A DNA stretch of 64,000 nt from NCBI RefSeq assembly GCF_001905385.1, contig NZ_LIPF01000002.1, positions 124,001-188,000 of the forward strand, written 5' to 3'. Source of the stretch: Streptomyces sp. CB02414 (lineage in GTDB: Bacteria; Actinomycetota; Actinomycetes; Streptomycetales; Streptomycetaceae). The notes below the pieces were generated by a model. The model saw only the letters and a program-made list of their open reading frames with translations. It was not told the origin of the DNA and ran no database searches. Shown piece after piece: positions 1-64,000 of this stretch (its first letter is position 1; each line of letters begins with the position of its first letter). The position numbers and the translations under genes are program-made.

Positions 1-301
1 GGAGCGCGTGCCGCTGGACGAGCTGCGCCCCGGTGACCTGGTCGTGTACTTCCCCGAGGCCACCCATGTGGCGATGTACCTCGGCGACGGCATGGTCGTC
101 CAGGCACCGCGCCCCGGCGCCGAGGTCAAGGTGTCACCGATCGCGGCCAACCCGGTGCTGGGCGCCGTACGGCCCGATCCCGGCGGGGAGCCGCTGCGGC
201 GGTACACGCCACCGAGGCTCCCCGAGGGGGCGACGGACGGGTCCGACGAGGGGTACGCCGACGCCTACGCGCCCGCGGCGCCCGAGACCTCCATCAGGTA
301 G
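1..301 (+). CDS. NlpC/P60-family peptidoglycan hydrolase, C-terminal fragment
   Basis: The reading frame is open from the window edge, so the start and the catalytic Cys lie upstream. The visible part carries the second half of an NlpC/P60 domain: a 'RPGDLV' strand, then 'HVAMYLGDG' with the His expected for the Cys-His-His catalytic set, and a 'VQAP' strand. A tail of about 35 low-complexity residues follows. Enzymes of this family cut D-Glu to diamino acid bonds in cell-wall stem peptides and are normally exported. The stop at 299-301 lies inside the 3' end of the convergent flavoprotein gene, a 37-bp overlap. The family call is firm; the exact subfamily cannot be judged from this fragment. 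Confidence 0.8.
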   Translation, partial: ERVPLDELRPGDLVVYFPEATHVAMYLGDGMVVQAPRPGAEVKVSPIAANPVLGAVRPDPGGEPLRRYTPPRLPEGATDGSDEGYADAYAPAAPETSIR

Positions 302-1527
302 CCCTCGGTCTTCGCGGGGTCGTAGAAGAAGTTCTCGAAGTCGGCCGGGTCGTTGAAGCCGTTGGCGAAGCGGTCGGCGACGGGCTGGAGCTGCATGCCG
401 GCGCCGATCAGGTTCAGGACGTGCTCGGGCGGCGGGGCGAGCATGGTGTTCGTCCACTTGGTGACGTGCTGGGCCGTCTCCCAGTAGCGGTCGAAGGCCT
501 GCTGCATCCAGGCCTCGTCGAACTCCTTGTCGCCGTGCTCGATGATCGACGCGAGGTAGGAGGCGGCGCACTTGGAGGCGGAGTTGGAGCCCTGGCCGGT
601 GATCGGGTCGTTGGCGACGACCACGTCGGCGACGCCGAGGACCGCACCGCCGCCGGGGAGGCGGCCGACCGGGTTGCGGACGGTGGGGGCGTAGCGGCCG
701 GCGAGGGTGCCGCCGGCGTCGGTCAGTTCGACCTTGGTGGCCCGCGCGTACTCCCACGGGAGGAACTTCTCCATGAGTTCCAGGGTCAGGGAGAGGTGCT
801 CCGAGGGGTCCTTGACGTCCTTGAAGGCGTCCAGCGGGCCGCCGGGTATGCCCTCCCAGAACAGGATGTCGGCGCGGCCCGAGGTGGTGAGGGTCGGCAT
901 GATGAACATCTCGCCGACGCCCGGGACCAGGTTGCAGCGGACCGCCTCCGTCTCCGGGTGCTCCGGACGCGGGCCCATCCCGTGCACGTAGGCGACGGCG
1001 AGGGCGCGCTGCGGCTCGCTGTACGGGGACCTCTCCGCGTCGCGGCCGAACATCTGGACCAGCTCGCCCTTGCCCGCCGAGACCAGGACGAGGTCGTAGG
1101 CACGGGAGAAGTAGTCCAGGTCGCCGACGGCCGCGCCGTGGATGACGAGCTGGCCGCCGCGCTGGGCGAAGGTCTCCATCCAGCCGGCCATCTTCACCCG
1201 CTGGTCGACGGACTGCGCGATGCCGTCGAGGCGGCCCAGCCAGTCGATGGCGCGCTGCGAGGGGCCCGGGTCGAAGGAGCCGGGGGCCGCCACCGAGACG
1301 CCGAGTCCTTCGATCTTCGGGGCCTGGGACTCCCAGAAGTTCAGCTGGAGATCGCGCTCGTGCTGGAGTGCCGTGTGGAACATGCACTGCGTCGACATGA
1401 CCCGGCCGGTGCGGATCTCGTCCGCGGTCCGGTTGGACATCAGGGTGACCTCGTAGCCGTGCGACTGCAGGCCGAGGGCGAGCTGGAGACCGGACTGGCC
1501 GGCTCCGACGACGAGTATCTTCCGCAT
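265..1527 (-). CDS. Styrene monooxygenase-like FAD-dependent oxygenase, last gene of the conservon operon
   Basis: A 420-residue single-component flavoprotein. Residues 1-20 form a Rossmann FAD site (GAGQSG after a beta strand), followed by a 'TADEIRTGRV' segment typical of StyA-like group E monooxygenases. These epoxidise alkenes or sulfoxidise thioethers using FADH2 from a separate reductase. No reductase gene is adjacent here. The ATG at 1527 was chosen because AGGAG precedes it; the frame opens further upstream without a better start. It begins only 34 bp after the GTPase gene, so it is probably co-transcribed with the conservon. Substrate unknown. Confidence 0.8.
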   Translation of the reverse strand: MRKILVVGAGQSGLQLALGLQSHGYEVTLMSNRTADEIRTGRVMSTQCMFHTALQHERDLQLNFWESQAPKIEGLGVSVAAPGSFDPGPSQRAIDWLGRLDGIAQSVDQRVKMAGWMETFAQRGGQLVIHGAAVGDLDYFSRAYDLVLVSAGKGELVQMFGRDAERSPYSEPQRALAVAYVHGMGPRPEHPETEAVRCNLVPGVGEMFIMPTLTTSGRADILFWEGIPGGPLDAFKDVKDPSEHLSLTLELMEKFLPWEYARATKVELTDAGGTLAGRYAPTVRNPVGRLPGGGAVLGVADVVVANDPITGQGSNSASKCAASYLASIIEHGDKEFDEAWMQQAFDRYWETAQHVTKWTNTMLAPPPEHVLNLIGAGMQLQPVADRFANGFNDPADFENFFYDPAKTEGYLMEVSGAAGA

Positions 1528-1561
1528 GCGGGGGACGCTCCTAAGGGGACAGCTCGGGGGA

Positions 1562-2203
1562 CTACTCGGGGGTTTCGTCGAGCGCGTGGCCCACGAGGGA
1601 CAAGAGGGTCTCGATGGCCGAGATCCGGCGGCGCGCATCCATGATCATTACAGGTATGTGCGCCGGGATCGTCAACGCCTCCCGCACGTCCTCCGCCTCG
1701 AACAGCTCGCTGCCGTCGAAGTGGTTCACCGCGACGACGTACGGCAGTCCGCAGCTCTCGAAGTAGTCCAGGGCCGGGAAGCAGTCCTTCAGGCGGCGGG
1801 TGTCGGCCAGGACGACGGCGCCGATCGCGCCGCGCACCAGGTCGTCCCACATGAACCAGAACCGCTGCTGGCCCGGCGTGCCGAACAGGTAGAGCACCAG
1901 GTCGTCGTCGAGCGTGATGCGGCCGAAGTCCATGGCCACGGTGGTGGTCAGCTTGCCCGGCGTGGCGGTGAGGTCGTCGGTCTCCTCGCTCGCCTCGGTC
2001 ATCAGCGCCTCGGTCTGCAGGGGCGTGATCTCCGAGACGGCGGTGACCAGGGTGGTCTTGCCGACGCCGAACCCGCCGGCCACCACGATCTTGGTGGCTA
2101 TGGGCGCGCGCGTGCGGTCCGTCTGCCAGGGCTGCATGGTCTCGTCCGGGTCGACGAGCGGGGAGACGCCGGAGGCGGCGGCGTCAGAGACGACGGAGTC
2201 CAC
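1562..2203 (-). CDS. cvnD: Conservon GTP-binding protein (CvnD-type, MglA-like)
   Basis: A 213-residue small GTPase. The P-loop is GGFGVGKTT near residue 40, the switch II region reads FGTPGQQRF, and NHFD stands where NKxD is usual. The GTG at 2203 is preceded by GAAAGGG and overlaps the end of the DUF742 gene by 20 bp, the standard conservon arrangement. CvnD proteins are thought to form a membrane-associated signalling complex with the kinase-like CvnA, roadblock CvnB and DUF742 CvnC, loosely comparable to eukaryotic GPCR/G-protein modules. Family assignment is firm; which numbered conservon this is was not determined. Confidence 0.92.
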   Translation of the reverse strand: MDSVVSDAAASGVSPLVDPDETMQPWQTDRTRAPIATKIVVAGGFGVGKTTLVTAVSEITPLQTEALMTEASEETDDLTATPGKLTTTVAMDFGRITLDDDLVLYLFGTPGQQRFWFMWDDLVRGAIGAVVLADTRRLKDCFPALDYFESCGLPYVVAVNHFDGSELFEAEDVREALTIPAHIPVMIMDARRRISAIETLLSLVGHALDETPE

Positions 2204-2627
2204 TGAGCACCCTTTCGAGCAGAGCGCGGTCCGGACGGCCCGTTCCGTGGCCGGTTCCGGTGCCGTACACACGGATCTTTCCCTGGTCCGCCAGGTCGCT
2301 GATGAGGACGCGGACCACGCCGAGCGGCATCTTCAGCAGCGCGGCGATCTCGGCCACCGTACGCATACGGCGGCACAGTTCGACGATGGCCCGCATCTCC
2401 GGCATCACGCGGGAGGTGAGGCTGCCGTTCGTCAGTTCCTTGCGCTCCTCGGCGGCTTCGAGCGCGGCGGTGCCGGCGGTGGCGCCGACGAACGTCTCGA
2501 CGAGCAGGACGTGGCCGAAGCGGGTACGGCCGCCGGTGAGCGAGTAGGGGCGTACACGGGCGGGCTTGCGGTCGGCGCCGCGTACGGGGAGGTTTCCCCG
2601 GCCGTTCTTCTTGGGGGTGCTGCTCAT
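2184..2627 (-). CDS. cvnC: Conservon DUF742 protein (CvnC)
   Basis: A 147-residue protein with the DUF742 winged-helix-like core: 'RPYSLTGGRT' at about residue 25, then helices ending in 'MPLGVVRVLISDL'. The N-terminal 24 residues are basic and look flexible. Its start overlaps the stop of the roadblock gene by 4 bp (ATGA), and its end overlaps the GTPase gene. Proteins of this family accompany every conservon and probably bridge CvnB and CvnD. No catalytic residues are known. Confidence 0.9.
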   Translation of the reverse strand: MSSTPKKNGRGNLPVRGADRKPARVRPYSLTGGRTRFGHVLLVETFVGATAGTAALEAAEERKELTNGSLTSRVMPEMRAIVELCRRMRTVAEIAALLKMPLGVVRVLISDLADQGKIRVYGTGTGHGTGRPDRALLERVLSGLRRL

Positions 2628-3127
2628 CGGAGACTCCCCGTCGACTCGGACTCCAGGGACTGCCGCAGCTCGCTGCGGAGTTCGGGGGTCAGCACGTGGC
2701 CGGCGCGGCCGACGAAGAGCGCCATGTGGTACGCGACGACGCTCATGTCGCAGTCCGCGGAGCCGTGCACGCCGAGCAGCGAGCCGTCGCTGATCGACAT
2801 CACGAAGAGACTGCCCTCGTCCATGGCGACCATCGTGTGCTTCACGTTGCCGTAGTCCATCAGCCGGGCGGCGCCGATGGTGAGGCTGCCGACGCCGGAG
2901 ACGACCGTGGCGAGGTCGGCGGCGGAGCCGCGCGGTCCGGCGCGGCGCACGGCCTGTGCCTCGCGGGCCGCGTCGTTCCGCTCCTGGTCGGAGGAGAGGA
3001 GCAGCAGGCCGTCGGAGGAGACCACGGCGACCGATTGGATGCCGGGGACCTCCTCGACGAGGTTGGTCAGCAGCCAGTGGAGATTGCGGGCTTCACTGCT
3101 CAGTCCGAAGGTACTGGGCGCGGTCAA
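2624..3127 (-). CDS. cvnB: Roadblock/LC7-domain protein (CvnB)
   Basis: A 167-residue roadblock/LC7 protein. The core fold runs from the 'LHWLLTNLVEEVPGIQSVAVVSSDGLLL' helix-strand near residues 17-45 to the 'GSLFVMSISDGSLLGV' strands near 105-120. MglB-like roadblock proteins act as GAPs or scaffolds for MglA-like GTPases, which fits the CvnD gene two positions downstream. The start and stop are both joined to neighbours by ATGA overlaps, so translation is probably coupled. About 40 C-terminal residues beyond the core are acidic. Confidence 0.92.
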   Translation of the reverse strand: MTAPSTFGLSSEARNLHWLLTNLVEEVPGIQSVAVVSSDGLLLLSSDQERNDAAREAQAVRRAGPRGSAADLATVVSGVGSLTIGAARLMDYGNVKHTMVAMDEGSLFVMSISDGSLLGVHGSADCDMSVVAYHMALFVGRAGHVLTPELRSELRQSLESESTGSLR

Positions 3128-6060
3128 CTGCTTGCCTCCTCGACAGTGCCCCCCGTGGCTTCTTCGGTTGTCCCCGCTGCGGCGGACGGCGCCTCGTGCT
3201 GCTCCGTCCGGTCGGCGATCTCCGCCTCGACGTCGCGCCGGCCGGCCTCCGCACCGCGGCGGAACCCTCCCAGGCGACGGCGGAGTGCCTCGGCGTCCAC
3301 GGAACCCGAGGTGCGCGGCTTCGGTGCCGCGGCGGGGGTGGTGAGATTCGGGGTCCGCTTGGGCAGCCCCTTGGCGGTGACGGGCTCGGCGGGTTCGCCG
3401 CCGGCGTCCTCACCGGTACTCGACGGGCCCTCGTCCGGCGTGCGGTCGTGGGCCTCGGGGCCGATGGCGTACGGGTCGGGCGCGGACTCCGGGTCCGGGG
3501 CGCGCGTGGGCTCCGGTTCCGGCTCGGGCTCCGGTTCCGGCTCCGGTGTCCGGGCCTGGTGCCGGTCGTGGTCCTGGGGGCGCGTCTGGGCCGGGATCAG
3601 CAGGGCCATCGTGGAGTCGTCGGGGAGGTCGTGGCCCGGGGCGGGCGCGGTCTCCGGTTCCGTGGCCGTCTCCCGAACCGATGTCGGCTCCGTGTGCTGC
3701 GGCTCCCCGGCGGCCTCCGCCTCGTCCGCCGCGTCCGCCGCGACGGCGTCCGCGTCGGCCTCCGCCCGCCGTACGGCCTGCTCCGCCGACGCGACCAGTG
3801 GGTCCGCGTCCTTGTGCGCGCCCTTCTCCGCGCGCCCGTGCAGGACGTTGGAGTTGGCCTCCGCGTCGGCGCCCGGCAGCGAGAAGGACCCCGTGTCGGT
3901 CATCGGCACGCTCGGTGCCAGCGCCGCCGGCGGGGCCGCCGCGAGCAGCGGACCCGGGAGCACCACGACGGCCGCCACACCGCCCTGCTTCTGCTCCCGC
4001 AGCCGCACCCGCGCCGCGTGCCGGTGGGCGAGCCGGGCGACCACGTACAGGCCGAGGCCGAGACCCTCGTCGCCCTCCTGGTCGTAGGGCGCGTCCGGGT
4101 CGAAGTCGGTGAGGCGGGCGTTGAGGCGCTGGAGGCGTTCGGTGGCCATGCCGATGCCCTCGTCCTGGACGGAGAGCATCACCTCGCCGTTCTCCAGCAG
4201 CCAGCCGGAGACCTCGACGGGCAGGTCCGGCGGCGAGAAGGAGGTGGCGTTCTCCATCAGCTCGGCCAGCAGGTGGGAGAGGTCGTCGGCGGCGAAGCCG
4301 GCCACGTGCGCGTGCGGCGGCAGCGCGGCGATGCGGACCCGCTCGTACCGCTCGATCTCGCTGACCGCGGCCCGGACCACGTCGACCAGCGGCACCGGTG
4401 AGGCGCTGTGCTGGACGTGCTCGGTGCCGGCGAGGACGAGGAGGTTCTCGCTGTGCCGGCGCATGACGGTGGCGAAGTGGTCGAGCTTGAACAGGGTGGC
4501 CAGGCGGTCCGGGTCCTGCTCGCGCTCCTCCAGGCTCTCGATGACGGCGAGTTGCCGCTCGACCAGGCCGAGGGTGCGCAGCGCCAGGTTCACGAAGGTG
4601 GAGCCGATGCTCTTGCGGACGACGTCCAGCTGGGCGGCGGAACGGTCGAGTTCGGCGCGCAGTCCCTCGCGGGCGTCGGCCATCTTCTGCCGCTGGCCGA
4701 CGAGGTGCTTGCGGTCCGACTCCAGGGTGTTGACGCGCTCGGCGAGGGTGACGGCGTGCGCGTGCAGGGCGTTGACGGAGCGGACGACCTGCGCGAACTC
4801 GTCGTCGCGGCCGGTGAAGGCGACGGCCTCCTCGGCCGTCGGGTCCTCGGCGCCCGCCAGCCGGGCCGAGCCGCGGCGCAACACCGACAGCGGGCGGGTG
4901 AGGGTGCGGGCCATGGCGGTGGCGATGCCCACGGCGACCAGGAGCAGGGCGGCGAGGGCGGCGATCCGGATCTCCAGCGCGGTGACGTCGTCGTCGCGCA
5001 GCTTCTCCAGGTCGGTGACGCGCTTCTCGTAGAGGGCGGACTCGGCGCCGCGCATGGCGTCGACGCGCGCGGAGAGCGCGGCGTCGAGCCGCTTGGTGCT
5101 GGTCTCCAGGTCGTCGTCGGAGAGCGTCGGCTCGTCGGTGAGACCGGCGAGGTACTTGTCGGCGGAGTTGATCTCGGGGCCGGTGACGGTGGCGTCGAAG
5201 CGGTCCCGCGCCTCCTTGGGCGCGCCCTCGCGGAAGTCGGCGAGGGCGGCGTCGGAGCGCACCCGGGCCTGCTGGGCGGCGGCGGCGAGCGCGTCGCGCT
5301 GCTCGGCGTCGGCGTCCGAGGAGGTGGTCGTCTCCGTCGGCAGCCCGGTGATCGGGTCGATGACGGTCTCGGTGGTGCTCGGCACGTTCAGGGCGGCGAG
5401 CAGCAGTCCGCGGGTGGCGGAGGCCTGCTGGACGGCGGTGTCCAGCTCGGCGAGGGCGTACGCCCCGGCCCCGGCGCGGGGCGGCATCCGCTCGGCCAGT
5501 TCCTCGGCCAGGGCGTGCAGTTCGGTGATCGCCTCCGAGTACGCCTCGTGCGCTTCGAGGGCGGTGCTCTTGCCGGTGAGGGCGGCCCGGCGCAGGGCGG
5601 CGATGGCGTCCAGGTCCTCGCGCAGGGAGGCGGGCGTGTCGGTGTCGGCGCGCAGCTCCTCGACCTGCCGGTCGACGCGGGCGCTGCGCTGCTCGGAGGG
5701 TGCCTTGGACTTGGGACGGCCGGCGGCGATGTAGGGGGTGACCTCGTCGCGTTCGTCGGCGAGGGAGTGGGCGAGGGTCAGCGCGCCCTGGGTCCGCTCG
5801 GCGAGCGTCACCAGTTCCTGGGAGTCGTGCAGCTGCCCGGAGGCGGCCACGACCGACGGGGCTCCGGCTCCGGCGACGGCGGCGGCCACGACCGCCACGG
5901 CGACGATGAGCCGGTTGCGTACGTGGGTGGGGCGGCCCTTGCCGACGGGGACCGCCGGCGGCGCCGGGGTGGAGGTGCCGGGGGTGCGCTCCGCGCTCCC
6001 CGCGGGGGCCGTCTGCTTGTCTGTGCGACGAGGCCGCGTCTTCTGCACCGGTGCTCGCAT
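3124..6060 (-). CDS. cvnA: Conservon sensor histidine kinase-like protein (CvnA)
   Basis: A protein of about 978 residues. TM1 lies at residues 48-72, followed by a roughly 280-residue extracytoplasmic helical region resembling nitrate/nitrite-sensing (NIT) domains. TM2 is near 360-380, then HAMP. A helical segment contains the degenerate H-box (LDHFATVMRRH), and a GHKL ATPase follows with N-box ENATSFSP and the glycine boxes DEGIGM and GLGLGL. The last 300 residues are a disordered Pro/Glu/Asp-rich tail including seven Pro-Glu repeats. The ATG at 6060 is the likely start; ATG 6123 in the same frame is an alternative, and neither has an ideal ribosome site. First gene of the operon. Confidence 0.88.
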   Translation of the reverse strand: MRAPVQKTRPRRTDKQTAPAGSAERTPGTSTPAPPAVPVGKGRPTHVRNRLIVAVAVVAAAVAGAGAPSVVAASGQLHDSQELVTLAERTQGALTLAHSLADERDEVTPYIAAGRPKSKAPSEQRSARVDRQVEELRADTDTPASLREDLDAIAALRRAALTGKSTALEAHEAYSEAITELHALAEELAERMPPRAGAGAYALAELDTAVQQASATRGLLLAALNVPSTTETVIDPITGLPTETTTSSDADAEQRDALAAAAQQARVRSDAALADFREGAPKEARDRFDATVTGPEINSADKYLAGLTDEPTLSDDDLETSTKRLDAALSARVDAMRGAESALYEKRVTDLEKLRDDDVTALEIRIAALAALLLVAVGIATAMARTLTRPLSVLRRGSARLAGAEDPTAEEAVAFTGRDDEFAQVVRSVNALHAHAVTLAERVNTLESDRKHLVGQRQKMADAREGLRAELDRSAAQLDVVRKSIGSTFVNLALRTLGLVERQLAVIESLEEREQDPDRLATLFKLDHFATVMRRHSENLLVLAGTEHVQHSASPVPLVDVVRAAVSEIERYERVRIAALPPHAHVAGFAADDLSHLLAELMENATSFSPPDLPVEVSGWLLENGEVMLSVQDEGIGMATERLQRLNARLTDFDPDAPYDQEGDEGLGLGLYVVARLAHRHAARVRLREQKQGGVAAVVVLPGPLLAAAPPAALAPSVPMTDTGSFSLPGADAEANSNVLHGRAEKGAHKDADPLVASAEQAVRRAEADADAVAADAADEAEAAGEPQHTEPTSVRETATEPETAPAPGHDLPDDSTMALLIPAQTRPQDHDRHQARTPEPEPEPEPEPEPTRAPDPESAPDPYAIGPEAHDRTPDEGPSSTGEDAGGEPAEPVTAKGLPKRTPNLTTPAAAPKPRTSGSVDAEALRRRLGGFRRGAEAGRRDVEAEIADRTEQHEAPSAAAGTTEEATGGTVEEASS

Positions 6061-6510
6061 TCCTGACTCGTGTACCCGTGGGCGCGGGTGGCGCTCCGTC
6101 AACTGGCCGGCCGGCGCGTGCATCCTCCACCACGCTCCGGGCCGCTCCCCGGCCGCCGGCTGCGCGTCGGACGGGGGCACCGCGTGAGCAGGGCAGGCCC
6201 GCCACCGGTCCCCGACCTTCCCAGTGCCGGTGGGTGGTGGGCGCGCATCATCCGACCCGCCACCCGAAGGAGTGAACCCCGGACGGGAGTTGGTGGGCAA
6301 GTTCCCCCGGCTCGTGCGACTCGCCCGCGCGGCGCGCCGGTTGGACGTCTGGGACGCGCGGTGGCACTATGTGCCGCCACGCGTTGCCGGAGTGCCGAAT
6401 TCCACCCCAAAAGCGGCGCCTGACCTGCGTCACCGCGCCGATTCCGGGAGAACTCGGGGAAGGTGCCAGCCTTTTGCGGACGCTGTGAAGGGGTCGTGCA
6501 GACTGGCCGG
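6061..6510. promoter_or_regulatory. Divergent promoter region between cvnA and the PP2C-like gene
   Basis: A 450-bp gene-free stretch between two divergent genes. The only clear structure is a perfect palindrome, GGCAC-TAT-GTGCC, at 6363-6375, inside a wider GTGGC/GCCAC flank. It could be an operator. No convincing protein-coding potential was seen outside the possible N-terminal extension of cvnA. Confidence 0.4.
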
Positions 6511-7302
6511 ATGCGCACGGAACTCGCCTCGGAACCCGGACTCGCCGACCACCCCAACGAGGACTTCGCGAGCGTCGGACTACCGGCCTCGGGACAGGGT
6601 GGCTCGCTCGTCGTGCTGGACGGCGTGACACCACCGCGGGGTGAGACCGGATGCCTGCATTCCGTGCCCTGGTTCACCGCGCGCCTCGGTGGTGCGCTGA
6701 CCGAACTGACCGTTTCAATGCCGGATGTTCCCCTCGACGACGCCCTGGCCCGCGCCATCGCGCGTACCTCGGCGGCACACGCGGAAACCTGTGAGCTTTC
6801 TCACCCCCGCACGCCACAGGCAACCGTGGTCGTCGCCCGCTGGTCCCCCGCGTCGGTCGAGTACCTGGTCCTGTCCGACTCCGCCCTGCTGGTGGAGGCG
6901 CCCGACGGCACGGTCACGGCCGTCCTGGACGACCGGCTGGCCCGGCTGCCCCGCTCGGCCCTCGCCACGGACGCGCTGGTGGACGCCCATTACCGCAACA
7001 AGGAGGGCGGCTTCTTCACGGCCGCGGCCGACCCGTCGGTGGCGGCGCGGGCGGTGACGGGGACACTGCCGCGGGGCGGGGTGCGGACGCTGGCGGCGCT
7101 GACGGACGGGGCCGGACGGTGGGTGGAGAAGTTCCGGGAGGGCGACTGGGCGGACTGCCTGACGCTGGTGCGCAAGCAGGGCGCCCAGGCGCTGGTGGAC
7201 CGGGTGCGGGAGCTGGAGCGCGCCGACGCGGCGGGGGCCCGTTCGTTCCTGGGCCGCAGCAAGACGCACGACGACGCGACGGTGGTGTACGCCGAGTTGT
7301 GA
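6511..7302 (+). CDS. PP2C-like protein phosphatase-domain protein
   Basis: A 263-residue single-domain protein resembling PPM/PP2C Ser/Thr phosphatases. An early 'NEDF' and 'VLDGVTPP' correspond to the metal-binding D-G motif, 'LTDGAGRW' lies near residue 200, and 'HDDATVV' at the C-terminus matches the usual DNxTxxV motif. It has no membrane segment or signal peptide. The ATG at 6511 lies 24 bp after GAAGGGG, a long spacing, so the true start could be leaderless or further upstream. It is divergent from the conservon, which makes a link in phosphosignalling possible but unproven. The usual DGMGG sequence is altered, so activity is uncertain. Confidence 0.65.
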   Translation: MRTELASEPGLADHPNEDFASVGLPASGQGGSLVVLDGVTPPRGETGCLHSVPWFTARLGGALTELTVSMPDVPLDDALARAIARTSAAHAETCELSHPRTPQATVVVARWSPASVEYLVLSDSALLVEAPDGTVTAVLDDRLARLPRSALATDALVDAHYRNKEGGFFTAAADPSVAARAVTGTLPRGGVRTLAALTDGAGRWVEKFREGDWADCLTLVRKQGAQALVDRVRELERADAAGARSFLGRSKTHDDATVVYAEL

Positions 7303-7333
7303 CCGCGCCGGAGGCCGGCCCCGCCCCGCGCCG

Positions 7334-7828
7334 CTACTTCTCCATCCCCCGGTTCAGTTCGTGCAGCAGCCGGGCCAGTTCGGTCACCTCGCGCGGGTCC
7401 CAGCCGGCGAGCCGGCGGGCGTACCGGGCACGGCGGGCATCCCGGACCCGGCCGACGCGGTCCTGGCCCTCCTGAGTCAGGGTGACCAGCCAGGCGCGGC
7501 CGTCCGCGGGGTCGGGTTCGCGGGCGACGAGGCCGAGTTCCTCCAGGGCGCGCAGCTGGCGGGACATCGTCGCCTTGCCGACGCCGATGTAGGCGGCGAG
7601 TTCCGTGGCCCGCTGCCCCCCGCACTCGCCGAGCCGCACGAGGAGGCCGTACGCGGACGACTCCAGGTCGGGGTGGACCTCGCGGGCCATCTCGCCCTGG
7701 TTGGCGCGGGCCCGCCGCAGCAGGACGGTCAACTCCCGCTCCAGCGCCAGGAACTCCGGTTGGTTCACACCACTGCCGGACACCGCGGATTCGACTCCGC
7801 GACCGTCGCCGTTCCCGTCCTCGTGCAC
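7334..7828 (-). CDS. MarR-family transcriptional regulator
   Basis: About 164 residues with a MarR winged helix. The recognition helix is 'YIGVGKATMSRQLRALEELGLV', followed by the wing 'REPDPADGRAWLVTLT'. Such dimers usually repress adjacent genes and release DNA on binding small aromatic ligands. I chose GTG 7828 because AGGGG sits 5 bp before it; ATG 7873 in the same frame is possible. It converges with the PP2C-like gene. The nearest gene reading away from its promoter is the GH25 muramidase, a plausible but unproven target. Confidence 0.85.
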   Translation of the reverse strand: MHEDGNGDGRGVESAVSGSGVNQPEFLALERELTVLLRRARANQGEMAREVHPDLESSAYGLLVRLGECGGQRATELAAYIGVGKATMSRQLRALEELGLVAREPDPADGRAWLVTLTQEGQDRVGRVRDARRARYARRLAGWDPREVTELARLLHELNRGMEK

Positions 7829-8084
7829 GTCAGCCCCTGCCTCGATTTTCCCGGTCCTGAAAGTTTCCGCCACAAGGCGCCATCGCCGCAGCTCGGCAAG
7901 TATTTCGCAGGCTTAGACCAACGGCAGCTCCCGACCCCTCTTCCACCCGGCGTTCTACGTGCGTAGCGTTCCCTCCGGGACCGGCGAATGGCATGCGCAC
8001 GCCAGCCCGGCGCGTACGCCTCGCACGGTCTCTCCCCACCCGCGCATCCCCCACCGAGCACCACCGAGCCATCGGAGGCACGTC

Positions 8085-8912
8085 ATGCTCGTGCACAGAT
8101 CGGGATCGGCCCGCGGGCGGCGCTTCGCCGTCACCGGGACTCTGCTCGCCGCGTTCTCCCTGCTGTTCACCGTCCCCGCCCACTCCGCGTCGGCCGCCGA
8201 CACGCCGCCGCGCGGCTCCGCCCACATGGGCATGGGCGTCGTGGAGCACGACGGCCAGCACGGCACGCCCGTCCCCGGCCGCGCCGTCCAGACGGAGGGC
8301 GTGGACGTCTCCAGCCACCAGGGCAACGTCGCCTGGTCGACCCTGTGGAACAGCGGGGTCAAGTGGGCCTACGTCAAGGCCACCGAGGGGACGTACTACG
8401 AGAACCCCTACTTCGCCCAGCAGTACAACGGCTCGTACAACGTCGGCATGATCCGCGGGGCGTACCACTTCGCCACGCCGGACACGACCAGCGGCGCCGC
8501 CCAGGCCAACTTCTTCGTGGACAACGGCGGCGGCTGGTCCCGCGACGGCAAGACGCTGCCGGGCGCGCTGGACATCGAGTGGAACCCGTACGGGGCCACC
8601 TGCTACGGCAAGACGCAGAGCCAGATGGTCTCCTGGATCCGCGACTTCCTGAACACCTACAAGGCCCGCACCGGCCGCGACGCCGTGATCTACACGGCCA
8701 CCAGCTGGTGGACCCAGTGCACCGGCAACTACGGCGGCTTCGCGGCGAACAACCCGCTGTGGATCGCCCGGTACGCCTCGACGGTGGGGACGCTGCCGGC
8801 GGGCTGGCCGTACTACACGATGTGGCAGTACACGTCGTCCGGGCCGACGGTCGGGGACCACAACAAGTTCAACGGGGCCCTGGACCGGGTCCGGGCGCTC
8901 GCGAACGGCTGA
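8085..8912 (+). CDS. Secreted GH25 muramidase (lysozyme)
   Basis: A 275-residue precursor with a Sec signal peptide: basic n-region, hydrophobic core at residues 14-32 and a cut near SASA-AD. The mature part is a glycoside hydrolase family 25 TIM barrel: 'GVDVSSHQG' with the conserved Asp, 'ALDIEWNP' with the catalytic Asp-Glu pair, and 'MWQYTSSG' near the end. Enzymes of this type cleave the MurNAc-GlcNAc beta-1,4 bond of peptidoglycan outside the cell. ATG 8085 follows GGAGG by 6 bp. There are no extra wall-binding repeats. Single-gene unit with a terminator downstream. Confidence 0.93.
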   Translation: MLVHRSGSARGRRFAVTGTLLAAFSLLFTVPAHSASAADTPPRGSAHMGMGVVEHDGQHGTPVPGRAVQTEGVDVSSHQGNVAWSTLWNSGVKWAYVKATEGTYYENPYFAQQYNGSYNVGMIRGAYHFATPDTTSGAAQANFFVDNGGGWSRDGKTLPGALDIEWNPYGATCYGKTQSQMVSWIRDFLNTYKARTGRDAVIYTATSWWTQCTGNYGGFAANNPLWIARYASTVGTLPAGWPYYTMWQYTSSGPTVGDHNKFNGALDRVRALANG

Positions 8913-8934
8913 CGCCCCCGGTGCGTACGGGGAA

Positions 8935-8962
8935 GGCCCGGGCCCCTCACGGGACCCGGGTC
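8935..8962. terminator. Bidirectional terminator hairpin between muramidase and lon
   Basis: A 12-bp inverted repeat (GGCCCGGGCCCC / GGGACCCGGGTC) with a TCAC loop lies between the convergent stops of the muramidase and lon. Two positions become G-U wobbles when read leftward. A short T-rich stretch follows on the right. Confidence 0.7.
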
Positions 8963-8984
8963 TTCGTGCTCCGGTTCACGTCCG

Positions 8985-11408
<2,424 letters not shown>

Positions 11409-11430
11409 GATCTCCCCTTCGGCAGTCAAG

Positions 11431-11449
11431 TTGAGTTACATCGACTCAA
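11431..11449. promoter_or_regulatory. HAIR operator (HspR-associated inverted repeat) of lon
   Basis: The sequence reads TTGAGT-N7-ACTCAA, matching the HAIR consensus CTTGAGT-N7-ACTCAAG in everything but the outermost pair. It sits 22 bp before the lon start. Lon is an established member of the HspR/HAIR regulon in Streptomyces, so repression by HspR with DnaK as co-repressor is expected. Confidence 0.9.
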
Positions 11450-11571
11450 TGAAAGGGAGTCCCGGAATGTTCCCCAAGGGCTGTTCGCTCTGAGCGATCA
11501 ATCTCCACGGCGACCCGCCTTCCGGGAGAGCACCGTGGAACCGCCCGGCATTCCTTTGCCAGGATGGGCCG

Positions 11572-12264
11572 ATGCCCCTCACTTCTTCCCACGACGCCCC
11601 CGAAGTGCTGGACCGCCGCGAGGGCCCGCACGGTGAGGTCGTCCTGCGCCGGCACGGGGCGCTGCTGCAGATCATCGCGAACGGCTGCTTCCTGATGGAC
11701 ACCTCCGACGGGCGCTCGGAGCGGCGACTGGTCGACGCGGCGGCCGAGGCGCTCACCGTCTCCGGCGGGCGGCCCGCGCCGCACCTGCTCATCGGCGGTC
11801 TCGGCGTCGGCTTCTCGCTCGCACACGCGGCCGCGGACCCTCGGTGGGGCCGGATCGCGGTCGTCGAGCGCGAGCGCGCCGTCATCGACTGGCACCGGGG
11901 CGGCCCCCTCGCGGAGCTGTCCGCCGAGGCGCTGGCCGACCCCCGCGCGGAGGTCGTCGAATCGGATCTGGTCCGTTACGTCAATGAGACTTCCGACACG
12001 TATGACGCGCTCTGCCTCGACATCGACAACGGGCCCGGCTGGACCGTCACCGAGGACAACGACGGGCTGTACGCGCCGGCCGGACTGGCGGGCTGCGCAA
12101 GGGCGTTGAGGCCCGGCGGGGTGCTCGCCGTATGGTCCGCCCAGCCCTCTCCGGAATTCGAAGAAACCTTGCGTAATGCCGGGTTCCAGCAGGTGCGTAC
12201 CGAAGAGATCCCGGTTGCCCGGGGCGTTCCGGACGTCGTCCACCTCGCCGTCGGGCCTGGATAG
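11572..12264 (+). CDS. Spermidine synthase-like / SAM-fold methyltransferase protein
   Basis: A 230-residue protein with the Rossmann fold of the spermidine-synthase family: 'HLLIGGLGVGFSLAHA' as motif I near residue 65, 'IAVVERERAVIDWHR' with the acidic residue that would contact the nucleoside, and 'YDALCLDIDNGP' as motif III. It lacks the N-terminal beta domain of true aminopropyltransferases, so polyamine synthesis is not implied. Cytoplasmic. It stands alone between lon (divergent) and the response-regulator gene downstream. Function beyond the fold is unknown. Confidence 0.75.
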   Translation: MPLTSSHDAPEVLDRREGPHGEVVLRRHGALLQIIANGCFLMDTSDGRSERRLVDAAAEALTVSGGRPAPHLLIGGLGVGFSLAHAAADPRWGRIAVVERERAVIDWHRGGPLAELSAEALADPRAEVVESDLVRYVNETSDTYDALCLDIDNGPGWTVTEDNDGLYAPAGLAGCARALRPGGVLAVWSAQPSPEFEETLRNAGFQQVRTEEIPVARGVPDVVHLAVGPG

Positions 12265-12386
12265 CAAAGGCGCGGCCGATCCCCGTACGCTGCTGCCCTG
12301 ACGCGGTCATTCAAGCGTCAATCGCAGTCATGCGCAGACGAGGGATCACCCCACTGATTCCGGTAAGCACACCTCAGGGGCGGGCG

Positions 12387-13127
12387 ATGGAGCAGACACA
12401 GACCTCCCACAACGGCACGGCGACGGCGACCCAGGGCGCTCAGCGCCGGGTGCTGGTGGTCGAGGACGACCAGACGATCGTCGACGCCATCGCGACCCGC
12501 CTGCGCGCCGAGGGGTTCCTGGTGCAAACGGCGGGCGACGGGCCGGCCGCGGTCGACACGGCCGAGGCCTGGCAGCCCGACCTGCTGATCCTCGACATCA
12601 TGCTGCCCGGCTTCGACGGCCTGGAGGTCTGCCGGCGCGTGCAGGCCCAGCGGCCGGTGCCGGTGCTGATGCTCACCGCGCGGGACGACGAGACGGACAT
12701 GCTGGTCGGCCTCGGCGTGGGCGCCGACGACTACATGACCAAGCCGTTCTCCATGCGCGAGCTGGCCGCGCGCGTGCACGTGCTGCTGCGCCGGGTGGAG
12801 CGGGCCGTGGTGGCCGCCTCCACGCCGCGCAGCGGCATCCTGCGCCTCGGCGAACTGGAGATCGACCACGCGCAGCGCCGGGTGCGGGTGCGCAGTGAGG
12901 ACGTGCACCTCACGCCCACCGAGTTCGACCTGCTGGTCTGCCTGGCGAACACGCCCCGCGCGGTGCTCTCCCGCGAGCAGCTGCTGGCCGAGGTCTGGGA
13001 CTGGGCGGACGCCTCCGGCACCCGGACCGTCGACAGCCACATCAAGGCACTGCGCCGCAAGATCGGCGCCGAGCGCATCCGTACGGTGCACGGCGTGGGG
13101 TACGCGCTGGAGACGCCGACGCCATGA
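12387..13127 (+). CDS. OmpR/PhoB-family response regulator
   Basis: A 246-residue two-component regulator. The receiver domain spans about residues 25-140 with the acidic pair VVEDD, phospho-acceptor Asp in LLILDIMLPG and Lys in MTKPFS. The winged-helix DNA-binding domain follows, with 'LTPTEFDLLVCL' and the recognition helix 'SRTVDSHIKALRRKIG'-like segment near the end. A 20-residue Thr/Ser-rich leader precedes the receiver. The ATG at 12387 follows AGGGGCGG; the frame extends upstream without a better site. The stop overlaps the kinase ATG by 4 bp, so the pair is translationally coupled. Confidence 0.95.
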   Translation: MEQTQTSHNGTATATQGAQRRVLVVEDDQTIVDAIATRLRAEGFLVQTAGDGPAAVDTAEAWQPDLLILDIMLPGFDGLEVCRRVQAQRPVPVLMLTARDDETDMLVGLGVGADDYMTKPFSMRELAARVHVLLRRVERAVVAASTPRSGILRLGELEIDHAQRRVRVRSEDVHLTPTEFDLLVCLANTPRAVLSREQLLAEVWDWADASGTRTVDSHIKALRRKIGAERIRTVHGVGYALETPTP

Positions 13128-14248
13128 GCCGAGGGCGGGATGCCGCACGGAGGAGCCCCGGCCCCCGGAGAACCGGGGAACCCTGGGGCGGCGTACGCCC
13201 GTTCTCGATCAAGACCAAGCTGGGCGCGCTGGTCGTCACGTCGGTGCTGATCACCACCGGGCTGTCGGTGATCGCGGTGCACACCAAGACGGAGCTGCGC
13301 TTCATCACGGTCTTCTCGATGATCGCCACACTGCTGATCACGCAGTTCGTGGCGCACTCGCTGACCGCGCCGCTGGACGAGATGAACGCCGTGGCCCGGT
13401 CCATCTCGCACGGCGACTACACCCGCCGGGTGCGCGAGAACCGCCGCGACGAGCTGGGCGACCTGGCCGTCACCATCAACCGCATGGCCGACGACCTGGA
13501 GGCCCAGGACCTCCAGCGCAAGGAGCTGGTCGCGAACGTCTCGCACGAGCTGCGCACCCCCATCGCGGGCCTGCGCGCGGTGCTGGAGAACATCGTCGAC
13601 GGGGTCACCGAGGCCGATCCGGAGACGATGCGCACGGCGCTCGGGCAGACGGAGCGGCTCGGCCGGCTGGTGGAGACGCTGCTGGACCTCTCCCGCCTGG
13701 ACAACGGCGTCGTACCGCTGCGCAAGCGGCGCTTCGAGGTGTGGCCGTACCTCTCGGGCGTGCTGAAGGAGGCCAACATGGTCGCCTCCGCGCGCGCGGG
13801 CATCGCCTCCGGCTCCGGCAGCCACACCCGCACCGACGTGCACCTGGCGCTCGACGTCTTCCCGTCCGACCTCACCGTGCACGCCGACCCGGAGCGCATC
13901 CACCAGGTCGTCGCCAACCTCATCGACAACGCCGTGAAGCACAGTCCGCCGCACGGCCGGGTGACGGTCAGGGCGCGGCGCGGCGAGTTTCCCGAGTCGC
14001 TGGAGCTGGAGGTCCTCGACGAGGGGCCCGGCATTCCGCGCTCGGAGTGGCGCCGGGTGTTCGAACGGTTCAACCGGGGTTCGGTGTCCCGGCCGCACGG
14101 TCCGGGCAGCGACGGCGGCACCGGGCTGGGCCTGGCGATCGCGCGCTGGGCGGTGGATCTGCACGGCGGCCGGATCGGCGTGGCCGAATCCGAGCGGGGC
14201 TGCCGGATTCTCATCACTCTTCCGGGCCTGCCGACGGCTCCGAGTTGA
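13124..14248 (+). CDS. HAMP-containing sensor histidine kinase
   Basis: A 374-residue membrane kinase paired with the preceding regulator. Two close membrane segments (about residues 33-52 and 60-78) leave only a very short extracytoplasmic loop. HAMP follows, then HisKA with the phospho-acceptor His in SHELRTP, and HATPase_c with N-box NLIDNAVKH, G1 DEGPGIP and G2 GGTGLGLAI. The tiny loop suggests an intramembrane or cell-envelope signal rather than a soluble ligand. The gap to the kgd start is about 280 bp and appears to carry its promoter. Confidence 0.94.
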   Translation: MSRGRDAARRSPGPRRTGEPWGGVRPFSIKTKLGALVVTSVLITTGLSVIAVHTKTELRFITVFSMIATLLITQFVAHSLTAPLDEMNAVARSISHGDYTRRVRENRRDELGDLAVTINRMADDLEAQDLQRKELVANVSHELRTPIAGLRAVLENIVDGVTEADPETMRTALGQTERLGRLVETLLDLSRLDNGVVPLRKRRFEVWPYLSGVLKEANMVASARAGIASGSGSHTRTDVHLALDVFPSDLTVHADPERIHQVVANLIDNAVKHSPPHGRVTVRARRGEFPESLELEVLDEGPGIPRSEWRRVFERFNRGSVSRPHGPGSDGGTGLGLAIARWAVDLHGGRIGVAESERGCRILITLPGLPTAPS

Positions 14249-14529
14249 CGTAGGGTTCGAAGCGGAGCGCCAAGATCCACTGGCGTCCGCGCAGACGGAC
14301 ACGTGTGATCAGGCACAGGCCCGCGTTTTCCCGGCGCCGGGTCGCGGTCTCCCCTTCCCGCACGCAACGGAACCTCGCTTGTTTCCCGCCATTTCCAGCG
14401 CCGAAACGCAGTCTGCGATGTGACTTACGCGACGATGAACGGGCCCGGTCTGACCTTCCGGGTCGGGGAGGCGTAGCCTTGATTCCCGCTGTCCACCATC
14501 TTGTGAAGCGGAAGAGGGCGGTTCTCGCC

Positions 14530-17500
14530 GTGTCGCCACAGTCCCCCAGTAACTCGAGCATCTCGACCGACACCGACCAAGCGGGCAACGCGGGCAAGAA
14601 CCCCGCGGCCGCCTTCGGTGCCAACGAATGGCTCGTCGACGAGATCTATCAGCAGTACCTCCAGGACCCGAACTCCGTGGACCGAGCCTGGTGGGACTTC
14701 TTCGCCGACTACAAGCCCGGAGCGGCCGCTGCCCAGTCCGCCTCCGGCACCGCGGCCACGGACTCCGGCAGCACCCCCCAGGCCTCCCCCGCGCCGCAGG
14801 CGCAGGCGCCCGCCCCGGCCCAGCCGCAGGCGGCGCCCCAGCAGGCGGCCCCCGCGAAGCAGGCCGCGCAGCCCGCCGCTGCCGCCCCCGCGGCTCCGGC
14901 CGCCCCGGCCGCGAAGCCCGCCGCCCCGGCCAAGCCCGCGGCCGCCAAGCCGCAGGCCAAGGCCGCCGCGCCCGCCAAGGACGCCGGCTCGGCGCCCGAG
15001 GGTCCGGAGACGGTGACCCTGCGCGGCCCCGCCGCCGCGGTCGCGAAGAACATGAACGCCTCGCTGGAGCTGCCCACGGCCACGTCCGTGCGCGCGGTCC
15101 CGGTGAAGCTGCTGTTCGACAACCGCATCGTCATCAACAACCACCTCAAGCGCGCCCGGGGCGGGAAGATCTCCTTCACGCACCTGATCGGCTACGCGAT
15201 GGTGCAGGCCATCAAGGCCATGCCGGCGATGAACCACTCGTTCGGCGAGAAGGACGGCAAGCCGACCCTCGTCAAGCCGGCGCACGTCAACCTCGGCCTC
15301 GCCATCGACCTGGTCAAGCCCAACGGCGACCGCCAGCTGGTCGTCGCGGCGATCAAGAAGGCCGAGACCATGAACTTCTTCGAGTTCTGGCAGGCCTACG
15401 AGGACATCGTCCGCCGCGCCCGCGACAACAAGCTGACGATGGACGACTTCTCCGGCGTCACCGTCTCGCTGACCAACCCCGGCGGCCTCGGCACCGTCCA
15501 CTCCGTGCCGCGCCTGATGCCCGGCCAGTCGGTCATCATGGGCGTCGGCTCCATGGACTACCCGGCGGAGTTCCAGGGCACCTCCCAGGACACCCTGAAC
15601 AAGCTCGGCATCTCGAAGGTCATGACGCTCACGTCGACCTACGACCACCGGGTCATCCAGGGCGCCGCCTCCGGCGAGTTCCTGCGCCAGGTCGCCAACC
15701 TGCTCCTCGGCGAGAACGGCTTCTACGACGAGATCTTCAAGGCGCTGCGCATCCCCTACGAGCCGGTCCGCTGGCTCAAGGACATCGACGCCTCGCACGA
15801 CGACGACGTCACCAAGGCCGCCCGCGTCTTCGAGCTGATCCACTCCTACCGGGTCCGCGGCCACGTCATGGCCGACACCGACCCGCTGGAGTACCAGCAG
15901 CGCAAGCACCCCGACCTGGACATCACCGAGCACGGGCTCACCCTGTGGGACCTGGAGCGCGAGTTCGCGGTCGGCGGCTTCGCCGGCAAGTCCCTGATGA
16001 AGCTGCGCGACATCCTCGGCGTGCTGCGCGACTCGTACTGCCGCACCACCGGCGTCGAGTTCATGCACATCCAGGACCCGAAGCAGCGCAAGTGGATCCA
16101 GGACCGCATCGAGCGCTCGCACACCAAGCCGGAGCGCGAGGAGCAGCTGCGCATCCTGCGCCGCCTGAACGCGGCGGAGGCCTTCGAGACCTTCCTGCAG
16201 ACGAAGTACGTCGGCCAGAAGCGGTTCTCCCTGGAGGGCGGCGAGTCCGTCATCCCGCTGCTGGACGCGGTCATCGACTCGGCGGCCGAGTCCCGCCTGG
16301 ACGAGGTCGTCATCGGCATGGCCCACCGCGGCCGGCTGAACGTCCTGGCCAACGTGGTCGGCAAGTCGTACGCGCAAATCTTCCGCGAGTTCGAGGGCAA
16401 CCTCGACCCGAAGTCGATGCACGGCTCCGGCGACGTGAAGTACCACCTGGGCGCCGAGGGCACCTTCACCGGCCTGGACGGCGAGCAGATCGCGGTCTCG
16501 CTGGTCGCCAACCCCTCGCACCTGGAGGCGGTCGACCCGGTCCTGGAGGGCGTCTCGCGCGCCAAGCAGGACATCATCAACAAGGGCGGCACGGACTTCA
16601 CCGTCCTGCCGGTGGCGATCCACGGCGACGCGGCCTTCGCGGGCCAGGGCGTGGTGGCCGAGACCCTGAACATGTCGCAGCTGCGCGGCTACCGCACCGG
16701 CGGCACGGTCCACGTCGTCATCAACAACCAGGTCGGCTTCACCGCCGCCCCGGAGTCCTCGCGCTCCTCGATGTACGCCACCGACGTGGCCCGCATGATC
16801 GAGGCCCCGATCTTCCACGTGAACGGCGACGACCCGGAGGCCTGCGTCCGGGTGGCGCGGCTCGCCTTCGAGTTCCGCCAGGCGTTCAACAAGGACGTGG
16901 TGATCGACCTCATCTGCTACCGCCGCCGCGGTCACAACGAGACCGACAACCCGGCCTTCACCCAGCCGCTGATGTACGACCTGATCGACAAGAAGCGCTC
17001 GGTGCGCAAGCTGTACACCGAGTCCCTCATCGGTCGCGGCGACATCACCCTGGAGGAGGCCGAGCAGGCGCTGCAGGACTACCAGGGCCAGCTGGAGAAG
17101 GTCTTCACCGAGGTCCGCGAGGCCGTCTCGCAGCCGGCCGCCTCGGAGCCCTCGGACCCGCAGGCGGAGTTCCCGGTGTCCGTGAACACCGCGATCACCG
17201 CGGAGACCGTCAAGCGGATCGCCGAGTCCCAGGTCAACATCCCCGACCACATCACCGTGCACCCGCGTCTGCTGCCGCAGTTGCAGCGCCGCGCGGCGAT
17301 GGTCGAGGACGGCACGATCGACTGGGGCATGGGCGAGACCCTGGCCGTCGGCTCGCTGCTCCTGGACGGCGTCCCGGTCCGGCTGTCCGGCCAGGACTCG
17401 CAGCGCGGCACCTTCGGGCAGCGCCATGCGGTCGTCATCGACCGTGAGACGGGCGACGAGTTCACGCCGCTGCTGTACCTGTCCGAGGACCAGGCCCGGT

Positions 17501-18366
17501 ACAACGTCTACAACTCCCTGCTCTCCGAGTACGCGGTGATGGGCTTCGAGTACGGCTACTCGCTGGCCCGCCCGGACGCGCTGGTGATGTGGGAGGCGCA
17601 GTTCGGCGACTTCGTCAACGGCGCGCAGACGGTCGTGGACGAGTTCATCTCGTCGGCCGAGCAGAAGTGGGCCCAGACCTCCGGCGTCACCCTCCTGCTG
17701 CCGCACGGCTACGAGGGCCAGGGCCCGGACCACTCCTCGGCCCGTATCGAGCGCTTCCTCCAGCTCTGCGCGCAGAACAACATGACGGTCGCGATGCCGA
17801 CCCTGCCGTCGAACTACTTCCACCTCCTGCGGTGGCAGGTGCACAACCCGCACCACAAGCCGCTGGTGGTCTTCACCCCGAAGTCGATGCTGCGCCTGAA
17901 GGCCGCGGCCTCGAAGGCGGAGGAGTTCACGACGGGCCAGTTCCGCCCGGTCATCGGCGACGACTCGGTCGACCCGGCCGCCGTCAAGAAGGTCGTCTTC
18001 ACCGCCGGCAAGGTCTACTACGACCTCGACGCCGAGCGGAAGAAGCGCGGTCTGACGGACACGGCCATCATCCGCATCGAGCGCCTGTACCCGCTGCCGG
18101 GTGCCGAGCTCCAGGCGGAGATCGCCAAGTACCCGAACGCCGAGAAGTACCTGTGGGCCCAGGAGGAGCCGGCGAACCAGGGTGCCTGGCCGTTCATCGC
18201 GCTCAACCTGATCGACCACCTGGACCTGGCGGTCGGCGCCGACGTCCCGCACGGCGAGCGCCTGCGCCGCATCTCGCGCCCGCACGGCTCGTCCCCGGCC
18301 GTCGGTTCCGCCAAGCGGCACCAGGCCGAGCAGGAGCAGCTGGTGCGTGAGGTGTTCGAGGCGTAG
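14530..18366 (+). CDS. kgd: Multifunctional 2-oxoglutarate decarboxylase/dehydrogenase (Kgd, SucA-like E1 fused to an E2 domain)
   Basis: A 1278-residue actinobacterial-type fusion. Residues 30-60 are the E1 N-terminal arm. About 150 residues of Ala/Pro/Lys linker follow, then an E2-type acyltransferase core ending in DHRVIQG (His of HxxxD-like site). The thiamine-dependent E1 fills the rest, with HRGRLN and [10 protein letters not shown]. There is no lipoyl domain, so it must work with lipoylated E2 from elsewhere, as in Mycobacterium. It converts 2-oxoglutarate toward succinyl-CoA or succinate semialdehyde in the TCA cycle. GTG 14530 is preceded by GAAGAGGG at 12 bp; earlier in-frame codons have no support. 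Confidence 0.95.
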
Positions 18367-18405
18367 CTCCCCCGCGGCGGCGCGACACCGCCGCGCGGCG
18401 CGTCC

Positions 18406-18446
18406 GGGCCGGGCCGCATCTCCTCTTCGGGGGTGCGGCCCGGCCC
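18406..18446 (+). terminator. Terminator downstream of kgd
   Basis: A 13-bp perfect stem (GGGCCGGGCCGCA / TGCGGCCCGGCCC) is followed by TTT. It lies between the kgd stop and the start of the small DUF6104-like gene. Confidence 0.8.
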
Positions 18447-18471
18447 TTTGCCTGCACTTATCCTTGACGGC

Positions 18472-18654
18472 ATGTACTTCACCGACCGTGGCATCGAGGA
18501 GCTGGAGAAGCGGCGCGGCGAGGAGGAGGTCACCTTCGAGTGGCTCGCCGAGCAGCTGCGGACCTTCGTCGACCTGAACCCGGACTTCGAAGTGCCGGTG
18601 GAGCGGCTGGCCACGTGGCTGGCGCGGCTGGACGACGAGGACGAGGACGAGTAG
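18472..18654 (+). CDS. Small conserved actinomycete protein (DUF6104-like)
   Basis: A 60-residue acidic helical protein beginning MYFTDRGIEELEKRR and ending in an Asp/Glu run. I recognise it as the short conserved Streptomyces family that regularly follows kgd, annotated elsewhere as DUF6104. No catalytic motif, membrane segment or metal ligand is visible. The ATG at 18472 lies only 26 bp after the kgd terminator, with no strong ribosome site, so the transcript may be leaderless. Function unknown. Confidence 0.8.
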   Translation: MYFTDRGIEELEKRRGEEEVTFEWLAEQLRTFVDLNPDFEVPVERLATWLARLDDEDEDE

Positions 18655-18696
18655 GCACGCACAGCCCTTACGGGCCGACGGCGCCCCGGGATGCCG

Positions 18697-19506
18697 TCAG
18701 GAGCGCCTGGAGAGGCCGTACGCCGTCCCGAGCGCGCCGTGCGCGAGCAGCAGTGCCCCCGCGGTGGTCCAGCCGCCGCTGCGGCGCCGCAGGCCCCAGA
18801 AGGTGAGCGGCAGACCGGCCGCCATCTGCGCCAGGGCGCGGGCTCCGGGGCCGCCCACCCAGGGCATCCAGGCGGCGAGGCGGCTCTCGTCGGCGGTCGG
18901 ACGGCGCCCGGGGGCCTCGGTCCGCCGGGAGCCGGGCAGGACGCCGGCGGCCGTTCCGAGGCGGTCCGCGCCTTCACCGGGGCCGAGCCCGGCGGGGAGA
19001 GTGATCCCCGCGCGCGTGAGCACCGCCAGCAGTCCCCGCAGCCTGGCGAGCGCGTCGGCCTCGCGGTCCCGGCGGGTCAGTCCGTCCAGCGCCTGGAGGT
19101 CAAGAACGGGGTCCAGCCCGAGCCGGACGGCGAACGTGCGCATGGCCTCCTCCTCGCCGGCCGGGGTGCCGTCCGCGAGCCACACGTAGCCGACGGGGCG
19201 GCGGAAGCCCGACGCGAGGGTGTAGCCGGCCCGGTCGGCGTCCCACCACAGGGCCAGTACGGGCCAGTCGGCGCCGACGGCGAGCGCCGCGGCCCAGCCG
19301 GTGACCACGCGGTCGACCGGTTCGCCGCCGTGCCGCCAGGGCCCGCCCTCCGGGACGAGCACGCTCCATCGCTCGCCGGCCGGGACCAGTGGCATGCGTT
19401 CGCCCAGCAGCGGGGCGACGGCGGCAACGGAGTCCGGACCGGCGCGGCACAGGAGCAGGGCGCCGGGGCCGACGGCGGAGTCGGGGGCGAACTCTTCTGT
19501 CGACAT
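18697..19506 (-). CDS. Hypothetical protein with hydrophobic C-terminus
   Basis: A protein of about 269 residues that I do not recognise. Codon use is that of a real Streptomyces gene, with G/C strongly preferred at third positions. The first 200 residues are globular with no motif I can name. The last 50 contain two Ala/Gly/Leu-rich stretches around an Arg-rich turn (LRRRSGG), perhaps a hairpin or amphipathic anchor. The ATG at 19506 is preceded in frame by GTG 19512; neither has a ribosome site. It is divergent from the DUF4097 gene. Confidence 0.65.
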   Translation of the reverse strand: MSTEEFAPDSAVGPGALLLCRAGPDSVAAVAPLLGERMPLVPAGERWSVLVPEGGPWRHGGEPVDRVVTGWAAALAVGADWPVLALWWDADRAGYTLASGFRRPVGYVWLADGTPAGEEEAMRTFAVRLGLDPVLDLQALDGLTRRDREADALARLRGLLAVLTRAGITLPAGLGPGEGADRLGTAAGVLPGSRRTEAPGRRPTADESRLAAWMPWVGGPGARALAQMAAGLPLTFWGLRRRSGGWTTAGALLLAHGALGTAYGLSRRS

Positions 19507-19583
19507 GCTCACAAACTAAGTCAAATCCCCATCGTCGGCCGGTCACGCATCACCGGAACGAGTGTCTTGACTTTCCGTGCCCG

Positions 19584-19615
19584 CGATATATCGTGAATAG
19601 TGAAGGACGCGATAT
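19584..19615. promoter_or_regulatory. Candidate PadR operator upstream of the DUF4097-PadR operon
   Basis: A perfect palindrome, CGATATATCG, at 19584-19593 is followed 15 bp later by the half-like CGCGATAT at 19608-19615. AT-rich ATAT-containing inverted repeats of this kind are typical PadR binding sites. The position just before the operon suggests autoregulation by the PadR protein encoded as its second gene. Confidence 0.55.
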
Positions 19616-19643
19616 GCCGCGTTCGGTCGAGGAGGTCTGCACC

Positions 19644-20600
19644 ATGTCCGAGTGGTCCGTCGCGGAGCCCAGGAAGCTCACCTTCGACGAGTCCGTCAGC
19701 GAGCTCCAGGTACGCATCGTCCATGGAACAGTGAACGTCGTGGGCACGGACGAGGGTTCCGCCCGCCTGGAGGTCTCCGAGATCGAGGGGCCACCCCTGA
19801 TCGTGACCCAGCAGGACGGCGTGCTCACCGTGGCCTACGAGGACCTGCCCTGGAAGGGCTTCCTCAAATGGCTCGACCGCAAGGGCTGGCGCCGCAACGC
19901 GGTGGTCTCCCTCGCCGTTCCGACCAGCACCCGCGTGGAGGTCGGGGTGGTCGGTGCGGCGGCCGTCGTCTCGGGGCTGGCGGGCCGCGCCGAGGTGAAG
20001 GGCGTCTTCGGGGACACCACGCTGGTGAGCCTCACGGGCCCGGTCCGCGCCGACACCGTCTCGGGGAACGTGGAGGCGCAGGCCCTCTCCGGCGACCTGC
20101 GCTTCAATTCGGTCTCCGGGGACCTCACGGTGGTGGAGGCGGGTTCCTCCGTGCGGGCCGACTCGGTGAGCGGTTCGATGGTCGTCGACCTGGACACGAC
20201 GGGCGGGCCGACCGACATCAGCCTGAACAGCGTCTCGGGCGAGATCGCCATCCGGCTGCCGCAGCCGGCCGACGCGAAGGTGGAGGCCAACACGGCGAGC
20301 GGCTCCGTCTCCAACGCCTTCGAGGACCTGCGGGTGACCGGCCAGTGGGGCGCCAAGCGGATCACCGGCCGGCTCGGCGCGGGCAACGGCCGGCTGAAGG
20401 CCACCACGGTCTCCGGCTCGATCGCCCTGCTGCGCCGCCCGGCGACGGAGGAGGCGCCGTGGGAGGACGATGCGCCGGGTCCGGCTTCCGGCCCGGTGGG
20501 CGACGGGCAGGACGACTCGGGGGACAATTCCGCTTCCGGCCGGGACCACGGCGCCACCGGCGCCCCGGCCGACAGCACGACCGACAAGAAGGTGCTCTGA
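19644..20600 (+). CDS. DUF4097-family beta-strand-repeat protein
   Basis: A 318-residue protein made of short beta-repeats, with recurring 'V-SG-' units such as DTVSGNVEA, NSVSGDLTV and DSVSGSMVV that build a right-handed beta-helix/DUF4097 fold. The last 50 residues are low-complexity and acidic. No signal peptide. Proteins of this family usually accompany PadR or LiaF-type envelope-stress regulators. ATG 19644 follows GGAGG by 8 bp; an in-frame ATG at 19614 lies inside the operator region and is less likely. The PadR gene begins 1 bp after its stop. Confidence 0.85.
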   Translation: MSEWSVAEPRKLTFDESVSELQVRIVHGTVNVVGTDEGSARLEVSEIEGPPLIVTQQDGVLTVAYEDLPWKGFLKWLDRKGWRRNAVVSLAVPTSTRVEVGVVGAAAVVSGLAGRAEVKGVFGDTTLVSLTGPVRADTVSGNVEAQALSGDLRFNSVSGDLTVVEAGSSVRADSVSGSMVVDLDTTGGPTDISLNSVSGEIAIRLPQPADAKVEANTASGSVSNAFEDLRVTGQWGAKRITGRLGAGNGRLKATTVSGSIALLRRPATEEAPWEDDAPGPASGPVGDGQDDSGDNSASGRDHGATGAPADSTTDKKVL

Positions 20601-20601
20601 C

Positions 20602-21669
20602 ATGCCCCCCGTCTTCGCGCACGGCCGCCTCCGCCTCTACCTCCTCAAGCTCCTGGACGAGGCACCGCGCCACGGCTACGAGGTGATCCGCCTCCTCGAG
20701 GAGCGCTTCCAGGGCCTGTACGCGCCGTCGGCGGGCACGGTGTACCCGCGCCTGGCCAAGCTGGAGGCCGAGGGCCTGGTCACCCACACCACCGAGGGCG
20801 GACGCAAGGTGTACGCCATCACGGACGCCGGCCGTGCCGAGTTGTCCGACCGCAGCGGTGAACTGGCCGACCTGGAGCTGGAGATCCGCGAGTCGGTCGC
20901 CGAGCTCGCCGCCGAGATCCGGGCCGACGTCCGCGGTGCCGCGGGTGACCTGCGCCGGGAGATGCGCGCCGCGGCCGGCGCGGCACGCCGGGGCACCGGC
21001 TCCGGTGCGCAGGGCGAGGGGGACTCCTTCGCCACCGGCACCGCGGGCGCCGACGACAAGGAGGCCTGGCGCGCGGCCAAGGAGGAGATGCGGCGCGTCA
21101 AGCAGGAGTGGAAGGAGCAGGCCCGCCGCGCCAAGGACGAGAGCCGCCGCGCCCGCGAGGAGGCCCAGCGGGCCCGGCGCCAGGCCAAGGAGGCCCAGGA
21201 GCGGGCCCGGACGCAGGCGCAGGAGGAAGTGCAGCGCATCGCCCAGCGGGTCCAGGAACAGGTGCAGGACCACTTCGCACGGGGCGACTGGCCGACGGGG
21301 CTGCGCGAGGGACTCAGCGAACTGGCCAAGGAGGTCGGAGACTTCGGCAAGGACTTCGGGAAGGAGTTCGGCCGGGACTGGGGCTTCGGCCGCTCCGACG
21401 ACGCCACGTCCGGGCACCGGGCCGAGTACTCCGCCACGCCCGAGGACTTCCCGGCCGGTTACGAGCCCGCCTGGGCCCACGAGGACACCGCGGAGTCCAC
21501 CGGCGATCCCGCCCGTGACCTGGACCGGCTGCTCGACCGCTTCCGGGACGACATCCGGGACGCGGCCCGGGACCACGGGGTCACGGCCGACCAGCTCCGC
21601 GAGTCACGCCGGCACCTGTCGGCAGCCGCGGCTCACATCGGAGCGATACTGCGGGCCCCCAAGCCCTGA
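20602..21669 (+). CDS. PadR-family regulator with long coiled-coil C-terminal extension
   Basis: A 355-residue regulator. Residues 8-80 form the PadR winged helix (LYLLKLLDEAPRHGYEVI, GTVYPRLAKLEAEGLV, wing GGRKVYAIT). The remainder is unusually long: a Lys/Arg/Glu/Ala-rich heptad stretch at about 150-225 that should form a charged coiled coil, then an FGKDFGKEFGRDWGFG repeat and an acidic tail. Ordinary PadR proteins are 100-180 residues. It is co-transcribed with the DUF4097 gene, whose product may be its regulatory partner. The extension could mediate oligomerisation or protein contacts. Confidence 0.88.
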   Translation: MPPVFAHGRLRLYLLKLLDEAPRHGYEVIRLLEERFQGLYAPSAGTVYPRLAKLEAEGLVTHTTEGGRKVYAITDAGRAELSDRSGELADLELEIRESVAELAAEIRADVRGAAGDLRREMRAAAGAARRGTGSGAQGEGDSFATGTAGADDKEAWRAAKEEMRRVKQEWKEQARRAKDESRRAREEAQRARRQAKEAQERARTQAQEEVQRIAQRVQEQVQDHFARGDWPTGLREGLSELAKEVGDFGKDFGKEFGRDWGFGRSDDATSGHRAEYSATPEDFPAGYEPAWAHEDTAESTGDPARDLDRLLDRFRDDIRDAARDHGVTADQLRESRRHLSAAAAHIGAILRAPKP

Positions 21670-21696
21670 GCCCCGGGGGCCGCGGAGCCGCTTCCG

Positions 21697-22269
21697 TCAG
21701 GCGCAGGCCTCCCCCGAGTCGCCGCCCAGCACCCTGGTCAGCGACTCGTACGTCACTCCGTGGTCGGCGAGCACCTCGGCGGGCACACCGGGGCGGACGG
21801 TCAGGGCGAGGAGGATGTGCTCGTCCCCGATCCACCGGTCGCGCCGGTCGACGGCGACCCGGAGGGCCTGCTCCAGCGCCTCCTTGGCGCCCTTGCCGAA
21901 GCTGCGGTGTCCGGACCACCAGCGCCGGTCCTTCCGGTCACCGGACATCGCGCCGACGCCGTGGGTCTCCTCCACCCGGGCGACGATCTCGGAGACGTCG
22001 ATCCCGAGCCCGGCGAGCGCGTCGGCCTCGGCCTGCGACAGTCCGGCACGGCGCCGGGCCTCCGCCAGCGCCTGCCGCACCGCGTCACCGCGCCCTCCGG
22101 CTCCGAGCACCCCCAGTGCCCGCAGCGCGAAGGAGCCGCAGCTGCCCTCCCGGTCGAGCAGCGCCAGCAGCAGGTGCTCGGGGCCGACGGTCTGCGCCCG
22201 CGCCTCCTCGGCGTGCCGGACCGCCTCCTGCACCACGTCCCGGGCGTCCTTCGTGAACCGATTGAACAT
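21697..22269 (-). CDS. Clp N-domain protein (stand-alone, two Clp-N repeats)
   Basis: A 190-residue protein consisting only of the adaptor/substrate-binding N-domain of Clp ATPases, in two repeats: 'FTKDARDVVQEAVRHAEEARAQTVGPEHLLLALL' at 4-40 and 'FGKGAKEALEQALRVAVDRRDRWIGDEHILLAL' at about 125-160. There is no AAA+ module, so it cannot unfold proteins itself. It may tether substrates or compete for adaptors. Its ATG overlaps the stop of the HTH gene (TGATG), so the two are translationally coupled. Confidence 0.88.
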   Translation of the reverse strand: MFNRFTKDARDVVQEAVRHAEEARAQTVGPEHLLLALLDREGSCGSFALRALGVLGAGGRGDAVRQALAEARRRAGLSQAEADALAGLGIDVSEIVARVEETHGVGAMSGDRKDRRWWSGHRSFGKGAKEALEQALRVAVDRRDRWIGDEHILLALTVRPGVPAEVLADHGVTYESLTRVLGGDSGEACA

Positions 22270-22478
22270 CAATGCCTCCCGTACTTCTTGTGCACGGCCT
22301 GCCTGCTGACCCCGAGTTCGGTGGCGATCTCCTGCCACGACCACCCCTGGTTGCGTGCGCCGCGCACCTGCACCGCCTCGAGCTGCTCCAGCAGCCTGCG
22401 CAGTGCGGCGACGGCCCGCAGCCCGACCCGAGGATCGCGATCACCCGCGCGCGCGGCGAGATCGGTTGCTTCGCTCAT
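22269..22478 (-). CDS. Small helix-turn-helix DNA-binding protein
   Basis: A 69-residue protein whose C-terminal half is a helix-turn-helix: 'GWSWQEIATELGVSRQAVHKKYGRH'-like, with a preceding basic helix. It lacks any sensory domain. The ATG at 22478 sits exactly 7 nt after the -10 of a strong promoter, implying a leaderless transcript. Palindromes in that promoter suggest it represses itself and the downstream Clp-N gene. Small enough to be missed by automatic annotation, but the coding call is good because of the coupled TGATG junction. Confidence 0.85.
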   Translation of the reverse strand: MSEATDLAARAGDRDPRVGLRAVAALRRLLEQLEAVQVRGARNQGWSWQEIATELGVSRQAVHKKYGRH

Positions 22479-22481
22479 GCA

Positions 22482-22532
22482 GTCAACATAGGTTGACGCC
22501 CGCGCCTTGTCAATGCTGGTTGACAAGGCGCG
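22482..22532 (-). promoter_or_regulatory. Leaderless promoter with two nested palindromic operators
   Basis: Read leftward: -35 TTGACA (22508-22513), 17-bp spacer, -10 TATGTT (22485-22490), and the start codon A 7 nt later at 22478. A 6-bp-arm palindrome GTCAAC-ATAG-GTTGAC (22482-22497) covers the -10. A perfect 13-bp-arm inverted repeat (22501-22513 / 22520-22532, loop TGCTGG) covers the -35. They share the core GTCAA/TTGAC. The longer repeat may also terminate the upstream oxidoreductase transcript. Confidence 0.75.
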
Positions 22533-22558
22533 GGTGCGGGAGGCACCTGGAGAAGGCG

Positions 22559-23524
22559 TCAGGAGCCGCTGAGCACGATCTTGCCGAACTGCTCCCCGGA
22601 GGCCATCCGCTCGAATCCCTCGCGGGCCCGGTCCAGCGGGAGCACCTCGTCGATGACGGGACGGACACCGGTGGCGGCGCAGAAAGAGAGCAGGTCCTCC
22701 AGTTCCTCCTTGGTGCCCATCGTGGAACCGACGACCTTGAGCTCCAGGAAGAAGATGCGGGTCAGCTCGGCGTGGGAGGGCCGGTCGCCGCTGGTGGCAC
22801 CGGAAATGACCAGGGTGCCGCCCGGCTTGAGCGACTTCACCGAGTGGGACCAGGTGGCCGCACCCACGGTCTCGATGACGGCGTCGACCCGCTGCGGCAG
22901 CCGCGCGCCCGTCTCCACGGCCTCCATGGCGCCCAGCTCCAGGGCGCGCTTGCGCTTGGCCTCGTCCCGGCTGGTGGCGAAGACCCGCAGCCCCGCCGCC
23001 TTGCCGAGCACGATCGCGGCCGTGGCGACCCCGCCGCCGGCGCCCTGCACCAGCACGGAGTCCCCGGGGCGCACCCCGGCGTTGGTGAACAGCATCCGGT
23101 ACGCCGTCAGCCAGGCGGTCGGCAGACAGGCGGCCTCCGCGAAGGAGAGTTCCTTCGGCTTGGGCAGGACGTTCCAGGTCGGCACGGCGACCCGCTCGGC
23201 GAACGTGCCCTGGTAGCGCTCGGTGAGGATCGAGCGGGGCTCCTTCGGGCCGACGCCGTGACCGGTCTGGCCGATCACGGAGTGCAGGACGACCTCGTTG
23301 CCGTCCTCGTCGACACCGGCGGCGTCGCAGCCGAGGATCATCGGGAGCCGGTCCTCGGGGAGGCCGACGCCGCGCAGGGACCACAGGTCGTGATGGTTGA
23401 GGGAGGCGGCCCTGACATCGACGACACTCCAGCCGGGGCGGGCCTCGGGAGCCGGGCGCTCTCCCAACTCCAGGCCGGTCAGCGGCTGGTCGCGGTCGAT
23501 TCGGGCGGCGTAGACAGCGAACAT
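22559..23524 (-). CDS. Zinc-binding alcohol dehydrogenase/quinone oxidoreductase-family protein
   Basis: A 321-residue MDR-superfamily protein. The GroES-like N-domain includes 'LNHHDLWSLRGVG' and 'LGCDAAGV'; the NADPH Rossmann domain has 'VLVQGAGGGVATAAIVLGKAAG'. Structural zinc cysteines are absent, which is closer to quinone oxidoreductases than to classical zinc alcohol dehydrogenases. It probably reduces quinones or enones with NAD(P)H in the cytoplasm. ATG 23524 follows AAGGTC; upstream in-frame codons have no support. Single gene, possibly ended by the hairpin at 22501-22532. Confidence 0.88.
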   Translation of the reverse strand: MFAVYAARIDRDQPLTGLELGERPAPEARPGWSVVDVRAASLNHHDLWSLRGVGLPEDRLPMILGCDAAGVDEDGNEVVLHSVIGQTGHGVGPKEPRSILTERYQGTFAERVAVPTWNVLPKPKELSFAEAACLPTAWLTAYRMLFTNAGVRPGDSVLVQGAGGGVATAAIVLGKAAGLRVFATSRDEAKRKRALELGAMEAVETGARLPQRVDAVIETVGAATWSHSVKSLKPGGTLVISGATSGDRPSHAELTRIFFLELKVVGSTMGTKEELEDLLSFCAATGVRPVIDEVLPLDRAREGFERMASGEQFGKIVLSGS

Positions 23525-23655
23525 GACCTTGACGATAGGTAACACACCCGCCGACCGGAACCACGACACCGTGTGACACACGCCCTCTTGCCGCCGGCCA
23601 CCCCGGCTGCGGGCAGCCCCCGGCCACACCGACGCCGCCCAGCCCGAAAAGCGAA

Positions 23656-23682
23656 CGGCCCCGTCCGCCAGGGACGAGGCCG
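23656..23682 (-). terminator. Terminator of the malic enzyme gene
   Basis: An 11-bp stem (CGGCCTCGTCC paired with GGACGGGGCCG, one U-G wobble in the leftward RNA) with a CTGGC-type loop, followed by TTTT on the minus strand. It lies 27 bp beyond the malic enzyme stop codon. Confidence 0.75.
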
Positions 23683-23708
23683 CTCACCACAAGCAAGGCG
23701 TCACACGG

Positions 23709-24935
23709 TCACCGCCGCGCGACCCCCTCCGCACGGGCCGCCGCCGCCACCGCCGCCGTGACCGCCGGCGCCACGCGCTCGTCGAACGGGGACGGGATGA
23801 CGTAGTCCGCGGCGAGGTCGTCGCCCACCACGGAGGCCAGCGCCTCGGCCGCCGCGAGCTTCATGCCCTCGGTGATCCGCGACGCCCGCACCTGCAGCGC
23901 GCCCGCGAAGATGCCCGGGAAGGCCAGCACGTTGTTGATCTGGTTGGGGAAGTCCGACCGCCCCGTCGCCACGACCGCCGCGTACTTGTGCGCGACCTCC
24001 GGGTGCACCTCGGGGTTCGGGTTGGCCATCGCGAAGACGAAGGCACCCTTCGCCATCGAGGCCACCGCCGGCTCCGGCACCGTACCGCCGGAGACGCCGA
24101 TGAAGACGTCGGCGCCCGCGAGGGCCGACTCCAGCGAACCGGACAGCCCGGCCTTGTTGGTGAAGGAGGCCAGTTCCTGCTTGACCGGCGTCAGGTCGTC
24201 CCGGTCGGCGGAGACCACACCCTTGCGGTCCGTGACCGCGACGTCCCCGATGCCCGCCTCGACCAGCATCTTGGCGATGGCGACACCGGCCGCGCCCGCA
24301 CCCGAGATCACCGCCCGCAGCTCACCCAGCGTCCGCCCGCTCAGCCGCGCCGCGTTCCGCAGCGCCGCCAGCGTCACGACCGCCGTGCCGTGCTGGTCGT
24401 CGTGGAAGATCGGAATGTCGAGCCGCTCCTGGAGCTTGCGCTCGATCTCGAAGCACCGCGGCGCCGAGATGTCCTCCAGGTTCACACCGCCGAAGGAGGG
24501 CGCGAGCCGCACCACCGTCTCGACGATGTCGTCCGCATCCGTGCAGTCCAGCGCGATCGGAACCGCGTCCACGCCGCCGAACTGCTTGAAAAGGATCGCC
24601 TTCCCCTCCATCACCGGAAGGGAGGCCTCGGGGCCGATGTCCCCGAGCCCCAGAACCGCAGTACCGTCCGTCACGACCGCCACGACCGACGACTTCCACG
24701 TGTAGTCGTGCACCAGGTCGGGCTGCTCGGCGATCGCGCTGCACACTTTCGCGACGCCGGGCGTGTACGCCAGGGACAGGTCGTCCTTGTCGCGGACCGG
24801 CACGGTGGCCTGCACGGCCATCTTGCCGCCGCGGTGCAGCGCGAACGCTGGGTCGAAGGAGTCGAGGGGCTCCCCCGTCTCCTGCTCCGTACCGGCGTCG
24901 CTGTCGCTGCGAGGATTGACGATCTCCGCTGCCAC
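23709..24935 (-). CDS. NAD(P)-dependent malic enzyme
   Basis: A 408-residue short-type malic enzyme. It decarboxylates malate to pyruvate, supplying NAD(P)H and linking the TCA cycle to acetyl-CoA and lipid synthesis. Visible motifs are SLAYTPGVAKVC with the catalytic Tyr, LPVMEGKA with Lys, LEDI with the metal-binding acidic pair, HDDQHGTAVV, and a second Rossmann fold GAGAAGVAIAKML. In S. coelicolor the enzyme at this locus is, from memory, the NADP-preferring one; cofactor choice cannot be read safely here. The GTG at 24935 has AAGGGG upstream. Monocistronic. Confidence 0.93.
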   Translation of the reverse strand: MAAEIVNPRSDSDAGTEQETGEPLDSFDPAFALHRGGKMAVQATVPVRDKDDLSLAYTPGVAKVCSAIAEQPDLVHDYTWKSSVVAVVTDGTAVLGLGDIGPEASLPVMEGKAILFKQFGGVDAVPIALDCTDADDIVETVVRLAPSFGGVNLEDISAPRCFEIERKLQERLDIPIFHDDQHGTAVVTLAALRNAARLSGRTLGELRAVISGAGAAGVAIAKMLVEAGIGDVAVTDRKGVVSADRDDLTPVKQELASFTNKAGLSGSLESALAGADVFIGVSGGTVPEPAVASMAKGAFVFAMANPNPEVHPEVAHKYAAVVATGRSDFPNQINNVLAFPGIFAGALQVRASRITEGMKLAAAEALASVVGDDLAADYVIPSPFDERVAPAVTAAVAAAARAEGVARR

Positions 24936-25576
24936 TTGTCTTACCCCTTAAGAGTTCATGGTTTGAGGGTTTGTCCACTCCTGGTGAGGAATGGGCGGGC
25001 ACCGCACAGGTGGATGGCCGTTGGGGCCACAGGGAGGCCTGCGCGACGGGCGCGCCGCACACGCGCCCTGAGCCCCTGATGAGGGGTGTAAAGAACCTTC
25101 TTACCCGACGGATGCCCCCTGCGACGAGTCGGATAAGGGCAAGCTCACATGCCGGACCTCGGTCGCCGCATGTCGGTGACATGACTCATAGGCGAGTATC
25201 CGGACAACTTCGCCGGAGCCCTTGACAGGCGTCGGCGACAAGCTCTTGACGGACACGCACACCGCCGGACTCTCTTCGCATTTCCAGGAATGCCGAAGAT
25301 CTTTCGGCCGGAAGAGGAGATTCCCGTAAAGGTTCGGTCGTGTTGTACCGGCCTGGTGCGGTTCGGGGGGTCACCCGTTATCCGATTTTGACATGACGTC
25401 CCCCCTGAATGGCCGAGTCCGAATGGCAAGATGCCGTAATCACACGAGGTCGCGACACTCGAAGGCGTGTGCTCTCGTCGACCCACGGCGCCTGCCGGTC
25501 CCCCGGCAGGCGCCCCGCCCCACCGGAACTCCACCGTCCCCATCGGCATCTCCTTTCATCCGCCGGAGGAACCACC
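24936..25576. promoter_or_regulatory. 640-bp divergent intergenic region between malic enzyme and the amino-acid importer
   Basis: No gene is evident. It contains a perfect palindrome, CATGTC-GGT-GACATG, at 25169-25183, and -35-like TTGACA elements at 25222-25227 and 25388-25393 without convincing -10 partners. The importer start is preceded by GGAGGA at 25565-25570. The length suggests a long leader or multiple promoters. Confidence 0.4.
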
Positions 25577-26536
25577 ATGACCGCACGCTCCACCCGTCGT
25601 ACGACCGCCGCGCACTCCCGGACAGCAGCGGTCGGTGCGATCGCGGTCGCAGGCGCCCTGCTGCTCGCCGGATGCGGCGACCAGACCGAGAACAGCGGCT
25701 CCGGCAGCGACGACCAGTCCGCCGTGGCGGCCCCGCTGGCCGACAAGCTGCCGCAGGAAATTCGCGACGCAGGCGTCATCAAGGTCGGTTCCGACATCGC
25801 GTACGCCCCGGTCGAGTTCAAGGACAAGTCCGGCAAGACAGTCGGCATCGACCCCGACCTCGCGGACGCCATGGGCAAGCAGCTCGGCGTGAAGTTCGAG
25901 TTCGCGAACGGCACCTTCGACACCCTGATCACCGGTCTGCGTTCCGGGCGCTACGACATCGCGATGTCGGCGATGACCGACACCAAGGAACGCCAGGAGG
26001 GCATCGACTCCGAGACCGGCAAGAAGGTCGGCCAGGGCGTCGACTTCGTGGACTACTTCACCGCCGGTGTCTCGATCTACACCAAGAAGGGCGACGACCA
26101 GGGCATCAAGACCTGGTCCGACCTGTGCGGCAAGAAGCTGGTCCTCCAGCGCGGCACGGTCTCCGAGGACCTCGCCAAGGCCGAGAACGAGAAGTGCCCG
26201 GCCGGCAAGAAGATCACCATCGAGCCCTACGACAACGACCAGCAGGCCCAGACCCGCCTGCGCGCGGGCGGCGCCGACGCCGGTTCCTCCGACTTCCCGG
26301 TCGCGGCGTACGCGGTGAAGACCTCCGGCGGCGGCAAGGACTTCCAGATCGTCGGCGAGCAGGTCGAGGCCGCCCCGTACGGCATCGCGGTCGCCAAGGA
26401 CAACACCCAGCTGCGGGACGCCCTGAAGGCGGCGCTGGACGCGATCATCGCTAACGGCGAGTACGAGAAGGTCCTCGACAAGTGGGGCGTGGCGGAAGGC
26501 GCCGTCACCGAGGCCACCGTCAACGCCGGCAAGTGA
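25577..26536 (+). CDS. Polar amino-acid ABC transporter substrate-binding lipoprotein
   Basis: A 319-residue lipoprotein. The signal peptide ends in the lipobox LLLAGC at about residue 34, so the mature protein is tethered to the outer face of the membrane. The body is a family-3 (GlnH/GluB-type) periplasmic binding fold: 'GVIKVGSDIAYAPVEF', 'GIDPDLADAMGKQLGVK', 'GLRSGRYDIAMSAMTDT', and 'PYGIAVAKDN' near the end. Likely ligands are glutamate, glutamine or related polar amino acids. First gene of a three-gene importer operon. Ribosome site GGAGGA is 7 bp before the ATG. Confidence 0.92.
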   Translation: MTARSTRRTTAAHSRTAAVGAIAVAGALLLAGCGDQTENSGSGSDDQSAVAAPLADKLPQEIRDAGVIKVGSDIAYAPVEFKDKSGKTVGIDPDLADAMGKQLGVKFEFANGTFDTLITGLRSGRYDIAMSAMTDTKERQEGIDSETGKKVGQGVDFVDYFTAGVSIYTKKGDDQGIKTWSDLCGKKLVLQRGTVSEDLAKAENEKCPAGKKITIEPYDNDQQAQTRLRAGGADAGSSDFPVAAYAVKTSGGGKDFQIVGEQVEAAPYGIAVAKDNTQLRDALKAALDAIIANGEYEKVLDKWGVAEGAVTEATVNAGK

Positions 26537-26565
26537 CACCCGGCGGGCGCTGAAAGGCAACATCC

Positions 26566-27516
26566 GTGACTGTTGACATCGACAAGACGGCGGGCGGCCC
26601 GGCCGACACCCCGCCGGCCGGGCCGGAGGCCATCAAGGCCATCCCGGTCCGGCACTACGGGCGGTATGTCTCCGCGACCGTGGCGCTCGCGCTGCTGGCC
26701 GCGGTCGTGTACGCGTTCTCCCAGGGCAAGATCAACTGGGGCGCGATCCCCGACTACTTCTTCGACGACCGGATCGTCTCCGGTGTGGGCAAGACGCTGC
26801 TGATCACCGTCCTGGCCATGGCGATCGGCATCTTCGGCGGCATCCTGCTCGCCGTCATGCGGCTGTCGAAGAACCCGGTGACCTCGTCCATCGCGTGGTT
26901 CTACATCTGGTTCTTCCGCGGCACGCCGGTCCTGGTGCAGCTGGTGGTCTGGTTCAACCTGGGCCTGGTCTTCGAGTACATCAACCTCGGCCCGGTCTAC
27001 CGGGACGAGTGGTCGGACTTCATGACGCCGTTCCTGACGGTGCTGCTCGGCCTCGGCCTCAACGAGGCCGCGTACATGGCGGAGATCTGCCGGGCCGGTC
27101 TGCTCGCGGTCGACGAGGGCCAGACCGAGGCGGCGCACGCGCTGGGCATGAGCCACACCAAGACGCTGCGCCGGATCGTGATCCCGCAGGCGATGCGCGT
27201 GATCGTGCCGCCCACGGGCAACGAGGTCGTCAACATGCTGAAGACGACGTCACTGGTCTCGGTCGTCCAGTACCCCGAGCTGTTCCGCGCGGCCCAGGAC
27301 ATCGGCCAGACCTCCGGCGCACCGGCCGAGATGCTGTTCCTGGCGGCGGCCTGGTACCTGCTGCTGACCTCGGTCTTCAGCGTGGGCCAGTACTACCTGG
27401 AGCGGTACTACGCGCGAGGTTCGAGCAGGTCCCTGCCGGCCACCCCGTTCCAGAAGATCAAGGCGAACGTGCTGTCACTGTCCAGCCGCTCCAAGCCGAC
27501 GGGAGGCACCGCATGA
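26566..27516 (+). CDS. Amino-acid ABC transporter permease
   Basis: A 316-residue inner-membrane permease of the HisM/GlnP type. About 45 N-terminal cytoplasmic residues are followed by five or six hydrophobic segments. The EAA loop reads '[24 protein letters not shown]', which docks on the ATPase. GTG 26566 follows GAAAGG by 6 bp. A single permease gene is present, so it probably forms a homodimer. Its stop overlaps the ATPase start by 4 bp. Confidence 0.93.
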
Positions 27517-28274
27517 CCGCCATGGTGAAGGCCGAGGGCGTCCACAAGTCCTTCGGCGCGGTCGAGGTCCTCAAGGGCATCGACCTGGAGGTGAAGCAGG
27601 GCGAGGTGTTTTGCCTCATCGGCCCCTCCGGCTCCGGCAAGTCCACCTTCCTCAGGTGTATCAACCACCTCGAGAAGATCAACGCCGGGCGTCTGTACGT
27701 CGACGGCGAGCTGGTCGGCTACCGCCAGAAGGGGGACAAGCTCTACGAACTGAAGGACAGCGAGGTCGCCCTGAAGCGCCGGGACATCGGTATGGTCTTC
27801 CAGCGCTTCAACCTGTTCCCGCACATGACGGCCGTCGAGAACGTCATGGAGGCTCCGGTCCAGGTCAAGGGCGTGAGCAAGGCGCAGGCCAGGGAGCGTG
27901 CCACCGCCCTCCTGGAGCGGGTGGGCCTCGGCGACAAGGCCGGCAACTACCCCTCGCAGCTCTCCGGCGGCCAGCAGCAGCGCGTCGCCATCGCCCGCGC
28001 GCTGGCGATGGACCCGAAGCTGATGCTGTTCGACGAGCCGACCTCGGCCCTCGACCCGGAGCTGGTCGGTGACGTCCTGGACGTCATGCGCGACCTCGCC
28101 GAGTCCGGCATGACGATGGTCGTCGTGACCCACGAGATGGGCTTCGCCCGTGAGGTCGGCGACAGTCTGGTCTTCATGGACGGCGGCGTGGTCGTGGAGT
28201 CGGGCAACCCGCGCGACGTCCTGACGGATCCGCAGCAGGAGCGGACCAAGGCGTTCCTGTCCAAGGTCCTCTGA
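27513..28274 (+). CDS. Amino-acid ABC transporter ATP-binding protein
   Basis: A 253-residue ATPase of the GlnQ/HisP class. Walker A is GPSGSGKST, the Q-loop is VFQRFNLF, the signature is LSGGQQQR, Walker B is [12 protein letters not shown] and the switch His is THEM. It energises uptake by the lipoprotein and permease encoded immediately upstream. It overlaps the permease stop codon (ATGA) after a GGGAGG ribosome site. Last gene of the operon; a strong terminator follows. Confidence 0.96.
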
Positions 28275-28293
28275 GCACCCGCCCTTGCGCACG

Positions 28294-28333
28294 CCGGAGG
28301 GGGCGGTACGGACATCCGTACCGCCCCCTCCGG
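28294..28333. terminator. Strong bidirectional terminator
   Basis: A perfect 19-bp inverted repeat (arms 28294-28312 and 28315-28333) lies between the convergent ABC ATPase and methyltransferase genes. A stem this long and GC-rich should end transcription from both sides. Confidence 0.9.
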
Positions 28334-28345
28334 CATTGCCCCCGC

Positions 28346-29131
28346 CTACTTGAGCGCCAGCAGCAGCGTGTCCGACGGCGAGCACCACACCGGCCGCGCC
28401 TCGCCGAAGCCCTTTTCGCGCAGTACGCGCGCGTGCCACTGCGCCGAGGGCATGTCGCCGTCGGCGTGCTCGCCGTAGATCTCGAAGCGGCGGGCGGTGG
28501 GACCGGCGAGGACCGGGTCCTTGGCGGCGAGCTGCCACCACTCGGACCAGTCGAGCGCACCCCCCGCCTTGGCGGCGTCCATCCCCGCGTGCCGCTGCGC
28601 GCGCTCCGCCGCGTTGATCCGGGGCGTCGTCTCGTCGATCATGTGGTCGGCGTTCATGAAGACACCGCCGTCGCGGACGACCTCCGCGACCCGACCGTAG
28701 AGGGCCGCGAGGGGTTCGGAGTGGAGCCAGTGCAGGGCCGTGGCGGTCAGTACGGCGTCGTACGAGTCGTACGGCAGCTTCGCCGTCCAGTCGGGGTCCT
28801 TGAGGTCGGCGGTGACCAGGGAGACCCGTTCGTCGCCGGCGAAGGTTCTCTCGGCGATGGCGAGGAGCGCCGGGTCGAGGTCCACACCGGTGCTGGTGGC
28901 CTGCGGGAAGCGGGCCAGCAGGCGGGCCGTGATGGTGCCGGTGCCGCAGGCCAGGTCGAGCACCCGGGGCGCGGGCCCCACCAGCGCCTCGACCATGTCC
29001 AGCATGATCCGGAAGCGTTCCTCCCGGTCGGGCATGTACCACTCCTGCTGCCGGTCCCAGCTCTCCTGCCAGGCCTGCCAGTCGGCCGCCGGTGCGGGTG
29101 TGGTGGCCGTGGTGATGTCCGCGTCCGTCAT
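28346..29131 (-). CDS. Class I SAM-dependent methyltransferase
   Basis: A 261-residue methyltransferase with motif I VLDLACGTGT near residue 60, acidic motif II VDLDPALL, motif III VTADLKDPDW and a 'YDAVLTATALHWL' strand typical of the UbiE/trans-aconitate methyltransferase group. The C-terminal 80 residues are variable and probably bind the acceptor. No cofactor other than S-adenosylmethionine is implied. It is divergent from the CGNR zinc-finger gene with about 100 bp between. Substrate unknown. Confidence 0.85.
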   Translation of the reverse strand: MTDADITTATTPAPAADWQAWQESWDRQQEWYMPDREERFRIMLDMVEALVGPAPRVLDLACGTGTITARLLARFPQATSTGVDLDPALLAIAERTFAGDERVSLVTADLKDPDWTAKLPYDSYDAVLTATALHWLHSEPLAALYGRVAEVVRDGGVFMNADHMIDETTPRINAAERAQRHAGMDAAKAGGALDWSEWWQLAAKDPVLAGPTARRFEIYGEHADGDMPSAQWHARVLREKGFGEARPVWCSPSDTLLLALK

Positions 29132-29231
29132 CGAGCCCCTCCATCGCGTGCGTCACGTAATACCCTGTAAGCGCGATCAGTCATTACCTGACCGCAGGCA
29201 CGACCATAGAGCCCCTTCGTAAGGACTACAA

Positions 29232-29861
29232 GTGGAACTGGCCTATTACTCGGACTACGCCGTGCGTCTCGTCAACACCGAGGAACCGGCCCGGGGGCAG
29301 GATTCCCTCACCTCGGTCGATGCCGTGCGCGAGCTCTTCGGCGCCAACCAGTCGGCGGCCCGGCGCGCCACGGACGCGGACGTGACCCGCTTCCGCTCGG
29401 TCCGCGGGCGGCTGCGCGCGGTCTTCGAGGCGGCCGATGGCGGCGACGAGACCCTCGCCGTGGACCTGCTCAACTCCCTCCTGCTGGAGTTCCCGGTGAG
29501 CCCGCAGATCTCCGGCCACGACCACCGCGACGACGACGGCAGCCCGCTGTGGCACATGCACCTGGCGGACCACCCGTCCAACGCGACCGCCGGTTTCGCC
29601 GCCATCGCGGCGATGGGCCTGGGCTTCCACCTCACCGAGTACGGCGTGGACCGTCTGGGCCTGTGCGAGGCGGCCCCCTGCCGCAACGCCTACCTGGACA
29701 CCTCCACGAACCGCTCCCGGCGCTACTGCTCGGACCGCTGCGCCACCCGCGCCAACGTGGCGGCCTACCGCGCCCGCAAGCGCCTGGAGGCGGACCGGTC
29801 GGCCAGCACCGGCCGCAGCGCGGAGAGCGCCCAGCGGCCCACGGCGAACGGCGAGCGCTGA
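29232..29861 (+). CDS. CGNR zinc-finger (ABATE-domain) putative regulator
   Basis: A 209-residue protein. The N-terminal ABATE-type domain (about residues 10-130) is thought to bind a ligand. The C-terminal CGNR zinc finger has 'LGLCEAAPCRNAYLD' and 'RRYCSDRCATRANVAAYRARKR', giving four Cys for zinc and a basic helix for DNA. Members are presumed stress-related transcription factors. The GTG at 29232 has AAGGAC upstream. Its last 97 bp overlap the convergent sodX gene, which is longer than usual for this genome. Confidence 0.85.
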   Translation: MELAYYSDYAVRLVNTEEPARGQDSLTSVDAVRELFGANQSAARRATDADVTRFRSVRGRLRAVFEAADGGDETLAVDLLNSLLLEFPVSPQISGHDHRDDDGSPLWHMHLADHPSNATAGFAAIAAMGLGFHLTEYGVDRLGLCEAAPCRNAYLDTSTNRSRRYCSDRCATRANVAAYRARKRLEADRSASTGRSAESAQRPTANGER

Positions 29862-30202
29862 CCCGGCTTCAGAGGCCGGTACCGCGCCCGAGCCCGCCCG
29901 AGCACCAGCTCCTCCGGGACGACCCCGTAGTCGGTGCTGTCACCGCCCGCGAAGGCGTTGTCGCCGAGCACCCACCAGCCGGCCCCGCGCCGCTCGACGG
30001 CCCGCTTGACCACCAGCAGGTCCTGCTGGAAGGGATGCCGCAGCACCACGACGTCACCCGGCCGGACCCGCGCACCCCAGTGCACGAGGAGCACGTCGCC
30101 GTGATGGAGCGTGGGCACCATCGACGGCCCGGTCACCTCGGCCGGGCCGAAAGGCAACGCCCCTCTCGGGCGTTCGGTCTCCTGCGACGACTGCTCCGGC
30201 AT
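29765..30202 (-). CDS. sodX: Ni-superoxide dismutase maturation protease (S26 signal-peptidase type)
   Basis: A 145-residue S26-like peptidase with the catalytic Ser in 'TGPSMVPTLHHGD' near residue 28 and Lys in 'LLVVKRAVERR' near 65, followed by 'LGDNAFAGGDSTDYG'. It lacks the membrane anchor of ordinary signal peptidases. In Ni-SOD loci this protein removes the N-terminal leader of SodN so that the nickel hook can form. ATG 30202 follows GGGGAGGTG. It is divergent from sodN. Its C-terminal 30 residues overlap the CGNR gene on the other strand. Confidence 0.88.
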   Translation of the reverse strand: MPEQSSQETERPRGALPFGPAEVTGPSMVPTLHHGDVLLVHWGARVRPGDVVVLRHPFQQDLLVVKRAVERRGAGWWVLGDNAFAGGDSTDYGVVPEELVLGRARARYRPLKPGQRSPFAVGRWALSALRPVLADRSASRRLRAR

Positions 30203-30347
30203 GACCCGGCACCTCCCCGGTGTTTCCTCCACCAGTCTCAGTCTCACCCCGGACTTTTGTCCTAAGCCCACGGGGGCACTCGCGAAATCGCGCCTCCCAG
30301 GGAGTAATGTCCCCCCTGAGAAGACGATCACGAGGAAGGAACGCTTC
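30203..30347. promoter_or_regulatory. Divergent sodX-sodN promoter region
   Basis: A 145-bp interval between the two Ni-SOD genes. The sodN start is preceded by GAGGAAGGA. Nickel-dependent control through the Fur-family regulator Nur is known for this system, acting indirectly on sodN; I could not identify a specific operator by eye. Confidence 0.5.
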
Positions 30348-30743
30348 ATGCTTTCCCGCCTGTTTGCCCCCAAGGTCACGGTCAGCGCCCACTGCGACCT
30401 GCCCTGCGGCGTGTACGACCCGGCCCAGGCCCGCATCGAGGCGGAGTCGGTGAAGGCCGTGCAGGAGAAGATGGCCGGCAACGACGACCCGCACTTCCAG
30501 ACGCGCGCCACGGTCATCAAGGAGCAGCGCGCCGAGCTGGCGAAGCACCACGTCTCCGTGCTGTGGAGCGACTACTTCAAGCCGCCGCACTTCGAGAAGT
30601 ACCCGGAGCTGCACCAGCTGGTCAACGACACCCTGAAGGCCCTGTCGGCCGCCAAGGGTTCGAAGGACCCGGCGACCGGCCAGAAGGCGCTGGACTACAT
30701 CGCCCAGATCGACAAGATCTTCTGGGAGACCAAGAAGGCCTGA
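30348..30743 (+). CDS. sodN: Nickel superoxide dismutase
   Basis: A 131-residue precursor. The first 14 residues (ending TVSA) form the leader removed by SodX, exposing the nickel hook HCDLPCGVY in which His-1, Cys-2 and Cys-6 bind nickel. The remainder is the four-helix bundle of the hexameric cytoplasmic enzyme, ending in 'IDKIFWETKKA'. It converts superoxide to peroxide and oxygen. The length and hook match the Streptomyces family exactly. ATG 30348 follows AGGAAGGA. The 3' UTR is discussed separately. Confidence 0.98.
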   Translation: MLSRLFAPKVTVSAHCDLPCGVYDPAQARIEAESVKAVQEKMAGNDDPHFQTRATVIKEQRAELAKHHVSVLWSDYFKPPHFEKYPELHQLVNDTLKALSAAKGSKDPATGQKALDYIAQIDKIFWETKKA

Positions 30744-30815
30744 CGCACGGTCTTCAATCCGCACCCGGTCCGCAGGACGCCGAGCACGGCGTCGTGGCGG
30801 TCCGGGTGCGGTCGT
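30744..30815 (+). ncRNA. sodN 3' UTR with terminator; likely source of a small RNA (s-SodF type)
   Basis: A 10-bp stem (CCGCACCCGG at 30759-30768, CCGGGTGCGG at 30802-30811) ends the sodN transcript. In S. coelicolor a small RNA processed from the sodN 3' UTR is known to block sodF mRNA, giving inverse control of Ni- and Fe-SOD. The position and hairpin here fit that RNA. Exact ends and the sodF pairing cannot be shown from this window because sodF is not in it. Confidence 0.55.
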
Positions 30816-30823
30816 CTCCGCCC

Positions 30824-32368
30824 TCAGCCCCGCCGCAGGCGGGAGACCAGACCCCGGTGTGCCCATCCGGTCCTGCGCAGGCCCGTCCAGACGCAGTACG
30901 CGGCGACGGCGACCGCGAGCGCCGCGGCACCGGGTGCGGACGGAACAGCGTTCATCGCGGCGACGCCGAGCACCACGGCGACGAAGCCGTCGAACTGCCA
31001 CGCCACGATCAGCAGGCCGGAGAGGTCGCCGAGCGGTGTGACGACCGGGAGCAGCAACGCGAGCGGCAGGTGCAGCTTCATCTCGCGCAGGAACCTGGCG
31101 CCGAGCACCAGCATCACCGACCCGGCGACGAGGAACACCGTGTCCGGCAGCCGCCCGCCGTACAGCGGCCACCGGGCCGCCACCGCCACTGCGCCGCCCA
31201 GCACGGTCCCGCCCGCCACGGCGACGACGGGCCAGGTCAGCGCCCGGGTGAGCGCCCCGCCCCACCCCTCGCCGAACAGCGGCGCCAGCGTCAACTCGTC
31301 GCGCAGGCCGCGCCATGTCTCGCCCACCCACCCGGACCCCAGGTACAGGCAGACGCAGCCGGCCGTCCACAGCGGCGCGGCGAGGCCGCCGTACGCCCCG
31401 GCCGTGCCGAGCGTCAGCGCGGCTCCGCCCGTCGGCAGGAGCACCAGGGCCGCGCCGGTGCGGCCCGGTGTGCGCAGCGCCCGGACCGCGCCCTGGCGCA
31501 CGTGTCCGCGCAGGCGGCCGTCGGGCCGGAACAGGGCCGAGGTGAGGCCGCGCGGCTCCGGGCGGTAGAGGTCGAGCGCGTGGTGCAGCGTGCCCGTCAG
31601 CACATACGCCTGCGCCTGGGAGGCGCGTGCCGACTCGCGGGCCAGTCTGCTCAGGTCGACCGTGCTGACGGCCCGGAAGGCCGCCCGTCCCACGGCCGCG
31701 GCGGAGGCCGCCGTGACGGCGGCGACGAGCCAGAGAGCACCCGCTCCTTGGGGCACGGGACGGCTCGTCACCGCCACGAGGAGCGCCACGGCGCCCGCGG
31801 CGCAGGCGAGCACGAGGTTGTCGGCGACCGTCCGCACCTGGCCCCACAGCCACACCACCGCGGCGAGGGCACTGAGACCGGCGACGGCCGCCACCACTTG
31901 CAGCGCCGTGTCGAGGCGGCCGAACAGGTCGGTCGTGAGGTAGGCCGCCGTGCAGAGGGCCGACAGCAGGGCGGCGCCCGCGTACAGCAGCCGGCGGCGT
32001 GCGATCGTGCCGAGGTAGCCCGCCGGAGGCAGGTCCGTGGACATGAACACGTGCAGCAGGAAGGGCTGGAGCACCAGCGGCCCCCAGAACCTCGCGGCGA
32101 GCTGGGCCCCCCAGCACACCGTCACCGCGAGCGCGCAGGCCAGGGGCGTCGCGTCGGCGGGTGTCGCCACGGGGACGAGCGCGGGTGAGTCGGCGGCGGC
32201 GACCAGGGCCGGCACCAGGAAGAAGACACCGAAGAGCGCGACGAGGTAGGCGGTGTACGCGCGTCCGCCCGCCGAGGCACGGTCACCGCGGCGGGCGTAC
32301 CGGCGCCACACGACACGGACGCGGTCCCCGACGCCGGCGTCGGCAGTCATGGTGTGCTGCGCCGTCAT
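30824..32368 (-). CDS. Multi-pass membrane protein of an ABC export-like pair (DUF6297-like)
   Basis: A 514-residue integral membrane protein with roughly ten or more hydrophobic segments separated by short Arg-rich loops. A soluble stretch sits near the middle (about residues 245-300, 'ALDLYRPEPRGLTSALFRPDG'). I recognise it only as the kind of ABC-2-like integral component encoded next to a small ATPase; DUF6297 is my best family guess. Its ATG overlaps the ATPase stop by 4 bp, so the two are coupled. Substrate and direction unknown. Confidence 0.75.
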   Translation of the reverse strand: MTAQHTMTADAGVGDRVRVVWRRYARRGDRASAGGRAYTAYLVALFGVFFLVPALVAAADSPALVPVATPADATPLACALAVTVCWGAQLAARFWGPLVLQPFLLHVFMSTDLPPAGYLGTIARRRLLYAGAALLSALCTAAYLTTDLFGRLDTALQVVAAVAGLSALAAVVWLWGQVRTVADNLVLACAAGAVALLVAVTSRPVPQGAGALWLVAAVTAASAAAVGRAAFRAVSTVDLSRLARESARASQAQAYVLTGTLHHALDLYRPEPRGLTSALFRPDGRLRGHVRQGAVRALRTPGRTGAALVLLPTGGAALTLGTAGAYGGLAAPLWTAGCVCLYLGSGWVGETWRGLRDELTLAPLFGEGWGGALTRALTWPVVAVAGGTVLGGAVAVAARWPLYGGRLPDTVFLVAGSVMLVLGARFLREMKLHLPLALLLPVVTPLGDLSGLLIVAWQFDGFVAVVLGVAAMNAVPSAPGAAALAVAVAAYCVWTGLRRTGWAHRGLVSRLRRG

Positions 32369-33000
32369 CCCAGCTCCACGCGGCCGTCGCACGCGTCCAC
32401 CAGGGCCGGTTCGTGGGTGGCGACCAGGAACGCGGTGCCCGCCCCGGCCCGCTCGGCGAGCAGGCCGGCCACCAGCTCGACGCGGTCACCGTCCAGGTGG
32501 CGCTCCGGTTCGTCGAGCAGTACGGCGCCGGCGGGCCGGACGAGGGTCAGCGCGAGGCTGAAGAGCTGGGACTGGCCGGACGAGACCTGGTGGGGGAACC
32601 GTTCCCCCAGCGGGCACAGCCCCATTCGCTCCATGATCCGTCCGGCACCCTCGGTGGTCTCCGCGGAGTTGCCATACCAGGAGGCGGCGACCAGCGTCAC
32701 CTGCTCGCGCAGCGTCATGTCCCGGGCGACCGGGACTGGTTCGACGAGCGAGGCCACGAGCCTGCGGTGCGAAGGCTTCGCCATGTCGGCGGGTTCCCCC
32801 CGGATCGAGCACGTGCCGGCGGTGAGGCTCCGGCTGCCCAGGAAGGCGCGCAGCAGAGTGGTCTTTCCACTCCCGTTACTTCCCGTGACGCACCAGAACT
32901 CGCCCGGCGGCACGTCGAACGTCGTCGGCGCGAGCAGGGTCGTGCCGTCCAGCGCGACCGTCGCACCGTCCGCCGCGAGCACGGGAGCGACCCCGGTCAC
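32365..33000 (-). CDS. ABC transporter ATP-binding protein
   Basis: A 211-residue ATPase with Walker A TGSNGSGKTT, Walker B AVLLDEPERHLDGD and switch His in ATHEP. The signature region reads VSSGQSQ in place of the usual LSGGQ, an unusual but tolerated form, and the Q-loop is short. It is encoded immediately upstream of and overlapping the membrane partner, suggesting a two-component exporter or a membrane-remodelling ABC protein. The start lies 3 bp after the stop of the DHFR-like gene, so these genes may form one operon. Confidence 0.85.
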   Translation of the reverse strand: MTGVAPVLAADGATVALDGTTLLAPTTFDVPPGEFWCVTGSNGSGKTTLLRAFLGSRSLTAGTCSIRGEPADMAKPSHRRLVASLVEPVPVARDMTLREQVTLVAASWYGNSAETTEGAGRIMERMGLCPLGERFPHQVSSGQSQLFSLALTLVRPAGAVLLDEPERHLDGDRVELVAGLLAERAGAGTAFLVATHEPALVDACDGRVELG

Positions 33001-33003
33001 CGG

Positions 33004-33588
33004 TCAGCGCTTCCTGCGGTACGTCCGCACCACGACGCCGTTGCCGAAGCTCCGCACCGACTGCGGGACGAATTCGGTGACGGCGAAGCCGGTCCCGAAC
33101 ATCGGCATGCCGGTGCCCAGCACCACGGGGTAGGTCTTGATGACCAGCTCGTCGACCTCGTCGAACAGCTCGCCGGCGACGGCCGATCCGCCGCACAGGT
33201 AGATGTCGAAGCCGGTGTCCTCCGCCTTGAGTTCGCGGACCTTGCCGACCAGGTCCGCCGAGACGATCTCGACGTTGGGATCGGGCGACTCCGTGAGCGT
33301 GCGGGAGGCGACGTACTCGCGCAGGTGTGCGTAGGGGCTGGTGACACCCTCCTTGAGGGCGAGGTCGTAGCTGGCCCGGCCCTGGACGATCGTGTCGAAC
33401 CGCTTGTTGGGCAGGTCGTCGATGCCGAGCGGCCGACGGCCGTGGGTCGGCAGGGTCTCCGGGTACTCCGACTTCAGGAACGCGAGGAACTCCTCGTCGA
33501 CGAACGGGACCATGAAGGCGGCGTCGCCGTCCGGGCCGCCGATGAAGCCGTCGATCGAGCAGGCGATGAAGTACGTGAGCTTGCGCAA
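33004..33588 (-). CDS. Dihydrofolate reductase/RibD C-terminal-family protein
   Basis: A protein of about 194 residues with the DHFR-like Rossmann variant shared by RibD C-terminal reductases: 'KLTYFIACSIDGFIGG' at the start, 'VQGRASYDLAL' and 'IYLCGGSAVAGELFDEVDELVI' with the NADPH-binding Gly-Gly. Such proteins reduce pterin- or flavin-like substrates, but many have no known activity. I favour TTG 33588, which follows GGGAGAGGG; ATG 33621 in the same frame has no ribosome site and lies in the promoter-like TACTAT region. Confidence 0.82.
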   Translation of the reverse strand: MRKLTYFIACSIDGFIGGPDGDAAFMVPFVDEEFLAFLKSEYPETLPTHGRRPLGIDDLPNKRFDTIVQGRASYDLALKEGVTSPYAHLREYVASRTLTESPDPNVEIVSADLVGKVRELKAEDTGFDIYLCGGSAVAGELFDEVDELVIKTYPVVLGTGMPMFGTGFAVTEFVPQSVRSFGNGVVVRTYRRKR

Positions 33589-33641
33589 GACGTTGCCCTC
33601 TCCCTTGATCACTCCACTCATAGTACTACGGGGGGAGTGGT

Positions 33642-34247
33642 TTAAGGGGTTTGTCGCGGCTCACGCCACATCGGCCACATCCGGGGGCCGTCCGGGAGGA
33701 CCAGGGCCCGGCCGGTGAACTCGAAACCGAGGCGTTCGTACAGGCCTTTGCTGCGGTCACTGCTCGCCTCCAGATAGGCGGGCAGCCCCTCGCGGTCGCA
33801 CCGGTCGAGGACCGTCCCGATCAGTGCGGTGCCCAGTCCCTCGCCCTGCCGGCCGGGGGCCACGCCGATCATCCACAGGTACTCGTGGGCCCGGCCCGAG
33901 GGGTGGATGCCCTCCGTCAGCCGGGCTATCAGCTCCACCCGCTCGTTGGCCGGATCGACGGCTTCGCGCACCAGGGCCGGGATGTCCTCGGCGCCGTCAC
34001 CCGGCTGCTCACCGGCGGGCACGGGCAGCCAGAGCGCGCAGGCCGCGCCGTCCTCCGTGAGGTCGATGCGCCCGTCGGCGAGCACGGCGTCGGTGAAGGC
34101 GCCCATGAGCCGGTGGTGGGTCCGGCGGCGGTACTCCTCGCCGGGGAAGACCCAGCCGCTCACCGGGTCGTCCTGGAACGCCTCGTCCAGCAGCCGGACG
34201 ACCAGTTCCCGGTCGCTCTCCCCCGCCGTCCGGATCGCCACACCCAT
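33642..34247 (-). CDS. GNAT-family N-acetyltransferase
   Basis: A 201-residue GNAT protein. The acetyl-CoA motif is 'MIGVAPGRQGEGLGTALIGTVLDR' near residue 135, followed by 'LEASSDRSKGLYERLGFEF', a typical motif B. The N-terminal half carries the variable substrate site. ATG 34247 follows GAGGGCGGGCGGGG, and a further in-frame ATG is at 34271. It probably acetylates a small amine or antibiotic; no substrate can be inferred. Confidence 0.88.
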   Translation of the reverse strand: MGVAIRTAGESDRELVVRLLDEAFQDDPVSGWVFPGEEYRRRTHHRLMGAFTDAVLADGRIDLTEDGAACALWLPVPAGEQPGDGAEDIPALVREAVDPANERVELIARLTEGIHPSGRAHEYLWMIGVAPGRQGEGLGTALIGTVLDRCDREGLPAYLEASSDRSKGLYERLGFEFTGRALVLPDGPRMWPMWREPRQTP

Positions 34248-34300
34248 GCCCCGCCCGCCCTCTCGCCTCAACCTCGCTCGTACGTACGCCGGTTGAGCCT

Positions 34301-34404
34301 AGGGCCTGTCCGGCGGATCATGCCGCAGACGCGGGGTCTGGCACGCCCATCTGCGGCGATCAGGCGCCGTCGGTTCCCTGCGACCTGACCGCCGGACAGG
34401 CCCT
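34301..34404. repeat. MITE-like element with 16-bp perfect terminal inverted repeats
   Basis: A 104-bp segment bounded by AGGGCCTGTCCGGCGG and its perfect complement CCGCCGGACAGGCCCT. The interior encodes nothing and holds a smaller internal repeat (TGCCGCAGA / TCTGCGGC). The length, perfect ends and lack of coding suggest a miniature inverted-repeat element or dispersed palindrome. No target-site duplication was found. Confidence 0.6.
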
Positions 34405-34424
34405 GGCCCGGCGAACGCCGAGAA

Positions 34425-34463
34425 GGCGGGCCCCGCACACCGTGGGGAAGTGCGGGACCCGCC
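34425..34463. terminator. Hairpin terminator
   Basis: A 14-bp stem with one mismatch (GGCGGGCCCCGCAC / GTGCGGGACCCGCC) lies in the gap between the GNAT and polyprenyl synthase genes, beside the MITE-like repeat. Confidence 0.6.
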
Positions 34464-34536
34464 GGGCCGGAGCCCTCGGCGGCGCGACCGTACGTCGGTC
34501 AGGTCCGTACGGCCCTGCGCGGGCTCCGGGGTCGTG

Positions 34537-34575
34537 CCCGGCCGTCCGGCGCTCGATCGCCGCCGGACGGCCGGG
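34537..34575 (-). terminator. Terminator of the encapsulin-polyprenyl synthase unit
   Basis: A perfect 15-bp inverted repeat (CCCGGCCGTCCGGCG / CGCCGGACGGCCGGG) with a 9-nt loop, 6 bp beyond the stop codon of the polyprenyl synthase gene at 34581. Confidence 0.8.
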
Positions 34576-34580
34576 GAGGG

Positions 34581-35717
34581 TCAGGTACTGCGCCGGGTCA
34601 CGAACTCGGCCAGCGCGAGCAGGCCGCCCGCCGCCTCCGGATCGGGCACCGCGCGGGCCAGTTCCTGCATGGCCCGGGCCATGTGGTCGGCGGCCTGGGC
34701 CTGCGCCCAGTCACGGCCGCCCGCCCGCTCCACGGCCAGGGCGCTGCGCTCCAGGTCCTCCTTGCCCTCGTCGTACGGTGCCGCGTACAGCTCGGCGAGT
34801 TCGGCGGCGGCCGGGGTGCCCGAGGTGAGGGCGGCGACCACCGGAAGCGACTTCTTCCGGGCGGCCAGGTCCGCGCCGGCCGGCTTGCCGGTGCGGCGCG
34901 GGTCGCCCCATATGCCGATGACGTCGTCGATGAGCTGGAACGCCAGCCCGGCCTCCCGGCCGAACGCGTCCAGGGCCTCGACCTCCTCGTCGGCCGCCCC
35001 GGCGTAGAGCGCGCCGACAGCACAGGCGCATCCCAGCAGGGCGCCCGTCTTGGCCTCGGCCATGACGAGCGTCTCCTCGAGAGTGACCTCGTCCGGGGCG
35101 CGCCTCTCCATGGCCGTGTCCGCGTGCTGGCCCTCGCAGAGTTCCATGACGCAGTCGGTGAGCCGGGCGGCGGCCGCCGCCGACGCCGAGTGCGGGTCCA
35201 CGGCGAGCAACCGCAGGGCCAGCGCCTGGAGGGCGTCCCCGGCGAGGATCGCGTCGGCGTCGCCGAAGACGGTCCACGCGGTCGGCCGGTGACGCCGGGT
35301 GCTGTCGCGGTCCATCACGTCGTCGTGCAGCAACGTGAAGTTGTGGACCAGCTCCACCGCCGCCGCGGCCGGCACCGCCGCCGCCCGGGCCGCGGGGCCG
35401 CCGAGGGCGGCGGCCGAGGCGAGGACCAGCGCGGGGCGGATCGCCTTGCCCGCGTTACCGGACGCCGGTGTGCCGTCCGCGTGCTGCCAGCCGAAGTGGT
35501 AGAGCGCGACCCGCCGCATGCCTGCGGGCAGGGTCGCGATGGCGGACCGCAGCCCGGGGTCGACCGACGCCCGGGACTCCCGTAGGAGCACCGCCGCCTC
35601 GTGCCCGTCGGACAAGCCTTCCGGCTCCTCCCCCCGCTGTGTGCCGATGCGCTCGCCCCTTTCCAGCGTTCCGGTGGGCCGGCGCGCTCCACCGGTGCCG
35701 TGCGGAGCCTCCGTCAT
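34581..35717 (-). CDS. Polyprenyl diphosphate synthase, predicted encapsulin cargo
   Basis: A 378-residue trans-prenyltransferase. The first aspartate-rich motif LLHDDVMDRD lies near residue 150 and the second, QLIDDVIG, near 270, with the early RPALVLASAA segment also typical. It condenses allylic diphosphates with isopentenyl diphosphate. Residues 1-55 are a disordered, charged Gly/Arg/Glu-rich extension absent from ordinary family members; in family 2 encapsulin systems such extensions load cargo into the shell. The gene follows the shell gene by about 90 bp. ATG 35717 has GGGAGGCGAG upstream. Product chain length is unknown. Confidence 0.9.
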   Translation of the reverse strand: MTEAPHGTGGARRPTGTLERGERIGTQRGEEPEGLSDGHEAAVLLRESRASVDPGLRSAIATLPAGMRRVALYHFGWQHADGTPASGNAGKAIRPALVLASAAALGGPAARAAAVPAAAAVELVHNFTLLHDDVMDRDSTRRHRPTAWTVFGDADAILAGDALQALALRLLAVDPHSASAAAAARLTDCVMELCEGQHADTAMERRAPDEVTLEETLVMAEAKTGALLGCACAVGALYAGAADEEVEALDAFGREAGLAFQLIDDVIGIWGDPRRTGKPAGADLAARKKSLPVVAALTSGTPAAAELAELYAAPYDEGKEDLERSALAVERAGGRDWAQAQAADHMARAMQELARAVPDPEAAGGLLALAEFVTRRST

Positions 35718-35805
35718 CGACTCGCCTCCCCCCGTGCGCCCGCGACCGTACCCCGGGGGTGTACCCGTCCGGGCGGGCGGGAACACGGCGTTCGGGAGAC
35801 TGGCG

Positions 35806-37212
35806 TCACTGCCAGCGGCCGATCTCGACGTTCTCCAGCACGCCGAGCGCGTCCGGTACGAGGACGGCGGCCGAGTAGTAGGCCGTGACCAGGTACTTGA
35901 TGATGGCCTGCTCGTTGATTCCCATGAACCGCACCGACAGACTCGGCTCGATCTCGTCGGGGATGCCGGTGGCGCGCAGCCCGATCACGCCCTGGTCCTG
36001 CTCGCCCGTACGCATCGCGATGATCGAGGACGTGCGGGCCTCGGTGACCGGGATCTTGTTGCACGGGTAGATCGGCACACCGCGCCAGGTCGGGATGCGG
36101 TTGCCGGCTACGTCGATCGTCTCGGGGACGAGTCCGCGCCGGTTGAACTCGCGGCCGATCGCGGCGATGGCACGCGGGTGGGCGAGGAGCAGCTTGGTGC
36201 CGCGCCGGCGGCTCAGCAGCTCGTCGAGGTCGTCCGGGCCGGGCACGCCGTCGTGCGGCTGGATCCGCTGGTCGTACTCGCAGTTGTGCAGCAGGCCGAA
36301 CTCGCGGTTGTTGATGAGTTCGTGCTCCTGGCGCTCCTTCAACGCCTCGACGGTCAGGCGGATCTGCTGCTCCGTCTGGTTCATCGGCTGGTTGTAGAGG
36401 TCGGCCACGCGCGAGTGGATGCGCAGCACGGTCTGGGCGACGCTCAGCTCGTACTCGCGGGGCCGCGCCTCGTAGTCGACGAAGGTGTGCGGGATGTCCG
36501 GCTCACCGCTGTGGCCGGCGGAGAGGTCGATCGCCTTCTCGCCGTGCCTGTTGGTGGGCTGCTCGGGCAGCGAGCGGCGCTCCTCGAGGTGTGAGCGCAG
36601 GGAGTCCGAGCGCTCCGCGACCTGCTCCACCTCCTGACGCGGCAGCACCAGCACCGTGCAGGCGGTGACCGTACGGGCGGTGTACTCCCAGATGGCGTCC
36701 CCGTCCAGCAGCGCCTCGTCGCCGAAGTAGGCGCCGTCGGCGAGGACGCCGAGCACCGCGTCGTCGCCGTAGGGGCCGGTGCCGACCTTCTCCACCTTGC
36801 CGTGGGCCAGCAGGTACACCTCGTCGGCCTGGGCACCGAACGAGGCGATCACCTCGCCCGGCCCGAACTCCCGCTGCTCGCAGCGCTGCGCGAGCTCCGA
36901 GAGCACCTCCTCGTCCTCGTACGACCGCAGGGCCGGCAGTTCGCCCAGCTCCGCGGGGATGACCTCGACGCGGTCGCCGGTCTTCACGAACGTGACCCGG
37001 CCGTCGCCGACGGCGAAGGTCATGCGCCGGTTCACCCGGTACGTACCGCCCTGGATGTCGACCCAGGGAAGCGTGCGCAGCAGCCAGCGGGAGCTGATCT
37101 CCTGCATCTGAGGAACGGACTTGGTCGTGGTGGCCAGGTTCCGCGCGGCCGCCGTGCCGAGGCTCTGCTGCGGCCTGGTCTGCTCGGTGCGGACCTCTTC
37201 GCCTACCGACAT
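35806..37212 (-). CDS. Family 2B encapsulin shell protein with cyclic-nucleotide-binding domain
   Basis: A 468-residue HK97-fold shell protein of the EshA-like family. An N-terminal arm (to about residue 90) includes '[13 protein letters not shown]'. A cNMP-binding beta-roll at about 100-215 has '[28 protein letters not shown]' and '[30 protein letters not shown]'. The capsid body follows ('[26 protein letters not shown]', '[11 protein letters not shown]') and ends in '[11 protein letters not shown]'. It should self-assemble into a hollow compartment around the adjacent polyprenyl synthase. ATG 37212 follows GGGAGG. The conserved Arg of cNMP sites is not obvious, so nucleotide binding is uncertain. 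Confidence 0.9.
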
Positions 37213-37528
37213 AAGGAATTGCCCTCCCGGTCATGCCGGACGGCTGCGCCCGGCATCGATGTGCGTGGACCAGCCTTCCTCACGGAGCGTGCCGGTGCTA
37301 TTACCCGAAAGAGCGGGAATGGATCACCGTCGGCCGGGGCAGACATGGGAGCTTGTCCGGCGTATCGCCGACTTGTCCGGCGCAGGTCAGAGCCGTTGGC
37401 CGGGATGACCTTGGCCGAAACGGCTCGCACGGGGACCGAACAAGTCGTAGGGAGCAGTCCGTTTCGGTAGAAGCACCGTACGAGGCGGTCGCGCCGGGCG
37501 GTCGTCGCGCAGCGTGAAGGAGTCGGCC
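37213..37528. promoter_or_regulatory. Divergent promoter region upstream of the encapsulin gene
   Basis: A 316-bp interval between the encapsulin and amidase genes. It contains two identical 11-bp direct repeats (CTTGTCCGGCG) at 37352-37362 and 37372-37382, 20 bp apart, and a spaced inverted repeat CCGAAACGG / CCGTTTCGG at 37415-37423 and 37459-37467. Both are candidate operator elements; no clear -10/-35 pair was assigned. Confidence 0.45.
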
Positions 37529-38119
37529 GTGGCCTCACCCATGTCCGCGAGCAGTTTCCTCAAGGCACTGAAGGCGGAGGGCCTCACCGTCGTGCAGGTC
37601 GGCGACTGGCGGGATCACAACCGCAACCACAAGGGGCCCTGGGGTCCTGTGCACGGTGTGATGATCCACCACACGGTCACCAAAGGAAGCGCGCGGACCG
37701 TGGAGATCTGCCGCAAGGGTTACGAAGGGCTGCCGGGTCCGCTGTGCCACGGGGTCATCACCAAGGACGGCAAGGTCCATCTGGTCGGGTACGGGCGGGC
37801 CAACCACGCCGGCCTGGGCGACGACGACGTACTGCGCGCTGTGATCGCGGAGAAGGGGCTGCCCCGGGACAACGAGTCGAACACCGACGGCAACCGTCAC
37901 TTCTACGGCTTCGAGTGCGAGAACCTGGGTGACGGGGACGATCCCTGGCCGGCCGCGCAGCTCGAGGCGATCGAGCGGGCCGCCGCCGCGGTCTGCCGCC
38001 ATCACGGCTGGAATGAACGATCCGTCATCGGCCACCTCGAATGGCAGCCCGGGAAGGTGGACCCGCGGGGGTTCTCGATGGGGTCGATGCGGGAGCGGAT
38101 CCGCGACCGGCTGAATTGA
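37529..38119 (+). CDS. N-acetylmuramoyl-L-alanine amidase (PGRP/Amidase_2 domain)
   Basis: A 196-residue zinc amidase. It has 'VMIHHTVT' with the first zinc His near residue 49, 'NRHFYGFECENLGDG' in mid-domain and 'VIGHLEWQPGKVDP' with the second His and catalytic Lys. It cleaves the amide between MurNAc and L-Ala in peptidoglycan. There is no signal peptide or transmembrane anchor, which is the layout of phage endolysins rather than exported housekeeping amidases. GTG 37529 follows AAGGAG by 7 bp. Stand-alone gene, divergent from the encapsulin. Confidence 0.85.
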   Translation: MASPMSASSFLKALKAEGLTVVQVGDWRDHNRNHKGPWGPVHGVMIHHTVTKGSARTVEICRKGYEGLPGPLCHGVITKDGKVHLVGYGRANHAGLGDDDVLRAVIAEKGLPRDNESNTDGNRHFYGFECENLGDGDDPWPAAQLEAIERAAAAVCRHHGWNERSVIGHLEWQPGKVDPRGFSMGSMRERIRDRLN

Positions 38120-38156
38120 GGCGTGCGCCGGTAGCGCGCGGCGGGACAATGGCGGA

Positions 38157-39065
38157 GTGACCGGCACCTTCACCTCCGAGCTCTCCGCTCTGCGACCGCG
38201 TCTGCCCTCTCCCTTGCAGGAGGTCGCCGACGAGCGGTTCGAGCGGCGCGGGCTCCGGTTGCTGCTGAAGCGCGACGACCTGATCCATCCGGACCTGGTC
38301 GGCAACAAGTGGCGCAAACTCGCTCCGAACCTCGCCGGCGCGACCGGGAGCACCGTCGTCACGTTCGGCGGCGCGTACTCCAACCACCTGCGCGCCACGG
38401 CCGCCGCCGGCCGGCTGCTCGGGCTGCCCACGGTGGGCGTGGTACGCGGTCAGGAACTGGCCGGCCGGCCGCTCAACCCCTCGCTGGCCCGGTGCGCGGC
38501 CGACGGCATGCGACTGCACTTCACCGACCGCTCCACGTACCGCCGCAAGACCGAGCCCGACGTCCTGGCGGCGCTCCTGCGCGCGGTGGGCGCCGAGGAC
38601 GCGGTCGTGGTGCCCGAGGGCGGCAGCAACCCGGCGGCCGTACGCGGCTGCCGGGCGCTCGGCGGGGAACTGGGCGAGCACGCCGACGTGGTCGCGCTCG
38701 CCTGCGGCACCGGCGGCACGCTCGCCGGGCTGGCCGCGGGGCTGCCCGCAGGACGGCGGGTGCTCGGCATACCCGTGCTCAAGGGCGGCTTCCTGACCGA
38801 CGACATACGGCGGCTCCAGGACCGCGCGTTCGGCGGGCCGCGCGGCGACTGGAGCCTCGACGACCGCTTCCACTTCGGCGGCTACGCCCGCACCACCGCC
38901 GGGCTCGACGCCTTCGCCGAGGATTTCGAACGCCGCCACGGCCTGCCCGTGGAGCGCGTCTACGTCGCCAAGATGCTGCACGCCCTGGTCACCCTGGCCG
39001 AGGAGGGCGCCTTCCCGCGCGGGACGACCGTGGCCGCGGTCGTCACCGGCCGCCCCTTCCCCTGA
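38157..39065 (+). CDS. PLP-dependent ACC deaminase/D-cysteine desulfhydrase-family enzyme
   Basis: A 302-residue fold-type II PLP enzyme. The Schiff-base Lys lies in 'LVGNKWRKL' near residue 50, 'FGGAYSNHLRA' binds the cofactor ring, 'CGTGGTLAGL' cups the phosphate, and 'VPEGGSNPAA' completes the pocket. The family includes ACC deaminase and D-cysteine desulfhydrase, which cannot be told apart here; desulfhydrase-type is the more common annotation for this length. GTG 38157 begins the frame. It is transcribed with, or just after, the amidase and converges on the antiporter gene. Confidence 0.85.
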   Translation: MTGTFTSELSALRPRLPSPLQEVADERFERRGLRLLLKRDDLIHPDLVGNKWRKLAPNLAGATGSTVVTFGGAYSNHLRATAAAGRLLGLPTVGVVRGQELAGRPLNPSLARCAADGMRLHFTDRSTYRRKTEPDVLAALLRAVGAEDAVVVPEGGSNPAAVRGCRALGGELGEHADVVALACGTGGTLAGLAAGLPAGRRVLGIPVLKGGFLTDDIRRLQDRAFGGPRGDWSLDDRFHFGGYARTTAGLDAFAEDFERRHGLPVERVYVAKMLHALVTLAEEGAFPRGTTVAAVVTGRPFP

Positions 39066-39076
39066 CCCCGGCCGGC

Positions 39077-40669
39077 CTACGTCGTCTCCCGGTATGCCGC
39101 CGCCTCCTCCAGGTCCAGCCGGCGCAACAGGGTCCGCAGCATCTCGTCGTCGATGTAGCGGCCGTCCCGCAGCCGCACGAAGACCTCCCGCTCGGCGCCG
39201 ATCATCTCCCGCGACAGCCGCCGGTAGGTGTCGTCGACGCTCTCCCCGGTGACGGGGTTGACCTGGCCGAGCCGTTCCCAGACGGCGTTGCGGCGACGTT
39301 CCAGGACCGTGCGCAGACGGTCGGCGAGGGGGGTCGGCAGCGCGTTGCGCTCGTCGGCGAGGAGGTCGTCCAGGCGCTGCTCGGCGGCACGGGAGGCCTG
39401 CGCCTGGGCATTGGCCTCCGCCAGCGTCTCGGCCTGGACGTCGTGGGCGGGGAACTTCAGCAGGCGGATCAGCGGCGGCAGGGTGACGCCCTGGACGACC
39501 AGCGTGCCGATGACCGTGGTGAAGGTGAGGAACAGGATGAGGTTCCGCTCGGGGAAGGGACCGCCACCGTGCACCGTGAGCGGGATGGAGAAGGCGATGG
39601 CCAGCGAGACCACGCCCCGCATCCCCGCCCAGCCGATCACGAACGGCCCCTTCCAGGAGAGGTCCCCCTCGCGCGCGCGGACGCGTGCCGACAGGCGCGG
39701 CAGGAAGGTCGCCGGATACACCCACACGAAGCGGGTCACGGCGACCACCAGGAAGACGGCGACCGCGTACCAGGCGGCGTCGGTGCCCTCGTAGCCCCCG
39801 AGGCCCTCGAGCACCACGGGGAGCTGGAGGCCGATGAGCGCGAACACGGACGACTCCAGCACGAAGGCGACCATCTTCCAGACCGCGTCCTCCTGGAGGC
39901 GGGTGGCGAAATCGACCTCCCACGCGCGGTGGCCGAGGAACAGCGCGACGACCACCACCGCGAGCACCCCGGACGCGTGCACCTGCTCCGCGACCGCGTA
40001 GGCGACGAACGGGATCAGCAGGGAGAGCGTGTTCTGAAGAAGGGCCTCCTTCACGTGCGTGCGCAGCCAGTGCAGCGGCACCATGAGCACCAGCCCGACG
40101 CCGACGCCGCCGACCGCCGCGATCAGGAACTCGGCGATGCCGCCGGCCCAGGTCGCGCCCTCGCCGACCGCCGCGGCGAGCGCCACCCGGAAGGCGGTGA
40201 TCGCGGTGGCGTCGTTCACCAGGGACTCGCCCTGGAGGATCGTGGTGATCCGGTTCGGCAGCCCCACCCGGCGGGCCACCGCCGTCGCCGCGACGGCGTC
40301 GGGCGGAGCCACCACCGCGCCGAGCACCAGGGCCGCGGTCAGGGGCAGGCCCGGCACGATCAGGTACGCGGCGGTGCCCACGACGAAGGTCGCGAAGAGC
40401 ACGTAGCCGACGGAGAGCAGCGCGACGGGCCGCAGCTGCGCCCGCAGATCGAGGTAGGAGCTGTCGGTGGCCGCCGTGTGGAGCAGCGGAGGCAGCAGCA
40501 GCGGGAGGACGATGTGCGGGTCGAGGGTGTAGTCGGGCACGCCGGGCACGTAGCTCACGGCCAGGCCCACGGCCACCAGCAGCAGCGGCGCCGGCACCGG
40601 CAGCCGCCGGCCGGCCGCGGCGATCGCGGCGCTGCCCGCCACCAACAACAGCAGCGGCATCACGTCCAT
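39077..40669 (-). CDS. Na+/H+ antiporter (CPA1 family)
   Basis: A 530-residue antiporter with about 12 hydrophobic segments up to residue 400. The ion-exchange ND pair is in 'GESLVNDATAI' near residue 155, and 'WAGMRGVVSLAIA' matches the conserved GMRG region. The final 120 residues are a cytoplasmic helical tail rich in Arg and Glu. It should expel Na+ (or K+) in exchange for protons at the plasma membrane. ATG 40669 is chosen at the first hydrophobic run; longer in-frame starts add non-membrane shadow sequence. It is divergent from the UBP zinc-finger gene. Confidence 0.93.
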   Translation of the reverse strand: MDVMPLLLLVAGSAAIAAAGRRLPVPAPLLLVAVGLAVSYVPGVPDYTLDPHIVLPLLLPPLLHTAATDSSYLDLRAQLRPVALLSVGYVLFATFVVGTAAYLIVPGLPLTAALVLGAVVAPPDAVAATAVARRVGLPNRITTILQGESLVNDATAITAFRVALAAAVGEGATWAGGIAEFLIAAVGGVGVGLVLMVPLHWLRTHVKEALLQNTLSLLIPFVAYAVAEQVHASGVLAVVVVALFLGHRAWEVDFATRLQEDAVWKMVAFVLESSVFALIGLQLPVVLEGLGGYEGTDAAWYAVAVFLVVAVTRFVWVYPATFLPRLSARVRAREGDLSWKGPFVIGWAGMRGVVSLAIAFSIPLTVHGGGPFPERNLILFLTFTTVIGTLVVQGVTLPPLIRLLKFPAHDVQAETLAEANAQAQASRAAEQRLDDLLADERNALPTPLADRLRTVLERRRNAVWERLGQVNPVTGESVDDTYRRLSREMIGAEREVFVRLRDGRYIDDEMLRTLLRRLDLEEAAAYRETT

Positions 40670-40730
40670 CGTCCTCGCCTGCCCTCGTCGTCCACGCGGT
40701 GATCCGCACGCCCGTCGTAACCTGGCAATC

Positions 40731-40991
40731 ATGAAACAGTGCACGCACGCCGACGCGCTGCCGCACCCGGAACCGGAGCCGCTCGGCGATACCTGCCCGG
40801 AGTGTCTGGCCGAGGGGACGGACCCGGTGCAGCTCAGGTTGTGCCTCGTGTGCGGCCACGTCGGCTGCTGCGACTCCTCGCCGAGGCGGCACGCGACCGC
40901 GCACCACGAGGAGACCGGCCACCCGGTGATGCGCACCTTCGAGCCCGGGGAGGACTGGCGTTGGTGTTTCGTGGATCACGTACTCGTGTGA
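40731..40991 (+). CDS. UBP-type zinc-finger protein
   Basis: An 86-residue protein consisting of a single UBP-type zinc finger, with Cys/His ligands in 'CTHADAL', 'TCPECLAEG', 'RLCLVCGHVGCCD' and 'RHATAHHEETGHPVM'. In eukaryotes this fold binds ubiquitin tails, but in bacteria no ubiquitin exists and the finger is often encoded beside Na+/H+ antiporters, as here (divergent, 61 bp apart). It may sense ions or regulate the antiporter. No other domain is present. Confidence 0.85.
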   Translation: MKQCTHADALPHPEPEPLGDTCPECLAEGTDPVQLRLCLVCGHVGCCDSSPRRHATAHHEETGHPVMRTFEPGEDWRWCFVDHVLV

Positions 40992-41239
40992 CCTCGGCCA
41001 GGGACGGTTCGACCGTCTGAGGCCTGGGTACGTCAACCCGGCGCGCGCTCTTCCGATTTGAGCCCGCCGAACCCCTAGCCACTGTGCGTGTTCATGTGTT
41101 TACTATGAGTGACAGCAAGGGGTTGGGGTCTCGGGGACAGGAAACTTCGGAGCGCGATAACGTCACCGCTGAACCACGTATCGCGTTACCCCGAGATGGA
41201 CCTCGGCCCTGTAACGCTTGTACCACCTTGGAGGTGAGG
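40992..41239. promoter_or_regulatory. Upstream region of the prsH-sigH operon
   Basis: A 248-bp gene-free region. A -10-like TACTAT at 41101-41106 is followed directly by AGTGAC at 41108-41113, which resembles half of a BldD box; BldD repression of a sigH promoter is known in S. coelicolor. The prsH start has GGAGGTGAGG just before it. Stress-induced SigH-type promoters are expected here but were not assigned. Confidence 0.5.
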
Positions 41240-41653
41240 GTGTCCCAGATCGCAGGCGAGCCCGCGACCCAGGACTTCGTCGAAGTCCGGCTGCCGGCCG
41301 CGGGTGCCTACCTGTCGGTGCTGCGTACGGCCACGGCCGGCCTCGCGGCCCGTTTGGACTTCACCCTCGACGAGATCGAGGACCTGCGCATCGCAGTCGA
41401 CGAGGCCTGCGCGATCCTGCTCCAGCAGGCCGTGCCCGGCTCGGTGCTCAGTTGCGTCTTCCGCCTCGTCGACGACTCGCTCGAGGTCACCGTCTCGGCG
41501 CCGACCACGGACGGACACGCCCCCTCGCGGGACACCTTCGCCTGGACCGTGCTGTCCGCCCTCGCGGGCAAGGTCTCCTCAGCCGTGGACGAGGACAACA
41601 CCGTTTCGATCAGTCTCTACAAACAGCGCGGCGCGGGACCCGGGCCGGCGTGA
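41240..41653 (+). CDS. prsH: Anti-sigma factor of the RsbW type (PrsH/UshX)
   Basis: A 137-residue GHKL-type anti-sigma kinase. The N-box is seen as 'EDLRIAVDEACAILL' near residue 55, the remaining ATP-binding glycines are weak, and 'DNTVSISLYKQ' closes the domain. It binds and inhibits the SigH-type sigma factor encoded next. GTG 41240 follows GGAGGTGAGG; further in-frame upstream codons would run into the promoter region. The stop TGA overlaps the sigma GTG (GTGA), so the anti-sigma and sigma are made in step. Confidence 0.9.
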   Translation: MSQIAGEPATQDFVEVRLPAAGAYLSVLRTATAGLAARLDFTLDEIEDLRIAVDEACAILLQQAVPGSVLSCVFRLVDDSLEVTVSAPTTDGHAPSRDTFAWTVLSALAGKVSSAVDEDNTVSISLYKQRGAGPGPA

Positions 41654-42735
41654 GGAACGGGGACGGGCCGGTGCGGGACGAAGAGCGCGGCACACGGGAG
41701 CGGCCGGCCGAGGGCACCCGTGCCGGGAACGAGGCCCGAGGCATGGCGGACGGCATCGACGGCATCCCCGAGCAGGCCCGGCCGCATCCTCAGGACGAGG
41801 CCTCGCCCGAGGCCGTCGTCCCGGGCGACGGGCAGCGGAGCGGGGACACCCCCGTGCGGCCCGTCCGAGCGGAGGCGAAGGCTCGGGAAAGGGCAACGGG
41901 CGGGACGATGAGCGAGCACGAGCGACACGCCGAGGACGACGCGCCGGGTGCACGGGGCACGCAGGGCACGCGCCACGACCCGCAGGACCGCAGCGGGGCG
42001 CGCCTGATGTTCGCCGAGCTGCGCAACCTGGAGAAGGACAGCCCCGAATACGCGGAGCTGCGCAACCGGCTCGTCCGCATGCACCTCCCCCTCGTCGAGC
42101 ACCTCGCGCGCCGCTTCCGCAACCGCGGGGAGCCCCTGGACGACCTCACCCAGGTCGCCACCATCGGACTGATCAAGTCGGTCGACCGCTTCGACCCGGA
42201 CCGCGGGGTGGAGTTCTCCACGTACGCGACCCCCACGGTCGTCGGCGAGATCAAGCGGCACTTCCGGGACAAGGGCTGGGCGGTACGCGTGCCGCGCCGG
42301 CTCCAGGAGCTGCGGCTGGCCCTGACGACGGCCACCGCGGAGCTCTCGCAGCTGCACGGCCGCTCCCCCACCGTGCACGAGCTCGCCGAGAAGCTGTCGA
42401 TCTCGGAGGAGGAGGTCCTGGAGGGCCTGGAGTCGGCCAACGCGTACTCCACCCTGTCCCTGGACGTCCCGGACACCGACGACGAATCCCCGGCGGTCGC
42501 GGACACCCTCGGCGCCGAGGACGAGGCGCTGGAGGGCGTCGAGTACCGCGAGTCGCTCAAGCCGCTGCTGGAGGACCTGCCGCCGCGGGAGAAGCGCATC
42601 CTGCTGCTGCGCTTCTTCGGCAACATGACCCAGTCGCAGATCGCCCAGGAGGTGGGCATCTCCCAGATGCACGTGTCGCGGCTGCTGGCCCGCACCCTGG
42701 CACAGCTGCGGGAGAAGCTGCTGGTCGAGGAGTAG
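41650..42735 (+). CDS. sigH: SigF-type stress sigma factor SigH
   Basis: A 361-residue sigma-70 family factor. The first 118 residues are an acidic, Pro/Gly/Glu-rich disordered extension. The conserved core then begins ('LVRMHLPLVEHLARRFRNRGEPLDDLTQVATIGLIKSVDRFD' = region 2, 'GRSPTVHELAEKL' = region 3, 'MTQSQIAQEVGISQMHVSRLLARTL' = region 4 HTH). It governs osmotic-stress and developmental genes. In S. coelicolor several protein forms differ by N-terminal processing, which fits the long extension. GTG 41650 overlaps the prsH stop. Confidence 0.92.
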   Translation: MRNGDGPVRDEERGTRERPAEGTRAGNEARGMADGIDGIPEQARPHPQDEASPEAVVPGDGQRSGDTPVRPVRAEAKARERATGGTMSEHERHAEDDAPGARGTQGTRHDPQDRSGARLMFAELRNLEKDSPEYAELRNRLVRMHLPLVEHLARRFRNRGEPLDDLTQVATIGLIKSVDRFDPDRGVEFSTYATPTVVGEIKRHFRDKGWAVRVPRRLQELRLALTTATAELSQLHGRSPTVHELAEKLSISEEEVLEGLESANAYSTLSLDVPDTDDESPAVADTLGAEDEALEGVEYRESLKPLLEDLPPREKRILLLRFFGNMTQSQIAQEVGISQMHVSRLLARTLAQLREKLLVEE

Positions 42736-42764
42736 CCGCGGCGGCGGAGAGCGCCGAGTGCCGG

Positions 42765-43211
42765 CTACTTCTGCGCGCTGCCGGGGCCCCGGATGCCGAG
42801 CGCCTGGGTGGTCGCGGGGTTCACCAGCAGCACCAGCGACGTGACCGCCACGACGGCGAGCGCGATGCCCGCCGGGATGGCGACGCTGTCGGCGGTCAGC
42901 ATGTTGTAGGCCACGGGCAGCGCCATGATCTGCGTGACGATGGCGGGCCCCCGGCTCCAGCCCCGTCGCGCGAGCAGGCCGCGGGCGGCGAGCAGCGGCA
43001 GCAGGGCGAGGACGATCAGGGTGACGCCACCGGTGACGGCGGAGGTCCGGTCGTCGGGGTGGCCCATGAGACCACCCACCAGCATCCAGGCTCCGCCGAC
43101 GACGAGCGCCAGCCCCTCCAGAGCGGCCAGGGCTGCGGCGGCGGTCAGCCGCCCGGGGCGGGGGCCCGCCTCTTCGGCGGCTTCGGGGGTGGGGTTCTGC
43201 TCGCTGCTCAC
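42765..43211 (-). CDS. Small integral membrane protein
   Basis: A 148-residue protein with four hydrophobic segments (about residues 22-45, 55-75, 82-100 and 108-130) and a 15-residue charged N-terminus. I do not recognise a family. GTG 43209-43211 is the likely start. It converges on sigH with 29 bp between and is divergent from the lipid-kinase gene. Codon bias supports coding. Confidence 0.75.
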   Translation of the reverse strand: MSSEQNPTPEAAEEAGPRPGRLTAAAALAALEGLALVVGGAWMLVGGLMGHPDDRTSAVTGGVTLIVLALLPLLAARGLLARRGWSRGPAIVTQIMALPVAYNMLTADSVAIPAGIALAVVAVTSLVLLVNPATTQALGIRGPGSAQK

Positions 43212-43338
43212 CCCTGAAGGGTAGCCCTCGCCGGCACCGACGCCCGTGGGGGCGTCCGGCACGACGCGCGCACCGCGGCCCGCGGCGATCTTCCCCTCGG
43301 GCTGGGCCGGGTACCGCCCAGTAGGTACCCTGCACAGC

Positions 43339-44307
43339 ATGCGTGCACTTCTCGTGGTCAATCCGGCGGCAACCACCACGAGCGCGCGCACGCGCGACGT
43401 CCTGATCCACGCGCTCGCCAGCGAGATGAAGCTGGAGGCCGTCACCACGGAGTACCGCGGGCACGCGCGCGACCTCGGCCGGCAGGCGGCGCTGAGCGAC
43501 GACATCGAGCTGGTGGTGGCCCTCGGCGGCGACGGCACGGTGAACGAGGTCGTCAACGGCCTGCTGCACGCCGGCCCCGATCCGGAGCACCTGCCCGGCC
43601 TCGCGGTGGTCCCCGGCGGCTCCACGAACGTCTTCGCCCGCGCGCTCGGCCTGCCCAACCACGCCGTGGAGGCCACCGGCGCTCTGCTCGACGCGCTGCG
43701 CGACGGCAGCGAACGAACCGTCGGACTGGGTCTGGCCTCCGGCGCGCCCGGCACGGAGGACGAGGCGGTGCCGGCCCGCTGGTTCACCTTCAACGCCGGA
43801 CTGGGCTTCGACGCCGGCGTGGTGGGCCGCGTCGAGCAGCACCGCGAACGCGGCAAGAAGTCGACGCACGCCCTCTACGTCCGCCAGGTGATGCGCGCGC
43901 TCATCGGCGAGCCGCACCGTCGCAGCGGGACGATCACCCTGGAGCGGGCGGGTGAGGACCCGGTCACCGATCTGGTGCTGTCCATAGTTTCGAACACGTG
44001 CCCCTGGACGTTCCTCGGCAATCGCCCGATCTACGCGTCGCCGAAGGCCTCGTTCGACACCGCGCTCGACGTCTTCGGCCTCAGCCGCCTGTCGACGGCC
44101 GCGGTCGCCCGGTATGGGACCCAGTTGCTCACTTCGTCCCCCGAGCGCGGACCCCGGGGCCGGCACGCCGTCTCCCTGCACGACCTGACCGACTTCACCT
44201 TGCATTCGAAGGTGCCACTGCCCCTCCAGATGGACGGTGACCACCTGGGGCTGCGGACCAGCGTGGCGTTCACAGGCGTACGCCGTGCACTGCGTGTGAT
44301 TGTGTGA
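43339..44307 (+). CDS. Diacylglycerol kinase-family lipid kinase
   Basis: A 322-residue lipid/sphingosine kinase-fold protein. The N-domain has the nucleotide motif 'VVALGGDGTVNEVVNGLL' near residue 60 and 'VVPGGSTNVFARALGLP' near 90. The C-domain is beta-rich ('WFTFNAGLGFDAGVV', 'TDFTLHSKVPLPLQMDGD'). It phosphorylates a membrane lipid such as diacylglycerol at the inner leaflet. ATG 43339 was chosen by homology; no strong ribosome site is visible, so the transcript may be leaderless. Confidence 0.92.
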   Translation: MRALLVVNPAATTTSARTRDVLIHALASEMKLEAVTTEYRGHARDLGRQAALSDDIELVVALGGDGTVNEVVNGLLHAGPDPEHLPGLAVVPGGSTNVFARALGLPNHAVEATGALLDALRDGSERTVGLGLASGAPGTEDEAVPARWFTFNAGLGFDAGVVGRVEQHRERGKKSTHALYVRQVMRALIGEPHRRSGTITLERAGEDPVTDLVLSIVSNTCPWTFLGNRPIYASPKASFDTALDVFGLSRLSTAAVARYGTQLLTSSPERGPRGRHAVSLHDLTDFTLHSKVPLPLQMDGDHLGLRTSVAFTGVRRALRVIV

Positions 44308-44626
44308 GCAGAAGGGGCTAAAGTCCTTTCACTCGAACGTTTAGACCAGGATCCACCCCCAGGAAGTACGGCTGTGACCTAGTCGACACCGATGAATCAA
44401 AAAAAACTTTCCGGAAGGGGTTGTATCCGCCGCCGAGGTTTGCGAGTCTCTTCTTGGCGATCGGAACGGCCCGCAAGACCGGCCTCCACAGATCACCAGA
44501 ACCCCTCTTCAAACCACAGGACCACGCCGGGCAACCTGGCGGTAGGCCCTTCCCTTGTTGAGGGATTCGTGAAAGCGTTCACATTCACAAGCACCCTGCA
44601 TGTCATACCAAGGAGAGGTAGCAGCC
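44308..44626. promoter_or_regulatory. 319-bp leader and promoter region of wblE
   Basis: No gene seen. The stretch has an eight-A run at 44399-44406, rare for this genome, and a short palindrome GTGAA-AGCG-TTCAC just before the wblE ribosome site. wblE is reported to be under oxidative-stress sigma factor SigR in Streptomyces; I could not place a certain GGAAT-GTT promoter. Confidence 0.4.
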
Positions 44627-44884
44627 ATGGACTGGCGTCACCGCGCCGTTTGCCGCGAGGAAGACCCCGAGCTCTTCTTCCCCATCGGCAACACCGGTCC
44701 CGCGCTGCTGCAGATCGAGGAAGCCAAGGCCGTCTGCCGTCGCTGCCCTGTCATGGAGCAGTGCCTGCAGTGGGCGCTCGAGTCCGGTCAGGACTCCGGC
44801 GTCTGGGGTGGTCTCAGCGAGGACGAGCGCCGCGCGATGAAGCGCCGTGCCGCCCGCAACCGGGCTCGTCAGGCTTCCGCCTGA
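44627..44884 (+). CDS. wblE: WhiB-like iron-sulfur regulator WblE
   Basis: An 85-residue WhiB-like protein. Four Cys ligands for the [4Fe-4S] cluster are placed as AVC near residue 7 and KAVCRRCPVMEQC near 37-46. The 'GVWGG' turn follows and the basic tail 'RRAMKRRAARNRARQ' contacts DNA. WblE is the widely conserved paralogue in actinomycetes, a redox-responsive transcription factor working with the principal sigma factor. ATG 44627 follows AGGAGAGG. Confidence 0.95.
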   Translation: MDWRHRAVCREEDPELFFPIGNTGPALLQIEEAKAVCRRCPVMEQCLQWALESGQDSGVWGGLSEDERRAMKRRAARNRARQASA

Positions 44885-45007
44885 CCAGCCACCCCTGCTG
44901 ACAGCCTGAGCTTGGCGGCGTGTACAGCGCGTACACAACCCCCGCTCCCGAGCCGCAGCGCGCAGTACCCCCGATGCGCATCGGACGATGGATCGCACGA
45001 GCACTGG

Positions 45008-45037
45008 CCTCGGACCCTCACGGGTCCGGGGCTTTTT
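45008..45037 (+). terminator. Canonical intrinsic terminator downstream of wblE
   Basis: A 10-bp stem (CCTCGGACCC / GGGTCCGGGG, one T-G wobble) with loop TCAC and a TTTTT tract at 45033-45037. It is the clearest Rho-independent terminator in the window. Confidence 0.9.
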
Positions 45038-45077
45038 GCTGTCCGGAGCGGTGCCGGGCCGGACCGCGGCCCTTCCG

Positions 45078-46544
45078 CTACTTCTGCGTGGGCACCGGGA
45101 TGTCCAGGATCACCCGGGTGCCGCGCTCGGGGGCGGGGACCATGTCGAAACTGCCGCCGAGCTCGCCCTCGACCAGGGTGCGCACGATCTGCAGGCCGAG
45201 ATTGCCCGAGCGGTGCGGGTCGAAGTCCTCGGGCAGGCCGATGCCGTCGTCCTGGACGGTGACCAGGAGCCGGGCCTCCTTGGTCGTGCCGCCGCGGACG
45301 GCGGAGACCTCGACCGTGCCGGTGTCGCTCTCCCGGAAGCCGTGCTCCAGCGCGTTCTGCAGGACTTCGGTCAGCACCATCGACAGGGGGGTGGCGACTT
45401 CCGCGTCCAGGATGCCGAAGCGACCGGTGCGCCGGCCGGTGACCCGGCCCGGTGAGATCTCCGCCACCATCGCCAGCACGCGGTCGGCGATCTCGTCGAA
45501 CTCCACGCGCTCGTCCAGGTTCTGGGAGAGCGTCTCGTGCACGATCGCGATGGAGCCGACCCGGCGCACGGCCTCCTCCAGCGCCTCGCGGCCCCGGTCG
45601 GACTCGATCCGCCGCGCCTGGAGGCGCAGCAGGGCCGCCACGGTCTGGAGGTTGTTCTTCACCCGGTGGTGGATCTCCCGGATGGTGGCGTCCTTGGTGA
45701 TCAACTCGCGCTCGCGGCGGCGCAGTTCCGTGACGTCGCGCAGGAGCACCAGCGATCCGATGCGGGTGCCCTTGGGTTTGAGCGGGATGGCGCGGAACTG
45801 GATGACCCCGTCGTGCGCCTCGATCTCGAACTCGCGGGGTGCCCAGCCGCTGGCCACCTTGGCGAGCGCCTCGTCCACCGGGCCGCGCGACGGCGCGAGT
45901 TCGGCGGTGGTCCGGCCGAGGTGATGGCCGACCAGGTCGGCGGCGAGGCCCATGCGGTGGTAGGCCGACAGCGCGTTCGGGGAGGCGTACTGGACGATGC
46001 CGTCGCCGTCCACCCGGATCAGGCCGTCGCCGACGCGGGGCGAGGCGTCCATGTCGACCTGCTGGTTCTCGAACGGGAAGGCGCCGGCCGCGATCATCTG
46101 GGCGAGGTCCGAGGCGCTCTGCAGGTACGTGAGTTCCAGGCGGCTCGGGGTGCGCACGGTGAGCAAGTTGGTGTTGCGGGCGATGACGCCCAGGACGCGT
46201 CCCTGACGCCGTACGGGGATGGACTCGACGCGGACCGGGACCTCCTCGCGCCACTCCGGGTCGCCCTCGCGCACGATCCGGCCCTCGTCCAGGGCAGCGT
46301 CCAGCATGGGCCGCCGGCCGCGCGGGACGAGGTGGCCGACCATGTCGTCCTGGTACGAGGTGGGTCCGGTGTTGGGGCGCATCTGGGCGACGGAGACGTA
46401 ACGCGTGCCGTCGCGGGTGGGGACCCACAGGACCAGGTCGGCGAAGGAGAGGTCGGAGAGGAGCTGCCACTCCGAGACCAGCAGGTGGAGCCACTCGAGG
46501 TCGGAGTCGTCGAGTGCTGTGTGCTGGCGTACGAGTTCGTTCAT
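45078..46544 (-). CDS. PdtaS-like soluble sensor histidine kinase
   Basis: A 488-residue kinase without membrane segments. It has a GAF-like N-domain (residues 30-150) and a PAS domain at about 155-270 ('PRVGDGLIRVDGDGIVQYASPNAL'). A HisKA_2 dimer follows with the phospho-acceptor His in 'EIHHRVKNNLQTVAALL' near residue 295, and the ATPase has N-box 'TEVLQNALEHGF' and 'DDGIGLP'. PdtaS kinases signal to ANTAR-type regulators that act on RNA; no such regulator is adjacent. ATG 46544 is preferred over GTG 46553. Confidence 0.9.
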   Translation of the reverse strand: MNELVRQHTALDDSDLEWLHLLVSEWQLLSDLSFADLVLWVPTRDGTRYVSVAQMRPNTGPTSYQDDMVGHLVPRGRRPMLDAALDEGRIVREGDPEWREEVPVRVESIPVRRQGRVLGVIARNTNLLTVRTPSRLELTYLQSASDLAQMIAAGAFPFENQQVDMDASPRVGDGLIRVDGDGIVQYASPNALSAYHRMGLAADLVGHHLGRTTAELAPSRGPVDEALAKVASGWAPREFEIEAHDGVIQFRAIPLKPKGTRIGSLVLLRDVTELRRRERELITKDATIREIHHRVKNNLQTVAALLRLQARRIESDRGREALEEAVRRVGSIAIVHETLSQNLDERVEFDEIADRVLAMVAEISPGRVTGRRTGRFGILDAEVATPLSMVLTEVLQNALEHGFRESDTGTVEVSAVRGGTTKEARLLVTVQDDGIGLPEDFDPHRSGNLGLQIVRTLVEGELGGSFDMVPAPERGTRVILDIPVPTQK

Positions 46545-46917
46545 GGAGGGCACGTGGCTGAGCGTACCTGGCGGTTTCCCGGGAACACCCGCGGGCCGCG
46601 GCGCCTGAGAGGGACCCTCAACCCTCCCGGCACCGCAGCCCGGAGCAACAACGGCCGTGGGGTGTGCGGTCCCGGTCGGCCGAAGGATGAGGAGCCGGGG
46701 CAGTCAGGGCAGAGAGCACCGGTTCCTCGGTCCGCCCTCCTGTGCGGGGAAGGCGGAAGCCTGACGATCACCTTGCGTGATACTCACGGCAAGTGTCTCA
46801 GTTGCCATTGTGGACTAGACCACTCGCCGTGTCCATGCGGTGAACGCCGTTCGTCGTTGTCGCGTCCACCGACTGCTCGGGCGTCCGAGCACCCGGCAGA
46901 AGCCTAACCCCGTTGGC
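46545..46917. other. Gene-free region with a DasR-type site
   Basis: A 373-bp stretch between the PdtaS-like kinase start and the TetR stop. No supported coding gene was found. It contains a DasR-responsive-element-like sequence at 46809-46824 (separate entry) and a perfect GTGA-TAC-TCAC palindrome beginning near 46787 that resembles a BldD-type box. It is the only leftward promoter region available to the kinase gene. Confidence 0.5.
46809..46824. promoter_or_regulatory. DasR-responsive-element-like site
   Basis: The 16-mer TGTGGACTAGACCACT matches the dre consensus ACTGGTCTAGACCAGT at 12 of 16 positions and keeps the CTAGACCA core. It scores higher by eye than the site before dasR itself. 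It lies 265 bp upstream of the PdtaS-like kinase gene, with no known DasR target adjacent. Confidence 0.55.
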
Positions 46918-47559
46918 TCAGGCACGGGGCCAGACGGCCAGGGCAATTTCCGCGAGGGCTTCCAGCTCGGTCCGGCTCGCGCCGTCGCGCGCCTGCTGGG
47001 ACATGCCCTGGATCATGGCACCGGTGTACCGGGCGAGGGCGGCGGCGTCGGTGTCCGGGGGCAGCACTCCCGCGGCGACGTCGGTATCGATCCGGCTCTC
47101 GATCGCGGCGATGTTGGCGTTGCGCCGCCGGCGCAGGGACTCCTCGACCTCGGCGGTCGAGCAGTTGGCGGCCGCGTGGATGACGAGGCAGCCGTGCGGG
47201 CGCCCGGGCGCGGTGTACTCGGCCGCGGCCTCGCGCAGCATCCGCTCCACGCCCGCCCGTGCCGTCGGCTCTTCGGCGAGGGCGCGGTCCCCGAAGGAGC
47301 CGTACCGGGCGCCGTACTCCTGGACGACCTCCTCGAAGAGCGAACGCTTGTCGCCGAAGGCGGCGTAGAGACTCGGGGCGCCGATGTCCATGGCACGGGT
47401 GAGGTCGGAGACCGACGTCGCCTCGTACCCGTGCTCCCAGAAGGCCATCAGCGCCTTCTCCAGGGCCGTCGCGCGATCGAAGGAACGGGGGCGGCCACGG
47501 GTCCTGGCACTTCGGACCGGCGTCCCGGCCAGGTCGTTCTTCTCGTCACTGCTCACCAT
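46918..47559 (-). CDS. TetR-family transcriptional regulator
   Basis: A protein of about 213 residues. The N-terminal TetR helix-turn-helix reads 'GYEATSVSDLTRAMDIGAPSLYAAFGDKRSLFEEVV' near residues 35-70, and the C-terminal helical ligand domain has 'HGCLVIHAAANC'. It is divergent from the SDR gene and shares with it two identical-core operators. ATG 47559 is my choice; ATG 47568 lies just after the TATAAA -10-like sequence. It probably represses both genes. Confidence 0.9.
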   Translation of the reverse strand: MVSSDEKNDLAGTPVRSARTRGRPRSFDRATALEKALMAFWEHGYEATSVSDLTRAMDIGAPSLYAAFGDKRSLFEEVVQEYGARYGSFGDRALAEEPTARAGVERMLREAAAEYTAPGRPHGCLVIHAAANCSTAEVEESLRRRRNANIAAIESRIDTDVAAGVLPPDTDAAALARYTGAMIQGMSQQARDGASRTELEALAEIALAVWPRA

Positions 47560-47572
47560 GGAGTGCATTTTA

Positions 47573-47584
47573 TAGCGGCCACTA
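47573..47584. promoter_or_regulatory. TetR operator 1
   Basis: TAGCGGCCACTA, a near-perfect palindrome that overlaps a leftward -10-like TATAAA of the TetR gene. The same core recurs at 47621-47632. Confidence 0.65.
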
Positions 47585-47620
47585 GAAAAATGGCGCCGGC
47601 CTGCTGTACGGTCTTCTCTG

Positions 47621-47632
47621 TAGCGACCGCTA
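47621..47632. promoter_or_regulatory. TetR operator 2
   Basis: TAGCGACCGCTA, a near-perfect palindrome located 24 bp before the SDR start. It shares TAGCGRCCRCTA with operator 1, and the two are 48 bp apart centre to centre. Confidence 0.65.
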
Positions 47633-47656
47633 GATAAATTCGGAGGGGGCGCCGAC

Positions 47657-48409
47657 ATGGGCGTGCTTACGGGCAGGACGGCTCTCGTCACGGGAGCGAG
47701 CAGGGGCATCGGGCGAGGGATCGCGGAGCGGCTGGGCCGCGACGGCGCCCGGGTCGCCGTGCACTACGGCAGGAACGGGGCGGCGGCGAAGGAGACGGTC
47801 GCCGCCATCGAGGCGGCGGGCGGCTCGGCGTTCGCGATCGAGGCCGACCTGCGCGCTCCCCGAGCGGCCGAGGCGCTGTGGGAGGAGTTCGACCGGCACG
47901 CCGACGGGCTGGACATCCTGGTGAACAACGCCGGGATCGGCAGTACGCGCCCCATCGGGGAGATAGGCGAGGAGGAGTACGACGCGGTCTTCGCGGTCAA
48001 CGTGAAGGCACCGTTCTTCATCCTCAAGCACGGCATGGAGCGACTGCGCGACGGCGGCCGGGTCGTCAACATCTCGTCGGGACTGGCCCGCACCGCGGTG
48101 ATGCCGGACAACATGGCGTACTCGATGACGAAGGGCGCGCTGGACGTGCTCTCGCGTGACCTCTCCAAGGTGCTGGGCACTCGTGGCATCACCGTGAACT
48201 CGGTGGCGCCCGGCATCATCGACACGGACAACACGGCCGAGATGCTGCACGGGAGCGCGGACGGCTGGGGCCGGGCGGCGGCGCTCTCCGCGCTGGGCGG
48301 GGTGGGGGCCCCGGCCGAGGTCGCCGACGTGGTCGCGTTCCTCGCCTCGCACGAGAGCCGGTGGATCACGGGGAGCTGGGTGGACGCGACGGGAGGTTCG
48401 CTGACGTGA
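47657..48409 (+). CDS. SDR-family oxidoreductase
   Basis: A 250-residue classical short-chain dehydrogenase/reductase with NAD(P)-binding TGASRGIG near residue 12, 'NNAGIGS' near 90, catalytic Ser in 'NISSG', and the YxxxK pair in 'AYSMTKGAL' near 155. 'GSWVDATGGSLT' closes the protein. The substrate may be a 3-oxoacyl or other keto compound. The ATG follows GGAGGGGG. The gene is divergent from the TetR regulator and has twin operators in its promoter, so it is probably its regulatory target. Confidence 0.92.
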   Translation: MGVLTGRTALVTGASRGIGRGIAERLGRDGARVAVHYGRNGAAAKETVAAIEAAGGSAFAIEADLRAPRAAEALWEEFDRHADGLDILVNNAGIGSTRPIGEIGEEEYDAVFAVNVKAPFFILKHGMERLRDGGRVVNISSGLARTAVMPDNMAYSMTKGALDVLSRDLSKVLGTRGITVNSVAPGIIDTDNTAEMLHGSADGWGRAAALSALGGVGAPAEVADVVAFLASHESRWITGSWVDATGGSLT

Positions 48410-48485
48410 CCCCGGCGTGAGAGCGCCACCGTCAGGCCGCACCGCCCGACCGTTTCGACGCGCCCGCGGGGCCCCGCTCTGTTAG

Positions 48486-48501
48486 ATTGGTCTAAACCAC
48501 A
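48486..48501. promoter_or_regulatory. DasR-responsive element upstream of nagB
   Basis: ATTGGTCTAAACCACA, matching the dre consensus at 12 of 16 positions and centred about 60 bp before the nagB start. nagB is a known DasR target in Streptomyces. Confidence 0.85.
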
Positions 48502-48552
48502 TAGCCAGTCCCGGACCCCGGGTGAGTCCTCTCTTCGAAACGGCAGGCAAGC

Positions 48553-49338
48553 GTGGAAGTTGTCATCGTTCCCGACGCCAGGGCAGGCGGCGAGTTGATA
48601 GCCGAAGCCATGGCGCAGTTGCTCCGGCGCAAGCCCGACGCCCTGCTCGGGGTGGCCACCGGCTCGACGCCGCTGCCGGTGTACGAGGCGCTGACCGCAA
48701 AGGTGCGCTCGGGTGCCGTGGACACCGCGCGGGCGCGGATCGCCCAGCTCGACGAGTACGTGGGGCTCCCGGCCGAGCACCCGGAGTCGTACCGCTCGGT
48801 GCTGCGGCGCGAGGTGCTCGAGCCGCTGGGCATCGGCATGGACGCGTTCATGGGCCCCGACGGCACGGCGGCGGACGTACAGGGCGCGTGCGAGGCGTAC
48901 GACAAGGCGCTCGGCGCGGCCGGCGGCGTCGACCTCCAGCTGCTGGGGATCGGAACGGACGGGCACATCGGCTTCAACGAGCCGTGTTCCTCGCTCGCCT
49001 CCCGGACCCGGATCAAGACGCTCACCGAGCAGACCCGCGTCGACAACGCGCGCTTCTTCGACGGCGACATCGACCAGGTGCCGCACCACGTGATCACGCA
49101 GGGCATCGGCACCATCCTGGAGGCCCGGCACGTGGTGCTGCTCGCCACCGGCGAGGGCAAGGCGGACGCGGTGGCCGCGAGCGTCGAGGGGCCTGTCGCC
49201 GCCGTGTGCCCGGCCTCCGCGCTCCAGCTGCACCCGCACGCCACGGTGGTCGTCGACGAGGCCGCCGCCTCCAAGCTGAAGCTCGCCGACTACTTCCGGC
49301 ACACGTACGCCCACAAGCCCGACTGGCAGGGGATCTGA
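48553..49338 (+). CDS. nagB: Glucosamine-6-phosphate deaminase
   Basis: A 261-residue isomerase/deaminase that converts glucosamine-6-phosphate to fructose-6-phosphate and ammonia, feeding chitin-derived sugar into glycolysis. 'LLGVATGSTPLPVYEAL' binds phosphate, 'LDEYVGLP' carries the catalytic Asp, and 'GIGTDGHIGFNEP' contains the active-site His. GTG 48553 starts the protein (VEVVIVPDA). A dre site controls its promoter. Monocistronic, ended by a hairpin near 49375. Confidence 0.95.
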   Translation: MEVVIVPDARAGGELIAEAMAQLLRRKPDALLGVATGSTPLPVYEALTAKVRSGAVDTARARIAQLDEYVGLPAEHPESYRSVLRREVLEPLGIGMDAFMGPDGTAADVQGACEAYDKALGAAGGVDLQLLGIGTDGHIGFNEPCSSLASRTRIKTLTEQTRVDNARFFDGDIDQVPHHVITQGIGTILEARHVVLLATGEGKADAVAASVEGPVAAVCPASALQLHPHATVVVDEAAASKLKLADYFRHTYAHKPDWQGI

Positions 49339-49374
49339 GCGCACCCGGTCCCTCGCGACCGGACAGCCGCGTGC

Positions 49375-49410
49375 GGAGAGGGCGCCGTCCTGGGTGGACG
49401 ACGCCCTCCG
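49375..49410 (+). terminator. Hairpin terminator after nagB
   Basis: An imperfect stem of about 13 bp (GGAGAGGGCGCCGTCC / GGACGACGCCCTCC) with a short loop, 36 bp past the nagB stop. The remaining sequence to 49732 is GC-rich, with no supported gene on either strand. Confidence 0.65.
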
Positions 49411-49732
49411 TCGTCTCCGGCCTGCAACGCGCGCTGCGCCGTCCCGACGGGTTGCGTCCTCCGCAGCTCCGGTGGGCGCCCTCGCGCTTCTCCGGCGGGC
49501 AGTTCCCTTCGCCGTCCCTGCGGGCGGTGCGCATCGCCGTCCCGGCGGACCGGCCTGTCCCGTTCCGCGTCGCGGAGGGCGGGACCGGGGCTGTGCGGCG
49601 GCGGGCTGGGCAGCGTCCGCCGGTACCTGCCCACGGACGCGCACCGGCACCACGCAACACCCCCCACTCCGTCCCACCGCACCGTCGGACACCCCACGCC
49701 GGACACACCGCCCCACCGCCGAACGCCCCGGA

Positions 49733-49781
49733 CACGCCGAAGGCGCCGGTCCTCCCCCGAGGGGCCGGCGCCTTCGGCGTG
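49733..49781 (-). terminator. Terminator of the leftward das/GH3 transcription unit
   Basis: Perfect 17-bp arms (49733-49749 and 49765-49781, CACGCCGAAGGCGCCGG and complement) with a 15-nt loop, 17 bp beyond the GH3 stop codon. It should end the leftward unit made of dasA-dasB-dasC and the hydrolase. Confidence 0.85.
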
Positions 49782-49797
49782 CCGGTGGGTGTGCGTG

Positions 49798-51288
49798 CTA
49801 CGCGCCCGTGACGGCCTCCGCCGCCGCACGGCCGCAGACGCGGGCCGCGCCGTGGGTGGCCAGGTGGAGGGAGCCGCGGGGTTCGGCGCGGGGGACGCCC
49901 ATCTCGACCACGATCGTGTCGGGGCGGGCCGCCAGCAGAGTGTCCAGGGCCGCCGCCATCCAGGGGTGCCGGTGCTCGTCGCGGACGACGGCCACGATCC
50001 GGCGCTTCCCGGCGGCGGCCAGCACCTCTCCCCCGGCGTCCGGGCCGGTGAAGCTGCCGGTCTCCGTCCCGGGAAGCAGATGGGAGAGCTCGGCGGCGAT
50101 GCCCCACGGCGTCTCGTCGCCGACCGCGATGTTCGCGACCGGCGTCAGCGCGGCGACGTACGGCGGCTCGGTGAGCGGTGTGAAGCCGTCGGCGCCGGTG
50201 AACCGCAGGGCACGGCGGGCGGCGCGCAGGCCCACCTCGGTGTCGGCGGTGTCCCCGGCCCCGTCGTCCGGACGGTTCGCCGCGGCCCAGCCGGCCAGGG
50301 CACGGACGCGTTCGGCCGCGTCGGCCAGGCGTTCCTCGGGCAGCTCGCCCGAGCGGACGGCCTCGACCAGGGCGTCGCTCAGCCGCCGTACCGTGTCCTC
50401 GTCGGAGAGCCCGCCGCCCACGCAGATCGCGTCGGCGCCGGCGGCGATGGCCAGCACGCTGCCGCGTTCGATGCCGTACGTGCCCGAGATGGCCCGCATC
50501 TCGATGCCGTCGGTGACGATCAGACCCTGGTAGCCCAGCTCGCCGCGGAGCAGGTCGGTGAGGATGCGCCGGGACAACGTTGCCGGACGGTCCGGGTCCA
50601 GTGCCGGGGCCAGGATGTGGGCGCTCATCACCGCGCGGCTGCCGGCGGCGATGGCCGCGCGGAAGGGGACCAGATCGCGTGCGGCCAGCACGTCGCCGTC
50701 CACGTCGATGCGCGGCACGTCGTGGTGGGAGTCGACGGCCGTGTCGCCGTGTCCGGGGAAGTGCTTGGTGCAGGCGGCCACGCCGGACGACTGCAGGCCG
50801 GTGACGTACGCGGCGGTGTGCCGGGCGACCAGGTCGGTGCCGGCGCCGAAGGAGCGCACGCCGATCACCGGGTTGTCCGGGTTGGAGTTCACGTCGGCGG
50901 ACGGGGCCCAGTTGAAGTTGACTCCGCAGTCCGCGAGCCGGCGGCCCAGTTCCGCGGCCACCTCGCGGGTGAGCCCGACGTCGTCCACCGCGCCGAGGGC
51001 GAGGTTGCCGGGGAAGGAGGAGCCGGCACGCACCTCCAGACGGGTGACGTCGCCGCCCTCCTCGTCGATGGCGACGAGGACGTCCTCGCGCCCGGCGCGC
51101 AGCTGCGCGGTCAGCGCGGCCACCTGCTCGGGCGTGCTGACGTTGCGCCCGAACAGGGCGACGGAGGCCAGGCCCTCGTCGAGACGGCGCAGCAGCCAGT
51201 CGGGGGCGGTGGTTCCGGTGAAGCCGGGCTGGAGGACCGCGAGCGCGTCGCGCGTGAGGGTGTCGGTGGCCCTGGCGATGGTGGTCAT
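49798..51288 (-). CDS. GH3-family beta-N-acetylhexosaminidase (NagZ-like)
   Basis: A 496-residue glycoside hydrolase family 3 enzyme. 'VAIDEEGGDVTRLE' and 'GVAACTKHFPGHGDT' include the NagZ signature, and the nucleophile Asp is in 'LIVTDGIEM' near residue 260. The C-terminal alpha/beta domain has 'VAVVRDEHRHPWM'. No signal peptide, so it acts on imported chitobiose or muropeptides in the cytoplasm, releasing GlcNAc. It begins 8 bp after dasC, so it is the last gene of the das operon. ATG 51288 starts it; the ribosome site is weak. Confidence 0.9.
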   Translation of the reverse strand: MTTIARATDTLTRDALAVLQPGFTGTTAPDWLLRRLDEGLASVALFGRNVSTPEQVAALTAQLRAGREDVLVAIDEEGGDVTRLEVRAGSSFPGNLALGAVDDVGLTREVAAELGRRLADCGVNFNWAPSADVNSNPDNPVIGVRSFGAGTDLVARHTAAYVTGLQSSGVAACTKHFPGHGDTAVDSHHDVPRIDVDGDVLAARDLVPFRAAIAAGSRAVMSAHILAPALDPDRPATLSRRILTDLLRGELGYQGLIVTDGIEMRAISGTYGIERGSVLAIAAGADAICVGGGLSDEDTVRRLSDALVEAVRSGELPEERLADAAERVRALAGWAAANRPDDGAGDTADTEVGLRAARRALRFTGADGFTPLTEPPYVAALTPVANIAVGDETPWGIAAELSHLLPGTETGSFTGPDAGGEVLAAAGKRRIVAVVRDEHRHPWMAAALDTLLAARPDTIVVEMGVPRAEPRGSLHLATHGAARVCGRAAAEAVTGA

Positions 51289-51296
51289 CGGTGGCG

Positions 51297-52193
51297 TTAT
51301 CCCTTCACGGCGCCGGAGGTGAGACCAGCGGCCATCTTCTTCTGGACGATCATGAAGAACGCGACGACCGGTATCGCGATCAGTGTCGAGGCGGCCATGA
51401 GCGCGCCGTAGTCGGTTCCGCGGTCGGTGGTGAAGTTCATGAGCCACACGTTGAGCGTGTACTTGTCGTTGTCCTGCAGCACGATGTAGGCGAGCAGGTA
51501 CTCGTTCCACGCGTTGATCAGGGAGAAGATCGACGCGGCCGCCAGTCCGGGGGCGAGCAGCGGGAAGATCACCCGCCAGAAGGCGCCCATGCGGGAGCAG
51601 CCGTCCACCATGGCCGCCTCTTCGAGTTCCTTGGGGATGTTCACGACGAAGCCGCGGATCATCCAGGTCGCGAACGGAAGCGTGGAGACGAGGTAGATGA
51701 TGATCACACCCCAGTACTCGTTGATCGCGCCCAGGTCGTTCAGCTGGATGTAGAGGGGGATGAGCATGGTGGTCGGCGGCAGCAGCTGCACCAGCAGCAG
51801 AATGATCATGAAGACCTTGCGGCCGGCGAACCGGAAGCGCCCGATGGCGAAGGCGGCGATCGTGGAGAGGATCATCGCGCCGACGACCGCGGTCACACAG
51901 ATGATGAGGCTGGACTGGATCGCGGTGCCGAAGTTGGGCGCGTCGATCGCCCGGGAGAAGTTGTCCAGGGTGAAGGAGGACGGCCACAGCGTCTGGTCGT
52001 AGGACCGGATCTCGTGGTTGGGGCGCAGGGCGCTGATCACCAGCCAGTACACCGGGAAGGCCATCACCACGAAGGTGACGAGCCCCACGAGGTTGTAGAA
52101 GTGCCGGCTGCGCTTCTTGCGGTCGGGCCGCAGGGCGGTCTCCAGCGCGGGCTCCGTCGCGCCCGGGGCGGTCGTGGCGGTCGTGGTGCTCAC
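51297..52193 (-). CDS. dasC: Chitobiose ABC permease DasC
   Basis: A 298-residue MalG-type sugar permease with six membrane segments. The EAA loop 'EEAAMVDGCSRMGAFWRVIFPLLAPG' lies near residue 195 and docks on the shared ATPase MsiK, which is encoded elsewhere. GTG 52193 overlaps the dasB stop by 4 bp (GTGA). It forms the channel with DasB for uptake of N,N'-diacetylchitobiose bound by DasA. Confidence 0.94.
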   Translation of the reverse strand: MSTTTATTAPGATEPALETALRPDRKKRSRHFYNLVGLVTFVVMAFPVYWLVISALRPNHEIRSYDQTLWPSSFTLDNFSRAIDAPNFGTAIQSSLIICVTAVVGAMILSTIAAFAIGRFRFAGRKVFMIILLLVQLLPPTTMLIPLYIQLNDLGAINEYWGVIIIYLVSTLPFATWMIRGFVVNIPKELEEAAMVDGCSRMGAFWRVIFPLLAPGLAAASIFSLINAWNEYLLAYIVLQDNDKYTLNVWLMNFTTDRGTDYGALMAASTLIAIPVVAFFMIVQKKMAAGLTSGAVKG

Positions 52194-53182
52194 TCGACGT
52201 CTCCGATCTTGATCAGCTGGCGCAGGTAGTAGACGGCCACGCCGGACAGGAGCAGCACGGTGATCAGCGCGATGGCGGCGCCCTGGCTGAAGGAGTTCGA
52301 CTCGAAGGCCTTCTCGTAGGAGTACAGGCCGAGCAGGTTGTACTCCGGCTCCGGCTTGTTGCCGCGCATCAGGAAGACCTGGCCGAAGACGTTGAAGTCC
52401 CAGATCACGGAGAGCGTGGCGACCATCTGGAAGACCGGCTTGATGACGGGCCAGGTCACGTACCGGAAGACGCCCACGCGTCCGGCGCCGTCGAGTTCCG
52501 CGGCCTCCTCCAGCTCGGCGGGCACCTGGGTGAGCGCCGCGTACAGGGTGACGGCCACGAACGGCACCGCTCCCCACACCACCACGGCACCGATCACGAT
52601 GAAGCCCTGTTTGGGGTCGAGGAACCAGTTGTGGCCCTGGAAGTCGAGACCGAGGTACTCGGTCAGCACCATGTTGGCGACGCCGTAGTCGGAGTCGGCG
52701 AACCAGCGGAAGATCGAGGTGGCCACGAGCAGCGGCAATGACCAGGCGGCGATGAGCGCGCCGGTCAGCAGCAGCCGTACGGCCTTGGTCATGCGCTGCA
52801 TGGAATGGGCGAGGAAGAGCCCGATGGCCATGGTGGCGACGACGCATATGACCATGAACAGGACGGTGCGCCACAGGACGTCGTAGAACTCGCTCTCGCC
52901 CAGGATGTTGGTGAACTGCTCCAAGCCCACCCATTCGGCGGCCTGGCCGGTCCACAGTTCCCGTCTGCCCACGTCCTGGAAGGACATGATCACTGTCTTG
53001 ATCAGCGGCCAGAGGAACACCGCGGCGAGTGCCACGGCGGCCGGTGCGATCAGGAGATAGGGCAGCAAAGGCCCGTTCGTCCACCGGCTTCGCCGGGGTG
53101 CGGACGGTGCCGGGCCGTCACCGGCGGGTGGCCGCGGGGCGGGCACCTCCGGGCCGGCGGTCTTGATGTCGGCGGCACTCAC
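52190..53182 (-). CDS. dasB: Chitobiose ABC permease DasB
   Basis: A 330-residue MalF-type permease with six membrane segments after a 35-residue Pro/Ala-rich cytoplasmic N-terminus. The EAA loop 'EEAAELDGAGRVGVFRYVTWPVIKP' sits near residue 225. GTG 53182 starts the frame. It pairs with DasC in the membrane. No ATPase gene is present in the operon, in keeping with use of the general ATPase MsiK in Streptomyces. Confidence 0.94.
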   Translation of the reverse strand: MSAADIKTAGPEVPAPRPPAGDGPAPSAPRRSRWTNGPLLPYLLIAPAAVALAAVFLWPLIKTVIMSFQDVGRRELWTGQAAEWVGLEQFTNILGESEFYDVLWRTVLFMVICVVATMAIGLFLAHSMQRMTKAVRLLLTGALIAAWSLPLLVATSIFRWFADSDYGVANMVLTEYLGLDFQGHNWFLDPKQGFIVIGAVVVWGAVPFVAVTLYAALTQVPAELEEAAELDGAGRVGVFRYVTWPVIKPVFQMVATLSVIWDFNVFGQVFLMRGNKPEPEYNLLGLYSYEKAFESNSFSQGAAIALITVLLLSGVAVYYLRQLIKIGDVE

Positions 53183-53321
53183 TGTGCTGGCCTTCCGTTC
53201 GAAGGGTTCTGCGTCGGAGCGGTGGCCGGTCCGCCTCAGGCGGGCCGGCCACCCAACCGGCCCTGCCCGGCCGCGTGGCCGGACAAGGCACCGGAGGTCA
53301 ACGGGAGTCGAGCGGGGAGGC

Positions 53322-54626
53322 TCAGGCGCTCTCGTTGATCAACGAGTTGATCTCCGCGTCCGCCGCCTTGGTGGCGTCGGCGACCGACTTGCCCTTGAGG
53401 ATGTCGAGCAGCATCGTCTCGAGCGTTTCCTTCTTCTCGATCGCGGCCCAGCCGGGGGCGATCGGGGTGAACCAGGCGTCGGGGACCGCGTTGGCGACCG
53501 GGGCCGTGTCCGGGTTGGCCTTCAGCGGCTCCAGCTGCTTGGTGTTGTTGGGCAGGATGTCCTTCTCGGCCCGCGCGGCCTGGGACTTCTCGTTGGTGAA
53601 CAGCGCGATCCAGTCCTGCGCCATGTCCTGCTGGTCGGACTTGGAGATGGTGGCCAGGTCGGAACCGCCGATGAAGGAGGGCAGCGCCTTGCCGTTCGGG
53701 CCGGGCATGCCCGCCGTGGCGATCTTGCCTTCCAGCTTCGGGTTGCCGTTCGTCTTCGAGTCGACGACGCTGCCGGCTTCCCAGGCGTTGCCGTAGAGCA
53801 GGGCCGTCTTCTCGTTGGCCATGACGTTGGCGTGGTCCTGCTCGTCCTTGGTCTGGTCGCCGTGGTTGTACTTCTTGACCAGGTCGATGAAGTGCTGGAT
53901 GCCCTTCTGCGCCTCCGGCGTCGACAGGGCGGCCTTCCACTCCTTGCTGCCCTCGTCGTACTTGGCGATCTCGCCGCCGTACGCGGCTACGTAGGACATG
54001 GCGGCGTACCAGTAGCGGCCCGGCAGGTACAGCGCCGAGAAGGCGTTGTCCGCCTTGTACTTGTCCTGGACCTTGTCGAGGGCCTTGAGCAGGTCCGCCT
54101 CGGTCGTCGGCAGCTTGTCCGACCCGGTGCCGGCCTTGAACATGTCCTTGTTGTAGACGGCGACGCGGGCACCCGCGTAGTACGGAACGCAGTACAGCTT
54201 GCCCTCGTACGTGCAGGTGTCCTCGAGACCGTCGATCCACGTGTCCGAGTTGTCGTACTTCTTGGCGTCGACCTCACCGAGGGCACCGTTGAGGATGTAG
54301 GTCATCGTCTCGGTGTTGCCGAGCTCGACCACATCGGGGAACGAGTCGCCGGACAGGGCCGCGTCGAGCTTCTTGGTCTTGTCCGCCCACTGCTGGTACT
54401 GGACGTTGACCTTGACGCCGGGGTACTTCTTGTTGAACTCGTCATTGGCCTGCTTGACCAGTTCCGGCCAGCTGCTCTGGGCGTCCACCATGAGCCAGAC
54501 GGTGAGTTCGCCCTTGCGGTCCTTCGGGTTCTGATTGGACGAACCGTTGTCGTCGGAGCCCCCGCACGCCGCGACGGATGCCATCATGCCCGCGATACCG
54601 ATCGCGGCTATCAGCTTGCGCTTCAC
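53322..54626 (-). CDS. dasA: Chitobiose-binding lipoprotein DasA
   Basis: A 434-residue family-1 extracellular sugar-binding lipoprotein with lipobox 'ASVAACGG' at residues 16-23. The mature fold includes 'LTVWLMVDAQSSW', 'FPDVVELGNTETMTYI', 'GKLYCVPYYAGARVAVYNKDMF' and 'PSFIGGSDLAT'. It captures N,N'-diacetylchitobiose outside the cell and passes it to DasB/DasC. The GTG at 54626 has GAGGAGG upstream. Two DasR sites lie at 54716-54755 in its promoter region. First gene of the leftward operon. Confidence 0.95.
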   Translation of the reverse strand: MKRKLIAAIGIAGMMASVAACGGSDDNGSSNQNPKDRKGELTVWLMVDAQSSWPELVKQANDEFNKKYPGVKVNVQYQQWADKTKKLDAALSGDSFPDVVELGNTETMTYILNGALGEVDAKKYDNSDTWIDGLEDTCTYEGKLYCVPYYAGARVAVYNKDMFKAGTGSDKLPTTEADLLKALDKVQDKYKADNAFSALYLPGRYWYAAMSYVAAYGGEIAKYDEGSKEWKAALSTPEAQKGIQHFIDLVKKYNHGDQTKDEQDHANVMANEKTALLYGNAWEAGSVVDSKTNGNPKLEGKIATAGMPGPNGKALPSFIGGSDLATISKSDQQDMAQDWIALFTNEKSQAARAEKDILPNNTKQLEPLKANPDTAPVANAVPDAWFTPIAPGWAAIEKKETLETMLLDILKGKSVADATKAADAEINSLINESA

Positions 54627-54715
54627 GCCACCCTCCTCAGGGATGCCACAAACCCCCCTGCCTCCCTGCGGTTCAAGCGTGAACGCGTACCGCTCCTGGG
54701 GCCGGGACCTGGACC

Positions 54716-54731
54716 AATGGTGTAGACCAGT
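54716..54731. promoter_or_regulatory. DasR-responsive element 1 upstream of dasA
   Basis: AATGGTGTAGACCAGT, 14 of 16 matches to the dre consensus and the best site in the window. About 90 bp before the dasA start. Confidence 0.9.
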
Positions 54732-54739
54732 ACGGGGAG

Positions 54740-54755
54740 CTTGGCCCAGACCAAT
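54740..54755. promoter_or_regulatory. DasR-responsive element 2 upstream of dasA
   Basis: CTTGGCCCAGACCAAT, 11 of 16 matches, spaced 24 bp from site 1. A tandem arrangement of dre sites upstream of dasA is expected. Confidence 0.75.
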
Positions 54756-54931
54756 AGGGCTGTCAAGGGTGTTCAACCACGCTCCCGGCGTCCGTGATGC
54801 GACCGAGATATGCAGGGACCTTTCATTGCGCAAGCGGCAGATCGGACGGACCGGGACCGGGTGTACCACTGCCCATCGAACGACGCGCCGGTACGGTTCC
54901 GAACGCGCGTACCAGCACCGTCCGGCGGTGC

Positions 54932-54947
54932 TGTGGACTAGACCAAC
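54932..54947. promoter_or_regulatory. DasR-responsive element upstream of dasR
   Basis: TGTGGACTAGACCAAC, 11 of 16 matches, 132 bp before the dasR start. It would allow DasR to control its own gene. Confidence 0.75.
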
Positions 54948-55043
54948 AACGGTCCCGGAGGTATACAGAGGGGATCACGGAGCGTGCCGGACCATGCCGG
55001 CGCGGAGCCGTGCCACGATGTGAGCCGTGGCCGACAGGGATAG

Positions 55044-55850
<807 letters not shown>

Positions 55851-55979
55851 CCCGCCCACGCGACCCTGACATTGCGGTTGGGGACCGATATGCGGACGAG
55901 GGCTTCCGCCGTCCTGAACCCGTCACCTACATTTCGTGCGCACTGCACGAGGTGATCAGCGAGGGGACGGAGCCGCCGC

Positions 55980-56237
55980 ATGTCACAAGCACCACCACAG
56001 AGCAGAGACCCGGTGGTGACGCCGGTGCGCGTCGTCATCGGTCTCTGCCTTCTCGCACCGTTCGTCGCCATGCTCTGGGTCGGTTCGTACGCCAAGTCCG
56101 ACCCGGCCTTCATCGGCATCCCGTTCTTCTACTGGTACCAGATGGCGTGGGTGGTCATCTCCACCGCGCTGACGATGGTCGCCTACAAGCTGTGGCAGCG
56201 TGACCAGCGCGCTCGCCGGGAAGGCGGTTCCCGGTGA
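55980..56237 (+). CDS. DUF3311-family small membrane protein
   Basis: An 85-residue protein with two membrane helices (about residues 18-38 and 48-68) and a basic tail ('RDQRARREGGSR'). It is the short partner commonly encoded before sodium/solute symporters of the monocarboxylate type. Its stop overlaps the symporter GTG by 4 bp, so the two are made together. Likely a small subunit or stability factor. ATG 55980 follows a GGGGACGGAG-type ribosome site. Confidence 0.85.
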   Translation: MSQAPPQSRDPVVTPVRVVIGLCLLAPFVAMLWVGSYAKSDPAFIGIPFFYWYQMAWVVISTALTMVAYKLWQRDQRARREGGSR

Positions 56238-57844
56238 ACGACGGCGTGAACGGCGTCGCACTCGCCGTCTTCATCTTCTTCTTCGTGCTCGTCACCGCCA
56301 TGGGCTTCCTGGCCGCCCGCTGGCGCAGGGCCGAGAACGAGCACAGCCTCGACGAGTGGGGCCTCGGCGGCCGCTCCTTCGGCACCTGGGTCACCTGGTT
56401 CCTCCTCGGCGGCGACCTGTACACGGCGTACACCTTCGTGGCCGTCCCGGCGGCGATCTACGCGGCGGGCGCGGCCGGCTTCTTCGCGGTGCCGTACACG
56501 ATCCTCGTCTACCCGCTGATCTTCACCTTCCTGCCCCGCCTGTGGTCGGTCTCCCACAAGCACGGGTACGTGACGACCTCGGACTTCGTGCGCGGCCGGT
56601 TCGGTTCGAAGGGGCTGTCGCTGGCGGTCGCCGTCACCGGCATCCTCGCCACGATGCCGTACATCGCGCTGCAACTGGTCGGCATCCAGGCCGTGCTGGA
56701 CGTGATGGGCGTCGGCGGCGGCGAGGACACCAACTGGTTCATCAAGGACCTGCCGCTGCTGATCGCCTTCGGTGTGCTGGCGGCGTACACCTACTCGTCG
56801 GGGCTGCGGGCGCCCGCGCTGATCGCGTTCGTCAAGGACACGCTGATCTACATCGTGATCGCGGTGGCGATCATCTACATCCCGATCAAGCTCGGCGGCT
56901 TCGACGACATCTTCGCCTCGGCGAACGACAAGTTCACCGAGGCCGGCAAGGGCGGTCTGATACCGGACCACGGCGGCCAGTGGACGTACGCCACCCTGGC
57001 GGTCGGCTCCGCGCTGGCGCTGTTCATGTACCCGCACTCGATCACCGCGACGCTGTCCTCGCGCAGCCGTGAGGTGATCCGCCGCAACACCACCATCCTC
57101 CCCCTGTACTCGCTGATGCTGGGCTTCCTCGCGCTGCTGGGCTTCATGGCGATCGCGGCCGGGGTGAAGGTGGAGAACGGACAGCTGGCCATCCCGCAGC
57201 TGTTCGAGAACATGTTCCCGGACTGGTTCGCGGGCGTGGCCTTCGCGGCGATCGGCATCGGCGCGCTGGTCCCGGCGGCGATCATGTCCATCGCGGCCGC
57301 GAACCTCTTCACCCGCAACATCTACAAGGACTTCATCAAGCCGGACGCCACCCCGGCCCAGGAGACCAAGGTCTCCAAGCTGACGTCCCTGCTGGTGAAG
57401 GTAGGTGCGCTGGTCTTCGTCCTCGGCATGGACAAGACGGTCGCGATCAACTTCCAGCTGCTGGGCGGCATCTGGATCCTGCAGACCTTCCCGGCCCTGG
57501 TGGGCGGTCTGTTCACCCGCTGGTTCCACCGCTGGGCGCTGCTCGGCGGCTGGGCGGTCGGCATGGTCTACGGCACGGTCGCCGCGTACGGCGTCGCCTC
57601 GCCGACGCAGAAGCATTTCGGCGGCTCGTCCGACGAGATCCCCGGCATCGGCGAGATCGGCTACATCGGCCTCACCGCCTTCGTGCTGAACGTTCTGGTC
57701 ACGGTGGTCCTCACCTTCGTCCTGCGGGCGGTCAAGGCACCCGACGGCGTCGACGAGACCAAGCCGGGCGACTACACGGCGGACGCGGGCGACCCGGGCG
57801 TCCAGGTGGAACTGCCGCCGGCCACGGCGGGCTCCTCGCACTGA
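56234..57844 (+). CDS. Sodium/solute symporter (SSS family, MctC-like)
   Basis: A 536-residue symporter with about 13 membrane segments. 'SFGTWVTWFLLGGDLYTAYTFVAVPAAIYAAGAAGFFAVPYTI' and 'YSSGLRAPALIAFVKD' are SSS-family core helices, and 'FIGIGALVPAAIMSIAAANLFTRNIYKDF'-like helices near residue 340 complete the sodium site. It resembles monocarboxylate (acetate, propionate, pyruvate) carriers; sugar transport is less likely. The gene follows DUF3311 directly. A DasR-like site upstream would tie it to amino-sugar metabolism. An 11-bp hairpin follows. Confidence 0.88.
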   Translation: MNDGVNGVALAVFIFFFVLVTAMGFLAARWRRAENEHSLDEWGLGGRSFGTWVTWFLLGGDLYTAYTFVAVPAAIYAAGAAGFFAVPYTILVYPLIFTFLPRLWSVSHKHGYVTTSDFVRGRFGSKGLSLAVAVTGILATMPYIALQLVGIQAVLDVMGVGGGEDTNWFIKDLPLLIAFGVLAAYTYSSGLRAPALIAFVKDTLIYIVIAVAIIYIPIKLGGFDDIFASANDKFTEAGKGGLIPDHGGQWTYATLAVGSALALFMYPHSITATLSSRSREVIRRNTTILPLYSLMLGFLALLGFMAIAAGVKVENGQLAIPQLFENMFPDWFAGVAFAAIGIGALVPAAIMSIAAANLFTRNIYKDFIKPDATPAQETKVSKLTSLLVKVGALVFVLGMDKTVAINFQLLGGIWILQTFPALVGGLFTRWFHRWALLGGWAVGMVYGTVAAYGVASPTQKHFGGSSDEIPGIGEIGYIGLTAFVLNVLVTVVLTFVLRAVKAPDGVDETKPGDYTADAGDPGVQVELPPATAGSSH

Positions 57845-57859
57845 CCCTCGTTCCGATGC

Positions 57860-57885
57860 GGGCCGCCGGAGGAATCCGGCGGCCC
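57860..57885 (+). terminator. Terminator downstream of the symporter
   Basis: A perfect 11-bp stem (GGGCCGCCGGA / TCCGGCGGCCC) with loop GGAA, then GTTGT. It separates the symporter operon from the cobalamin riboswitch. Confidence 0.85.
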
Positions 57886-57979
57886 GTTGTCGTACCCATC
57901 GCGCGCGAGGCATGCGGCGCACCGGGACACAACATCTGGGGGTGCTCGCGCCGGTCGGCACAAGATGTATGCTCATGCT

Positions 57980-58103
57980 CGCTGTCGCCGCAGGGGAATC
58001 CGGTGCGAATCCGGAACTGTCCCGCAACGGTGTACATGCGTGCTTCCGTACGTCTCCGCACGTGCGCGCCCGCATGTCCAGTCCGAGGACCTGCCGACGG
58101 TGC
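57980..58103 (+). promoter_or_regulatory. Cobalamin (B12) riboswitch aptamer
   Basis: Conserved cobalamin aptamer elements are in order: GCAGGGGAATCCGGTGCGAA (57990 onward), AATCCGG, the B12-box-like CCCGCAACGGTG at 58021-58032, and GAGGACCTGCCGAC at 58085-58098. The closing stem pairs GTCG/CGAC and GCAGG/CCTGC. When vitamin B12 is present it should switch off nrdABS, leaving the B12-dependent class II reductase to supply deoxynucleotides. This control is established for S. coelicolor nrdABS. Confidence 0.92.
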
Positions 58104-58116
58104 GCCCGGCCGCCCT

Positions 58117-58142
58117 GGCCCGGGTGCCATGACGTCCGGGCC
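58117..58142 (+). promoter_or_regulatory. Expression-platform hairpin of the riboswitch
   Basis: A 7-bp GC stem (GGCCCGG / CCGGGCC) 14 bp downstream of the aptamer, well before the nrdA ribosome site (GAGGGAG near 58222). It lacks a U-tract, so control could be by RBS sequestration or Rho rather than simple termination. Confidence 0.55.
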
Positions 58143-58236
58143 TCGTGGAGTGGGCCGGTGGACGCGACGCCGTGCGCGCTCGTGAGCTGCCCCCTGCCCT
58201 CCGCCAGGCCCCGTGCCGAGCGAGGGAGTGCTCCAC

Positions 58237-60612
58237 GTGACCATCGCGCCAGCCGATCCGGCTTCAGCGACCCCGGTGACGGCGACCGGGGAACCCGACG
58301 GACCCGGTGCCGCGCTGCTGCGGACCCTGACCGGGCTGACCGCCGACCTCCCCGACGCCGACCCCGGCCGGGTCGCCGCCGCCGCGCTGCGCGGCCGGTC
58401 CGCCCGTGCGGACGAGGCCGAGCTGCGCGAACTCGCCACCGAGGCCGCGGCCGGGCTCATCTCCGAAGACCCGGTCTACTCGCGGCTCGCCGCCCGCCTG
58501 CTGGCCATCGGCATCCGCGCCGAGGCCGCCTCGCAGGGCGTCACCTCCTTCAGCGGCTCGGTCGCCACCGGCCATCGCGAGGGCCTGATCGCCGACCGCA
58601 CCGCCGCGTTCGTACGGCTGCACGCGCAGCGCCTGGACGCGCTGGTCGACCCGGCCGCCGACGACCGCTTCGGCTACTTCGGTCTGCGCACCGTGTACAG
58701 CCGCTACCTGCTCCGGCACCCGATCACCCGCAAGGTCGTCGAGACCCCCCAGCACTTCATGCTGCGCGTCGCCGCCGGACTCGCCGAGGACGACACCGCG
58801 CGGTCCGTGGACGAGGTGGCCGACCTGTACGGCCTGATGAGCCGACTCGACTACCTGCCCTCCTCCCCGACCCTCTTCAACTCCGGCACCCGGCACGCCC
58901 AGATGTCGTCCTGCTACCTCCTGGACTCCCCCAAGGACGAGCTGGACTCCATCTACGACCGCTACCACCAGGTCGCCAACCTCTCCAAGCACGCCGGCGG
59001 CATCGGCATCGCCTACTCCCGCGTCCGTTCCCGCGGCTCCCTGATCCGCGGCACCAACGGCCACTCCAACGGCATCGTCCCGTTCCTGAAGACGCTGGAC
59101 GCCTCGGTCGCCGCCGTGAACCAGGGCGGCCGGCGCAAGGGCGCGGCGGCGGTCTACCTGGAGACCTGGCACGCGGATGTCGAGGAGTTCCTGGAGCTGC
59201 GGGACAACACCGGCGAGGACGCCCGCCGCACGCACAACCTGAACCTCGCGCACTGGGTGCCGGACGAGTTCATGCGCCGGGTGGACGCCGACGGGCCGTG
59301 GTCGCTGTTCTCCCCGGCCGACGTGCCCGAGCTGGTCGACCTGTGGGGCGCGGAGTTCGACGCCGCGTACCGCAGGGCGGAGGCGGAAGGTCTGGCCCGC
59401 AGGACCCTGCCCGCCCGCGAGCTGTACGGCCGCATGATGCGCACCCTCGCGCAGACCGGCAACGGCTGGATGACCTTCAAGGACACCGCCAACCGCACCG
59501 CCAACCAGACCGCCGAACCCGGCCACGTCGTCCACTCCTCCAACCTCTGCACGGAGATCCTGGAGGTCACGGACGACGGCGAGACGGCGGTCTGCAACCT
59601 GGGCTCGGTCAACCTCGGCGCGTTCGTGGACCGCGCGGCCGGCGACATCGACTGGGAGCGGCTGGACGCGACCGTCCGCACCGCGGTCACCTTCCTGGAC
59701 CGGGTCGTCGACATCAACTTCTACCCGACGGAGCAGGCGGGCCGCTCCAACGCCCGCTGGCGTCCGGTCGGCCTCGGCGCGATGGGTCTCCAGGACGTCT
59801 TCTTCCAGCTCCGGCTGCCCTTCGACTCCCCCGAGGCCAAGGCGCTCTCCACCCGCATCGCCGAGCGGATCATGCTCGCCGCGTACGAGACCTCCGCCGG
59901 CCTCGCCGAGCGGAACGGCCCGCTGCCGGCCTGGGAGAAGACCCGCACCGCCCGGGGCGTGCTGCACCCCGACCACTACGGCGTCGAGCACACCTGGCCC
60001 GAACGCTGGGCGGCGCTGCGCGAGCGCATGGCCGCCACCGGGCTGCGCAACTCCCTGCTCCTGGCGATCGCCCCGACCGCGACCATCGCCTCCATCGTCG
60101 GCGCCTACGAGTGCATCGAGCCGCAGGTGTCCAACCTGTTCAAGCGCGAGACGCTGTCCGGCGAGTTCCTCCAGGTCAACTCCTACCTGGTGGACGACCT
60201 CAAGCGGCTCGGCGTGTGGGACGCCCGCACCCGCGAGGCGCTGCGCGAGGCCAACGGCTCGGTGCAGGGCTTCACCTGGATCCCCGAGGACGTCCGCGCG
60301 CTGTACCGCACCGCCTGGGAGATCCCGCAGCGCGGCCTGATCGACATGGCCGCCGCCCGCACCCCGTACCTCGACCAGGCCCAGTCGCTGAACCTGTTCC
60401 TGGAGACGCCGACCATCGGGAAGCTCTCCTCGATGTACGCGTACGCCTGGAAGCAGGGCCTGAAGACCACGTACTACCTGCGCTCGCGCCCGGCGACCCG
60501 CATCGCCCGCGCCGCCGCCCGAGCCACCACCGTCCCCGTGCAGGCCACCCCCGACCCCGAAGCGGTCGCCTGCTCCCTGGAAAACCCCGAGTCCTGCGAG
60601 GCCTGCCAGTAA
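58237..60612 (+). CDS. nrdA: Class Ia ribonucleotide reductase large subunit
   Basis: A 791-residue catalytic subunit that reduces ribonucleoside diphosphates. 'TPQHFMLRVA' lies near residue 170 and 'SSPTLFNSGTRHAQMSSCYLL' holds an active-site Cys. 'NLCTEI' carries a third conserved Cys, 'PTATIASIVGAYECIEP' is present, and the redox-active Cys pair is in CEACQ at the very C-terminus. I see no N-terminal ATP-cone; the first 45 residues are variable. GTG 58237 follows GAGGGAG by 8 bp. Its stop overlaps nrdB (TAATG). Confidence 0.95.
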   Translation: MTIAPADPASATPVTATGEPDGPGAALLRTLTGLTADLPDADPGRVAAAALRGRSARADEAELRELATEAAAGLISEDPVYSRLAARLLAIGIRAEAASQGVTSFSGSVATGHREGLIADRTAAFVRLHAQRLDALVDPAADDRFGYFGLRTVYSRYLLRHPITRKVVETPQHFMLRVAAGLAEDDTARSVDEVADLYGLMSRLDYLPSSPTLFNSGTRHAQMSSCYLLDSPKDELDSIYDRYHQVANLSKHAGGIGIAYSRVRSRGSLIRGTNGHSNGIVPFLKTLDASVAAVNQGGRRKGAAAVYLETWHADVEEFLELRDNTGEDARRTHNLNLAHWVPDEFMRRVDADGPWSLFSPADVPELVDLWGAEFDAAYRRAEAEGLARRTLPARELYGRMMRTLAQTGNGWMTFKDTANRTANQTAEPGHVVHSSNLCTEILEVTDDGETAVCNLGSVNLGAFVDRAAGDIDWERLDATVRTAVTFLDRVVDINFYPTEQAGRSNARWRPVGLGAMGLQDVFFQLRLPFDSPEAKALSTRIAERIMLAAYETSAGLAERNGPLPAWEKTRTARGVLHPDHYGVEHTWPERWAALRERMAATGLRNSLLLAIAPTATIASIVGAYECIEPQVSNLFKRETLSGEFLQVNSYLVDDLKRLGVWDARTREALREANGSVQGFTWIPEDVRALYRTAWEIPQRGLIDMAAARTPYLDQAQSLNLFLETPTIGKLSSMYAYAWKQGLKTTYYLRSRPATRIARAAARATTVPVQATPDPEAVACSLENPESCEACQ

Positions 60613-61631
60613 TGACCACCGAGACCACCACCAAGAACCTGCTCGACCCGGGCTTCGAGCTGACCCTGCGCCCCATGCGCTACCCGGACTTCTACGAGCG
60701 CTACCGGGACGCCATCAAGAACACCTGGCACGTCGAGGAGGTCGACCTCCACTCGGACGTCGCCGACCTCGCCAAGCTCAGCCCCGAGGAGCAGCACCTG
60801 ATCGGCCGGCTGGTGGCCTTCTTCGCCACCGGCGACTCGATCGTGGCGAACAACCTGGTGCTGACGCTCTACAAGCACATCAACTCCCCCGAGGCGCGGC
60901 TGTACCTGTCCCGGCAGCTGTTCGAGGAGGCCGTGCACGTCCAGTTCTACCTGACGCTGCTGGACACCTACCTGCCCGACCCGGACGACCGGGCCGCCGC
61001 CTTCGCGGCCGTGGAGAACATCCCCTCGATCCGCGAGAAGGCCGGGTTCTGCTTCAAGTGGATGGACTCGGTCGAATCGCTCGACCGTCTTCAGACGCGG
61101 GCCGACCGCCGCCGCTTCCTGCTCAACCTCGTCTGCTTCGCCGCCTGCATCGAGGGCCTGTTCTTCTACGGCGCCTTCGCCTACGTCTACTGGTTCCGCA
61201 GCCGGGGCCTGCTGCACGGCCTGGCCACCGGCACCAACTGGGTGTTCCGGGACGAGACGATGCACATGTCCTTCGCCTTCGACGTGGTCGACACCGTCCG
61301 CAAGGAGGAGCCGGAGCTCTTCGACGACCGGCTCCAGCAGGAGGTCACCGACATGCTGCGGGAGGCCGTCGAGGCCGAGCTGCAGTTCGCGCGCGACCTG
61401 TGCGGTGACGGCCTCCCGGGGATGAACACCGACTCGATGCGGCAGTACCTGGAGTGCGTGGCCGATCAGCGTCTGGAGCGGCTCGGCTTCGCCCCGGTGT
61501 ACGGCTCCGAGAACCCCTTCTCCTTCATGGAGCTGCAGGGCGTTCAGGAGCTGACCAACTTCTTCGAGCGGCGTCCCTCGGCGTACCAGGTGGCGGTGGA
61601 GGGCACCGTCGACCTGGACGAGGACTTCTGA
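60612..61631 (+). CDS. nrdB: Class Ia ribonucleotide reductase small subunit
   Basis: A 339-residue R2 protein. The di-iron ligands are all visible: Asp in 'ATGDSIV', Glu and His in 'FEEAVHVQFY' with the radical Tyr 4 residues on, Glu in 'ACIEGLFF', and Glu and His in 'FRDETMHM'. It generates the tyrosyl radical used by NrdA. Its last 88 bp overlap a possible small gene on the other strand. Co-transcribed from the cobalamin-riboswitch promoter. Confidence 0.96.
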   Translation: MTTETTTKNLLDPGFELTLRPMRYPDFYERYRDAIKNTWHVEEVDLHSDVADLAKLSPEEQHLIGRLVAFFATGDSIVANNLVLTLYKHINSPEARLYLSRQLFEEAVHVQFYLTLLDTYLPDPDDRAAAFAAVENIPSIREKAGFCFKWMDSVESLDRLQTRADRRRFLLNLVCFAACIEGLFFYGAFAYVYWFRSRGLLHGLATGTNWVFRDETMHMSFAFDVVDTVRKEEPELFDDRLQQEVTDMLREAVEAELQFARDLCGDGLPGMNTDSMRQYLECVADQRLERLGFAPVYGSENPFSFMELQGVQELTNFFERRPSAYQVAVEGTVDLDEDF

Positions 61632-61789
61632 GTCTCCTTCCCCGTCCCCTCACCCTCCTGGGCCTCCCTGAGCTGACGGTCGATGCGCCTGTCGCGCACG
61701 ATGCCGATCACCGAGGGGAGGACCATGAGGACCAGGAGTCCGAAGGTCACGAGCATTCCGATCAGGGCTTCGATCTGGTTGCCGGTCAT
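61544..61789 (-). CDS. Possible small membrane protein antisense within nrdABS
   Basis: An 81-residue reading frame with a clear membrane helix (residues 6-28) and a positively charged flank 'RDRRIDRQLREAQEG', followed by a Ser/Thr tail. Its C-terminal third overlaps the 3' end of nrdB on the opposite strand. No strong ribosome site precedes ATG 61789. Hydrophobicity pattern and codon bias in the first 40 residues argue that it is real; the antisense overlap argues caution. Confidence 0.45.
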   Translation of the reverse strand: MTGNQIEALIGMLVTFGLLVLMVLPSVIGIVRDRRIDRQLREAQEGEGTGKETQKSSSRSTVPSTATWYAEGRRSKKLVSS

Positions 61790-61881
61790 GACACCACTGT
61801 CGCGCCGGATACTCCTTACCGGGAGTGGCAGGACTGCCGTAGGGCCTCGATTTCCTGCCACTTCCGAGGCACACTGGCGGC

Positions 61882-62856
61882 ATGCTGCAGAACGTGGCCG
61901 CCGTGCTGCTGGACGGCGTGCATCCCTTCGAACTCGGCGTCGTCTGCGAGGTCTTCGGCATCGACCGGAGCGACGAGGGCCTGCCCGGGTACGACTTCGC
62001 GGTGGTGTCGGCGGAGGGCCCGGCACTGAGCACGCACGTCGGCGGGCTCACCGTCTCCACGCCCTACGGCCTCGACCGGCTGGAGGAGGCCGACCTGATC
62101 GCCGTACCGGCGGGCAGCGACTACGCCCGCCGGGAGTACCCGCCCGAGCTGCTGGCCGCCCTGCGGCGGGCGGTGGACCGGGGCGCGCGGGTGCTGAGCG
62201 TGTGCTCGGGCGTGTTCGTGCTGGGCGCCGCCGGGCTGCTGGACGGGCGGCGGTGCGCGGTGCACTGGCACCACGCCGAGGAGCTGGCCCGGCAGTACCC
62301 GACGGTAGCCGTCTCGCCCGACGTGCTCTACGTGGACGAGGACCCGGTGATCACCAGTGCGGGCACCGCCGCCGGCATCGACGCCTGTCTGCACATCGTG
62401 CGCAAGGAGCAGGGGCCGGAGGTCGCCAACCGGATCGCCCGGCGGATGGTCGTACCCCCGCACCGGGACGGCGGCCAGGCGCAGTACATCGAGCGGCCGC
62501 TGCCGCGCTCCTCCTGCGACACCGTCGGCGAGGTGCTGGCCTGGATGGAGCAGCACCTCGACGAGGAGGTCACCGTCGACCAGCTCGCGGCCCGGGCGCA
62601 CATGTCCCCGCGCACCTTCGCCCGCCGCTTCCAGCAGGAGACGGGTACGACTCCCTACCGCTGGATACTGCGCCAGCGCGTGCTGCTGGCCCAGCGGCTG
62701 CTGGAGGCGACGGACGAGACGATGGACACGATCGCCTGGCGCACCGGCTTCGGTACGGCGGCGGCCCTCAGGCACCAGTTCGTCAGGGCCCTGGGGACCA
62801 CGCCGCACGCCTACCGGCGCACCTTCCGGGGTCCGGAGGCGGTCACGGTCGCCTGA
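61882..62856 (+). CDS. nrdS: NrdS, GlxA-family AraC-type regulator
   Basis: A 324-residue regulator. The N-terminal DJ-1/PfpI-like domain (residues 1-170) has the nucleophile elbow 'VLSVCSGVFVLGAAGL'. The C-terminal AraC domain has 'MSPRTFARRFQQETGTTPYRWILRQR' and 'IAWRTGFGTAAALRHQFVRALGTTPHAYRRTF'. It is the third gene of the nrdABS operon of Streptomyces; its target is not established. A gap of 250 bp separates it from nrdB. It ends 3 bp before the convergent P450. Confidence 0.88.
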   Translation: MLQNVAAVLLDGVHPFELGVVCEVFGIDRSDEGLPGYDFAVVSAEGPALSTHVGGLTVSTPYGLDRLEEADLIAVPAGSDYARREYPPELLAALRRAVDRGARVLSVCSGVFVLGAAGLLDGRRCAVHWHHAEELARQYPTVAVSPDVLYVDEDPVITSAGTAAGIDACLHIVRKEQGPEVANRIARRMVVPPHRDGGQAQYIERPLPRSSCDTVGEVLAWMEQHLDEEVTVDQLAARAHMSPRTFARRFQQETGTTPYRWILRQRVLLAQRLLEATDETMDTIAWRTGFGTAAALRHQFVRALGTTPHAYRRTFRGPEAVTVA

Positions 62857-62859
62857 GCC

Positions 62860-64000
62860 TCACCGCACCACGGGCCTGACCAGCAGGTCGTGCGGCCGGA
62901 GCGTGATGCCGACGCGGACCGCGTCGTTCGAGCCGGTCACCTGCTCGAAGCGGTACTTGGTGGCGAGTGCCGCCGTGATCAGGGTCAGCTGCGCCATGGA
63001 GAAGTGGTCGCTGGGGCACTTCCGCTTGCCCGCGCTGAACGGCTTCATGGCGTATTTCGGCACGTTTCCGGCGCGTTCCGGCAGCCACCGGTCCGGGTCG
63101 AACTCCAGGTTGTCGGCGTACGACTTCGGATCGCGCTGGATTGCGTACGGACTGTAGATGATGTCCGACCCGGCCGGAATGCGATAGCCACCGAGTTCCG
63201 TCTCGACGACCGCGCGGCGCGTCAATACCCATACGGCGGGCCGCAAACGCATGGCCTCGATGATGACATTGCCGGTGTGGGTGAGCTTGCGGACGTCCTC
63301 GAATGCCACGGGACGCCCGCCGGTGACCGCTTCGACTTCGTCGCGTATGCGGTCGGCATGTTCCGGGTGGTCGGCAAGTGCCTGCAGCAACCACATGATC
63401 GTGGAGGCGATGGTTTCACTGCCGGGGGTGAGTATCGCGACCACTTGGTCGTGGATCTCCTGTTCCCCGATCGGGTCCCCATTGTCGTCCTTCGCCTCCA
63501 GCAATGCCGTCAGCAAATCGTCCGGCTTTTGACCGGATGCGCGGCGCTCGGCGATGATCTCGTCGACCAGGCGGTGCAGATCGGCCAACGCGTCGTTGAA
63601 GGCCCGGTTGGCCGGAAGCGGCAGCCGGTACAGCGGCCCCAGCGGGACCACCATCCGCCGGTACATGCCGCGGAAGACGGTGGCGAGTGCGGTGCACAGC
63701 CGCTCGGCCCGCTCGTCCATGTACTGGCCGCGCAGCAGGCAGCGGGCGGCGACCCGCACGGCGACGCGGAACGACTCCGAGGTGGCGTCGACGGTCCGTC
63801 CCGGCCGCCAGCGCTCGGTGAGCGCGTGCGCCTCCTCCTCCATGATCGGCCCGTAGGCGGGGATGGCGTCGAGCCGGAACGCCGGCTGGATGGTGCGCCG
63901 CTGGCGCCGGTGGAGCGGGCCGTTGGCGGTGGCCACGCCCTCCTTGCCGAGCAGGCCCTCCAGCGACTCCCACAGGGGGCCGGCTATGTGGTAGTCCGGG
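62860..64000 (-). CDS. cyp170A1: Cytochrome P450 of the CYP170 (albaflavenone synthase) type, N-terminus beyond window
   Basis: At least 380 residues; the frame is open at the window edge. The I-helix is '[13 protein letters not shown]', ExxR is 'IEAMRLRP', the PERF-like segment is '[12 protein letters not shown]' and the heme Cys lies in '[13 protein letters not shown]', where Pro replaces the usual Gly. '[11 protein letters not shown]' is the Asp-rich terpene-synthase-like motif reported for CYP170A1, which both oxidises epi-isozizaene to albaflavenone and makes farnesene. The epi-isozizaene synthase gene is expected immediately to the right. Confidence 0.88.

Follow-up and report, generated by a model that had tools for sequence, protein, structure and literature searches.

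The closest described relatives of the locus analysed here are the family 2B encapsulin operons with polyprenyl transferase (PT) cargo. Within the available text of the survey that describes them (Andreas and Giessen 2021, PMC8346489), 900 polyprenyl transferase operons are counted among 3,523 family 2 systems, with 888 in Actinobacteria, and the cargo proteins carry disordered N-terminal domains of 50-100 residues in which no conserved targeting motif was found. The same text gives GPTGLGT as a cargo motif in terpene cyclases. A further report, in its accessible portion (PMC12407261), lists the PT operon type among two-component systems, of which single-shell forms exist, names terpene cyclases as studied encapsulin cargo, and describes a luminal 'diagnostic motif 2' as a cargo-loading candidate. 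In S. coelicolor, eshB bears the gene number SCO5249 and its promoter rises in development, as followed by S1 mapping (PMC3878966, available part), and SigH and its anti-sigma factor correspond to SCO5243 and SCO5244 (PMC9739823, available part). No experimental study of a PT-type shell was found in the literature searched, which misses most subscription papers and preprints.

The window, a stretch of 64,000 nucleotides from Streptomyces sp. CB02414, contains a shell gene followed by a synthase gene, both read leftward. The open reading frames span 35806-37212 (468 aa) and 34581-35786, the latter with an in-frame ATG at 35717. The synthase is 401 aa long if the GTG at 35786 is used and 378 aa from the ATG, 5' of which lies a plausible ribosome-binding site, GGGGGGAGGCGAG. 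From this ATG, the gap between the shell gene and the downstream synthase gene is 88 bp. The two genes are as follows.

35806..37212, minus strand: family 2B encapsulin shell protein, eshB-type, 468 aa (NF041163, PF19307 and PF00027, phmmer match to 9bhu)
34581..35717, minus strand: proposed cargo enzyme of 378 aa, counted from the ATG at 35717, a trans-prenyl diphosphate synthase (NF041169, PF00348, fold matches)

The two leftward genes proposed in the first-pass annotation are borne out by these coordinates. Its overall reading, an encapsulin paired with a prenyl synthase, is right, with both genes above their NCBIfam cut-offs, and is already in print in the available text of the survey (PMC8346489). 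The pair probably forms a two-gene operon that makes an icosahedral family 2B encapsulin (EshB) enclosing a short-chain trans-prenyl diphosphate synthase, most likely one forming geranylgeranyl diphosphate (GGPP, C20). A promoter and terminator scan of the locus found no sigma-70-type promoter and a single terminator-like site (0.6 expected), positioned on the opposite strand within the shell gene.

The shell matches the model encap_f2b (NF041163) at 772 bits (cut-off 400, E 1.7e-232). An SrpI-like domain (PF19307, 455.8 bits) occupies residues 216-466, and a cNMP-binding-fold domain (PF00027, 65.9 bits) is found at residues 114-201. Judged by its sequence, the protein is a family 2B encapsulin with an HK97/SrpI-type domain and an internal cNMP-binding-fold domain, confirming the 468-residue shell described at first pass. 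The nearest solved shells retrieved from the PDB by phmmer are 9bhu (E 1.3e-199), 9bix (E 5.5e-190) and 9bje (E 5.2e-185). The first of these is presumably the S. griseus EshA encapsulin with 2-methylisoborneol synthase, and the other two are taken here to be the S. lydicus two-component 2B shell. By analogy with relatives such as 9bhu, the window shell would assemble into an icosahedral particle; the AF2 model of the shell, with a mean pLDDT of 50.6, is too poor to use. Three regions of the shell are considered below.

36577..36942, minus strand: cNMP-binding-fold insertion, residues 91-212, Arg absent from the aligned phosphate-binding column (alignments)
37117..37164, minus strand: shell N-arm, residues 17-32, with strong conservation across the compared PT, MIB and two-shell classes (shell-class comparison)
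36091..36120, minus strand: counterpart of the luminal 'diagnostic motif 2' loop, residues 365-374 (correspondence drawn by eye in the PDB alignment)

The synthase scores 487.1 bits against f2_encap_cargo4 (NF041169, family 2 encapsulin nanocompartment cargo protein polyprenyl transferase; cut-off 450, E 2.7e-146) and contains a polyprenyl_synt domain (PF00348), in agreement with the trans-prenyl diphosphate synthase claimed initially. The runner-up NCBIfam model, GGPP synthase IdsB, gives 358.9 bits, below its cut-off of 475, and two paralogues of the same genome (L007 and L008) reach 405 and 397 bits against NF041169, under the cut-off. The nearest solved enzyme is 3nf2 (phmmer against the PDB, E 1e-74, 44% identity). 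The AF2 model of the synthase has a mean pLDDT of 82.9 and resembles 3nf2 in fold (TMt 0.90), as it does the GGPP synthase 1wy0 (TMt 0.88). Two Asp-rich regions are recognized in the catalytic domain.

35310..35324, minus strand: first Asp-rich motif DDVMD, with F127 at -5, a putative GGPP-type pocket (motif reading)
34902..34928, minus strand: second Asp-rich region DDVIGIWGD, with Gly at the third Asp position (motif reading)

Under the GGPP synthase rule, the Phe at position -5 relative to the first Asp-rich motif points to a C20 product. This Phe is present in all 113 shell-family synthases and also in 18 of 20 paralogues, and the second motif reads DDxxG, the third Asp being replaced, in 112 of the 113, the pattern being unmatched in one. 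Predicted from the motif and the fold relatives, the product is most likely geranylgeranyl diphosphate; the replaced third Asp weighs against the overall reading. The genome holds six polyprenyl_synt matches, so that the window synthase is one of several in the cell; its role is therefore likely to lie in supplying an isoprenoid pool kept apart, for use in development or secondary metabolism, rather than in housekeeping.

The first-pass annotation had also placed the terpene partners elsewhere than beside the pair. This holds for the neighbours examined, with an epi-isozizaene synthase (NF045483, 731 bits, locus L014) located about 27 kb off, just past the right end of the window at the equivalent of positions 64467-65060. 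The ORF beside it reads, by eye, like a cytochrome P450, and the substrate of epi-isozizaene synthase is FPP, not GGPP. On account of the distance, the P450-like neighbour and the substrate, this enzyme was set aside as a partner, and it is probably unrelated to the shell and synthase pair.

Across 150 Streptomyces genomes, an over-cut-off synthase is present in at least 114 and an over-cut-off 2B shell in at least 147. A shell lies directly upstream on the same strand in 112 of the 113 over-cut-off synthases inspected (the window included; G112:C40 of the 114, at a contig edge, left out), versus 0 of 20 paralogues, a non-random control of 18 hand-picked from the upper part of the below-cut-off matches listed and two from the window's own genome (1.5 kb flank). 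The exception is L089, a synthase lacking a shell in its 17-kb locus. Over the 112 linked loci, the shell-to-synthase gap has a median of 110 bp. Among named close relatives, 79 of 80 are linked, and in the remaining one the match begins 331 bases from the contig end. At the level of the order, an over-cut-off synthase is present in at least 145 of 197 genomes, most of them of the same genus, in a genome set overlapping the Streptomyces survey.

The surrounding genes are conserved as well. Within 82 loci that extend at most 8 kb to either side, where shortfalls include loci that end too early, relatives of the window genes are found for the shell (81), the PLP enzyme (80), the Na+/H+ antiporter (77), the RsbW-like protein (74), the sigma factor (62), the amidase (58), the GNAT protein (50), sodN (43) and the RibD_C-like protein (42). 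The linkage in 112 of 113 loci, the synteny and the short gap together support a functional pair. In 75 loci, the distances of synthase and shell show a rank correlation of 0.745, the highest of six gene pairs, with 0.717 for the shell and the PLP-enzyme gene, and a partial correlation of 0.437 given two neighbour genes. Much of the co-divergence of synthase and shell is common to the neighbouring genes and is partly explained in this way.

Two further observations concern the same region. At 30824-33000 on the minus strand, a 522-aa protein adjoining an ABC ATPase has no Pfam or NCBIfam match and was not found in the 82 wide loci of relatives, perhaps representing a transporter insertion particular to this lineage within conserved surroundings; the ATPase is matched in 22 of these loci at a median identity of 27%. 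On the plus strand, antisense to the shell gene, positions 36674-37178 match the Rfam family RF02735 (Sernc350), an antisense RNA family from Saccharopolyspora, at 154.8 bits (gathering 50). The match may merely reflect coding similarity, and it suggests that the original Sernc350 antisense RNA lies over an encapsulin gene.

In the AF2 model of the synthase, residues 1-36 have a pLDDT below 50 and the first helix begins at residue 36, delimiting a disordered arm of about 36 residues. The 55-residue disordered extension reported at first pass is thus retained in its predicted disorder and shortened in its length. Two elements are located in the arm.

35610..35717, minus strand: disordered N-terminal extension of the synthase, residues 1-36 (pLDDT < 50; variable among orthologues)
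35640..35663, minus strand: ERGERIGT, residues 19-26, the window version of a short arm motif (pattern search among orthologues)

Among the 113 shell-family synthases, the number of residues before a fixed anchor at the first helix ranges from 10 to 121 (41 in the window; 24 or fewer in 60), and in the 20 paralogues it ranges from 4 to 45 (27 or more in 8), with N-termini assigned by a simple start-codon rule, the best ribosome-binding site, that will be wrong for some relatives. This spread, together with the overlap with the paralogues, indicates that arm length marks neither membership of the cargo family nor loading. A conserved loading sequence of 55 residues is ruled out, since both length and sequence of the arm vary among orthologues.

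Shorter patterns are shared by part of the family. A [DE]GxEA cap directly preceding the first helix occurs in 74 of the 113 shell-family synthases and in none of the 20 paralogues. A second pattern, [ER]R.{1,3}[IV][GA][TSKAR], with typical forms ERRGPIAT and ERQGPIGT, is carried by 17 of the 53 long arms, where residue shuffling gives a mean of 0.59 and a maximum of 4; shared ancestry inflates the counts of both the arm motif and the cap. Both are candidate loading signals, no more. No targeting element spanning the whole synthase family was found in the N-termini of the orthologues, consistent with the available text of PMC8346489. The proposal that the extension acts as a cargo-loading sequence can accordingly be kept only tentatively: its length is unconserved, its motif is confined to part of the family, and it is not limited to shell-linked synthases.

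At one shell-linked locus (L126, genome G140), the synthase carries a very long in-frame repeat-like N-terminal region with SEARAE/SLHG-type repeats, extending over roughly 120-220 residues depending on the start. A mimicry of cargo motifs by the shell N-arm segment SLGTAAAR was considered as well (the terpene cyclase motif is GPTGLGT, and the synthase reads IGTQR here), a resemblance too short for a test.

The variability of the arms bears on an alternative arrangement, with the synthase co-expressed but situated outside the shell, either cytosolic and unbound or at the surface of the shell, for example feeding other enzymes. Such an arrangement would accommodate both the lack of a family-wide targeting element in the N-termini and the 60 synthases with at most 24 residues before the anchor, but it conflicts with the tight linkage of shell and synthase and with the disordered N-termini proposed for loading in other 2B cargo families (PMC8346489, available text), and is considered quite improbable. 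Enclosure of the synthase within the shell remains the preferred reading, through N-terminal contacts that would tolerate great change in arm length.

The internal domain of the shell had led the first-pass annotation to suggest a response to a nucleotide ligand. In two kinase alignments, the phosphate-binding Arg column is occupied in the window by W175 (alignment to 3shr) or A173 (alignment to 5ezr). The consensus of 96 PT-linked shells shows no Arg between residues 164 and 179, the first being R180. In the MIB-linked consensus, an Arg stands at 174 and is carried by about half of the 22 shells, indicating that Arg loss in this region is not uniform across 2B shells. According to the accessible portion of PMC12407261, which cites a preprint on this point, cyclic nucleotides are not bound by the 2B domain. 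A compartment gated by cAMP or cGMP would be in keeping with the membership of the insertion in the CNBD family and with the Arg of some MIB-linked shells, but the Trp or Ala in the column, the Arg-less PT-linked consensus and the statement in PMC12407261 all weigh against it. The suggested ligand response is disfavoured, and gating by cyclic nucleotides appears highly improbable.

Upstream of the shell gene, an alignment of relatives reveals a conserved element.

37300..37319, minus strand: TTCCCGCTCTTTCGGGTAAT, a conserved promoter-like element 5' of the shell start (upstream-region alignment and pattern search)

Its core, CTC.T..G.GTAAT, lies about 90 nt from the shell start codon. The element resembles a SigB-type -10 region, and a gene for a SigB/F/G-family sigma factor (TIGR02980) is located 4-5 kb away. 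Earlier, stricter patterns match 42-46 of 81 linked shells, 0 of 41 2B shells of other kinds (22 linked to MIB, 12 at two-shell loci and 7 other) and 1-2 of four orphan shells, the strictest matching one. A looser pattern, set after reading the upstream regions of the four orphans and 19 aligned ones, from the window and 18 named loci, matches 61 of 80 PT-linked shells, none of the 41 others and, having been written with their sequences in view, all four orphans; a second looser pattern matches 47 of 80, 0 of 41 and three of four. By arm class, the element is present at 38 of 40 loci with long-arm synthases and 23 of 40 with short-arm synthases.

The orphan shells come from genomes in which the pair is broken. 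Among the matches listed, a shell sharing 71-88% identity with that of the window is retained in six of the 36 genomes that lack an over-cut-off synthase, the other shells in the 36 genomes reaching 69% at most; the G010 shell, at 71%, is thus hardly set apart. In G141 and G006, the synthase was not found in syntenic 11-kb stretches around the shell, and in G051 and G010 it was not found within 1.5 kb of the shell. Only the ends of the synthase remain in G101, most of the catalytic domain being missing, and in G082 the synthase is split over two frames, which would reflect a broken gene or else an error of assembly. The dN/dS to the nearest linked shell is 0.09 for G141, 0.17 for G006, 0.14 for G101, 0.23 for G051, 0.35 for G010 and 0.11 for G082. 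Linked shells have a median of 0.13 and a range of 0.06-0.25 (79 nearest pairs with dS > 0.15, a filter below which the G141 pair falls, with dS 0.08). The sequences hint that the shell is worth keeping without a linked synthase; the losses may be young, and the G010 shell may be relaxed.

These cases bear on the possibility that the shell plays an independent role or houses a second cargo from an unlinked gene, with the synthase as a frequent but dispensable passenger. The persistence of the six shells, the dN/dS of 0.09-0.23 in five of them and the upstream element in orphans, as far as the first patterns and the post-hoc one go, would fit such a role, yet the cases are few (six loci against 112 linked), the low dS of the G141 pair suggests that losses may be recent, the G010 value exceeds the linked range, and the evidence for G051 and G010 covers just the 1.5 kb around the shell. 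This alternative is held to be unlikely. Given an upstream element of its own, found at none of the other 2B shells sampled, and the survival of the shell beyond the synthase in several species, EshB might hold a second, unlinked cargo or serve as a scaffold. In its fullest form, a developmentally or stress-controlled compartment with a second unlinked cargo or scaffold role and, where a synthase is loaded, at least two loading modes, a long arm bearing ER..(P)I[GA]T in some lineages and in others a short one with the [DE]GxEA cap, this extension is distinctly speculative and improbable.

A second 2B shell is encoded in the same genome (G000:C17:223961-226479, loci L002, L016 and L211). Beside it lies a cargo gene for a terpene cyclase (f2_encap_cargo2, 495 bits, cut-off 400), which reads GPTGPGTT at the GPTGLGT-type motif. 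The two over-cut-off shell genes of the genome lie on different contigs, C12 and C17, and do not form a two-shell operon. PT-linked and MIB-linked shells, compared for 96 of the 112 linked PT shells and 22 MIB shells, the rest lacking the shell start inside the locus, differ at 38 positions, each conserved at about 80% or more within its class. The co-occurrence of two shells, each beside a different cargo gene, raises a question of sorting within the cell.

In conclusion, the shell and synthase genes would be co-transcribed, the shell would assemble and be loaded with the synthase, and the substrates and C20 product would cross the shell pores. Expression would be developmental or stress-related, perhaps under the control of the neighbouring SigB/F/G-type sigma factor. 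As the pair is already described as a predicted encapsulin system and is common in Streptomyces, the finding is largely ordinary; the upstream element, the motif in part of the long arms and the six eshB-like shells without an intact synthase nearby are new here, on computational grounds. Encapsulated isoprenoid enzymes would allow bacteria to set apart a reactive precursor pool, and the locus offers handles in the upstream element, the natural synthase losses, the long and short arms, and the two shells with different cargo genes per cell.

Compared with the 2B operons with polyprenyl transferase cargo (PMC8346489, available text), the window locus is alike in its CNBD-fold shell, its adjacent synthase with a disordered N-terminus and its Streptomyces host, and differs in the arm, which at about 36 residues is shorter than the 50-100 described there. 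The S. coelicolor eshB locus likewise has a SigB/F/G-type sigma factor, an RsbW-like gene and sodN nearby, and from synteny and gene numbers the window shell appears to be orthologous to eshB. For the synthase, the S. coelicolor polyprenyl synthetase 3nf2 and the GGPP synthase IdsB family are the best fold and sequence relatives, and the 20 paralogous synthases inspected below the cargo cut-off differ from it in having no shell neighbour. The closest solved shell, presumed S. griseus EshA (9bhu), has a terpene cyclase as cargo, and the MIB-linked class stands apart from the PT-linked class of the window in the 38 shell positions and in the upstream element, found in 0 of 22. In the S. lydicus two-component 2B system, a putative xylulose kinase system in the accessible portion of PMC12407261, the shells are homologous to that of the window, with two shell genes in place of the one at the window locus.
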